Shown: positions 1 to 34,397 of the stretch, one piece after another | Layout: every line of letters starts with the position of its first letter | Numbering within the stretch: the first letter of the stretch is position 1 | Origin: Methanomassiliicoccaceae archaeon | GTDB lineage: Archaea; Thermoplasmatota; Thermoplasmata; Methanomassiliicoccales; Methanomethylophilaceae | Direction of reading: 5' to 3' | DNA length: 34,397 nucleotides | Assembly: GCA_003550345.1 (NCBI GenBank) | Contig: PUJZ01000080.1 | Location: forward strand, 1 to 34,397 | Made by a program: the position numbers and the translations under genes | Notes under the pieces: generated by a model | Seen by the model: the letters and a program-made list of their open reading frames with translations, nothing else | Told to the model about the DNA's origin: nothing | The model's database searches: none

Positions 1-133
1 GCATCGCCGACCGGAAGGCCTGCACAAGAGCTTCAGCATCATCCATGGAACCAACTCCATCGCGCCCTATAACCTGCGCTATATTAACCTGTTCGCCGAA
101 TGCTTTCCCCTTCGTGTAGTAAATTATGGCCAC
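1..133 (-). CDS. Possible N-terminus of a divergent gene, cut by the window edge
   Basis: On the minus strand an open frame runs from a GTG at 131-133 to the window edge (44 codons) with a protein-like beginning (VAIIYYTKGKAFGEQVNIAQ). A second possible start is the ATG at 44-46, with GGAG at about 55-58 and a TATA-like TTAATATA at 80-87 about 27 bp upstream of that GGAG. No family is recognised. The competing reading is on the plus strand: a frame open from base 2 to a TAA at 146-148 could be the C-terminus of a gene lying upstream of nikR. Third-position base composition does not separate the two, so I only claim that one of them may be coding. Divergence from nikR would fit a nickel-related gene, but that is speculation. 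Confidence 0.3.
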   Translation of the reverse strand, partial: MAIIYYTKGKAFGEQVNIAQVIGRDGVGSMDDAEALVQAFRSAM

Positions 134-142
134 GGTAAATGG

Positions 143-150
143 TTTTAATA
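143..150 (+). promoter_or_regulatory. TATA box of nikR
   Basis: TTTTAATA lies 23-30 bp ahead of the ATG at 173, the usual archaeal distance from TATA to transcription start. The upstream in-frame ATG at 155 is only 5 bp from the box and would fall outside the transcript. The box therefore selects 173 as the start and implies a leaderless mRNA. Confidence 0.55.
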
Positions 151-172
151 AGCAATGGGATATCTTGATTCG

Positions 173-619
173 ATGGACAACGTCACCCGCATCGGTGTCT
201 CCCTCGAGCCCGACCTACTGAAGAAGTTCGATGTGTCGTTGGAGAGCAAAGGTTACACCAGCCGCTCCGAGGCAATCCGAGACCTCATCCGAGACGCCCT
301 CGCCGAGGAGGAATGGAAGAACCCTGACCAGTTCATGGTGGGGACCATCACCCTGCTCTACGACCACGATGTGGGCAGCGTCAAGGAGAAGCTCACCACC
401 ACGCAGCACGAAAGGCATCATCATGTGAGCACCACGGTGCACGTGCATCTCGACCAGAACCGTTGCATGGAGATACTGCTGGTCAGCGGCACCCTCAAGG
501 ACCTGCAGGAATTCGCCAACGAGCTCATGAGCATCCGCGGAGTGCTCAGGGCCAAACTGACAATGGCCTCCCCCGCCAGCAGCCACATGCATCACATCGG
601 GCCCCGCCACTTCAAATGA
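173..619 (+). CDS. nikR: Nickel-responsive transcriptional regulator NikR
   Basis: A 148-residue ribbon-helix-helix repressor expected to bind DNA when loaded with nickel and so limit nickel uptake. Residues 1-45 are the CopG-type DNA-binding arm (TRIGVSLEPDLLKKFD, then SRSEAIRDLIRDAL). Residues 50-135 are the ACT-like nickel-binding and tetramerisation domain. The four square-planar nickel ligands of E. coli NikR (His76, His87, His89, Cys95) match here in exact spacing as His79, His90, His92 and Cys98. A short His-rich tail (SHMHHIGPRH) follows the ACT-like domain. The start at 173 is preferred over 155 because of the TATA position. Nickel regulation would suit a methanogen, whose F430 cofactor and hydrogenases need nickel. 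No nickel transporter lies within the window, so its targets are elsewhere or just beyond the left edge. Confidence 0.93.
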   Translation: MDNVTRIGVSLEPDLLKKFDVSLESKGYTSRSEAIRDLIRDALAEEEWKNPDQFMVGTITLLYDHDVGSVKEKLTTTQHERHHHVSTTVHVHLDQNRCMEILLVSGTLKDLQEFANELMSIRGVLRAKLTMASPASSHMHHIGPRHFK

Positions 620-639
620 TCTGAGTGCAGAGCCATAAT

Positions 640-647
640 TTTTATAA
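640..647 (+). promoter_or_regulatory. TATA box of topA
   Basis: TTTTATAA is centred about 28 bp before the topA ATG at 671, implying little or no 5' leader although GAGGAAG abuts the start codon. Confidence 0.5.
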
Positions 648-670
648 TCACGTGATATTGGTCGAGGAAG

Positions 671-2998
671 ATGAAGAGGCTAGTGATAACGGAGAAGGCC
701 AACGCCGCCCGCAGGATCTCCACAATCCTCTCGGACGGGAAGCAGGAGACCGGCAAGGTGGAGGGGGCCACCGTCATCACCTTCAGCAGAGGGGAGGACG
801 AATTCTCGGTCATCGGCCTGCGCGGCCACATCATCGAACTGGACTATCCTGACGAGTACAACAACTGGTCCAAGGTGCCCCCTGAGGAACTGATCTACGC
901 CCCGCAGGAGAAGAAGGTCAAGGCGGAGAGCATACTCGCCGCCATAAGGAGCCTGGCCGAGGAGTCGGACCAGGTGATCATCGCCACCGACTACGACCGC
1001 GAGGGGGAGCTCATCGGCCTGGAGACGGTGCGCCTGGCGGCGGTGGACATGTCCAAGGTCCGCCGGGCCCGCTTCAGCGCCCTCACCAAAGTGGAGGTCG
1101 AGGGCGCCTTCCAGGACCTGACTTCGCCCGACGAGCGTCTGGCCGACGCCGCTGAGGCGCGTCAGATCATCGACCTCGCCTGGGGGGCGGTGCTCACCCG
1201 CATGGTGTCCCTTTACTCCGGGCAGGTGGGAAGGAACTTCCTCTCGGTGGGCAGGGTGCAGAGCCCCACGCTCCGCCTGGTTACCGACCGCCACCGCGAG
1301 ATAGAGGATTTCGTGCCCCAGCCCTATTGGCTCATCAAGGGGCGCTTCGGCGAGCAGGGCTTCGAGGCCGAGCACAGCGACAACCCCTTCTGGGACAAGG
1401 GGGCCTCCGACGCGAAGATGGCCGTCTGCGGCGACGCGCGCGAGGCCGAGGTCCTCGATTACAGCATGGAGGAGAAGGACGATTACCCGCCGTCCCCGTT
1501 CAGCACCACCATCCTGCTCACGGAGGCGAACCGCCTCGGCATATCGCCGGGGGCGGCGATGAAGCTGGCCGAGGACCTCTACACGAGCGGTTACATATCG
1601 TATCCCCGCACCGACAACACCGTTTACCCCAAGTCCCTCAGCCTGAAGGGCGTCCTCAACCGCCTTGCGGACTCGGAGTTCTCCAAGGAGGCGGGGGAGA
1701 TCCTCGCCCAGGAGAGCATACGGCCCTCGCGCGGCAAGAGGATGACCACCGACCATCCGCCCATCTACCCCACCGCGGCGGCCTCCTCCAAGAAGATCAA
1801 GGGCGACAAATGGAGGATATACGAGCTGGTGGTGCGCCGCTTCCTCGCCACCGTGGCACCCGCCGCCCGGGTGGAGCTGAGGGGCTGCTCCCTGGACGTG
1901 GGAGGGGAGAGGTTCGAGGCCAAGGGCCAGAGGCTCATCTCCGAGGGCTGGAGGAGGTACTATCCCCATTACCGGTTCGAGGAGTCGCATCTCCCCGAGC
2001 TCGAGGCGGGCCAGAAGGTGGAGGTGAAGGACCTTTCCATGGAGGAGCACGAGACCCGCCCCCCCTACCGCTACAACCAAGGCTCCCTCATCCAGGAGAT
2101 GGAGCGGCTCGGCCTGGGGACCAAGAGCACCCGTCACGACATCATCGGCAAGCTGTACTCCCGCAACTATGTGCAGGGCAAGAGCCTGGCGCCCACCCCC
2201 AGCGGCGAGGCCCTGGTGAGGGGCATGCGCAAATACGGCGGCCAGATAACCGATGTGGGCATGACCGCCCGCCTCGAGGAGGACATGGAGAAAATCGCCC
2301 TGGGGGAGAAGAGCCTCGATTATGTGGTGAACGAGTCCCAGGAGATGCTCGCCGAGGTGGCCGAGGAGATCAAGGCCAACTCCAAGGAGATAGGGGAGGA
2401 GATCCGCAAGGCCCTGCACGAGCAGCAGCACATCGGGCGATGCCCTGACTGCGGCGGGGACCTGAACATAAAGAGGTCGAGGCGCGGCAACTTCATCGGC
2501 TGCGAATCGTACCCGGACTGCGCCAAGGCGTACCCGCTGCCGCGCTCCGCCATGGTCCAGACCACCGAGGCGGTCTGCGAGGTCTGCTCCAAGCCGATGC
2601 TGAGGGTGATAAGGAGGGCGCAGCCTCCGGCGGAGCAGTGCGTGGACCCGGAGTGCAGCAGCAACACCGAACGCACCGACCTGGGCGACTGCCCCAAGTG
2701 CGGGGAGGGGACGGTGCGCATGATGTTCTCCCGCGCCGGGAAGAGGTTCGCCGGATGCACCGCATGGCCGGAATGCGACCAGACCTACCCGCTGCCCCCG
2801 CGGGGGCGCATAGACGGCGGCGAGGGGCCCTGCCCGGAGTGCGCCGCCCCCGTGATCAGCATGGGCGAGAGGAGTCAGTGCGTGAACATGGAGTGCCCGA
2901 CAAGGGCCAAGAACTCCGGCAAGGCAACGAAGAAGCCCTCTGCCAAGAAGGGCGCTTCCAAGAAGACCGCCAAGAAGGCCTCCGCCAAGAAGCCTTGA
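671..2998 (+). CDS. topA: DNA topoisomerase I (type IA), archaeal
   Basis: A 775-residue type IA topoisomerase that relaxes negative supercoils through a 5'-phosphotyrosine intermediate. The TOPRIM domain starts at residue 1 (KRLVITEKANAARRIS) and carries the metal-binding acidic motif TDYDREGELIG at 107-117 with the Glu near residue 9. The catalytic tyrosine is Tyr311 in GYISYPRTDN. The C-terminus (from about residue 585) holds four cysteine clusters of the topoisomerase zinc-finger type: CPDC...C...C, CEVC...C...C, CPKC...C...C and CPEC...C...C. After the last cluster the protein ends in about 29 residues made almost only of Lys, Ala, Ser and Thr (KKASAKKP at the end), a basic tail like those of DNA-compacting proteins. 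The gene is convergent with the Cys/His-tail gene, with only 6 bp between their stops. Confidence 0.96.
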   Translation: MKRLVITEKANAARRISTILSDGKQETGKVEGATVITFSRGEDEFSVIGLRGHIIELDYPDEYNNWSKVPPEELIYAPQEKKVKAESILAAIRSLAEESDQVIIATDYDREGELIGLETVRLAAVDMSKVRRARFSALTKVEVEGAFQDLTSPDERLADAAEARQIIDLAWGAVLTRMVSLYSGQVGRNFLSVGRVQSPTLRLVTDRHREIEDFVPQPYWLIKGRFGEQGFEAEHSDNPFWDKGASDAKMAVCGDAREAEVLDYSMEEKDDYPPSPFSTTILLTEANRLGISPGAAMKLAEDLYTSGYISYPRTDNTVYPKSLSLKGVLNRLADSEFSKEAGEILAQESIRPSRGKRMTTDHPPIYPTAAASSKKIKGDKWRIYELVVRRFLATVAPAARVELRGCSLDVGGERFEAKGQRLISEGWRRYYPHYRFEESHLPELEAGQKVEVKDLSMEEHETRPPYRYNQGSLIQEMERLGLGTKSTRHDIIGKLYSRNYVQGKSLAPTPSGEALVRGMRKYGGQITDVGMTARLEEDMEKIALGEKSLDYVVNESQEMLAEVAEEIKANSKEIGEEIRKALHEQQHIGRCPDCGGDLNIKRSRRGNFIGCESYPDCAKAYPLPRSAMVQTTEAVCEVCSKPMLRVIRRAQPPAEQCVDPECSSNTERTDLGDCPKCGEGTVRMMFSRAGKRFAGCTAWPECDQTYPLPPRGRIDGGEGPCPECAAPVISMGERSQCVNMECPTRAKNSGKATKKPSAKKGASKKTAKKASAKKP

Positions 2999-3004
2999 CC
3001 GCCC

Positions 3005-3466
3005 TCAGCAGCCGCAGTCCGGGTCGTGGGTGTGCTCGTCGAGCCGGCAGAAGGGGTCGAAGCATTCAGGGTCGTCGCAGCCGCTGGCGCGGTGGAACTC
3101 GACCTCCAGGCTTCCTGGCAGCCCGGACGTCTTGGCGAGCAGCATCCTCTCCAGCGCTTCGGCCTCGGGGCCGTAGACTATCACATTGACAGTCATGCTG
3201 TATGACGATACCTCCCCCAGATTGCCCTTGGCCCGCACATTGCCGTCATCGGTGGTGCTGCTCAGGGACATGAAGGCGTCGCCGCACTCCACCACCGCCT
3301 TGACATGGCCGATGGACCAGGCGCCGGCCTCCACCGCGCCCAGGGTGACATCGCGGAGGAAGGAGGAGAACATCGCCTCCGCCTCCGGGCCGGCCATCGC
3401 GGGTTCGACCGCGCCGTTCAACTCCACCGCCAGCGCGGTGGGGATGAACTCCTTCTCCGCGGTCAT
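3005..3466 (-). CDS. Unrecognised protein with Cys/His-rich C-terminal metal-binding tail
   Basis: A 153-residue protein that I cannot assign to a named family. Residues 1-125 look like a compact alpha/beta domain without membrane segments. Residues 130-153 are very rich in metal ligands: Cys130, Cys135, Cys140, His145, His147, Cys151 and Cys153 within 24 residues, mixed with Asp and Pro. The ATG overlaps the stop of the upstream GTPase gene (ATGA, 3463-3466), so the two are translationally coupled. COG0523/CobW GTPases deliver metals to partner proteins, and this GTPase lacks the usual C-terminal domain. The partner could therefore be the metal-binding or target-binding half of a split metallochaperone. 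That role is inference; coupling and ligands are seen directly. Confidence 0.8.
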   Translation of the reverse strand: MTAEKEFIPTALAVELNGAVEPAMAGPEAEAMFSSFLRDVTLGAVEAGAWSIGHVKAVVECGDAFMSLSSTTDDGNVRAKGNLGEVSSYSMTVNVIVYGPEAEALERMLLAKTSGLPGSLEVEFHRASGCDDPECFDPFCRLDEHTHDPDCGC

Positions 3467-4056
3467 TCGAATATCTCCATGATGTGCTCCATGTTCACTC
3501 CCTTGTCGGCCTGGACCGCGTTCACCGGGCCGCTGTAGCCCATGGAGGCTATCCTCTCCTTGATGCTGTCAAGCTCGGCGTCGTCCACAGTGTCCTTCTT
3601 GTTGATGAGGACGAGGTCGGCGATGCCCAGCTGGTTCCGCAGCGGCCTCTCGAACATCTTCCATATCTTGGAGAACCTCTCCGCGTCTATGACCACTATG
3701 GAGCTGAGCTTGTCGATGCTTATGCCGGTGCAGTCCTGCACCGCGTTGACCACTATCTGCGGGTCGGCGATGCCGGACGGCTCGACGATGATCACGTCGG
3801 GGTCCATGTTGGCCTGGACAACGCGCACGGTGTCGATGAGCCCGGTCTTGAGGGTGCAGCAGATGCATCCGCCCTTGAGGTCCTGGACTTCAAGACCGTA
3901 TTTCCGCATGACCTCGCCGTCGATCCCCTTGTTCCCGAAGTCGTTCTCTATGACCACTATCCGGTGGCCCTTGCTCTCGTAAACGGACTCCATCATGTTT
4001 AGGATGACGGTGGTCTTGCCCACGCCCAATAATCCAGAAACCAGCACGAAGTGCAT
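3463..4056 (-). CDS. COG0523 (CobW/HypB-like) metallochaperone GTPase, short form
   Basis: A 197-residue P-loop GTPase. Seen motifs are Walker A GLLGVGKTT (8-16), the switch-like ENDFGN (37-42), the COG0523 hallmark GGCICC (62-67, CxCC metal site), Walker B region VIIVEPSG (88-95) and guanine-specificity NKKD (152-155). Family members insert or traffic Zn, Co, Ni or Fe. The usual protein is about 300-400 residues with a C-terminal CobW_C domain; this one stops right after the GTPase domain. The stop overlaps the next gene by ATGA, so the Cys/His-tailed protein may supply the missing function. A GGTGAG Shine-Dalgarno precedes the ATG. NikR is close by, but on the other strand and separated by topA, so nickel is not proven as the cargo. 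Confidence 0.9.
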   Translation of the reverse strand: MHFVLVSGLLGVGKTTVILNMMESVYESKGHRIVVIENDFGNKGIDGEVMRKYGLEVQDLKGGCICCTLKTGLIDTVRVVQANMDPDVIIVEPSGIADPQIVVNAVQDCTGISIDKLSSIVVIDAERFSKIWKMFERPLRNQLGIADLVLINKKDTVDDAELDSIKERIASMGYSGPVNAVQADKGVNMEHIMEIFE

Positions 4057-4088
4057 CTTCTCACCAGGGGGTTAAAGGTAACTATGGT

Positions 4089-4099
4089 TAATAAATATT
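4089..4099 (-). promoter_or_regulatory. TATA-like box of the COG0523 GTPase operon
   Basis: The minus strand reads AATATTTATTA about 35-40 bp ahead of the GTPase ATG at 4056. This leaves a leader of roughly 10-15 nt that contains the GGTGAG ribosome-binding site. Confidence 0.45.
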
Positions 4100-4126
4100 G
4101 GTCACGGACTTAATAAGATGTCGGGG

Positions 4127-4348
4127 TCACCATTCCTCTTCCTCATCCCCCAGGAAATGGCGGTCGAGGTCGTCGATCTCGGAATGGATGCGGCGGTTGC
4201 GGCAGCTGATGCATTCGATCGGTTTGCCGAGGCTCCGTTTCAGGTCTATGAAATTGCGGTCCAGGTCCACGATCGAACCGCAGGAGCAGTACACCTTGCC
4301 TATCTCCGGCAGGCCATAGCCCGCCGCTTCCGCCAATGAGCCTATCAT
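4127..4348 (-). CDS. Small CxC/CxxC zinc-finger protein, function unknown
   Basis: A 73-residue acidic protein with CSC at about residues 21-23 and CISC at about 47-50, a plausible zinc finger, followed by an acidic end (GDEEEEW). No family recognised. A longer frame opens at an ATG at 4390, but the ATG at 4348 has a GGAAGG ribosome-binding site at 4355-4360 with good spacing, so 4348 is chosen. A 22-codon open frame (ATG at 4418) ends with TAA one base before this ATG and might be a leader peptide. The gene is separated from the GTPase gene by about 70 bp with its own TATA box, so the two need not be co-transcribed. Confidence 0.65.
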   Translation of the reverse strand: MIGSLAEAAGYGLPEIGKVYCSCGSIVDLDRNFIDLKRSLGKPIECISCRNRRIHSEIDDLDRHFLGDEEEEW

Positions 4349-4389
4349 CTTACGCCTTCCGTAGCATTGCCGCCCGACGGGCAACCGCA

Positions 4390-4683
4390 TAGCTGAAGCT
4401 GGTGCTATGGTGTTCCATTGAGCATCCCTTGCCGTTACGGCGGCGGGGGTCCAGGTGTTACCAGCAACTCCCTGTCCGGATGTCCTCCGCCTGATTGATA
4501 TTGCAGAACGATGCCCGGCTTTTAATGCTTTCGTTAGGCCATGGTTGCAACCGTTTCCAATATAAAACCTGCATAAGAACGAGGCTTAGGGCTTCGTTCT
4601 AAGGGTATAAAAGCGGTTTGATACGAACGTTCCGCTTGCAGGACTGAACGCCGTGAACCTTTAATCGGTTCGTCTATTCGTAT
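4390..4683. other. Non-coding stretch with hairpins and several TATA-like boxes
   Basis: No convincing gene. On the plus strand there are TATA-like boxes at 4558-4567 (AATATAAAAC) and 4604-4611 (GTATAAAA). Three inverted repeats follow: AGAACGA/TCGTTCT (4577-4601), AGCGG/CCGCT (4612-4636) and GAACC/GGTTC (4655-4671). On the minus strand ATTAAAAG at 4520-4528 could start the transcript of the small zinc-finger gene, giving a leader of about 150 nt. A small RNA in the plus direction, or folded 3' ends of the nicotinate phosphoribosyltransferase mRNA, would both explain the repeats. No tRNA or known riboswitch core was recognised. Confidence 0.4.
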
Positions 4684-5892
4684 TTATAGATTGCCTGTTT
4701 GCGTAGACCTTTCACGTAGCAATTCCAACTGCTTCAGGACACTGGCCCGTATCTCCTTCGGCTCCCTCGGCGGCGATGCCCTCCTGCCGCCCTCCATGAG
4801 CGTTGCCTCGGCCATGTCCATGGCGGCGCCGCAGCCGCAGCGCGGCTCGTCGTCGCTGCGCAGCGAGACCTCCATAGCCAGGCAGTCCGGGCAGCGGTAC
4901 GGGTACTTGCGCCCTGAGAACTTGCCGCGTTTCGACACCGGGACGCCGTCCCTCTCCACCAGGTCCATGGAGAAGTCGACGCTGGGGGCGTTGCTGATGC
5001 TCGTGCCCACCCCGAAGGAGTCCACGCCCGCACCGCGCAGCTCGGCGATCCGGCCCTCGTCCAGTCCCCCGGTGGCGATGATGCGCACCGCGGTTCTGCC
5101 GGCGAGGTCCAGCTCCCATCTCAGCTCCTGCACGATCTCGCGGAAGCTCCCGCGGCGCGACCCCGGCGTGTCTAGCCTCACCGCCTCGAGGCCGGGGATG
5201 CAGTCCGCGGCGAGCAGGGCTCCGAAGCGCTCATCGGAGAAGGTGTCCACCAGCACGATGCGGGGCACCTCGGCGGCGGAATGCCTGTCGAAGGCGCGGA
5301 AGGCGGCCTCCTCGTCGCCTATCAGGAGGAAGAGCGCATGGGGGACCGTGCCCATGGGCTCGACACCCAGCATCTCCGCCCCCAGGGGCGAGGCGACACC
5401 GTCGCAGCCACCGATGAAGGCGGAGCGGTCGAGCATGGGCGCCAGGGCGGGATGCATGCGCCGGTTCCCGAAGGCCATCACGTGGCCCATGTCCGCCGCC
5501 ATCTTGCAGCGCGCCGCCATGGTGGCGACGCCGCTGGAATGGCAGAGCATCCCCAGCATGGAGGTCTCCATCTCCCCGAAGGCGCAGTATGGGCCCTGGA
5601 CGTTCATGAACGGGACCCGCGGACCTCGCGGCGAGCGCGGGCGCCACACGGTGCCCTCCGGTATGCCGTGAATGTCGATGGGCGTGCCCTCCATCAGCCG
5701 CAGCACCTCCTCCGTGCCGCAGAGCACCGCCCATGGCCATCCCGCGGGCAGGGAGCCGGCGGTGAACTCCGCCGTTATGGGGAGCTCCTGCAGCCCTAGG
5801 GCCTCGAGCACGGCACGGCTTCGCCGGAAGTAGACGTCCATCGTCCTGCCGGCGCGGACATCCTCCTCGCTGGCGATGAAGAGCCTGCTCAT
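4684..5892 (-). CDS. pncB: Nicotinate phosphoribosyltransferase, archaeal type with zinc knuckle
   Basis: A 402-residue enzyme joining nicotinate and PRPP to nicotinate mononucleotide in NAD salvage. Supporting segments are the N-terminal TMDVYFRRSRAVLEALG, the phosphate-binding IIATGGLDEGRI and the following GVGTSISNAP. Near the C-terminus Cys334, Cys337, Cys352 and Cys354 form a CxxC/CxC knuckle, known from the Thermoplasma acidophilum enzyme. An open frame extends upstream to 6021, but that 43-residue extension is Pro/Arg-rich and unlike the family. The ATG at 5892 has GGAGGGGG 7 bases ahead and gives the expected N-terminus. The gene lies about 150 bp downstream of enolase on the same strand. 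In that gap GCCCG/CGGGC (about 6003-6017) forms a small hairpin. Confidence 0.92.
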   Translation of the reverse strand: MSRLFIASEEDVRAGRTMDVYFRRSRAVLEALGLQELPITAEFTAGSLPAGWPWAVLCGTEEVLRLMEGTPIDIHGIPEGTVWRPRSPRGPRVPFMNVQGPYCAFGEMETSMLGMLCHSSGVATMAARCKMAADMGHVMAFGNRRMHPALAPMLDRSAFIGGCDGVASPLGAEMLGVEPMGTVPHALFLLIGDEEAAFRAFDRHSAAEVPRIVLVDTFSDERFGALLAADCIPGLEAVRLDTPGSRRGSFREIVQELRWELDLAGRTAVRIIATGGLDEGRIAELRGAGVDSFGVGTSISNAPSVDFSMDLVERDGVPVSKRGKFSGRKYPYRCPDCLAMEVSLRSDDEPRCGCGAAMDMAEATLMEGGRRASPPREPKEIRASVLKQLELLRERSTQTGNL

Positions 5893-6039
5893 GGGCGGCC
5901 CCCTCCTGCGGACGCGCTGTCCGATGAGCTCGGATCGCTGTCGATGCATGGTGGGCAGCGGCGCGCGCGGGAGCGCGGCATCAGGCCTGGGAGCGATGGC
6001 ATGCCCGGTCATCGGGCTCAAAAGGAATAATCTTATCCC

Positions 6040-7305
6040 TCAGCGCCCGAACGCCTTGGCGCCCGGGAAGCGCGCTTTGCCTCCCAAGGACTCCTCGATG
6101 CGCAGCAGGCGGTTGTACTTGGCGGTCCTCTCGCCGCGGGCGGGGGCGCCGGTCTTGATCTGCCCCGTGCCCCAACCGACCGCCAGGTCGGCTATGGTCA
6201 CGTCCTCGGACTCGCCTGAGCGGTGGGAAACCACCACATTGTAGCCGTTGCTGAAGCTCATGCGGGCGGCGTCCTCGGCCTCGGACACGGTGCCCACCTG
6301 ATTGACCTTGAGCAGGAGCGCGTTGGCCGCGCCCATGGATATGCCCTTGCGCAGGCGCTCCACGTTGGTGACGAACACATCGTCGCCCACTATCTGCACC
6401 CTGTCCCCCAGCCTGCGCGTGAGCTCCGCCAGGGCCTCGAACTCCTCCTCGTCGAAGGGGTCCTCGATGCTGATGAGGGGGAACTCCTCCACCATCAGGG
6501 CGTAGTGGTCCACCAGCTCGCCGGCGGAGAGCTCCTTGCCGTCGATGCTGTAGACTCCCTCCCGGTGGAACTCGCTGGCGGCGGCGTCCAGGGCCAGGAG
6601 CACGTCGCCCCCGGGGGTGTAGCCGGCGTCCTCGATCGCGGTGCTCATGGTGGACAGCGCTTCGAAGGAGTCCTCCAGCGGGGGCGCGAAGCCGCCCTCG
6701 TCGCCGATGTTGATGGCGGCGACGCCGTAGCGGTTCTTGAGGAGGGTCTTGAGCGAGGCGTATATCTCCGCGGACATGCGCAGGCAGTCGCTGAAGCTCG
6801 CCGCCCCCGTGGGAACGACCATGAACTCCTGTATCCTGAGCTCGCCCCCGGCGTGCTTGCCTCCGTTTATGATGTTGAACATCGGCACCGGCAGGGTGAC
6901 GCCGTCGTCGCCGATGTGCTCGTAGACCTGCTTGCCCGCGGCGGCGGCGCCCATCTTGGCCACCGCCATCGACACCGCCGTCACCGCGTTGCCCCCCAGG
7001 GAGGCCTTGTTGGCGCTGCCGTCCAGCCGTAGCAGCGCCTCGTCGACGGCGCGCTGGTCGCGGGGGTCCATCCCCTTCAGCGCCGGGGAAACCCGGGAGC
7101 GGATGTTGTCCACCGCCCTCAGGACGCCCTTGCCGCCGAAGCGGGCCTCGCCGTCGCGGAGCTCGATCGCCTCATAGCTGCCGGTGGAGGCCCCAGAGGG
7201 GGCGATGGCCGACGCGCTCATGCCCGCGGCGAATACCTCCGCCTCGACGGTGGGGTTGCCGCGGGAGTCCAGGACCTCTCTTGCCCAAACCCTTTCAATG
7301 ATCAT
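6040..7305 (-). CDS. eno: Enolase (phosphopyruvate hydratase)
   Basis: A 421-residue glycolytic and gluconeogenic enzyme interconverting 2-phosphoglycerate and phosphoenolpyruvate. Diagnostic stretches are REVLDSRGNPTVEAEV at the N-terminus, the substrate loop GASTGSYEA, the metal ligands in LALDAAASEF, SIEDPFDEE and VGDDVFVTN, and the catalytic region LLLKVNQVGTVSEA followed by VVSHRSGESED. The open frame starts with GTG at 7314, but the ATG at 7305 follows AGGGTG with proper spacing and gives the standard MIIERVWAREVLDSRG beginning, so 7305 is used. It lies 18 bp downstream of the response regulator-DUF835 gene, so the two are probably one transcript. Confidence 0.97.
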   Translation of the reverse strand: MIIERVWAREVLDSRGNPTVEAEVFAAGMSASAIAPSGASTGSYEAIELRDGEARFGGKGVLRAVDNIRSRVSPALKGMDPRDQRAVDEALLRLDGSANKASLGGNAVTAVSMAVAKMGAAAAGKQVYEHIGDDGVTLPVPMFNIINGGKHAGGELRIQEFMVVPTGAASFSDCLRMSAEIYASLKTLLKNRYGVAAINIGDEGGFAPPLEDSFEALSTMSTAIEDAGYTPGGDVLLALDAAASEFHREGVYSIDGKELSAGELVDHYALMVEEFPLISIEDPFDEEEFEALAELTRRLGDRVQIVGDDVFVTNVERLRKGISMGAANALLLKVNQVGTVSEAEDAARMSFSNGYNVVVSHRSGESEDVTIADLAVGWGTGQIKTGAPARGERTAKYNRLLRIEESLGGKARFPGAKAFGR

Positions 7306-7323
7306 GAGAAACACCCTAAGGCC

Positions 7324-8241
7324 TCAGTCGGCCATGAAGTCCAATATCTCCTTGTTGCGCTCGATGAGAGCCAGGTCCTTCTGGTCCAGGACCTTGGGGT
7401 TGAGGGCCAGCAGCAGAGCGGCGTTGTTGTCCACCAGCAGGTCGTCTATCTGGTTGATCATCTTCAGCACCTGGTTGAACTCGTTGTTCACCATCAGAAC
7501 GTCCAGGCCGTCGATGAGGATGACGCTGTTCTTGCTGTTCTCTATGAACTGGGAGATGTACGAGGTTATGCTGCCCAGCTTGCTGGGGTCGATATAGGCT
7601 TTGCCGCTGCGGGAGGTCAGCCAGACGATGGGCGTCTTCTCCAGGTCCCATTTCTCCCGTATGGACTTGGGGTGCTCGCTGGTGACCACCAGCCCCGCCT
7701 TCCCTTCCATGACCTCGACCACGAAGCCCTCGTAAATCCGCTGCGGCTTCTTCTCCATGACGATGTATGCCTTGCCGCCTTTGAGGTTCAGCTTCCGATG
7801 CGCCGGGGAGCCTGCCTTCTCATCCTTCTTGCCGAAGAAGGACTTGAACTTCAACTTCCCCTTGGGGTCCTCGGAGGCGTCGTCCTTGGAGATGGTCTTG
7901 ATCCTCTCGATGAGCTCCTTCCCTTTGAAGGGCTTCCTGATGTAGCCATCGACCACGTCCTGGAGGCCGAATATCTCGCTGCCGATGTCGGTGTCGGCGG
8001 TGAACATGAGCACCTTTAGGCCCTGGGTGAGGCCGTCGTCCTTCATCTTGCGGAGTATGGTCCAGCCGTCCATGTCCGGGAGGTTGATGTCCAGCAGCAC
8101 CAGGTCAGGCCTGAACTGCCTTATCTTGTTGAAAGCCTCCTTGCCGTTGGATACCGCCTCCACCAAGTGGTCCTCGGTGGTGAGTATCTCAGAGACTATC
8201 TCCTGTATGGCGACGTTGTCATCTATTATGAGGACCTTCAT
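7324..8241 (-). CDS. Response regulator receiver fused to DUF835
   Basis: A 305-residue two-domain signalling protein. Residues 1-115 are a CheY-like receiver with acidic pocket IIDDN (5-9), phospho-acceptor Asp51 in LLDINLPDMDG, Thr81 and Lys103. A charged linker (about 118-145) leads to DUF835 (about 150-300), a RecA/KaiC-reminiscent output domain seen in Thermoplasmata and some methanogens (VILIDGLDVLMVNN). No DNA-binding domain is present, so the output is probably protein-protein. The frame can start at TTG 8247, but the ATG at 8241 lies 8 bases after GGAGGT and is preferred. No histidine kinase is adjacent. Enolase follows at 18 bp, an unusual pairing. Confidence 0.93.
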   Translation of the reverse strand: MKVLIIDDNVAIQEIVSEILTTEDHLVEAVSNGKEAFNKIRQFRPDLVLLDINLPDMDGWTILRKMKDDGLTQGLKVLMFTADTDIGSEIFGLQDVVDGYIRKPFKGKELIERIKTISKDDASEDPKGKLKFKSFFGKKDEKAGSPAHRKLNLKGGKAYIVMEKKPQRIYEGFVVEVMEGKAGLVVTSEHPKSIREKWDLEKTPIVWLTSRSGKAYIDPSKLGSITSYISQFIENSKNSVILIDGLDVLMVNNEFNQVLKMINQIDDLLVDNNAALLLALNPKVLDQKDLALIERNKEILDFMAD

Positions 8242-8319
8242 TGCCAAGACCTCCGACCGGGTAGCGCCGTTTGATTACGGTACACGTATTTCAAACATGA
8301 CCCCCCCATGCCCTGGTGT

Positions 8320-8339
8320 TCCGCGGAGTGAGCCGCGGA
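8320..8339. other. GC-rich hairpin between eL40 and response regulator genes
   Basis: TCCGCGG, a 6-base loop, then CCGCGGA form a perfect 7-bp stem just after the eL40 stop on the minus strand. No T-run follows, so it is not a canonical terminator; it could be a processing or attenuation element in an eL40-response regulator-enolase transcript. Confidence 0.4.
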
Positions 8340-8350
8340 CGGCATGGCGA

Positions 8351-8500
8351 TCATGACTTCCTGCTCTCCTTGGCCTTGGGGCGGAGCTTGCTGTACCCGC
8401 ACTTGCGGCATCTCGTCGCCTTGGCGGCGTTGGTGACCGAGCAGCTCATGCATACCATCTTGTTGAGAAGCCTCTCATCAGCCTCTTTGAAACGTGCCAT
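8351..8500 (-). CDS. rpl40e: Large-subunit ribosomal protein eL40 (L40e)
   Basis: A 49-residue ribosomal protein, short enough to be missed by length filters. It begins [20 protein letters not shown] and carries the zinc-binding pairs Cys17/Cys20 and Cys31/Cys34 ([15 protein letters not shown]), with the basic C-terminus typical of archaeal eL40. In eukaryotes this protein is the ubiquitin-fused L40; in archaea it is free. A TATA box CTATAAATAA lies at 8533-8542 on the minus strand, leaving a leader of about 14 nt with GGAG. It lies between rfcS and the response regulator gene, all on the minus strand. Confidence 0.96.
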
Positions 8501-8532
8501 ACTAAATCTCCAGGGCTCTGAATAATGAATCC

Positions 8533-8542
8533 TTATTTATAG
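8533..8542 (-). promoter_or_regulatory. TATA box of eL40
   Basis: TATAAATAAG on the minus strand, centred about 37 bp before the eL40 ATG, giving a short leader containing GGAG. It overlaps the stretch just after the rfcS stop. Confidence 0.55.
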
Positions 8543-8556
8543 CTTGGCTTGACCGC

Positions 8557-9507
8557 CTAAGAGCCTATCATGGTCAGATAGGCGAGCAGCGACTCCAGCT
8601 GGATGCGCTCGTTGCTGCCCTCCACCATGCGGAACTCCACCTCGCCGGTGCGGTCGATGAGGCGCACCTTCTCCGAGTCGGATATCGACAGCTCGTAATA
8701 GCTGCGGTGGATCTGCTTGATGATGTCCTGGCCGGAGAGGCCGTAGTTTATCATGATCTCGTCCAGCTTGGCCCTCGCCCCCAGGAAGTCGCCTGAAAGG
8801 GCCTTGTCCAGCATCCCCTTGACCTCCTCCGGCCTGGCCATGCCGGTGGTCTGGTAGACGACATCGAGGTCGATGGGCACGTCCAATGAGGCCGCCACCT
8901 GCAGCGAGTTGATGGCCTTCCTCATGTCCCCCTGGGACACATGGACGAGGGCGTCGACCGCCTCTTCGCTTATGCTGACGCCCTCCCTCTCGGCGATGCG
9001 CGACACGTAGCCCTTGACGTCCTCAGCGGTGAGCGGGCTGAAGCGGAACACCGCGCAGCGGGACTGTATGGGGTCGATTATCTTGGACGAGTAGTTGCAG
9101 GAGAGGATGAAGCGGCATATCCCCGAGTAGCGCTCCATGGTGCGCCGCAGCGCCGCCTGGGCCTCGGGGGTGAGCGCGTCGGCCTCGTCGAGGAATATTA
9201 TCTTGAAGTCCGCCCCTCCCAGCGGTGAGGTGCGGGCGAAGTCCTTGATCTTCCCCCGGACCACATCGATGCCCCTCTCGTCGGAGGCGTTGAGCTCGAT
9301 GACGTTGCCCCTCCAGTCCTCGCCGAACATCTCCTTCGCCAATGAGAGGGCGCAGGTGGTCTTGCCGGTGCCGGCGGGGCCGGTGAAGAGCAGGTGGGGC
9401 ATGTTCTGGGTCCTGACATAGGACCTGAGCCTCTCGGTGATGTGCTTCTGGCCCACCACCTCCTCCAGCTTGCGGGGGCGGTACTTCTCTATCCAAATCT
9501 CCCTCAT
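8557..9507 (-). CDS. rfcS: Replication factor C small subunit (clamp loader)
   Basis: A 316-residue AAA+ ATPase that, with RfcL, loads the PCNA sliding clamp onto primed DNA. Motifs: the RFC-box start IWIEKYRPRKLEEVVGQ, Walker A GPAGTGKTT (43-51), Walker B IIFLDEADAL, sensor-1 region FILSCNYSSKII and the SRC arginine-finger motif QSRCAVFRF, then the C-terminal collar. No intein, although many archaeal rfcS genes carry one. A TTG at 9513 is also in frame; the ATG at 9507 gives the usual MREIWIEKYRPR. A TATA-like TATTTTTTAA at about 9536-9545 would make the mRNA nearly leaderless. The stop is TAG. Confidence 0.96.
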   Translation of the reverse strand: MREIWIEKYRPRKLEEVVGQKHITERLRSYVRTQNMPHLLFTGPAGTGKTTCALSLAKEMFGEDWRGNVIELNASDERGIDVVRGKIKDFARTSPLGGADFKIIFLDEADALTPEAQAALRRTMERYSGICRFILSCNYSSKIIDPIQSRCAVFRFSPLTAEDVKGYVSRIAEREGVSISEEAVDALVHVSQGDMRKAINSLQVAASLDVPIDLDVVYQTTGMARPEEVKGMLDKALSGDFLGARAKLDEIMINYGLSGQDIIKQIHRSYYELSISDSEKVRLIDRTGEVEFRMVEGSNERIQLESLLAYLTMIGS

Positions 9508-9513
9508 GGCCAA

Positions 9514-9618
9514 CCATCGCCGCTATCGGGTAAGGTTAAAAAATACTTTCCCCCGGGCGGGGCGAAATTGTCCCCTCATGGCAAAACTTGATAACATTAA
9601 TCCTTCCTAACCAAGTTG
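9514..9618. promoter_or_regulatory. Divergent promoter region rfcS / NIF3-orc1-ttuA
   Basis: The minus-strand TATA-like box for rfcS lies at about 9536-9545. A plus-strand AT-rich box at about 9590-9602 (GATAACATTAA) sits about 25 bp ahead of the ATG at 9619. Between them is a G/C-run block (CCCCCGGGCGGGG and GGGG...CCCC around an AAATT core). I do not see a clear origin-recognition box here. Confidence 0.4.
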
Positions 9619-10572
9619 ATGAAGCTCATCGACGTCTATCGCATGTTGATAGAGAGGGGGATGGAGGCGGACCCCCGCAGCCGCGAGGAGATCGAGGAGG
9701 GCCTGGAGAAGCAGAGGTCCGAGTACGAGAAGATGGACGAGGCCAAGAAGGAGATCTTCGACCAGGAGAGGCTCTGGAACCCCTATGCGGACAGCCGCGT
9801 CTCCTACGGGGACGATGACGTGGAGGTCGCCTCCCTGATGTGGGGCATAGACATCGGCACCGGCGAGGCGGTGCTCGCCGACCGCCTCCGCGAGAAGGGG
9901 AGGCGCATAGACGCCATCATGGGCCACCATCCCGTCGGGATGGGGAGGACCATCTTCCCCGAGGTGATGAACATGCAGGAGGGCATGTACCACGAGCTGG
10001 GCATACCGATCAACATCGCCGAGGGGATGATGGCCAAACGCATAGACGAGGTGGGCCGGGCGGTGCTGGCGTCCAACTACAACCAGGTGGTCGACGCCTG
10101 CCGCCTGTTGGACATACCGTTGATGAACGTCCACACCCCCACCGACAATCTGGCCCAGCGGTTCCTCGAGGAATACCTCGAGGAGAGGGCGCCCCGCCGC
10201 CTGGAGAACATGGTAGACGCGATCATGGAGCTCCCCGAGTACCGACTGGCGGCGAAGAGCAACTCCCCGCCCAAGATCATCCACGGCAAGAAGGAGGGCA
10301 GCGTCGGCAAGGTCGCGGTCAAGATGACCGGCGGCACCTCCGGGCCCACGGAGATATACGAGAGGCTCGCTGACGCGGGCGTCGGCACGGTGGTGGGGAT
10401 GCACTTCCCCGAGAAGCATATAGAGGAGTGCAAGAAATACCATATCAACGTGGTGGTCGCTGGCCACATGTCCTCGGACTCGCTGGGCATGAACCAGGCG
10501 GCCGACATGCTGGAGGCGGAGGGCGTCGAGGTCCTTCCGTGCTCCGGCTTCATAAGAGTGAGCAGGGACTGA
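9619..10572 (+). CDS. NIF3/DUF34 family dinuclear-metal protein
   Basis: A 317-residue member of the NIF3-like (DUF34, YbgI/YqfO) family, whose biochemical role is not settled; members are toroidal hexamers with a dinuclear metal site, with proposed hydrolase or metal-chaperone roles. Seen motifs: MGHHPVGMG (His-His metal ligands), MNVHTPTDN, GGTSGP and the C-terminal VVAGHMSSDSLGMNQ with a further His ligand. A charged helical N-terminal segment of about 60 residues precedes the first core motif. An in-frame TTG at 9616 exists, but the ATG at 9619 sits about 25 bp from the AT-rich box and suggests a leaderless start. The orc1/cdc6 ATG begins 2 bp after this stop, so they share a transcript. 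Confidence 0.85.
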   Translation: MKLIDVYRMLIERGMEADPRSREEIEEGLEKQRSEYEKMDEAKKEIFDQERLWNPYADSRVSYGDDDVEVASLMWGIDIGTGEAVLADRLREKGRRIDAIMGHHPVGMGRTIFPEVMNMQEGMYHELGIPINIAEGMMAKRIDEVGRAVLASNYNQVVDACRLLDIPLMNVHTPTDNLAQRFLEEYLEERAPRRLENMVDAIMELPEYRLAAKSNSPPKIIHGKKEGSVGKVAVKMTGGTSGPTEIYERLADAGVGTVVGMHFPEKHIEECKKYHINVVVAGHMSSDSLGMNQAADMLEAEGVEVLPCSGFIRVSRD

Positions 10573-10574
10573 AG

Positions 10575-11735
10575 ATGTTCGAGAGGCGATCGGCGATAAT
10601 CCGCGACCCCAAGGTCCTGACGTTCGACTACGTCCCCGACAAGCTGGTACACCGGGAGGAGCAGATGCGCTCCCTGGGCATGCTCTTCCGCCCGGTGGTG
10701 GAGAGCGGCGGCCCCCAGTCCGCCCTGCTCATCGGTTCGGTGGGGACAGGGAAGACCGCCACCGCCAAGCGCTTCTGCATGGACATGATGCGGCACGCCG
10801 CCGACAAGGGCGTGCCCATGGACTACGTGATAGTGAACTGCCGCCAGAGCAGCACCGAGTCCTCGGTGCTGCTCCGCCTGATAAGGCATTTCGACGAGGG
10901 CTACCCCGACCGGGGCTTCTCGGTGTCGGAGATGCTGCGTTCGCTGAAGAAGCATGTGGAGAAGAGGCGCCTGAGGCTGGTGGTCATGCTAGACGAGGTG
11001 GACGTGCTGCTGAAGAAGGGGGCGCAGGACCTGATATACCAGCTCTCGCGCTTCAACGAGGAGCGGGTCGACCCGGCGACATCGCTGTCGCTGATGATGA
11101 TATCCCAGGACTATGTGCTCGACCGCCTGGACCAGGCGTCGATGAGCACTTTCAAGAGGGCCAACACCGTGCGCTTCTCCAAATACAGCCGCTCCGAGCT
11201 GCGGGACATCGTGGAGAGCAGGGCGCTGAAGGCGATGAACCCGGGCACGGTGCGCGACGACTCCATGGACCTCATCGCCGACATCGCCTCCGAATGGGGC
11301 GACGCCCGCTTCGCCATCGAGCTCCTGGAGAAGTCCGCCCTGCTGGCGGAGGAGGAGGGCCTCGCCGAGGTGAAGGCGGAGCTGGTGCGGGAGGCCAAGG
11401 CGCTCACCTATTCGACGATAACCGAGTCCAAGCTCGAGCAGCTCGACCTGCACCGCACGCTGACCCTCTTGGCGGTGACGCGCTGCCTGAAGGAGGACGC
11501 TTACGTGAACACCGGCAAGGCGGAGAAGACCTACCAGGTGGTGGCGGAGGAGTACGGCGAGAAGCCCCGCAAGCACACCCAGTTCTGGAACTACATCAAC
11601 GACCTCTCCGACCTGGGCCTCCTCAACACCCAGGTCAAGGGCGACCCCGAGGGGGGGAGGACCACCTACATCTCGGTGCCGGACATGCCCTCCAAGGTGC
11701 TCCGCGCCAAGCTGGAGGAGCTCCTCGACCGCTGA
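10575..11735 (+). CDS. cdc6: Orc1/Cdc6 replication initiator
   Basis: A 386-residue AAA+ origin-binding protein that marks origins and helps load MCM. Walker A is LLIGSVGTGKT (51-61), Walker B VVMLDEVDVLL, and the region SRFNEERVDPATSLSLMMIS contains sensor I. The C-terminal part (from about residue 285) is the winged-helix domain (KTYQVVAEEYGEKPRKHTQF). A longer open frame to 10428 runs through the NIF3 gene and is a shadow; the ATG at 10575 is just after the NIF3 stop. Archaeal origins often lie beside such genes, but this copy is mid-operon between NIF3 and a tRNA thiolase, and no repeat-rich AT region is adjacent. Confidence 0.94.
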   Translation: MFERRSAIIRDPKVLTFDYVPDKLVHREEQMRSLGMLFRPVVESGGPQSALLIGSVGTGKTATAKRFCMDMMRHAADKGVPMDYVIVNCRQSSTESSVLLRLIRHFDEGYPDRGFSVSEMLRSLKKHVEKRRLRLVVMLDEVDVLLKKGAQDLIYQLSRFNEERVDPATSLSLMMISQDYVLDRLDQASMSTFKRANTVRFSKYSRSELRDIVESRALKAMNPGTVRDDSMDLIADIASEWGDARFAIELLEKSALLAEEEGLAEVKAELVREAKALTYSTITESKLEQLDLHRTLTLLAVTRCLKEDAYVNTGKAEKTYQVVAEEYGEKPRKHTQFWNYINDLSDLGLLNTQVKGDPEGGRTTYISVPDMPSKVLRAKLEELLDR

Positions 11736-11767
11736 GCAGGATGCTCGGCACAGGCAGGTCTGGTGGT

Positions 11768-12685
11768 ATGCTGAGCTGCGACCATTGCGACAAGGAGGCG
11801 GTGACCTACGTCCGCTACAACGGCAGCCACCTCTGCGAGGGCCATTTCCTGTCCTACGTGGAGCGGCGGGTCAAGAAGGAGCTGCGCCGCCAGGTCGACC
11901 TTTCCCGGGGGGCGAGGATCGGCGTGGCGGTCTCCGGGGGCAAGGACAGCATCGTCACCCTTGACCTCATACGCCGCACCTTCGGCAAGAGGAGGGACGC
12001 AGAGCTGCACTGCATCTCGGTGGACGAGGGCATCGAGGGCTATCGGCGCCCCTCCCTCGATGTGGCGAGGGGCTATTGCGAGGAGCACGGGATACCCTAT
12101 CACGAGCTGTCGTTCCTGGAGGAGTTCGGGATGTCCATGGACGACATCGCCCCCCGCAGCGGGGAGAGCAGCCCCTGCACCTATTGCGGCGTGCTGCGGC
12201 GGCGCTGCCTGAACGCGAAGGCGCGGGAGCTGGGATGCGGCCACCTGGCCACCGGCCTCAACCTCGACGACACCGTCCAATCGATTATGATGAACTTCGT
12301 CCGCGGCGACGTGGACAGGATGGCCCGGATGGGGCCGCACGTGAAGGTGCAGCCGGGCCTGGTCCCGAGGATCCAGCCTCTGCGGGCCGTCCCCGAGAAG
12401 GAGTCCTACCTCTACGCGCTCCTCTCCGGCCTGGAGTTCCATGACGGCTCCTGCCCTTATGCTGACGCCGCCCTGCGCAACCAGTACCGCTCGGTGGTCG
12501 ACGATCTGGAGGCGCGCTCCCCTGGCAGTCGGTTCAGCATCCTGGCATCGTACGACCGCATCGCCCCCCTGCTGCGCGAGGCCCATCCTCCGGCGTCGTT
12601 GCTGGAATGCGCCTGCGGCGAGCCCGCTCTAGCGGGGAAGTGCAAGGCCTGCTTGCTCCTCGAAGGCCTCAGAGAGAAGGATTGA
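11768..12685 (+). CDS. tRNA 2-thiouridine synthase, TtuA/NcsA (Ncs6) family
   Basis: A 305-residue PP-loop ATPase that adenylates a tRNA uridine and replaces oxygen with sulfur. It has an N-terminal zinc finger (Cys4, Cys7, Cys23, His26), PP-loop SGGKDS (56-61), SPCTYCGVLRRR (Cys137, Cys140) and Cys229 in GSCPYAD, and a C-terminal zinc finger (Cys281, Cys283, Cys292, Cys295). The spacing Cys137-Cys140-Cys229 equals that of the three [4Fe-4S] ligands of Thermus TtuA, so an iron-sulfur-dependent thiolase is likely. Position 34 versus 54 of tRNA cannot be decided from sequence. An ATG at 11741 is in frame, but the ATG at 11768 with GGTGGT before it gives the family N-terminus. It follows cdc6 by 32 bp. 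Confidence 0.9.
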   Translation: MLSCDHCDKEAVTYVRYNGSHLCEGHFLSYVERRVKKELRRQVDLSRGARIGVAVSGGKDSIVTLDLIRRTFGKRRDAELHCISVDEGIEGYRRPSLDVARGYCEEHGIPYHELSFLEEFGMSMDDIAPRSGESSPCTYCGVLRRRCLNAKARELGCGHLATGLNLDDTVQSIMMNFVRGDVDRMARMGPHVKVQPGLVPRIQPLRAVPEKESYLYALLSGLEFHDGSCPYADAALRNQYRSVVDDLEARSPGSRFSILASYDRIAPLLREAHPPASLLECACGEPALAGKCKACLLLEGLREKD

Positions 12686-12846
12686 GCCCCATCGATGCGG
12701 CCGGACCCATGGCCCGCTCTTTCCGCATCCGAGCTCGCTCGCCGCTTCTCGTCCCCGCATCGGACGGGGGCGCCCCATGACGCATCAGCGCTGGCGTCCG
12801 GTCGTCGTCTCGGTTGGAGCCTGCTTCGCCGGGCTGGAGTTGGATA
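12686..12846. other. Intergenic stretch between convergent genes, nothing recognised
   Basis: About 160 bp between the stop of the tRNA thiolase gene and the mgtE terminator. Both strands have only short open frames with poor composition. A weak CCCC/GGGG pair occurs near 12754-12771. No promoter or RNA gene seen. Confidence 0.5.
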
Positions 12847-12872
12847 AGGAAAAAACGCGGCCGCCAGGCCGC
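12847..12872 (-). terminator. Hairpin plus T-run terminator of mgtE
   Basis: On the minus strand GCGGCC, loop TGGC, GGCCGC is followed directly by GTTTTTTCC, about 20 bp after the mgtE stop. It resembles a bacterial intrinsic terminator; archaeal polymerase would use the T-run. Confidence 0.75.
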
Positions 12873-12891
12873 TAAGATGTTTCCGTCCGGC

Positions 12892-14232
12892 TCAGAGGCC
12901 GAGGTACCAGGTGGCGATGCTGAAGTAGACCAGCACACCCAGTATGTCCGCTATCGAGGTGACCAGGGGGCCGCTGGCGGTGGCGGGGTCGAAGCCTATC
13001 TTGGACGCCAGGTAGGGAAGGGTCATGCCCACCAGCGAACCGATGAGCACAACGCAGACCATGGTCATGGACACCACCACGGCGATCTCCATGCCGCCGC
13101 GGTAGAAGCCGAGCAGCGACACCGCCACAGCCATGGTAACGCCCAGCAGCAGGGCTATCTGCAGCTCCTTGGACAGCATGCCCGCCCAGTCACGCATCTT
13201 CACATCGCCGGTGGCCATCGCCCTGACGGTGAGGGTGGCGGACTGGGTTCCGGCGTTACCGCCGCTGTCGATGAGCAGTGGCAGGAAGAAGACCAAGGCA
13301 ACCGCCGCCTCGATGGTCTCCTCGTAGTAGGCGATGCCCGCGCCGGAGAATATGTTCATCCCCACCAGCACCAGGAGCCACGGTATGCGGGCCCGGTAGA
13401 GTACGTTGAGGCCCGCCTCCTTGATGTTGATCACCGGGGATTCGACGGTGTAGACGGCGCTGAGCTTCTGGAAGTCCTCGGTGGCCTCCTCCTCCGCCAG
13501 GTCCATAACGTCGTCGAAGGTGAGTGAGCCCACCAGGCGGTCCTCGCTGTCCAATACCGGCAGGGCCGGGAGGTCCCAGTCCATCATCAGGTCGCGGGCC
13601 CTCTCGCGGTCGTCGAGGGTGCGGACGAACACCTCGGCCATGACCGACAGTTCGGATATGGGTGTCTCAGGGGACTCCTTCAGCAGCGTCCCCAGCCGGA
13701 TATGGCCCTTGTACTTCCTCCCGGCATCGATGACGTACAGCATGTCCATCTCGTCGGCGCGCAGCGGCGACTGCCTGATGCGCTGCAGCATGTCGCCGAC
13801 GGTGAGGCCCTCCTTGCCGCTCAGGTAACGTGGGTTCATCGCCCTGCCGGCGCTGTCCTCGGGGAAGTTCAGCAGTATGTTGATGCATTCCCTGGACCGA
13901 GGGTCCAGCTTGTTCACCAAGCGCTTGGTCACTCTTGCCGGCAGCTCCTCGAAGAGCTTCGCCCGGTCGTCAAGGTCCAGGCTCTTGAAGTACTCCACAA
14001 CCTCGTCCTTGTCGAACTGGTTGACGAGCTCGGCCTGCTTCCCTACCGACAGAGCGTCGAAGAGCTCAACCGCCTGGTCCTTGGAGATCATGCGGAAGGC
14101 TATGACCATCTCAGCGCCCTCGAGCTCCTCGAAGGTCTCCAGCAGCGCTACGACGTCCAGGCTGTTCAGGTAGCGCTTGAGCTCCTCCAGCTCTCCCCTC
14201 TCAATTATCTCTTTCACATACTCCGAGGACAT
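12892..14232 (-). CDS. mgtE: Magnesium transporter MgtE
   Basis: A 446-residue Mg2+ channel/transporter with the standard order: N-terminal superhelical MgtE_N domain (about 1-130), two CBS domains (about 135-260, with PALPVLDSEDRLVGSLTFDD), a connecting helix, then five membrane helices (about 275-446). The pore signature GGNAGTQS and the late DPATASGPLVTSIAD are present. In the family, cytosolic Mg2+ binding at the N/CBS interface closes the pore, so the protein senses magnesium itself. Here the mRNA also carries an M-box riboswitch in a leader of about 250 nt, giving a second magnesium control. The ribosome site AGGAGG (14241-14246) has ideal spacing and is directly preceded by a GCGGG/CCCGC hairpin. 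Confidence 0.97.
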   Translation of the reverse strand: MSSEYVKEIIERGELEELKRYLNSLDVVALLETFEELEGAEMVIAFRMISKDQAVELFDALSVGKQAELVNQFDKDEVVEYFKSLDLDDRAKLFEELPARVTKRLVNKLDPRSRECINILLNFPEDSAGRAMNPRYLSGKEGLTVGDMLQRIRQSPLRADEMDMLYVIDAGRKYKGHIRLGTLLKESPETPISELSVMAEVFVRTLDDRERARDLMMDWDLPALPVLDSEDRLVGSLTFDDVMDLAEEEATEDFQKLSAVYTVESPVINIKEAGLNVLYRARIPWLLVLVGMNIFSGAGIAYYEETIEAAVALVFFLPLLIDSGGNAGTQSATLTVRAMATGDVKMRDWAGMLSKELQIALLLGVTMAVAVSLLGFYRGGMEIAVVVSMTMVCVVLIGSLVGMTLPYLASKIGFDPATASGPLVTSIADILGVLVYFSIATWYLGL

Positions 14233-14240
14233 ACGATCAT

Positions 14241-14259
14241 CCTCCTGCGGGAAGCCCGC
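14241..14259 (-). promoter_or_regulatory. Hairpin abutting the mgtE Shine-Dalgarno site
   Basis: On the minus strand GCGGG-CTT-CCCGC (14259 down to 14247) is followed without gap by AGGAGG (14246 down to 14241), then 8 bases to the ATG. Such a hairpin can influence ribosome access and is the likely end of the riboswitch expression platform. Confidence 0.5.
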
Positions 14260-14363
14260 TTTCTTAGATGACCGCCAGACCCCGTGGTCTAGAAATGTCT
14301 GATTTGCTCTCAGGCACCCCTAGTCGAGTTTTGGCTCCGCAGGACGTAGACCCTTAAGGGTCA

Positions 14364-14478
14364 GCTGCCTTAGGTAGAGCCTTAATCCGGCAATACCTGC
14401 TCTACCCGTTGGCATCTCTCGATGTTTCCGGGCAGCAGCCTTTGTTCCTGCGGTAACCTCACCTAACGAGGCCCTCCG
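14364..14478 (-). ncRNA. M-box (ykoK-type) magnesium riboswitch aptamer upstream of mgtE
   Basis: The minus strand carries the ordered conserved blocks of the M-box. GTTAGGTGAGG is at 14467-14457. GCTGCTGCCCGGAAA runs from 14439 to 14425. A CATC-GAGA-GATG tetraloop hairpin (14424-14413) follows inside CCCG...CGGG with the flanking GAAA and CCAA. AAGGCTCTACCTAAGG closes the motif at about 14382-14368. P1 pairs TTAGGT (14466-14461) with ACCTAA (14375-14370). These blocks match the B. subtilis mgtE leader, but the long P3-like segment between the CCAA/GGGT core and the GCTCTAC block is cut to about 20 nt. The element ends about 130 nt before mgtE. In bacteria this RNA binds several Mg2+ ions and turns off Mg2+ uptake genes. 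The class is known chiefly from bacteria; its presence here on an archaeal gene is unusual. Confidence 0.88.
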
Positions 14479-14484
14479 CGATCG

Positions 14485-14503
14485 TCTAATTGCTTAAATT
14501 AGA
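14485..14503. promoter_or_regulatory. Dyad operator candidate at the mgtE promoter
   Basis: TCTAATT-GCTTA-AATTAGA is a 19-bp dyad with perfect 7-bp arms, placed just between the mgtE TATA box and the expected transcription start. A repressor bound here would block initiation. Confidence 0.5.
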
Positions 14504-14505
14504 AA

Positions 14506-14514
14506 TTATATAAA
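14506..14514 (-). promoter_or_regulatory. TATA box of mgtE
   Basis: TTTATATAA on the minus strand. A start 25-28 bp downstream (about 14482-14485) would begin the transcript just ahead of the M-box P1 helix, giving a leader of about 250 nt. Confidence 0.65.
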
Positions 14515-14549
14515 TAGTTTGGGAATCGGGCCGAAGAGTCTCCGGCCGC

Positions 14550-15845
14550 CTAGACCAGCTCGTGGAAGCGGTAGGCCTCCTCGCCCTCGTTGAAGCAGTA
14601 GCGGATCTTGGTGAACCCGCGCTTCAGCTCCTTCACGTCCTCCTTCACCTTCGCCGGAGGGTCCTTGTTGCAGATGCGCGCGATGAGCTCCGCCACCTGC
14701 GTCATCTCGCTCTCCCTCATGCCGACGCGGGTGAGCTCCTGCACCCCCAGCCTGATCCCCGACGGCTTCACCGCAGAGGTGTCGCTGGGCAGCATGTTCT
14801 TGTTGCAGATTATGTTGGCGTCCTCCAGGTCCTGGGCCACCGTCTTGCCGCCGCCGTGGGCGGAGACGTCCACGGCGATGGCGTGGGAACGGGTGAAGCC
14901 GAGGTCGGGGCAGAGCACTTCGATGCCCCGCTCGTACAGGGCCTCGCCCAGGGCGCGCGAGTTCTTCACCGTCTGCGCCGCATAGTCCTTGGCGTAGACC
15001 TTCATCTCCGCCAGCGTCACGGCCAATGCTGCCATGGCGTGAAGGTGGTGGCTGCTGGTCACGCCGGGGAAGACCGCGCGGTGCAGCGCCTTCTCCTGCT
15101 CCTCATCGAGGTTGTCGCCCAGTAGCATGCCGTGGTTGGGGCCGGGGAATGTCTTGTGGGTGCTTGAGGACAGTATGTGGACTCCCTCGCGCAGCGGGTC
15201 CTGGAACTGGCCGCCGGCGATGAGGCCGAGGACATGGGCCGCGTCGTACCAGACGGTGCAGCCTATCTCGTCGAAGGTGTCCATGAGGTCCTTGAGCGGA
15301 GGGGGGAAGAGGAAGACCGAGAGGCCGAACTGGGCCACTTTCGGCCTGACGTCCTTGAGCACCTTGATGGTCTCGTCCACGTCCAGGTTCATGTCGCTCT
15401 CGTTGAAGGGGTAGTTGACCGACTCCACCGACCGGAGCCCGAAGGCGCCGAACTTGGCGGTGGATATGTGCGCGCCCTGCGCCAGCGCGCAGGTGGTTAT
15501 GATGTCGCCTGGCTCGGCGAAGGCGAAGAGGACGGCCATGTTCGCCACCGTCCCCGAGATGGGCCTGAGGTCGGCGAAGTTGCAGTCGAAGAGCTCGCGC
15601 GCCATCTCCATGGCCTTGAGCTCCACCTCGTCGACGTAGATGTTGCCCTGGTAGTACCGCTTTCCGGGGAGCCCCTCGGCGTAGCGGTCGGCGAAATCGG
15701 ATATCAGCATCTCCTTGGCCAACGGGCTCATCAGGTTCTCGGAGGCGATCATCGGTATGCTCTCCTCGAACCACTTGTTGTGGGCCCGCACCTTGTCCCG
15801 GATCCAAAGCGCTTCCTCGTTAATCATGGATGCTCGCTTTGCCAT
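14550..15845 (-). CDS. glyA: Serine hydroxymethyltransferase
   Basis: A 431-residue PLP enzyme interconverting serine and glycine with one-carbon transfer to a pterin (tetrahydromethanopterin in most methanogens, by family knowledge). The PLP lysine is Lys231 in SSSTHKTFPGPNHG. Other family segments are SENLMSP, GKRYYQGN and WYDAAHVLG. A TATA box TTAATAAAAG at 15854-15864 (minus) is only about 14 bp from the ATG at 15845, so transcription may start near 15832 and translation at the in-frame ATG at 15827 (MINEEALW), a nearly leaderless start. I keep 15845 as the outer limit. The stop is TAG; a read-through would add 16 residues before the next stop. Confidence 0.95.
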   Translation of the reverse strand: MAKRASMINEEALWIRDKVRAHNKWFEESIPMIASENLMSPLAKEMLISDFADRYAEGLPGKRYYQGNIYVDEVELKAMEMARELFDCNFADLRPISGTVANMAVLFAFAEPGDIITTCALAQGAHISTAKFGAFGLRSVESVNYPFNESDMNLDVDETIKVLKDVRPKVAQFGLSVFLFPPPLKDLMDTFDEIGCTVWYDAAHVLGLIAGGQFQDPLREGVHILSSSTHKTFPGPNHGMLLGDNLDEEQEKALHRAVFPGVTSSHHLHAMAALAVTLAEMKVYAKDYAAQTVKNSRALGEALYERGIEVLCPDLGFTRSHAIAVDVSAHGGGKTVAQDLEDANIICNKNMLPSDTSAVKPSGIRLGVQELTRVGMRESEMTQVAELIARICNKDPPAKVKEDVKELKRGFTKIRYCFNEGEEAYRFHELV

Positions 15846-15875
15846 ACGCTTTTCTTTTATTAATGTATCCCCGGC

Positions 15876-16922
15876 TCAGTGGCGCAGGAGCTGCGCGAGC
15901 TTTTCCTTCAGGGCCGTTATGGCCCCCACCGGTTCAGGGTCGACTTGGCGCATCAGGGCGAGGTACAATGATACGAAGTCGCCGATCAGCGAGGAGCGCA
16001 TGTTCTTCTCCAGGCTGCTCTCCCCCTCGATCTGCACCTCGTGTACCTCCACCCCGTTGTCGCGCAGGCTGTCGATGCTCGCATCGACTATGCCCCTGAG
16101 CGTCTCGGGGGCGTTGGCGTCGTAGAGCACCACCGGGGAGCAGCGCATCGTCGGGCTCCCCTCCACCCAGCCCACGATCTCGTTGTGGTTGAACTCCGGC
16201 ATAACCCCCGAGAAGGCCATCATCTTGGAGTTCTCGTTAATCTGCGTCTTCCATCGCAGCGAGGAGGCGGCCATGTTAGGATGGCCGTAGATCACCGGGA
16301 CGGTGCCCATAAGGGAGCTGGCCAGCGCCGAGGCCTCGTTCTCGGGGTAGGAGGGCATCATGGTGTCGCGCAGCTCCTTGAACTCGGGCATCATCCTCTG
16401 CAGCTCCCTCTTGGCCGGGCATACATCGAGGCCGTCGAGGCACAGGGCGGTGACGCCGACCATGTGCCCGAGCGCCGCCCGCGGCTGTATGCCGGAAGGT
16501 ATCGGGTAGCTGGGGACCCCATGCCTATGGCTCAGGTCCTGCAGCTCCCCGCCCGAGCATACGGTGACTATGGCGGCGTCCCGTTGCCTCGCCTGGCGGT
16601 AGAGCTCGAGCGTCTCCCAGGTGTTGCCCGAGTAGCTGGTAACCAAGGTCAGGGTGTCGGAGTCCACCCAGCGGGGCAGCTCCACCCCCCTTATCACGTT
16701 CACCGGGGTGGACGACCTCTCGTTGGAGAAGTCCGCGAATATGTCGCCGGCGATGGCGGAGGCGCCCATTCCGCAGACGCAGACCTTGGAGAACTTGAAG
16801 TCCAGGTCGAAAGGCAGCGACAGCGATTCCTCTATCTGCTCAGGGGTCTCGCTGATAGACCTGCCGATGTTGCTTCCGCCGTTGACGAAATCCAGAACTG
16901 TCTTTTCGACAGTTGACGACAT
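15876..16922 (-). CDS. Bifunctional phosphoglucose/phosphomannose isomerase
   Basis: A 348-residue two-SIS-domain isomerase of the archaeal/crenarchaeal PGI/PMI type, interconverting glucose-6-phosphate, mannose-6-phosphate and fructose-6-phosphate. Seen motifs: VCGMGASAIAGD (first SIS domain), LVTSYSGNTWETL (SxSGxTxET phosphate-binding signature), VTVCSGGEL, the PSGIQPRAALGH segment, the second-domain WKTQINENSK and the catalytic region MPEFNHNEIVGW. The ORF can begin at TTG 16931, but the ATG at 16922 is chosen: TATATTTTAA at 16942-16951 lies about 25 bp ahead, so the mRNA is probably leaderless. It precedes glyA by about 30 bp on the same strand; glyA has its own TATA box within that gap. 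Confidence 0.92.
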   Translation of the reverse strand: MSSTVEKTVLDFVNGGSNIGRSISETPEQIEESLSLPFDLDFKFSKVCVCGMGASAIAGDIFADFSNERSSTPVNVIRGVELPRWVDSDTLTLVTSYSGNTWETLELYRQARQRDAAIVTVCSGGELQDLSHRHGVPSYPIPSGIQPRAALGHMVGVTALCLDGLDVCPAKRELQRMMPEFKELRDTMMPSYPENEASALASSLMGTVPVIYGHPNMAASSLRWKTQINENSKMMAFSGVMPEFNHNEIVGWVEGSPTMRCSPVVLYDANAPETLRGIVDASIDSLRDNGVEVHEVQIEGESSLEKNMRSSLIGDFVSLYLALMRQVDPEPVGAITALKEKLAQLLRH

Positions 16923-16987
16923 GATGTTCAAGTATATGGCATTAAAATATAAGTAATATATGATAAACAGATGCCAGACATGCCAGG

Positions 16988-17002
16988 CCGATGCTGCATC
17001 GG
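16988..17002. promoter_or_regulatory. Perfect inverted repeat upstream of the rib operon promoter
   Basis: CCGATG-CTG-CATCGG lies about 18 bp upstream of the AAAATATTTT TATA box (17021-17030) of ribB. The archaeal riboflavin regulator RbkR is a candidate binder, but I cannot match its motif for this lineage. Confidence 0.4.
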
Positions 17003-17020
17003 AAGTTTGGTAGCTGAGTA

Positions 17021-17076
17021 AAAATATTTTAAGCAGCCGCCGATGTCAGTGAGGTTCAGGCCGCGGCAGATGCCGC
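17021..17076 (+). promoter_or_regulatory. ribB promoter and leader hairpin
   Basis: The TATA box AAAATATTTT (17021-17030) predicts a start near 17051 and a leader of about 45 nt. Within it GCGGC-AGAT-GCCGC (17063-17076) forms a hairpin, followed by GGAG (17085 region) before the ATG. It does not show the conserved FMN-riboswitch core. Confidence 0.45.
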
Positions 17077-17095
17077 TGACGGGACGGAGATCACG

Positions 17096-17782
17096 ATGGG
17101 TGACATTGAAAAGGCTTTGCAGGACCTGAAGGACGGCAGGATAGTCCTGGTTTACGATTTCGACGACCGCGAGAGGGAGACCGACATGGTCGTCGCCTCC
17201 CAATTCATCGAGCCGGAGCACATCCGGAGGATGCGCAAGGACGGCGGGGGCCTGATATGCACCACGCTGCACGGACCGCTGGCGGAGGAGCTGGGCATAC
17301 CCTTCCTGGCCGACCTCTTCGCCATGGCCGCCAAGGAGTACCCTGCCATGGAGGGCCTGGCGCCTTTCGACATACCTTACGACACCAAGTCGGCGTTCTC
17401 GGTCACCGTCAACCACCGGGACACCTACACCGGGATAACCGACCGGGACCGCGCCCTCACCATCCGCGAACTGTCGAGGATCGCCGGCATGGACGGCGAC
17501 GCCGAGGAGAAACGCAAGGAGTTCGGATCCCACTTCAGGGCCCCTGGGCACGTGCACCTGCTGCGCACCAGCGACGAGCTGCTCAGCGCCAGGCAGGGGC
17601 ATACGGAGATGAGCACCGTTCTGGCCATCATGGCCGGGCTCGTCCCCTCGGCCACCGTCTGCGAGATGATGGGCGATGACGGCGAAGCTTTATCCAAAGA
17701 GAAGGCCATCGAGTATGCCGAGCGCGAGGGGCTGTGCTTCCTGGAAGGGAAGGAGGTCATCGATGCCTGGGGATCGCTCTGA
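17096..17782 (+). CDS. ribB: 3,4-dihydroxy-2-butanone 4-phosphate synthase
   Basis: A 228-residue enzyme making the four-carbon precursor of riboflavin from ribulose 5-phosphate. The acidic metal/substrate loop is DFDDRERETDM (21-31), corresponding to the family DDExRExE/D pattern. FRAPGHVHLLR and RQGHTEMS hold the catalytic histidines and phosphate contacts. It stands alone, without the GTP cyclohydrolase II domain of bacterial fusions, as usual in archaea. First gene of a four-gene operon with ribL 12 bp downstream. GGAG lies 7 bases before the ATG. Confidence 0.95.
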   Translation: MGDIEKALQDLKDGRIVLVYDFDDRERETDMVVASQFIEPEHIRRMRKDGGGLICTTLHGPLAEELGIPFLADLFAMAAKEYPAMEGLAPFDIPYDTKSAFSVTVNHRDTYTGITDRDRALTIRELSRIAGMDGDAEEKRKEFGSHFRAPGHVHLLRTSDELLSARQGHTEMSTVLAIMAGLVPSATVCEMMGDDGEALSKEKAIEYAEREGLCFLEGKEVIDAWGSL

Positions 17783-17794
17783 GGGGAAAGGTTC

Positions 17795-18692
<898 letters not shown>

Positions 18693-18704
18693 GGAGGAGA
18701 TATT

Positions 18705-19115
18705 ATGAAAAGATACAGATTGGGATTCGTGGTGGCGGAGTTCAACTTCGACATAACCTCGATGATGCTGGAGCGAGCCAAGTCGCAGGTGGAGTTCCTG
18801 GACGCCGAGATCGTCAAGACGATCTACGTGCCCGGGGTCTTCGACATGCCCCTGGCCATCAAGAAGCTGTTGCAGATGGACGAAGTGGACGCCGTGGTGA
18901 CGCTGGGGACGGTGATCGAGGGCGAGACGGAGCATGACGACATCGTCGCCGGACACGCTTCGCGGAAGATAGCCGACCTCGCCTTGGAGCACGGTAAGCC
19001 GGTGGCTCTGGGGATAACAGGCCCGGGCATGACCCGCCTGCAGGCGGAGAAGCGCATCGAGAAGGGCCGGGAGGCCGTGGACGCCGCCGTCAAGATGCTG
19101 AAGCGCCTGGAGTAG
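18705..19115 (+). CDS. ribH: 6,7-dimethyl-8-ribityllumazine synthase
   Basis: A 136-residue enzyme that condenses the RibB product with the pyrimidine precursor to form lumazine, the substrate of RibC next door. Typical blocks are [40 protein letters not shown] (catalytic His in the EHDD region) and LGITGPGMT. The Shine-Dalgarno GGAGGAG (18692-18699) is strong. Last gene of the rib operon. The stop is TAG, and the convergent aminotransferase gene ends 12 bp beyond. Confidence 0.96.
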
Positions 19116-19127
19116 GCGCGAAACCAC

Positions 19128-20333
19128 TTACCCCTGGACCTTCTTCAAGCGTCCGGTCATGAAGATGTCCAGCTTGTCATAGGCCTTCTCCAGGATCTCT
19201 ATCTCCGGCAGTATGATGGTGCGGAAGTGGTTGCGGCCGAACTCCTCGCAGAATCCTGAGCCGGGAACGAAGAGCACGCCTGTGCCCCACAGGACGTCTA
19301 GTATGAAGTCCATGTCGTTCTTCCACAGGTCGGCCTCCACCTTGGGGAACATGAACATCGATCCCTTGGCCCTGCGGGTGGATATGCCCGGTATCTCGTT
19401 GAGCCTCTTGTACGAGTAGTCGGCGCGGGCGGACAGTTTGGAGTTGAGCTCATTGATGTAGTCCTGCGGACCCTGCAGGGCGGCGCGGGCGGCCCATTGG
19501 CAGGGCACATTGGGGCAGAGGCGGGCGCGCAGCTGGCGCATGCAGCCCTCGAATATCTCGTCCATCTCCCCGGACTCGTCCATGAAATAGCTGTACCCCA
19601 CCCTCCATCCGGGCATCAGGTTGACCTTGGAGAATCCGTTCATGATGATCTTCTTCACGTCCGGCGAGGTGCGGGAGAAGGAGAAGAACGGCGTGTCGAA
19701 GGTGATCTTGTCGTATATCTCATCGGATATGACCGGCAGTCCGTGCTCGGCGGCGAGGTCGGCGATCTCCCTGATGGCCTTCTCCGGGTAGACGGCGCCG
19801 GTGGGGTTGTTCGGGTTGATCACCACGATGGCGCGGGTGCGCTCGTTCACACGATCGCGCATCATGTCGATGTCCGGCTGCCAGTCCTCGGACTCCACCT
19901 GCTCGTAGGACACGGGCTTGGCGTCGAAGTAGTTGATGTACTGGGTGTAGGACGGGTAACCAGGCCCGGGGACGAGGACCTCGTCGCCGGGCTCGAGGAT
20001 GGTGCCCAGCACCACCTGGACGGATTCGCTCACCCCGTTGGTGACGATGACGTCCTCCGGGCTTATCCTGGCCCCGTGCTTCTCGAACTCGCGGTCGGCG
20101 ATGGCCTGCCTCAGCTCGGGGCTCCCTTGGGAGTCGCCGTAGCCGTTGTCCACCATGTCCACCGCCTCCCGCAGGGCGGCCTTGAAGTACTCAGGGGTCT
20201 CGAAGTCCCATTTGTTGGGGTCGCCGATGTTCATGCGGATGACCTCAGCGCCCTTGGCCTCCATCTCATCGGCGGGGATGGTGACCTGTCTTATGGCGTA
20301 GTTCATCTTCATGGAGCGTCTGGAGGCCTTCAT
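19128..20333 (-). CDS. Class I PLP-dependent aminotransferase (alanine/aspartate type)
   Basis: A 401-residue fold-type I aminotransferase. Substrate-binding RMNIGDPNKW, the PLP segments VTNGVSESVQ, VINPNNPTGAVYP, SDEIYDKI and the PLP lysine Lys236 in NGFSKVNLMPGWRVGY (with Arg244) are clear. Many archaeal relatives are alanine or aspartate aminotransferases; the exact amino donor is not readable from sequence. An in-frame TTG at 20342 exists; the ATG at 20333 is chosen. A TATA-like GTTTTAAATC at about 20373-20382 (minus) leaves a leader of about 20 nt. Divergent from truA. Confidence 0.9.
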   Translation of the reverse strand: MKASRRSMKMNYAIRQVTIPADEMEAKGAEVIRMNIGDPNKWDFETPEYFKAALREAVDMVDNGYGDSQGSPELRQAIADREFEKHGARISPEDVIVTNGVSESVQVVLGTILEPGDEVLVPGPGYPSYTQYINYFDAKPVSYEQVESEDWQPDIDMMRDRVNERTRAIVVINPNNPTGAVYPEKAIREIADLAAEHGLPVISDEIYDKITFDTPFFSFSRTSPDVKKIIMNGFSKVNLMPGWRVGYSYFMDESGEMDEIFEGCMRQLRARLCPNVPCQWAARAALQGPQDYINELNSKLSARADYSYKRLNEIPGISTRRAKGSMFMFPKVEADLWKNDMDFILDVLWGTGVLFVPGSGFCEEFGRNHFRTIILPEIEILEKAYDKLDIFMTGRLKKVQG

Positions 20334-20446
20334 GTAACCCAATCCTGCGGAATGCCTACATAATCCAGCACATGATTTAAAACCTCTTTCCCGGAAAAGG
20401 CCGAAAGGAGAGAAAAAACAATAACGCTGGCGCCGTTCTGAGACCG

Positions 20447-21238
20447 ATGAGCGCCCGCAGAGTGGCGGTGAGGATCGCCTACAACGGCAAGGGCTTCAGC
20501 GGATCCCAGCGCCAGCCGGGCCTGCGGACCGTGGAGGGGGAGGTGCTTAGGGCGCTGGAGGCGGTAATGCCCCGCATGGAGGGCGCTTTCGAACTGAAGG
20601 CGGCCAGCCGCACCGACGCCGGTGTGAGCGCCGCCGGGAACGTCATCGCCTTCCGCAGCGCGATGCGCGACGGCGCGGAGCTGCTCCGCGCCCTCAACGC
20701 CGTCAGCGGCGATGTCCACTTCCTCGCCGTCGCCGAGCTCCCTGAAGAACGCAACATCCGTCACGCCGCGTCACGCCGCTACCGTTATTTCCTGCCCAAG
20801 GAGGGCATCGACATCGAGGCGGCGAGGGCCTGCGCCCCGCTGTTCGAGGGGGAGCACGATTTCCGCCGCTTCTGCCGCGATGAGGGCAAGGGGACGGTGA
20901 CAATCATCGATTCCATCAACGTGAGCGATGAATGCGATATGCTGGTCATCGAGTTCATAGCCCCTCGTTTCCTGTGGAACATGGTGAGGCGCATCGTCGC
21001 CGCCATCGCCGCCGTCGCCGAGGGCGCCAGGACCATGTCGGAGCTGGAGCGGGCGCTTCAGGGCGAGGACCTGCAGTTCGGCCTCGCTCCCGCCGAGAAC
21101 CTCGTGCTCATGGACGTGGAGTACCATGACCTGGCGTTCGTGAGGCATGACGACCCCGTGCTGCATCGGAAGATCGCGGAGGGGCTTCACCGTTCGAGGG
21201 TCGACCTATCCCTGCTGCTCTCCGTCCGTCAACGGTGA
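20447..21238 (+). CDS. truA: tRNA pseudouridine(38-40) synthase TruA
   Basis: A 263-residue pseudouridine synthase acting on the anticodon stem-loop. The catalytic aspartate is Asp57 in SRTDAGVSA. Other family segments are VRIAYNGKGFSGSQRQPG, HAASRRYRYFL, HDFRRFCR and FLWNMVRRIVAAI. AAAAACAATAAC at about 20413-20424 could be the TATA element for a near-leaderless start. Its last 33 bp overlap the 3' end of the convergent acr3 gene. Confidence 0.94.
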   Translation: MSARRVAVRIAYNGKGFSGSQRQPGLRTVEGEVLRALEAVMPRMEGAFELKAASRTDAGVSAAGNVIAFRSAMRDGAELLRALNAVSGDVHFLAVAELPEERNIRHAASRRYRYFLPKEGIDIEAARACAPLFEGEHDFRRFCRDEGKGTVTIIDSINVSDECDMLVIEFIAPRFLWNMVRRIVAAIAAVAEGARTMSELERALQGEDLQFGLAPAENLVLMDVEYHDLAFVRHDDPVLHRKIAEGLHRSRVDLSLLLSVRQR

Positions 21239-22306
21239 CATGTCGGGGGTGTCGGTCCGCTCCATGGGCGGGAAGCGCCGGCGGTTCCGCAGCAGTATGC
21301 TCACCAGCAGCAGCATCACCGGCACCTCTATCAGCACTCCCACCACGGTGGCGAGCGCGGCCCCGCTGCCCACTCCGAAGACCATGACCGCGGTGGCAAT
21401 GGCGACCTCGAAGTGGTTGCTGGTGCCGATGATGGAGACGGGCACCGTCTCCTCATAGGTCAGCTTGAAGATCTTCGCCAACAGTATCCCGATGCCGAAT
21501 ATGAACAGTATCTGCAAAGTCAGGGGGAGGGCGACCATGCCCACCGACAGAGGGGCCTCGACTATGACATCGCCCTGCAGCATGAACAGGTATATCAGAG
21601 TGAGCAGCAGCGCTGTCATCGACACCTGGCCAGTGTTCCTCAGGAACGTCCCCTCGTACCACTCGATGCCCCGGCTGCGTATCAGATGTTTGCGGGTGAC
21701 GTAACCGGCGACCAGGGAGACGCCCACATAGAGCATCACCGTGAAGAATATGGTCCAGAACGGGATGGGCATCCCGCCCACGTCGAGCAGGAAGTTGCCC
21801 AGCGGGGCGAAAAGCAGCAGCATCGTCAAGGAGTTGATGGCCACCAGGACCAGGGTCAGGCCCATGAATCCACGCGCCAGATAGCTGAAGACCAGCACCA
21901 TTGCGGTGCAGGGGGCTATCCCCAGCAGAATCATGCCCGCCATGTACTCGTTGGCCAGCGTGGGGTCGAGGAAGGGCGCCCAGATTATCTGGAAGAACAC
22001 AAAGGCGAAAAAGAACATGCTGAATGGCTTGATGCCCCAGTTTATGAAGAGAGTCAACGCCACCGGCTTGGGAGCCTTGACCGCGTTCACCACCTGGCTG
22101 AAGTCTATCTGCAGCATTATCGGGTACATCATGCCGAAGAGCAGGATCGCGATGGGGAGGTTGACCTGCGCCACCTGGATCCCTGCCAAGGTCTCCGCTG
22201 TCCCCGGGAAGAGCCTGCCCAGGACTATCCCGATGACGATGCACAGCAACACCCATACCGTCAGGGACTTCTGGAAGAACCCCAGGTCGTATCCCTTTTC
22301 AGCCAT
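21206..22306 (-). CDS. acr3: Arsenite efflux permease, ACR3 family
   Basis: A 366-residue integral membrane protein with about ten hydrophobic segments that exports As(III) (and sometimes Sb(III)). The conserved cysteine is Cys133 in LLGIAPCTAMVLVFSYLARG, required for transport in characterised ACR3 proteins. Other blocks are FGMMYPIMLQIDF and IGTSNHFEVAIATA. The open frame extends to 22345, but the ATG at 22306 has GGAGGGG about 8 bases ahead and gives the usual cytosolic N-terminus. No arsR or arsC lies beside it. A dyad overlaps the transcription start, so an ArsR-like repressor encoded elsewhere is expected. The stop is TAG. Confidence 0.95.
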   Translation of the reverse strand: MAEKGYDLGFFQKSLTVWVLLCIVIGIVLGRLFPGTAETLAGIQVAQVNLPIAILLFGMMYPIMLQIDFSQVVNAVKAPKPVALTLFINWGIKPFSMFFFAFVFFQIIWAPFLDPTLANEYMAGMILLGIAPCTAMVLVFSYLARGFMGLTLVLVAINSLTMLLLFAPLGNFLLDVGGMPIPFWTIFFTVMLYVGVSLVAGYVTRKHLIRSRGIEWYEGTFLRNTGQVSMTALLLTLIYLFMLQGDVIVEAPLSVGMVALPLTLQILFIFGIGILLAKIFKLTYEETVPVSIIGTSNHFEVAIATAVMVFGVGSGAALATVVGVLIEVPVMLLLVSILLRNRRRFPPMERTDTPDMSPLTDGEQQG

Positions 22307-22347
22307 ATTGACAGCCCCTCCCTTGCCGTGGCCGGTGCCCGGCAAGT

Positions 22348-22369
22348 TATTTCAACATTTTTTGAAATA
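22348..22369. promoter_or_regulatory. Dyad operator at the acr3 transcription start
   Basis: TATTTCAA-(6)-TTGAAATA is a perfect 8-bp-arm dyad. It spans the predicted acr3 start (about 22357), so a bound ArsR/SmtB-like repressor would block transcription. Confidence 0.6.
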
Positions 22370-22377
22370 GTTTACCG

Positions 22378-22386
22378 TTATATAAA
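22378..22386. promoter_or_regulatory. TATA box of acr3, nearly symmetric
   Basis: TTTATATAA on the minus strand (TTATATAAA on plus), about 25 bp ahead of the dyad centre. Because the box is nearly palindromic it could also drive the plus strand toward the weak frame at 22429. Confidence 0.6.
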
Positions 22387-22428
22387 GGTAATGCTGCCCG
22401 ACAATGCTGGAGGAGGGGTGCCTGCAGC

Positions 22429-22632
22429 ATGCAGGGCGATGGTCGGGGCCCTTGTTACATGCCGGCCCTCTGCTGCGGCGCGGTCATCGATTGCGGATTC
22501 ATCGCGGCTGCCAACGCTGTAGCTGGAAACCGGTTTGCGGGCACGATGTGCCGCGCCCGCATTCATTCAAAAAAAGTGCTCCGGAATGAGGCCGACGGCG
22601 CCCGTTGGGCCGCGGCGGATAATCTAGCTTGA
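22429..22632 (+). CDS. Doubtful small Cys-containing frame
   Basis: A 67-codon frame starting about 45 bp after the symmetric acr3 TATA box, with GGAGGAGGGGTG (22408-22419) about 10 bases ahead of the ATG. It contains five Cys (CYMPALCC, DCGF and TMCR) but no recognised domain. Composition is acceptable but not strong. It could be a real small gene divergent from acr3, a decayed gene, or chance. Otherwise 22387-22710 holds nothing I can name. Confidence 0.22.
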   Translation: MQGDGRGPCYMPALCCGAVIDCGFIAAANAVAGNRFAGTMCRARIHSKKVLRNEADGARWAAADNLA

Positions 22633-22710
22633 ACATTCCTCCTCCAGTGACGGAACGCGTTGGCTGCAGCGAGAGGGAAATCTCAAATCCTGATTCGACC
22701 TTGGACAAGC

Positions 22711-22902
22711 ATGCGAAGCAGTCCTAGCGGAAGTTGCCCCGTCTGCGGCGGGACCGACATGGGCGAAGGCCGATGGTCAGCGTATGCCGCTCTGCGGCCG
22801 GTCGGGAAACTGGCGCTGCCATCCCCGGTCCGGGCCAAGGTGTGCAGGTCCTGCGGTGAGATAGTCTCGGTCCGCGTTGAGAAGCCGGAGAGGTTCCGCT
22901 GA
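22711..22902 (+). CDS. Small zinc-ribbon protein
   Basis: A 63-residue protein with two CxxCG knuckles: CPVCGG at residues 9-14 and CRSCGE at about 46-51. Between them is a hydrophobic/basic stretch (LRPVGKLALPSPVRAKV). This is a generic two-knuckle zinc ribbon and the partner or nucleic acid target is unknown. An upstream ATG at 22660 extends the frame by 17 residues of unlikely composition; 22711 starts just ahead of the ribbon. It precedes the PUA/PP-loop gene by 45 bp, but that gene has its own TATA box. Confidence 0.6.
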   Translation: MRSSPSGSCPVCGGTDMGEGRWSAYAALRPVGKLALPSPVRAKVCRSCGEIVSVRVEKPERFR

Positions 22903-22916
22903 CAGTCCGCATCAAC

Positions 22917-22927
22917 CTTTAAATAAG
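22917..22927 (+). promoter_or_regulatory. TATA box of the PUA/PP-loop gene
   Basis: TTTAAATAAGC centred about 26 bp before the ATG at 22948, predicting a leaderless transcript. Confidence 0.6.
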
Positions 22928-22947
22928 CGTTTTCAGTCAACACCAAC

Positions 22948-24867
22948 ATGGCCGCTGTTAGGCTGGGCAAGAACCACCTCCGATGGTGCGACAGCTGCAA
23001 CCTCCCGCTGCTGGAGAGGAAGGACTGTCCGCTCTGCGGCGAAAGCACGAGAGAGGTGGAGGTCACGCCCCCCGCCGATGTACGGCCAGCGTTCGACCGG
23101 GACCTGGAGCTGATCAGGCTCACGGCCGACGAGCAGTTCGGGGAGGGATGCGGGGAGGCGCTGCTGCCGTCAGGAAGGGTGGTGCTTCTGAACAAGGTCC
23201 CCGCCCTCGACCGCATGGACGAGGTCATCGTCGACGGCGAGGTGGTGGGGGCGCTGCGCTACGACCTCGGCCGCGGGCATGTCCTCGTGAACCGGCTGCA
23301 GGGCGCCAAGCGCATGCGTCCGGCGATGAGCAGGGGCTATGTGGAAAGCGACCCTGGGGCGCTGCCCTTCATCAGGGAAGGGAAGAACCTCATGGCCCCG
23401 GGCGTCATCGGCGCGGCGGACTCCGTGCGCAAGGGCGACGAGGTGGTGGTCACTGCGGGCGACGAGGCGGTGGCCACCGGCCTGGCGCGCATGGACGCGG
23501 CGGAGATGCTCGAGGCCGGCCGGGGGGTGGCGGTGAAGACCAAATGGACCAAGGACGTCGCCCCGCGCCTTCCCTCGCCCACTCCGGGATGGGATGAGGT
23601 GCTGGCTGCGAACGAGGAGGTCCTGAGCGGGAGGGCGGCGGAGGCGTGCGACTTCATCAGATCGGCCATCGAGCGCCACGATCTCCCCGCCATAGTCTCG
23701 TTCTCCGGAGGGAAGGACAGCCTGGCCACGCTGCTGCTCACCCTCGACGCCGGCCTCAGGCTCCCGCTGCTCTTCGTGGACACCGGCCTGGAGTTCGATG
23801 AGACGGTGCAGCACGTGGAGGAGGTGGCGGAGAGGCACGGCCTCGAGCTGATAGTCGAGTCCGCTCCGGTGGACGCCTTCTTCGGCAACCTCGTCCATTT
23901 CGGCCCCCCCTCCAAGGACTACCGCTGGTGCTGCAAGACCAACAAACTGGGCCCCACCGTGGGCGCCATACTGAAAAACTTCCCCGACGGGGTGCTGAGC
24001 TTCATCGGCCAGCGCCGCTACGAGTCCGAGGCGCGGCGGGCCAAGTCAAGGGTGTGGAGGAACCCCTGGACCCCCGGCCAGGTGGGGGCGTCCCCCATCC
24101 AGGAATGGAACGCCCTGCATGTGTGGATGTACATAATGTCGAAGGGCGAGGATTTCAACCCCTGGTACCGTCGCGGGCTCGACCGGATCGGATGCTTCCT
24201 CTGCCCCGCCTCCGACATGGCGGAGCTGGAGGCGGTCGCCGGGGAGAGCGGCCGCTACCGGCAATGGACCGAATGGCTGCAGCGATACCGGAGGGAGAAC
24301 GGGCTCCCCGAGGAATGGGAGCGCTTCGCGCTGTGGCGCTGGAAGAGGGTCCCCGCGAGCATACGCGAGGAGCTGGAGACGTTGACGGGCAAGGACCTGA
24401 GCTCCCTGACACGGAGGGCGCCCCGCGATGACGGCGGCGCCATAAGGCTGAGGATGCAGGAGGGAGCCAGCCCCTGCGTGGTCGGTTACAGCATCGAGGG
24501 GTCCTTCTCCCGATCTCTGGACCTGGCCCGCCTCGCCTCCCTGGCCGGCATCATGGGCCCGGTGGAGCTGCGGGAGGATGAGGGTTGGGTCTCGGTCGAC
24601 GGGGTGACCGTCTACGAGGAGGGCGTGCTCACCGCCAAGGGCCCCAGCGAGAGTACGATAAGGACCAGGGCGAAGACGATGCACGAGCTGGTGCTCCGCT
24701 CCGAGGAATGCGTGGGCTGCTCGCTCTGCGTCGCCCGCTGCCCCCGCGGCTCCCTCGCCCTGGAGGAGGGGAAGGTCACCCTCGGCGGTGACTGCGACCG
24801 CTGCGGCAGATGTCTTGAAGGCCCATGTCCAGCCAGCAGCTTCCGGGATGAGGAGTTCCGGCTGTGA
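22948..24867 (+). CDS. Zinc ribbon-PUA-PP-loop (PAPS reductase-like)-ferredoxin protein
   Basis: A 639-residue fusion. Residues 14-30 form a zinc ribbon (CDSC...CPLC). About 55-205 looks like a pre-PUA/PUA RNA-binding region (VNRLQGAKRMRPAMSRGYV, then APGVIGAADSVRKGDEV, a typical PUA run). About 225-430 is the PAPS/APS reductase-like PP-loop ATPase: SFSGGKDS (251-258), FVDTGLEFDETV, Cys328-Cys329 in YRWCCKTNK and Cys416xxCys419 in GCFLCP. The CC...CxxC pattern is that of [4Fe-4S] APS reductases. Residues 588-598 (CVGCSLCVARC) and 616-627 (CDRCGRCLEGPC) are two ferredoxin-type cluster sites. The catalytic C-terminal ECGLH motif of sulfate reductases is absent. Databases call relatives PAPS reductase, but the PUA region argues for an RNA-modifying (sulfur transfer) enzyme; that is inference. 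Confidence 0.85.
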   Translation: MAAVRLGKNHLRWCDSCNLPLLERKDCPLCGESTREVEVTPPADVRPAFDRDLELIRLTADEQFGEGCGEALLPSGRVVLLNKVPALDRMDEVIVDGEVVGALRYDLGRGHVLVNRLQGAKRMRPAMSRGYVESDPGALPFIREGKNLMAPGVIGAADSVRKGDEVVVTAGDEAVATGLARMDAAEMLEAGRGVAVKTKWTKDVAPRLPSPTPGWDEVLAANEEVLSGRAAEACDFIRSAIERHDLPAIVSFSGGKDSLATLLLTLDAGLRLPLLFVDTGLEFDETVQHVEEVAERHGLELIVESAPVDAFFGNLVHFGPPSKDYRWCCKTNKLGPTVGAILKNFPDGVLSFIGQRRYESEARRAKSRVWRNPWTPGQVGASPIQEWNALHVWMYIMSKGEDFNPWYRRGLDRIGCFLCPASDMAELEAVAGESGRYRQWTEWLQRYRRENGLPEEWERFALWRWKRVPASIREELETLTGKDLSSLTRRAPRDDGGAIRLRMQEGASPCVVGYSIEGSFSRSLDLARLASLAGIMGPVELREDEGWVSVDGVTVYEEGVLTAKGPSESTIRTRAKTMHELVLRSEECVGCSLCVARCPRGSLALEEGKVTLGGDCDRCGRCLEGPCPASSFRDEEFRL

Positions 24868-25524
24868 TCATATGCGGCGGAAGCCGCGGCCCGCCCACTC
24901 CCCCACCGCCTTCATCGCGTAGGACACGCTGCCGCCGATGCTCCGATGCTCGCCGCGGGGGACCGCTCTGCCCCCGACTATGGCCTCTATCACGCTCTCC
25001 ACGTCACGGCAGCCGGCGGGCAGCGTGCAGTAGGCGTTGCCCATCTGCTCCACGCAATGGGCGTCGCTGCCGGCGGTCCCCGGTCTGCCCATCCTCGCCG
25101 CCAGACGGGCGGCCGCATGGTTGCCTGACTTCGCGGAACGGCCGTTGAGCACCTCGATGGCATCGAACTCCGGCAGAACGTTATCCTCGCCCAGTCCGGA
25201 CCATACGCGGTAAGGGTGGGCGGCGACGGCTATGCCCCCGGCATCGTGTATCGCCATTATCGTGTCCAGCACCGGCATGCCCGGCGCTATCTCCCTGTCG
25301 ATGCCGTAGGCCAGCACATGGCCTTCGGCGGAGGAGACCTCCACCGCCGGTATTATGACCAGGTCATCGGCCATGCCCAGCGCCTCGCGGTAGCCGTCCA
25401 TGGTGTTGTGGTCGGTGAACGCCACGCACTCCATCCTCAGGGCCCGGACGGCGTCCAGCATGTCCTCCACGCTGCAGGTCCCGTCGGCGGAATGGTCGCT
25501 GTGGATATGCAGGTCGGCCTTCAT
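24868..25524 (-). CDS. PHP-domain metal-dependent phosphoesterase
   Basis: A 218-residue PHP protein. The four metal-binding motifs are HIHSDHS (residues 6-12), FTDHNT, AAHPYR and GSDAH, with a Glu (PAVEVSS) between the second and third. Relatives hydrolyse small phosphoesters such as 3',5'-nucleoside bisphosphates or histidinol phosphate; the substrate here is not readable. The ATG overlaps the metG stop (ATGA, 25521-25524), so the two are translationally coupled. Its stop directly abuts the stop of the convergent PUA/PP-loop gene, the six bases reading TGATCA. Confidence 0.88.
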   Translation of the reverse strand: MKADLHIHSDHSADGTCSVEDMLDAVRALRMECVAFTDHNTMDGYREALGMADDLVIIPAVEVSSAEGHVLAYGIDREIAPGMPVLDTIMAIHDAGGIAVAAHPYRVWSGLGEDNVLPEFDAIEVLNGRSAKSGNHAAARLAARMGRPGTAGSDAHCVEQMGNAYCTLPAGCRDVESVIEAIVGGRAVPRGEHRSIGGSVSYAMKAVGEWAGRGFRRI

Positions 25525-27719
25525 CTCACCGATGCCCCCGTGCCTATTTCGCCGTCCACGGTGATGGGCACCGGTCCGCTGCGGAGCACGGCCACGGCAT
25601 CTTCGTCGAAGACCGCGGCGTAAAGGCCGTCCTCCTCCACGGGCTGCAGCAGCCTCCTGCCCTCCACCTCCTCCTGCCCCTTCCTCAGGAGCAAGACCCT
25701 CATGTCCACCTTCTGGAACTCCTTGTAGTCGAGCTTGGGCGACCCGCCGTCGAGGCCGGAGTCCACCCTCGCCCCGTTGGGCAGCTCGGCGGCGGGAGTG
25801 AGCAGCCTGACTCTGCCGCCGCCGCTGCCAGCGTCATCGGCGGCGAGGACCATGCCTTTGGACTCGGCCCCGCGGAGCTTGGCGGGCTTGAGGTTGCAGA
25901 CCGCCACCACCCTTTTCCCCATGAGCTCCTCCTTCCGGTAGTGGGAGCGGAGGCCGGCGACCACCTGGCGTTCCTCTCCGGTGTCCAGGGTTATGATGTA
26001 TAGCTTGTCAGCGTCAGGATGGTCGCAGACGTCGACTATCTCCCCCGCCCGCAGCTCCAGTCTGCGGAAGTCGGCGAAACGCTCGCTCGCCTCCTCCTCA
26101 GGAAGCTCCACCTTGCGGAACACGGGGCGGGGGTCGCGCAGCTCCTGCCCCACGGGCAGCGGCTGCAGATGGCCGTCCCAGCCGGCTTCGCCCACCTCCC
26201 CGCTGAAGCCCAGGTCCTCCCATATGGTCTGGGAGGAGAAGGGCAGGAACGGATGCGACATTATGGCCAATGCCCTCACTATCTCGAGGTTGGCGTGCAG
26301 AGCGGCCCCGCACGCCCTGCGGTCCTCCTTGAGCAGCGCCCAGGGCTTGACGGAGTCGAAGTAGCGGTTGCCGTAGCGGGCCAGCTCCATCACCGCCTTC
26401 ATCGCCTTCTTGAAATCGCAGTCGGCCAGAAGGCGGTCCGCCTCCTGGAACCGGGACGCGATCTCCTCCTTGACCGATGCCAGCGTGGCATCGGCGGGCG
26501 GTATGGAGCCGTAGTTCTTGCGGGTGAAGCTGAGGACGCGGTGGTAGTAGTTGCCCAGCTCGGCCACCAGCTCGTTGTTGATCTTGGTCATGAACTCCTG
26601 CCAGGAGAACTCGGCGTCGCGATGGTCGGGCATGTTCACCGAGAGGTAATAGCGGACCAGGTCGGGATGGTGCTGCTCCAGGACCGAGGGCAGGTCTATG
26701 CTCACCCCCCGGCTCTTGGACAGCTTGCCCTCCTTGGTGGTGAGGTACTCGTTGGCCGGTATCTCGTCAGGGAGGTGCAGGCCCCCGTAGCCCATCAGTA
26801 TCGCCGGCCATATGATGGAGTGGAACGGTATGTTGTCCTTGCCGAGGAAGTAGTAGTGCCGGGCGGAGTCGTCCTTCCAGAATGACTCCCAGTGATCGGG
26901 CTGTCCCATGAGGAGCGAATGCTCCTTGGAGGCGCTGAGATAACCGATGACCGCCTCGAACCACACGTATATGACCTTGCCCTCCCAGCCCTCCATGGGC
27001 ACCGGCACGCCCCAGTCCATGTCGCGGGTGATGGCCCGGTCCTGCAGGCCCCCTGCCAGCCAGTTCCGGGTGAAGGTCTTGACGTTGCTCCTCCAATGGT
27101 CCTTGGACCCCACATAGGAGATGAGCCGGTCCTGGAACTCGCTCAGCTTGAGGAAGAGGTGCTCGGTCTCCCTCACCTCGGGGCAGGACTCGCAATGTAT
27201 GCAGCGCTCCTCCTCGATCTCGCCGGGCTCGAAGGTCTCCCCGCACTCGTCGCACTGGTCGGCGCGGGCGTTGCTGCAGCCGCAATCGGGGCAGGTCCCC
27301 TCCACGTAGCGGTCGGGGAGGAACCTCTCGCAGCTGCCGCAATAGTACTGCGGCGTCTCCTTGCGGTAGAGCAGCCCTTTCCCCAACAGGGTGTCGAACA
27401 CGTCGTGCACGACTGCCACGTGATGGGGGTTGTGGGTCTTGGTGTAGAGGGAGAAGACGATGCCCATGTCCTCGATGGCCTTCTTGTTGATGGCGTGGTA
27501 GCGTTCCGCGACCTCCTCCGGAGGGATCCCCTGCCTCTCGGCGCTGAGGGTAATGGGGGTGCCGTGCTGGTCCGAGCCTGAGACCATCAGGACCTCGTTC
27601 CCTTTGAGCAGGTTGTAGCGTCTGAATATGTCAGGGGGCAGCAGCGACCCGGCCAGATGGCCGAGGTGTATCGCGCCGTTCGCGTAGGGCCAAGCGACAC
27701 CTATGAAGACCTTGGGCAT
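25521..27719 (-). CDS. metG: Methionyl-tRNA synthetase with C-terminal tRNA-binding domain and extra tail
   Basis: A 732-residue class I synthetase charging tRNA-Met. HIGH-type motif HLGH (18-21), a four-knuckle zinc insertion (Cys127/130, 143/146, 156/159, 173/176) and the KMSKS equivalent KLSKS (332-336). A C-terminal EMAP-II/Trbp111-like OB domain covers about 547-655 (FRRLELRAGEIVDVCDHPDA). After it come about 70 more residues starting DYKEFQKVDMRV (664-675). That resembles the beginning of another tRNA-binding domain, but the rest is degenerate. The TATA-like CTTAAATCATTT at about 27742-27753 (minus) makes the mRNA nearly leaderless. PHP follows with an ATGA overlap. Confidence 0.96.
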   Translation of the reverse strand: MPKVFIGVAWPYANGAIHLGHLAGSLLPPDIFRRYNLLKGNEVLMVSGSDQHGTPITLSAERQGIPPEEVAERYHAINKKAIEDMGIVFSLYTKTHNPHHVAVVHDVFDTLLGKGLLYRKETPQYYCGSCERFLPDRYVEGTCPDCGCSNARADQCDECGETFEPGEIEEERCIHCESCPEVRETEHLFLKLSEFQDRLISYVGSKDHWRSNVKTFTRNWLAGGLQDRAITRDMDWGVPVPMEGWEGKVIYVWFEAVIGYLSASKEHSLLMGQPDHWESFWKDDSARHYYFLGKDNIPFHSIIWPAILMGYGGLHLPDEIPANEYLTTKEGKLSKSRGVSIDLPSVLEQHHPDLVRYYLSVNMPDHRDAEFSWQEFMTKINNELVAELGNYYHRVLSFTRKNYGSIPPADATLASVKEEIASRFQEADRLLADCDFKKAMKAVMELARYGNRYFDSVKPWALLKEDRRACGAALHANLEIVRALAIMSHPFLPFSSQTIWEDLGFSGEVGEAGWDGHLQPLPVGQELRDPRPVFRKVELPEEEASERFADFRRLELRAGEIVDVCDHPDADKLYIITLDTGEERQVVAGLRSHYRKEELMGKRVVAVCNLKPAKLRGAESKGMVLAADDAGSGGGRVRLLTPAAELPNGARVDSGLDGGSPKLDYKEFQKVDMRVLLLRKGQEEVEGRRLLQPVEEDGLYAAVFDEDAVAVLRSGPVPITVDGEIGTGASVR

Positions 27720-27799
27720 TTCTATCGCTTTGAGAACGGGTTAAATGATTTAAGTTTGATGGGTTCACCACTGTCTGGTCGCAGCGCTGGCGAAGGCGA

Positions 27800-29176
27800 T
27801 CATGGCCTTCCCTGGACCAGATGCCTCTCGGACATCAGGACCCTCGCCGTGAGCCAGGCCCAGGCGGCCACCAGCAGCGATCCGGCTATCTCTCCGCCCG
27901 TCTGCCCCCACCAGACCCCCACCAGGCCGTATGCGGCGCCCAGATGGTAGGCGGGCAGGAGGGTGAGAACCAGGTTGCGCAGGATGGTGCCCAGCAGGGC
28001 CTTCATCGCCATCCCTATGCCTTGGAACATGGCCGCCGCCACACCGCCGATGCCGATGAACGGGAGGAAGAGGCAGCTTATGTGCAGGAACAGCACCATG
28101 CCTTCCGTCAGGTGGGCGGTGTCCTCGGCGTATGTGAACAGGAGCACCGCCTGGTGGGCGAAGAGGGCGAGCAGGGCCGCCAGGACGGTCATCGTCAGCG
28201 CGGTGGCCTTCATCCCGTAGCTGAAGGCCTCGTTCAGCTTGTCGTAGCGCTTGGAGCCGTAGGCGGCGGCGACGATGGGCACGATGGCCCCGGCGATGCC
28301 GAAATAGGGGAGCATCGCTATCTGCAGCAGCCTCCAGCCGCTGTTGAATATGGCCACCCCGTCCACGCCTCCGTAGTCGAAGACGATGATGTTCATGATG
28401 AATGCCGACACCGAAAGCACTATCATCTCCGCCCCCGACGGAATGCCGATGCCCAATATCTCACGGACGGTGCCGCGGCAGTATCGGAACCCGCGCAGCG
28501 ACAGGTCCAGGTACCCCCCTCTCCCGGGCAGGTACCAGTAAAGGGCCACGAGGACAGCGATCCCGAATGCGAGCAGCGACGCCCATGCCGCCCCCGCCAC
28601 GCCCAGGCCCAAGGTGTAGATGAATATGGGGTCGAGGATGATGTTCAGCACCGATGCGAGGACCATTATGTGCATGGCCCTCTTGGCGGCCCCCTCGGCC
28701 CGGAGGAGGCTGTTGGTGATCACCGCCAGGAAGATTATGATGTTGCCGGCGAAGATCACCCTCCCATACTCCAAAGTCATGGTCTGCGCCTCGCCCTCGC
28801 CGACGAACGCGAATATCGACTCCGCGAAGAGAAGCAGCGGCACGGTGAGGGCCAGGGAGACCGCCAACGCTATGAGCAGCGAGTGGACCGCCGCCGAGTC
28901 CGCGCCGCGTCGGTCCCCGGCGCCGATGCGCCGGGCGATGACCGCGGCGGCGCCGATGCCCAGGCCGTTGGCTATGCCCAGCAGTATGAAGAACACCGGG
29001 AAGACCAGCCCGACGGCCGCCAGGGCATCGGGACCGAGGCCCGCCACCCAGATTGCGTCGAAGAGGTTGTAGACCGTCTGGGCGAGCATGGATATCACAA
29101 GAGGCACCGCCATGCGGCGCACCGCCCTCCGGGGCTCCCCCAGAAGCAACTCCACACCCTCGGTGTCCTCCTTCAT
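27800..29176 (-). CDS. MATE family multidrug/cation antiporter (copy 1)
   Basis: A 458-residue transporter with twelve predicted membrane helices in two homologous halves. The first helix region MAVPLVISMLAQTVYNLFDAIWVAGLG and GLGIGAAAVIARRIGAGDRRGAD belong to the MatE/NorM-DinF superfamily (quoted in parts of up to 20 residues: VISMLAQTVYNLFDAIWVAG). MATE proteins export drugs or metabolites using H+ or Na+ gradients. A TTAAATAGG box at about 29199-29207 (minus) overlaps the end of the second MATE gene, with GGAGG further down, so this copy may also have its own promoter. Close paralog of the neighbouring MATE gene; both share the ending of helix 1 (NLFDAIWV). Confidence 0.92.
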   Translation of the reverse strand: MKEDTEGVELLLGEPRRAVRRMAVPLVISMLAQTVYNLFDAIWVAGLGPDALAAVGLVFPVFFILLGIANGLGIGAAAVIARRIGAGDRRGADSAAVHSLLIALAVSLALTVPLLLFAESIFAFVGEGEAQTMTLEYGRVIFAGNIIIFLAVITNSLLRAEGAAKRAMHIMVLASVLNIILDPIFIYTLGLGVAGAAWASLLAFGIAVLVALYWYLPGRGGYLDLSLRGFRYCRGTVREILGIGIPSGAEMIVLSVSAFIMNIIVFDYGGVDGVAIFNSGWRLLQIAMLPYFGIAGAIVPIVAAAYGSKRYDKLNEAFSYGMKATALTMTVLAALLALFAHQAVLLFTYAEDTAHLTEGMVLFLHISCLFLPFIGIGGVAAAMFQGIGMAMKALLGTILRNLVLTLLPAYHLGAAYGLVGVWWGQTGGEIAGSLLVAAWAWLTARVLMSERHLVQGRP

Positions 29177-29203
29177 CGCTTGCAGAGGAACCTCCCGGCC
29201 TAT

Positions 29204-30577
29204 TTAAGCATGGACCCTGCGGTCGATGCGGCGGATCGTTAGCCTTACCCAGCTGAAGACTATCAGCGAGCCGATGATGTTGGCGGAGCACAGGCCCACC
29301 CACAGGCCTATGAGGCCGAGGCCGAGGACCACGGCCAGCACATAGCAGAAGACCACCGACAGCAGCACCGCCCGCAAGATGGTCGCCACCAGCGCCTTGA
29401 CGCCCATCCCCATCCCCTGGAAGGTGGCCGACGAGAGCATGCCGAAGGCGACCCCCGGGACCATGAACGCGAATATGCGCATGAACTCGACCAGGTCGTC
29501 GAAGAGGTGAACGGATTCGGGCGACCATGTGAACAGTACCATGATCTGCGGCGCGAAGACGAAGAGGAGCACCATCAGCGCGACGGTGATGTAGAGTGCG
29601 AACCTCACCGAGTACAGATGGGTCACTGAGAGCTTGTCGAAACGCATGGCGCCGTAGGCGGCGCCGGTTATGGGCGTCACGGCGCTGGCGATACCCTGCA
29701 GCGGTATTATGGCCAGCGATATCACCCTCCAGCCGGTGCTGTAGATCGCCACCCCGTCGGTGTCGTCCACCATAAGGATGAGGGCGATCATCACGAACTG
29801 CGTCAGCGCCATGGACATGAACTGCAGCGAGGCGGGCGCGCCCACCCGCAGGAAGTCGCGGTTTATGCCGCTCTCCCATCGGTAACCTCTGATATGGAGC
29901 CGGATGAAGGTGTCGTCCTTTATCAGGTAGATGCGCAGCAGCGCCAATGTGGTGAGGCCGAAGGCTATCACCGTGGCCCAGGCAGCGCCGGCGATGCCCA
30001 TGTCCAGGCCGTATATGAGGATGGGGTCCAATATGATGTTGAGCACCGAGCCGAAGGCCAGAAGTATTGAGGACCGGCGGGCGTCGCCCTCTCCGCGCAG
30101 GGTGGCGGCGAGCACGTTGGCGAGCATGATGACCACCGCCCCGCCGAACACCACCCGTCCGTAATCGACCGCCAGAGGTGTCACGTCGCCCGCGCCCATG
30201 GCCCGGAATATCTCCTCGGCGAAAAGGAAGAGGGGCAGCGACAGGGCGAGCGATGCCACCAAGGTCATGAGGATCGTGTGCGTGAGGACCCGCTGGGCAC
30301 CGTCACGGTCCTTGGCGCCTATGCGGCGGGCTATCGCCGAAGAGCCCCCGATGCCGATCCCCGCCCCGATCCCCAGTATGACGAAGAAGATGGGGAAGGC
30401 GAACCCCACCGCCGCCAGGGCGTCCGAGCCCAGTCCGGAGACCCAGATGGCATCGAAGAGGTTGTAGGCGGTCTGCAGGCTCATGGCGACGATCATCGGC
30501 ACCGAGAGCCGCCTCACCGCCCGCTGGGGGTCGCCGAGCAGGGTCTCCACGCCCGTGGTGCGGGGGGGCTCACTCAT
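29204..30577 (-). CDS. MATE family multidrug/cation antiporter (copy 2)
   Basis: A 457-residue, twelve-helix MATE transporter similar to its downstream neighbour (TAYNLFDAIWVSGLGSDALA; GIGIGGSSAIARRIGAKDRD). The ORF can be extended to 30601 through the marR 3' end, but the ATG at 30577 with GAGGG upstream overlaps the marR stop by 8 bp and gives the start MSEPPRTTGVETLLGDPQ, equivalent to the neighbour's MKEDTEGVELLLGEP. Coupled translation with marR puts it under that regulator. Substrate unknown. Confidence 0.92.
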   Translation of the reverse strand: MSEPPRTTGVETLLGDPQRAVRRLSVPMIVAMSLQTAYNLFDAIWVSGLGSDALAAVGFAFPIFFVILGIGAGIGIGGSSAIARRIGAKDRDGAQRVLTHTILMTLVASLALSLPLFLFAEEIFRAMGAGDVTPLAVDYGRVVFGGAVVIMLANVLAATLRGEGDARRSSILLAFGSVLNIILDPILIYGLDMGIAGAAWATVIAFGLTTLALLRIYLIKDDTFIRLHIRGYRWESGINRDFLRVGAPASLQFMSMALTQFVMIALILMVDDTDGVAIYSTGWRVISLAIIPLQGIASAVTPITGAAYGAMRFDKLSVTHLYSVRFALYITVALMVLLFVFAPQIMVLFTWSPESVHLFDDLVEFMRIFAFMVPGVAFGMLSSATFQGMGMGVKALVATILRAVLLSVVFCYVLAVVLGLGLIGLWVGLCSANIIGSLIVFSWVRLTIRRIDRRVHA

Positions 30578-31034
30578 CCTTACCCTCTGACACGTTGCCA
30601 TGCATCTTCTGCAGCAGTTCCCTCAGAACCGACTTCTCCTCGTCGCTGAGTCCCTGCACCAGGCACCCTTCCAGCTCCAGACGCACGTCCTCCAGCCGCT
30701 TCATGGCCTCTTTCCCTTCCTCGCTGAGGCGCAGACGGTAGTTGCGGCGGTCGTAACGGTCCCGCTCCCGCAGCACCAGGCCGGCATCCTCGAGGCGCAT
30801 CATCCCCCTCGCGACCGTCCCCTTGTCCAGGCCCAGGGCGGCCGCAGCCTGACCCTGGTTGATCCCCTCGTTCTGGTATATCAGGAACATGAGCGGGAAC
30901 TGGCCGCTGCTCACGCCGATGTCGCCCAAGCGGGACTTGATGAAGCCGTGGCAGTCGCGGTGTATCATCGACACCAATCTTATCAACGATATGGGGCATC
31001 CCTCGTCCGTAGGGATTTGGAATCGTAGCACCAT
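30570..31034 (-). CDS. MarR family transcriptional regulator
   Basis: A 154-residue winged-helix regulator: dimerisation helices at both ends, helix-turn-helix at about 65-90 (NQGQAAAALGLDKGTVARGM) and wing RERDRYDRRNYRLRLSEEG with the conserved Asp-Arg-Arg. MarR proteins usually repress their own operon and release DNA on binding small aromatic or other toxic ligands. It is the first gene of a marR-MATE-MATE unit, the classical arrangement for efflux control. The ATG at 31034 lies about 25 bp downstream of the AT-rich box ATAAACAATAAAG, so the mRNA is probably leaderless. Upstream GTG/TTG codons extending to 31049 fall ahead of that start. Confidence 0.93.
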   Translation of the reverse strand: MVLRFQIPTDEGCPISLIRLVSMIHRDCHGFIKSRLGDIGVSSGQFPLMFLIYQNEGINQGQAAAALGLDKGTVARGMMRLEDAGLVLRERDRYDRRNYRLRLSEEGKEAMKRLEDVRLELEGCLVQGLSDEEKSVLRELLQKMHGNVSEGKDE

Positions 31035-31043
31035 TGGTTGCGA

Positions 31044-31060
31044 AAACAACTTTATTGTTT
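31044..31060. promoter_or_regulatory. Dyad at the marR promoter
   Basis: AAACAA-CTTTA-TTGTTT, perfect 6-bp arms, overlaps the marR TATA region (minus strand) between marR and abcE. It is a candidate autoregulatory MarR site. Confidence 0.45.
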
Positions 31061-31103
31061 ATCCATTCTTCGACCGCCGCCGACGGTATTCCCGCTCATT
31101 AAA

Positions 31104-31112
31104 GCTTATAAA
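31104..31112 (+). promoter_or_regulatory. TATA box of abcE
   Basis: GCTTATAAAC centred about 26 bp before the ATG at 31135, implying a leaderless mRNA. Confidence 0.6.
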
Positions 31113-31134
31113 CAATCTCCACATAGGCGGGCAC

Positions 31135-32901
31135 ATGCGCATCGCCGCATTGCTCAAGGACCGTTGCCAGCCCAAGAAGTGCAACCGCGAGTGCATGAGG
31201 TTCTGCCCCAAGATGAGGACGGGGGTGGAGGTCATCGTCGTGGGCGAGCGTGGCAAGCCGATAATATCCGAGGAGCTGTGCGCTGGATGCGGCATATGCG
31301 TCCACAAATGCCCGTTCGAGGCCATCAAGATAATCGGCCTCGCCGATGAGCTCAAGGGGGAGATGGTCCACCAGTACGGCGAGAACTCCTTCCGGCTCTA
31401 CCGGCTGCCGGTGCCGAAGAAGGGGATGGTGACCGGGATACTGGGGCCCAACGGCATCGGCAAGACCACCGCCATCAAGATGCTCTCCGGGGCGGAGCTG
31501 CCGAACCTGGGCCGCTACGAGGACCCCCCTGACAAGGAGGAGGTGCTGGACCATTACAGCGGCACCGAGCTGCATACCTTCCTGTCCGGAGTGTACCAGG
31601 AGGGTGTGGCCGTGGCCACCAAGCCCCAGTACGTCGACAAGCTCCCCCAGGTCCACAGCGGCGAGGTGCGGACGCTGCTGGAGAGGGTGGAGGAGAGGAT
31701 GACCATCGCCCAGGCGGCCGCAGCATTCGAGCTGGAGGAGGTCATCGCCCGGCCCTTGGACAAACTCTCCGGCGGAGAGCTGCAGAGGGTCGCCATGGCG
31801 GCCACCGTCATGCGGGAGGCCGACGTCTACTTCTTCGACGAGCCCTCCTCGTACCTGGACATCTATCAGAGGGTCAAGGCCGCCCGGGTCATACGCGAGC
31901 TGAGCGAGGACCGGCAGGTGGTGGTCATAGAGCACGACCTCGCCGTCCTCGACTTCCTCGCCGACAACGTCAACGTTGTTTACGGCGAAGAGGGGGCCTA
32001 CGGGGTATTCACCCAAGGACGCCAGGTGCGCACCGCCATCAATGTCTATCTCAACGGATACCTGCCCGAGGAGAACATCCGTTTCCGCGACCGTGCCATC
32101 GAGTTCTCCATGTCGCCCCCCCGCGGCGAGTGGGTAACCGGGGACCTGGTCTCCTACCAGGGCCTGGGCAAGGACTTCGGGCAGTTCTCATTGCAGGTGG
32201 GTCCGGGGACGATCAAGGAGGGGGAGTCGGTGGGCATCGTCGGCCCCAACGCCACGGGCAAGACCACGTTCGTCAAGATGTTGGCCGGCGTGCTGGAGGC
32301 GGACAGCGGCTCGGTCGACGCTGACATCAAGGTCTCCTACAAGCCCCAATACATCACCCCTGACTTCGAGGGCACCCTCAAGGACCTCCTGCACAGCTCC
32401 GCCTTCGAGGTCGTCCAGTCCGGATTCTTCCAGACCGAGGTCATGGAGCCGCTGGCGCTGAAGCATCTCCTGGGCAAGAGGGTCAAGAACCTCTCCGGCG
32501 GCGAGCTGCAGCGGGCCGCCATCGCCATATGCCTGGCCCGGGAGGCGGACATCTATCTGCTGGACGAGCCTTCGGCATACCTTGACTCGAACCAGAGGAT
32601 GAACGCCGCCCGCACCGTCCGCAGGGTGATGGAGAAGAGCGGCAAGAGCGCCCTGGTGGTCGACCACGACATCTACTTCCTGGACATGGTCTCGGACTCC
32701 ATGATGGTCTTCGGCGGCGAGCCCGGCAGAAGGGGTGTGGGCGAGGGGCCGATGGAGATGAGGCTGGGGATGAACCGCTTCCTGAAGGAGGTGGACATCA
32801 CCTTCCGCCGCGACGCCGACACCCACCGTCCCCGCATAAACAAGCCTGACTCGCGCCTCGACCGCGAGCAGAAAGGGAAGGGCGAATACTATTACGCCTA
32901 G
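31135..32901 (+). CDS. abcE: Ribosome recycling ATPase ABCE1 (Rli1)
   Basis: A 588-residue twin-ATPase with an N-terminal iron-sulfur domain. It splits 70S ribosomes after termination with aRF1/Pelota. Residues 10-60 hold the eight cysteines for two [4Fe-4S] clusters (CQPKKCNRECMRFCP; CAGCGICVHKCP). First NBD: Walker A GPNGIGKTT (104-112), signature LSGGELQRVAMA and FFDEPSSYLD; second NBD: GPNATGKTT, LSGGELQRAAIA and LLDEPSAYLD. An upstream open frame from 30859 runs through the promoter and marR and is not used. The stop TAG shares the palindrome CTAG with the stop of the convergent COG2426 gene. Confidence 0.97.
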   Translation: MRIAALLKDRCQPKKCNRECMRFCPKMRTGVEVIVVGERGKPIISEELCAGCGICVHKCPFEAIKIIGLADELKGEMVHQYGENSFRLYRLPVPKKGMVTGILGPNGIGKTTAIKMLSGAELPNLGRYEDPPDKEEVLDHYSGTELHTFLSGVYQEGVAVATKPQYVDKLPQVHSGEVRTLLERVEERMTIAQAAAAFELEEVIARPLDKLSGGELQRVAMAATVMREADVYFFDEPSSYLDIYQRVKAARVIRELSEDRQVVVIEHDLAVLDFLADNVNVVYGEEGAYGVFTQGRQVRTAINVYLNGYLPEENIRFRDRAIEFSMSPPRGEWVTGDLVSYQGLGKDFGQFSLQVGPGTIKEGESVGIVGPNATGKTTFVKMLAGVLEADSGSVDADIKVSYKPQYITPDFEGTLKDLLHSSAFEVVQSGFFQTEVMEPLALKHLLGKRVKNLSGGELQRAAIAICLAREADIYLLDEPSAYLDSNQRMNAARTVRRVMEKSGKSALVVDHDIYFLDMVSDSMMVFGGEPGRRGVGEGPMEMRLGMNRFLKEVDITFRRDADTHRPRINKPDSRLDREQKGKGEYYYA

Positions 32902-33362
32902 ATGCTCAGTATGCCCAAGGTCGCCAAGGTTGTTATGGCGCAGGCGATCAGCACCCCCGTGCCGATGACCAGGACCGATTTCCTCTCATCCAGCTGGAAA
33001 AGGAACGCCAGCAAGGTGGCCGTCCACACCCCGGTGACGGGCACGGGTATCGCCACGAATACGATGAGCCCCAGCTCCTGCCAGCGCTCCAGCACCTTGC
33101 TGTTCTTGCTGGAGACCCTTCGGACGCAGGCCTCGTAGACATTGCGCACCGGGTTTATCCGGCAGAGCCAGCGGGTGTAGACCACCCGTAGGCAGAAGAA
33201 TATGATCGGCGAGGCGAGGATGTTGAATGCCGCGCACCACAGATAGGCCGCCAACGGGTCGGCCCCCATGGCTATTGCCAGCGGTATGGTGTACCGCCCC
33301 TCCCAGAACGGCACCATGGAAAGCACCGCCAGCAATGCCCAGTCGAGGTTGTCCAACGCCAT
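32898..33362 (-). CDS. COG2426 small multidrug export-type membrane protein
   Basis: A 154-residue membrane protein with four to five hydrophobic segments. It begins ALDNLDWALLAVLSMVPFWE followed by GRYTIPLAIAMG, the recognised start of the COG2426 family (Sm_multidrug_ex), for which export has been proposed but not generally proven. An amphipathic basic loop lies at about 65-90 (CRINPVRNVYEACVRRVSSK). In-frame GTG codons upstream reach 33371; the ATG at 33362 is chosen. It follows the CaxA gene by about 11 bp on the same strand. The stop is TAG and overlaps that of abcE. Confidence 0.85.
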   Translation of the reverse strand: MALDNLDWALLAVLSMVPFWEGRYTIPLAIAMGADPLAAYLWCAAFNILASPIIFFCLRVVYTRWLCRINPVRNVYEACVRRVSSKNSKVLERWQELGLIVFVAIPVPVTGVWTATLLAFLFQLDERKSVLVIGTGVLIACAITTLATLGILSI

Positions 33363-33373
33363 GCTCACCACGT

Positions 33374-34309
33374 TCAGACGAACAATAACAGCAAGTATGC
33401 AAAGTATATAAAGGCGAATACCAGGCCGCCGCGGCGGGAGATGCCGCCGCGGAGCCTCATAAGCAGCAGCAGGATGAGCGAAAGACCCAGCATGACAAGC
33501 AGGTCCATCCGCAGCATCGCCGCCGGCACAACGATGGTCGCGGATATGGCGGCGAGGCCCATGACGAAAAGGGCGTTGAAGATGTTGCTGCCGATGATGT
33601 TGCTGAGTACTATCTCCGTCTCCCTCTTCCAGGCGGCCGCCAGGGATATGGACAGCTCAGGCAGGGAGGTGCCGATCGCCACGACCACCAGGCCTATCAC
33701 GAGCTCGGGCAGCTGGAGGGCATCTGCCAGCTCCACCGCCCCCAGGACGAAGACCTGCGCCCCCAGGACCAGCAGCGCCAACGAGACGACCAGCAGCGCC
33801 AGGTTGGGCGCCAATCTCCCAGGGTCCTCGTAGATGAGCGTCTCATCGACCACCTCCCGCAGCGGATCCTTCTTGGATAGCCGGTACACGACGAGCAGGA
33901 AGGCCGTCATCAGCGCCAGGAGCAGGACGCCCTCCAGGATGTCGAATGCGCCCGATGCCGCCATCAGGGTCAGGAGGAGCGCGGCCGCCAGCATCACCCA
34001 TGCCTCGAACTTGACGGTGTCGAAGCGGGTGGCGAGCGGATAGATGATGGCGGTGAGGCCTATAACCAGGCCGATGTTGGCGATGTTGCTGCCCACGATG
34101 TTACCCAGCACGACGTCCGGAGAGGTGCGTGCCATGAGCGCGATGGCGGCCTCAGGGGAGGAGGAGCCGAAGGCGACGATGGTCAGCCCGATAACGAACG
34201 GTGACACCCCCAGCAACAAGGCGGTCCTCTTCGCGGAGTCCACCAGCCAATTGGACGAATAATACAGCAGGATGAAGCCCAACGGCAGGCCCAGCAGAGC
34301 CAACGACAT
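33374..34309 (-). CDS. Sodium/calcium exchanger family antiporter (CaxA/YrbG type)
   Basis: A 311-residue ten-helix cation antiporter with the two internal alpha-repeats of the CaCA superfamily: GLTIVAFGSSSPEAAIAL with GNIVGSNIANIGLV in the first half, and GLVVVAIGTSLPELSISL with SNIIGSNIFNALFV in the second. In the archaeal NCX_Mj structure the equivalent Glu, Ser, Asn and Thr side chains bind one Ca2+ and Na+ ions; the two Glu of SPE and LPE are present. The TATA-like GATATAATC at about 34333-34341 (minus) makes the mRNA nearly leaderless. Probably co-transcribed with the COG2426 gene. Confidence 0.94.
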   Translation of the reverse strand: MSLALLGLPLGFILLYYSSNWLVDSAKRTALLLGVSPFVIGLTIVAFGSSSPEAAIALMARTSPDVVLGNIVGSNIANIGLVIGLTAIIYPLATRFDTVKFEAWVMLAAALLLTLMAASGAFDILEGVLLLALMTAFLLVVYRLSKKDPLREVVDETLIYEDPGRLAPNLALLVVSLALLVLGAQVFVLGAVELADALQLPELVIGLVVVAIGTSLPELSISLAAAWKRETEIVLSNIIGSNIFNALFVMGLAAISATIVVPAAMLRMDLLVMLGLSLILLLLMRLRGGISRRGGLVFAFIYFAYLLLLFV

Positions 34310-34397
34310 TCATTCAGGAAGCCTACTGTGATTATATCAACCTTTTCTAGTTCAGTATTAGTGCCTGGTTCGCTTGGGCCGAGCCCCTCCGGCATCC
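34310..34397 (-). promoter_or_regulatory. Promoter region of the CaxA-like gene, window edge
   Basis: Contains the TATA-like box at about 34333-34341. The remaining bases to the window end show no convincing coding frame. Confidence 0.4.

Follow-up and report, generated by a model that had tools for sequence, protein, structure and literature searches.

Probably a two-part metal-delivery machine in Methanomassiliicoccales: a short COG0523 GTPase and a partner protein with a possible metal-binding tail

The window analysed here (the whole stretch of 34,397 nucleotides, from an archaeal genome of the order Methanomassiliicoccales) carries two overlapping genes on its reverse strand, on which all window features given with coordinates in the following are located. 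Protein G (3463–4056; 197 amino acids) is a GTPase of the COG0523/G3E type consisting of the nucleotide-binding domain only, as indicated by Pfam, by its match to YjiA and by an alignment of 20 sequences. Its partner, protein P (3005–3466; 153 amino acids), has a ferredoxin-like core predicted by AlphaFold2 (about residues 10–126) and conserved in a family of homologs, and this core is followed by a tail. The four nucleotides common to both genes, GAATGACC (3463–3466), contain the stop codon TGA of G and the start codon ATG of P. The PF02492 (cobW) model matches residues 4–172 of G with an E-value of 9.3e-39 (133 bits, cut-off 20.7), and phmmer aligns G with residues 7–185 of the 318 residues of YjiA from E. 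coli (1nij; E 1.3e-18), after which G ends. The Walker A motif (GLLGVGKTT; 4009–4035), the hhhExxG motif (IIVEPSG), the NKxD motif (NKKD) and the COG0523 signature GCICC, which includes the CxCC metal motif (C64-I-C-C67; 3856–3867), are all present, and G8, G13, K14, T15, G63, C64, C66, C67, E92, K153 and D155 are invariant among the 20 aligned sequences. Judged by its sequence, G is a CobW-type COG0523 G3E GTPase.

The CobW_C domain (PF07683) is absent from the Pfam matches of G up to an E-value of 1, and up to the same value no match to it was found in the window's genome. A reading made from the sequence alone had described a GTPase that stops after its nucleotide-binding domain without CobW_C, and whose stop codon overlaps the start of the partner gene; both descriptions are borne out. 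The HypB model TIGR00073 scores 31.4 bits with G, below its cut-off of 121.2. The best NCBIfam match of G is NF041053, a CobW-related selenoprotein which, like G, is a short CobW-type protein (195 positions), but G has Cys rather than Sec codons and reaches 108 bits instead of the 180 required. A CobW-related selenoprotein family is mentioned in passages of two selenoprotein reviews (PMC9312934, PMC13188914).

The last 24 residues of P, CDDPECFDPFCRLDEHTHDPDCGC (residues 130–153; 3008–3079), comprise five Cys and two His, precisely as the sequence-only reading had counted, and the remaining 129 residues contain one Cys and two His; this tail is lineage-specific. Since a copy from the same genus is 83% identical to P, and since the differences between the two genes fall mostly on third codon positions (17, 12 and 32 at positions 1, 2 and 3, respectively; 28 codons differ silently and 26 alter the amino acid), P can be taken to be a real gene. 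Neither Pfam nor NCBIfam gives a match above cut-off, the PDB gives no convincing sequence match, and the matches of P to Gly_reductase and AZUL are weak; no recognised family was thus found for it. One member of the P family other than that of the window matches DUF7361 (9e-4), and the 12 families that any of 26 P members match at E-values up to 10, with the HMMER filters in force, do not include PF07683.

An AlphaFold2 model of the window's P, calculated with 20 sequences, has a mean pLDDT of 86.4, with block means of 92–98 over residues 11–120, and predicts the element order E-H-E-E-E-E-H-E; the tail is modelled with low confidence and no structure is assigned to it. The same order is predicted for a tail-less ortholog (L071; mean pLDDT 88.0). 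Structure searches with the P models return ferredoxin-like domains. When the second domain of YjiA (residues 216–318) is compared with the model of the window's P, a Z-score of 6.6 is obtained (r.m.s.d. 5.1, 98 aligned residues, 15% sequence identity), which is tied with the scores of unrelated ferredoxin-like folds. YjiA is not among the 50 Foldseek matches listed for this model; for the second model, that of L071, three YjiA entries appear at Foldseek ranks 9, 13 and 14 (probability 0.98–0.99), and none is among the 50 VIA matches listed. Because G covers residues 7–185 of YjiA and P resembles residues 216–318, the G–P pair seems to reproduce the layout of a single COG0523 protein.

Across 73 distinct P sequences (81 alignment rows with identical rows counted once, and with the paralogs L002 and L004 counted in set S), the sole invariant residues are G53, H54 and K56 (motif G53-H54-x-K56; 3299–3310), which the model places on the strand that follows helix 1. 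The examples of CobW_C have R-x-K-G on what appears, by visual comparison, to be the same strand, so that the GHxK of P would stand in the place of an RxKG in CobW_C; this correspondence is a visual lead only, since low-threshold profile alignments do not set K56 opposite the Lys of RxKG. A homology of P to CobW_C at the sequence level was pursued in three attempts with growing alignments and an empirical null, and was not significant: hhalign assigned a probability below 2% and a score of 20.1, which was exceeded by 3 of 48 slices of unrelated neighbour families.

P is conserved across the window's order, and G and P are kept together. A search with E-values up to 0.01 detected P in 42 of 61 relatives, with paralogs among the matches, and in 20 of the 26 genera sampled. 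The search in relatives listed 48 places with P, 30 of which were given as loci and examined for G; a few of the remaining 18 were fetched as well (L141, L168, L177–L179). In 29 of the 30 loci G immediately precedes P in the same orientation, among them L014, where only the end of G is on the contig, and L024, where G seems to be broken into two frames; the 30th locus (L016) is at a contig edge, where the sequence breaks off as P begins. A scan of genome contigs with a pattern drawn from window-type P yielded 19 loci with titled records, which overlap partly with the 30 (some are identical), and G is directly upstream of P in all of them. By title, 14 of the 19 are Methanomassiliicoccales or a family or genus thereof, four are ‘Euryarchaeota archaeon’ and one is ‘Candidatus Thermoplasmatota archaeon’. 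An overlap of four nucleotides between G and P is available in 14 of these 19 loci, a count biased upward because the script picked the start nearest to such an overlap. A locus of the same genus (L007) and a record titled Methanomassiliicoccaceae (L066) share one G sequence and have matching P. In a sample of the phylum, P occurs in 32 of 292 genomes, every one of which is listed as belonging to the window's own genus, family or order. Two P proteins searched against plasmids gave no match, and one pattern scan of viral contigs confirmed no P. CobW_C occurs in 20 of the 292 phylum genomes, in the window's family once above cut-off (G015), and in 7 of 14 control genomes, M. acetivorans being a control that is not one of these seven; passages of Haas et al. 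2009 (PMC2770081) report eight COG0523 proteins for M. acetivorans and place the C-terminal domain in ‘most’, not all, COG0523 proteins.

Besides G, the window's genome encodes four further COG0523-type GTPases. Those of L002 and L004 are each followed immediately by a P paralog, L005/P0001 (C94) is a natural fusion of a GTPase with a C-terminal domain resembling P, and L003 is a divergent copy adjoining an MtaA-type gene, with no P found beside it. Of 147 genomes of the order, 139 have a match to the fusion used as query (GTPase-only matches included), and near-full-length matches are listed in its families f1 to f6. Compared with the joint P profile, the C-terminus of the fusion yields an hhalign probability of 93% (pairwise E 3e-7, score 46.7), and compared with each of three P sets alone it yields 78–88%; among the controls, the reversed profile scores 9.9, none of 10 column shuffles exceeds 13.1 and none of 48 slices taken from unrelated families exceeds 21.3. 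The fusion domains were cut at a motif that occurs in 28 of 30 fusions, and the P paralogs of L002 and L004 were excluded from the profile ‘P_main’ and included in ‘P_all’. As judged from these profile scores, the C-terminus of the fusion is homologous to P, and the fusions inspected keep H-x-K at the invariant position (IAHVK, IVHVK or VVHVK).

We furthermore chose 40 paralog regions from the lists of relatives and of the phylum, at least four places on these lists being left aside. In 36 of the 40, P was found again, with no P at threshold in the other four, and a GTPase gene is adjacent to P on the same strand in 35 of these 36. Together with the 29 of 30 and 19 of 19 loci given above, these counts show the two genes to be conserved together, where the sequence-only reading had proposed a survey across archaea. 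The single exception (L141:2787–3275, forward strand) is an orphan P, with no GTPase found, beside genes for a Peripla_BP_2 protein and a FecCD permease, which suggests that P can work alongside metal or corrinoid import. In a tree built from 99 GTPase domains, with an arbitrary root and several long branches that meet, a supported branch (100/99) separates the CobW_C-bearing GTPases from all P-linked GTPases. The methyltransferase-linked, the His-rich and the fusion types each fall on one side of a supported branch as well, and the window-type GTPases lie outside these groups without forming one block (2 changes), one of their blocks containing the long-branched L137.

Since the same genome encodes a natural GTPase–P fusion, P is most plausibly the second half of the GTPase in detached form. 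We assign a probability of roughly two in three to the reading that G and P are two subunits of a split COG0523-type metallochaperone, in which P replaces the C-terminal domain and the tail passes the ion. The sequence-only reading had proposed that two genes do the work of one longer metallochaperone, and this proposal is well founded because the pair is conserved together and because a natural fusion is encoded both in this genome and in those of relatives; the part that it gave to the tail as a defining element is not supported. Conventional COG0523 proteins with CobW_C (YjiA, YeiR, CobW, ZigA) resemble G in the G3E domain and in GCxCC, often carry a metal-binding extension, and consist of a GTPase followed by a second domain, which is one of many ferredoxin-like domains matched by P in the fold search. 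In the pair, by contrast, the second domain is a separate gene with a sequence not recognisable as CobW_C. G is accordingly filed as COG0523 and P as a partner family without a name, and the two-gene form as a variant of the known COG0523 machinery. A description of a second-gene partner of COG0523 was found neither in the titles and abstract openings of the open-access papers listed by the searches nor in the passages of PMC2770081 consulted.

We infer that G and P form a physical complex, and the docking face, the hand-over, the client and the metal are likewise assigned by inference. In a working model, G would bind Mg-GTP, and a metal site would then form at CxCC as in CobW, for which passages of PMC7895991 describe a metal site created by Mg-GTP and likely involving CxCC. 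P, as a ferredoxin-like domain in place of the ordinary COG0523 C-terminal domain, may dock on G via the strand carrying the invariant H-x-K, and may couple metal loading to the nucleotide state, recognise the client, or both. The Cys/His tail, where there is one, would collect or buffer the ion and pass it to or from the CxCC site, and GTP hydrolysis at the client would release it. PMC7689651 and PMC2770081 describe the C-terminal domain of COG0523 proteins as variable and as the presumed site of client contact; the former adds that a His/Asp-rich region in the C-terminal domain of CobW may aid metal hand-over, and the latter that a His-rich region is present in about 40% of the COG0523 proteins analysed.

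The appendages of P vary considerably. Within the genus the Cys-rich tail is retained, in related genera of the family it takes a CDDPxCxDPxC-like form, and across the order the tail of the window type is not preserved. The appendage is elsewhere His-rich (in other families), very long or absent, and several methyltransferase-type P proteins have a His-rich stretch at the N-terminus. Four or more Cys and His follow the core in 39 of the 73 distinct P sequences (28/42, 0/18 and 11/13 in the three P sets), and 28 of the 73 have no Cys/His-rich extension at either end. Conservation of the tail among orthologs thus holds within the genus and related genera of the family and fails across the order, and it is the G-H-x-K core that is invariant, many orthologs and paralogs having His runs, an N-terminal shift or no such extension instead of the tail. 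One may tentatively envisage, as a further reading well short of an even chance, an order-wide modular system in which several GTPases each have their own interchangeable GHxK subunit, the appendages (Cys-rich, His-rich, N-terminal His, very long His/Cys, or none) were exchanged repeatedly to suit different metals or clients, and the two halves were fused in one lineage; P may then be a subunit family of its own that does not descend from CobW_C. Among the paralogs, L164:3140–3913 and L166:2962–3897 (both on the forward strand) encode P proteins with very long His/Cys-rich tails containing CHCHDH-like runs; in L166 the extension beyond the core reaches 186 residues and includes 34 Cys and 61 His. 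These are candidate metal-storage proteins.

In the window, the pair adjoins genes for C5, a QPRTase-like protein, enolase, a response regulator and topA. C5 (4127–4390, reverse strand), directly upstream of G, is a small protein with four Cys in a conserved CxCG...CxxCR pattern, likely a zinc ribbon, and matches no Pfam family; homologs are found in 12 of 20 loci (window included), some of these orthologs starting at an inner ATG. C5 is possibly part of the G–P transcript, and a zinc-ribbon client or a third subunit is a possible role for it. A crude gene grouping over the window and 19 scan loci, several of which are on contigs that end early, places topA in 17 of the 20, the QPRTase-like gene in 14, enolase in 13, RFC in 11 and NikR in 9. 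Related genes follow the pair in L078:2764–3357 and L080:5324–6760 (forward strand), the one in L080 encoding a radical SAM/SPASM protein.

NikR is a syntenic neighbour beyond topA on the opposite strand, and because of this nickel regulator the sequence-only reading had named nickel as one candidate, with cobalt and zinc equally possible. NikR_C has matches, however, in every one of the 26 genera sampled (58 of 61 genomes), six of them genera in which no P was found (P occurs in the other 20), so that NikR is no guide to the metal and the derivation of nickel from it had to be abandoned. By analogy, and weakly, zinc appears to be the likeliest ion, with cobalt next and nickel less likely; zinc is placed first because the tail is rich in thiolates and because a zinc preference of YjiA and YeiR is in print (in passages of PMC7895991).

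The neighbours of the paralogs bear on the client. Of the 42 paralog regions (the 40 chosen ones and two of the window's genome), 10 have a corrinoid-protein gene and an MtaA-type (URO-D) gene in the same orientation immediately ahead of the pair (L138, L140, L144 and L146–L152), which is reminiscent of the archaeal COG0523 subfamily 13 described beside corrinoid methyltransferases in parts of Haas et al. 2009, where it clusters with mtaA, mtaB, mtaC and ramM (PMC2770081). That the pair might serve the maturation of corrinoid-dependent methyltransferases by metal or cofactor loading, with the window's pair as a relocated copy retaining this duty, is a possibility that we regard as rather doubtful, given that the window's pair, unlike subfamily 13, sits in the topA/enolase block and that its GTPase falls outside the methyltransferase group of the tree. 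This reading concerns the client and not the split architecture.

HypA/HypB and UreE/UreG, treated in part in PMC2770081, are nickel pairs in which a G3E GTPase works with a separate metal-binding protein. P might similarly be an independent metallochaperone that feeds G transiently instead of being a detached domain, and the separate genes, the Cys/His- or His-rich tails (the very long one of L166 among them) and the orphan P beside the FecCD importer in L141 are consistent with such a role. We consider it unlikely, since a natural fusion exists in the G–P order, the invariant feature sits in the folded core and not in the tail, and 28 of the 73 P proteins have no Cys/His-rich extension; moreover, G is not HypB, P matches no family, and the fusion argues for a domain split. 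It is more improbable still that P is a metal-sensing or GTPase-regulating subunit (e.g., an exchange or activating factor) whose tail senses metal instead of delivering it: the strict G–P pairing, and the ferredoxin-like fold shared with the small regulatory PII and ACT domains found among the structural matches, would fit, but the fusion has the order of a COG0523 protein with its C-terminal domain, which is thought to face the client.

COG0523 GTPases deliver zinc or cobalt, and the role of their variable second domain is poorly known. If G and P are the two halves of one such machine, as we prefer, a natural two-gene version separates the GTPase from the second domain, and simple mixing should then allow one to measure how GTP hydrolysis and metal affinity respond to the second domain and to its metal tail. 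The pair likewise makes the archaeal COG0523 group linked to methyltransferases more accessible to study, in methanogens reliant on zinc, cobalt and nickel enzymes.

The GTPase–P fusion (P0001, C94) combines the same GTPase with a second domain homologous to that of the G–P pair, and differs from the pair in being a single chain, in having GCFC (in those inspected) and in possessing its own conserved C-terminal end. The 10 fusions inspected (L106 and relatives) have GCFC in place of GCxCC, so that the metal site may differ among groups, and their C-terminal ends are much alike (CF.P.PESP.H..FE). One genome carries two tandem G–P pairs (L178:2342–4467, forward strand), the first with GGRICC replacing GGCxCC. 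In the window's own genome, L137 (C93) is a degenerate-looking COG0523-type GTPase adjoining an MtaA-type gene and near a gene of the Prismane/CO dehydrogenase family; an ATPase in its vicinity may be CooC-like.

Follow-up and report, generated by a model that had tools for sequence, protein, structure and literature searches.

An M-box magnesium riboswitch stands in front of the magnesium transporter gene mgtE in an archaeal genome, and it very likely heads the mgtE transcript of this Methanomassiliicoccales-type methanogen, probably as a translational OFF switch at high Mg2+. The sequence analysed, here called the window, is a whole contig of 34,397 nucleotides from a 1.40-Mb MAG that is 89% complete with a contamination estimate of 0.01. 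An earlier note had proposed an M-box before an archaeal mgtE. The match to the covariance model, the covariation, the gene context and the conserved position all support this observation, which is stronger than the note supposed, though only partly confirmed in detail.

The aptamer and its gene

The main features of the locus are as follows:

14506–14514, minus strand: archaeal TATA box TTTATATAA, read from the sequence, 28 nt upstream of the M-box
14309–14477, minus strand: M-box (ykoK leader) magnesium riboswitch aptamer, full length (RF00380)
12892–14232, minus strand: mgtE, magnesium transporter of 446 aa (PF03448, MgtE_N; PF00571, CBS; PF01769, MgtE)
14550–15845, minus strand: glyA, serine hydroxymethyltransferase (PF00464), the upstream neighbour

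A search with RF00380 had been suggested, and cmscan of the whole window with Rfam 15 returned this family as the sole match above the gathering score, significant and full-length at 155.2 bits (gathering score 44; E 8.2e-36; model positions 1–169 of 169), with one base inserted and one position deleted. At 55 of the 60 strongly conserved positions the aptamer agrees with the consensus; 45 of the 46 consensus pairs are formed, and the remaining one is a C-U mismatch in P1. Judged from its sequence, the element is a canonical, full-length M-box and an ordinary member of its class. The sequence blocks quoted in the note were found in the window, in the stated order and on the minus strand, as was the downstream mgtE; three details needed correction. 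Because the match covers the whole model with all of its helices, the M-box is not compact, and the proposed compact variant lacking most of a long P3-like arm is ruled out. The extent had been given as 14364–14478, a left end that removes the 3′ strands of the outer helices, and GCTCTACCTAAGG, said to close P1, closes internal helices; the 3′ strand of P1 lies near 14313–14325.

The aptamer is separated from the ATG of mgtE by 76 nt, which places it in the 5′ leader, and glyA ends 72 nt ahead of it, thus indicating that the riboswitch heads its own unit. Window MgtE passes the TIGR00400 equivalog for magnesium transporters with 357 bits (cut-off 232.75). The surroundings are archaeal, as had been noted: the window holds Orc1/Cdc6 and further archaeal-type genes, and the gene order is conserved in congeneric genomes. 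A genome of the same genus (Candidatus Methanomethylophilaceae archaeon isolate CSBr16_145, here G003; locus L060) shares the order cdc6, ttuA, mgtE, M-box, glyA, SIS-domain gene. The window's genome has no M-box besides this copy. It does encode a second MgtE-family transporter, of a tandem two-domain form common in the order (G000:C42:1446–2486), and a search of it for CorA found none.

The TATA box of the window has a counterpart in G003, TTTTTATAAA, at the identical 28-nt spacing from the M-box there. As archaeal transcription starts about 25 nt downstream of the TATA box, transcripts would begin just ahead of the aptamer. Between the two genomes the aptamer is the best-conserved stretch of the region, with 89.9% identity, compared with 83.0% in glyA, 72.8% in mgtE, 72.1% in the linker and 69.8% in the promoter region; the difference from the last three indicates that the aptamer is under selection.

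Covariation and distribution

Compensatory base changes across relatives, which the note had proposed to look for, were observed in 21 of the 46 pairs among 11 archaeal M-boxes, where 3–7 pairs changed on both sides when the partner was slid and 10.3 did so in shuffles. In the same plain MAFFT alignment, 92.2% of cells are standard pairs, compared with 29–40% with the partner slid. When 52 archaeal and bacterial copies were aligned to a model of the archaeal ones, 32 of 46 pairs changed on both sides. Ten of the 11 archaeal copies leave one P1 position (alignment A1, columns 8 and 178) unpaired, whereas it is paired in most bacterial ones. The C-U mismatch of the window, which we counted against our best explanation, falls at this position, and the unpaired position may be an archaeal signature.

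Among 147 genomes that belong to the window's order, 6 carry an M-box, and the gene that follows it is mgtE, nrmT or mgtA. An even sample of the window's phylum contained 2 carriers among 390 genomes, the window's own included, and 4 of 295 sampled genomes carried five copies in a second archaeal phylum (that of Methanoregulaceae genome G481). The comparator phyla of a Syntrophomonas genome (“Firmicutes”) and a Desulfotignum genome (“Desulfobacterota”) gave 87 of 250 and 10 of 247 genomes, respectively. Filters in these large scans were strict and few candidates were scored in each genome, so that all of these counts are lower bounds.

All 11 archaeal M-boxes precede genes of magnesium-transporter families, in four contexts:

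mgtE: the window, G003 and G513
CBS-mgtE: G487 and two copies in G706
Nramp-family gene (nrmT): G327, G469 and G470
P-type ATPase gene (mgtA): G430 and G761

Several of these loci have features of their own. G327 (L118:3286–6101) carries the M-box, the Nramp-family gene and then an MgtE_N-CBS gene, which is the layout of the bacterial nrmT operon, whereas this last gene is convergent in G469 and G470. In G706 (L128:4768–6712) the M-box, CBS-mgtE and a gene for a GDT1-family cation/proton antiporter are consecutive, and the second M-box/CBS-mgtE pair lies elsewhere in the genome. The M-box of G430 (L121:2521–2800) is followed by a 20-codon upstream ORF, a hairpin with T5 and the mgtA start. G487 carries its M-box in a single contig of 2,138,444 bases, seemingly a finished genome, with a thermosome-like gene nearby.

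A search of 92 mgtE loci with the archaeal model was positive at only two, that of G003 (L060) and a Caldilineaceae locus, which implies that mgtE of the window kind is mostly without M-box control. The Caldilineaceae (Chloroflexota) copy (L077:141–313) has a terminator.

Origin and loss

A tree of 91 MgtE proteins puts the window and G003 in a clade of ten rows that is exclusively archaeal (SH-aLRT 100); the M-box carriers in this clade are the window, G003 and G513 only. A tree of 52 M-boxes, built from 171 columns of an alignment fitted to the model of the archaeal copies, placed 10 of the 11 archaeal copies in one clade (bootstrap 98, SH-aLRT 98), apart from bacterial comparators that represent two phyla and one locus and were chosen by score. 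This clade spans both archaeal phyla and all four gene contexts. A single clade of all 11 was rejected (p 3e-5) because the G430 copy, which lies on a 3.6-kb contig, groups with a copy from Desulfobacterota; this could reflect either a separate transfer or mis-binning.

In four congeners (G001, G002, G004 and G005) glyA adjoins ttuA, with neither mgtE nor M-box. The GlyA of G001 is 96% identical to that of the window, and the 349-nt gap between glyA and ttuA in G001 (L184:4025–4374) retains a short colinear remnant of the mgtE 3′ end (blastn E 5e-6; tblastn E 4e-4) and no recognisable M-box, thus indicating at least one loss of the mgtE/M-box unit in this genus.

The earlier note had offered either an ancestral archaeal M-box or transfer from bacteria together with mgtE. 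The all-archaeal MgtE clade and the single clade of 10 of 11 archaeal M-boxes argue against recent joint transfer, so that import of the window's mgtE and M-box from bacteria as a recent pair is not supported. A distribution as patchy as this one also speaks against simple vertical descent from an archaeal ancestor. The best fit is a spread among archaea in which the M-box was repeatedly lost and came to be associated with different transporters. That the archaeal M-box lineage is ancestral and disappeared many times, instead of having come from bacteria and then spread among archaea, seems to us rather unlikely. The clade that unites two phyla (98/98), the M-box in three of ten members of the all-archaeal MgtE clade and the loss directly visible in G001 would all be consistent with it, but frequencies of 2 in 390 and 4 in 295 genomes would demand very many losses, one RNA lineage precedes four different transporter arrangements, and the bacterial sampling consists of two phyla and one locus. 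It is highly improbable that the M-box is a non-functional passenger, a relic of recent transfer or a binning artefact, even though it is so patchy, is absent at the same locus in four congeners and was lost in G001 where an mgtE remnant was kept. Against a passenger or artefact stand the aptamer, which is better conserved between the window and G003 than the rest of the region, the order glyA, M-box-mgtE, ttuA, cdc6 and the equally spaced archaeal promoter in G003, a contamination estimate of 0.01 and a window MgtE within an all-archaeal clade.

Mechanism of control

The leader downstream of the aptamer contains several candidate elements, some of which overlap:

14289–14323, minus strand: hairpin A, CUAGGGGUG/CAUUUCUAG plus CUGA/UCAG (folding)
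14275–14292, minus strand: hairpin B, CUAGACC-ACGG-GGUCUGG (read from the sequence)
14233–14275, minus strand: hairpin S around the ribosome-binding site, GCGGUCAUCU/GGAUGAUCGU, inner stem GCGGG-CUU-CCCGC (folding)
14295–14299, minus strand: candidate anti-start-codon stretch GACAU, which could pair with AUGUC at 14228–14232
14241–14246, minus strand: Shine–Dalgarno (SD) sequence of mgtE, AGGAGG, 8 nt before the ATG

Hairpin A takes the 3′ strand of aptamer P1, so that the two are mutually exclusive, and in folding it is worth 10–15 kcal/mol, which is enough to serve as the alternative to P1; it is kept in G003 with one-sided changes. Hairpin B is exclusive with hairpin A and could be the alternative when P1 is formed. 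In G003 a core A-U pair of hairpin B is replaced by G-C and other pairs are lost, and in folding it is not the optimum. Hairpin S encloses the SD region and folds in both P1 states; two of its pairs are changed on both sides in G003 and one is broken, and the SD sequence is kept there as GGGAGG.

Intrinsic terminators, defined as a hairpin of −9 kcal/mol or lower followed by at least 6 T in 8, follow the M-box in 38 of 41 bacterial comparators but in 0 of 11 archaeal copies (p 6e-9). With a relaxed rule of 5 T in 8 the counts are 39 of 41 and 1 of 11 (p 4e-8); both p-values are optimistic because related sequences are not independent. The lack of intrinsic terminators in archaeal leaders indicates that regulation is probably at translation. 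For nine archaeal leaders we compared the cost of opening the SD sequence with the P1 3′ strand free or occupied, using 60 shuffled linkers each. SD access increased by 3.1–5.2 kcal/mol upon P1 opening in G327, G430, G706a, G487 and G761, with 0–5 of 60 shuffled linkers as high (top 0–8%). No such coupling was seen in the window (0.00 kcal/mol; 25 of 60 shuffles as high), G003 (−0.92), G706b (−0.89) or G513 (0.57), and the combined evidence over the nine leaders is modest (Fisher p 0.02). For the window leader itself, a simple model of SD access was rejected, as it had no effect in folding. We also rejected an SD-like sequence in the P1 3′ strand as an archaeal hallmark, since it occurs in 17 of 30 Firmicutes and 4 of 10 Desulfobacterota copies.

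As folding supports this for five of nine leaders and not for that of the window, the final switching step of the window leader is inferred. A mechanism is proposed in which the archaeal promoter directly upstream would start the mgtE transcript and the aptamer would bind Mg2+. At high intracellular Mg2+ the aptamer would compact and P1 would form, while at low Mg2+ the P1 3′ strand would pair with CAUUUCUAG in hairpin A. The choice between P1 and hairpin A would act on translation initiation of mgtE, which would be OFF at high Mg2+, presumably through occlusion of the start-codon region. GACAU, part of which is bound within hairpin A, might base-pair with the AUGUC of the start codon once P1 has formed; the counterpart in G003 is GUCAU/AUGAC, an A-U to U-A change. 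Opening of the AUG costs 2.0 kcal/mol more in the P1 state (0.7 in G003) when the 3′ end is cut at +6, and this extra cost disappears when more coding sequence is included; GACAU is a weak candidate for an anti-start-codon element.

The same M-box could instead cause premature transcription termination in the leader, through a weak U tract or through factor-dependent termination, for example of the FttA type; we consider this unlikely. It would agree with the predicted SD access of the window leader, which is independent of P1, and with precedent: bacterial M-boxes mostly control transcription (PMC4072509), and that of Mycobacterium tuberculosis links translation to Rho (PMC12810186). On the other hand, neither a hairpin with a T-run nor a long T tract occurs in the window leader, and none of the 11 archaeal leaders has a terminator under the strict rule. 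It is extremely improbable that the aptamer senses another divalent ion such as Mn2+. M-box selectivity does depend on binding and on cell levels, and in G706 a GDT1-family cation-transporter gene comes next after CBS-mgtE, but the window target belongs to the TIGR00400 equivalog of magnesium transporters and experiments with Clostridium M-box/NrmT pairs favoured Mg2+ (PMC4072509). Translational control by Mg2+ remains our preferred reading for the mgtE leader.

Significance and comparison with known systems

We know of few riboswitch classes reported in archaea. The M-box has been described as bacterial (PMC4072509), and a translational one was first reported in 2026, from M. tuberculosis (PMC12810186). 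According to a survey of Rfam 10, 99% of RNA families are confined to one domain of life (PMC3486863). Our search of the open-licence literature (M-box with methanogen or archaeal) found no reports of archaeal M-boxes; if they are indeed unreported, what is new is that they occur in two phyla, that there is an archaeal clade and that terminators are absent. There may well be an M-box lineage that archaea own, mobile among distant methanogens and attaching to mgtE, CBS-mgtE, nrmT and mgtA, with archaeal translation-initiation control replacing the bacterial terminator platform. A canonical M-box that has an archaeal promoter and lacks a terminator is a direct case for how a sensing RNA is re-wired between domains, and in methanogens it offers a testable metal-homeostasis switch. 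The isolate name CSBr16 suggests a soda-lake brine, where free Mg2+ is perhaps scarce, although this ecological link is speculation.

The closest known system is the mgtE M-box of Bacillus subtilis (RF00380), with which the window shares the whole aptamer architecture, nearly all conserved positions, the target gene family and a P1 3′ strand that has a competing downstream partner. The window differs in its archaeal host and promoter and in the lack of an intrinsic terminator after the aptamer, and the archaeal copies differ in their conserved unpaired P1 position. The nrmT M-box of Clostridium acetobutylicum (PMC4072509) is paralleled by three genomes of the window's order in which the M-box precedes an Nramp-family gene, and in G327 the MgtE_N-CBS gene comes next, as in bacterial nrmT operons (PMC4072509). 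Unlike that system, these copies are archaeal and have no terminator, and nrmT is not the window's own gene. Like the window, the M. tuberculosis pe20 M-box has no intrinsic-terminator platform; its initiation region is masked by an anti-SD, which the SD-like strand of the aptamer can capture (PMC12810186). The pe20 system differs from the window in its gene, in having a small upstream ORF as its target and in the unrelated sequence downstream of the aptamer. To our knowledge, Rho is not available in archaea. In anti-SD capture, the archaeal nrmT (G327), CBS-mgtE and mgtA leaders appear similar to pe20.
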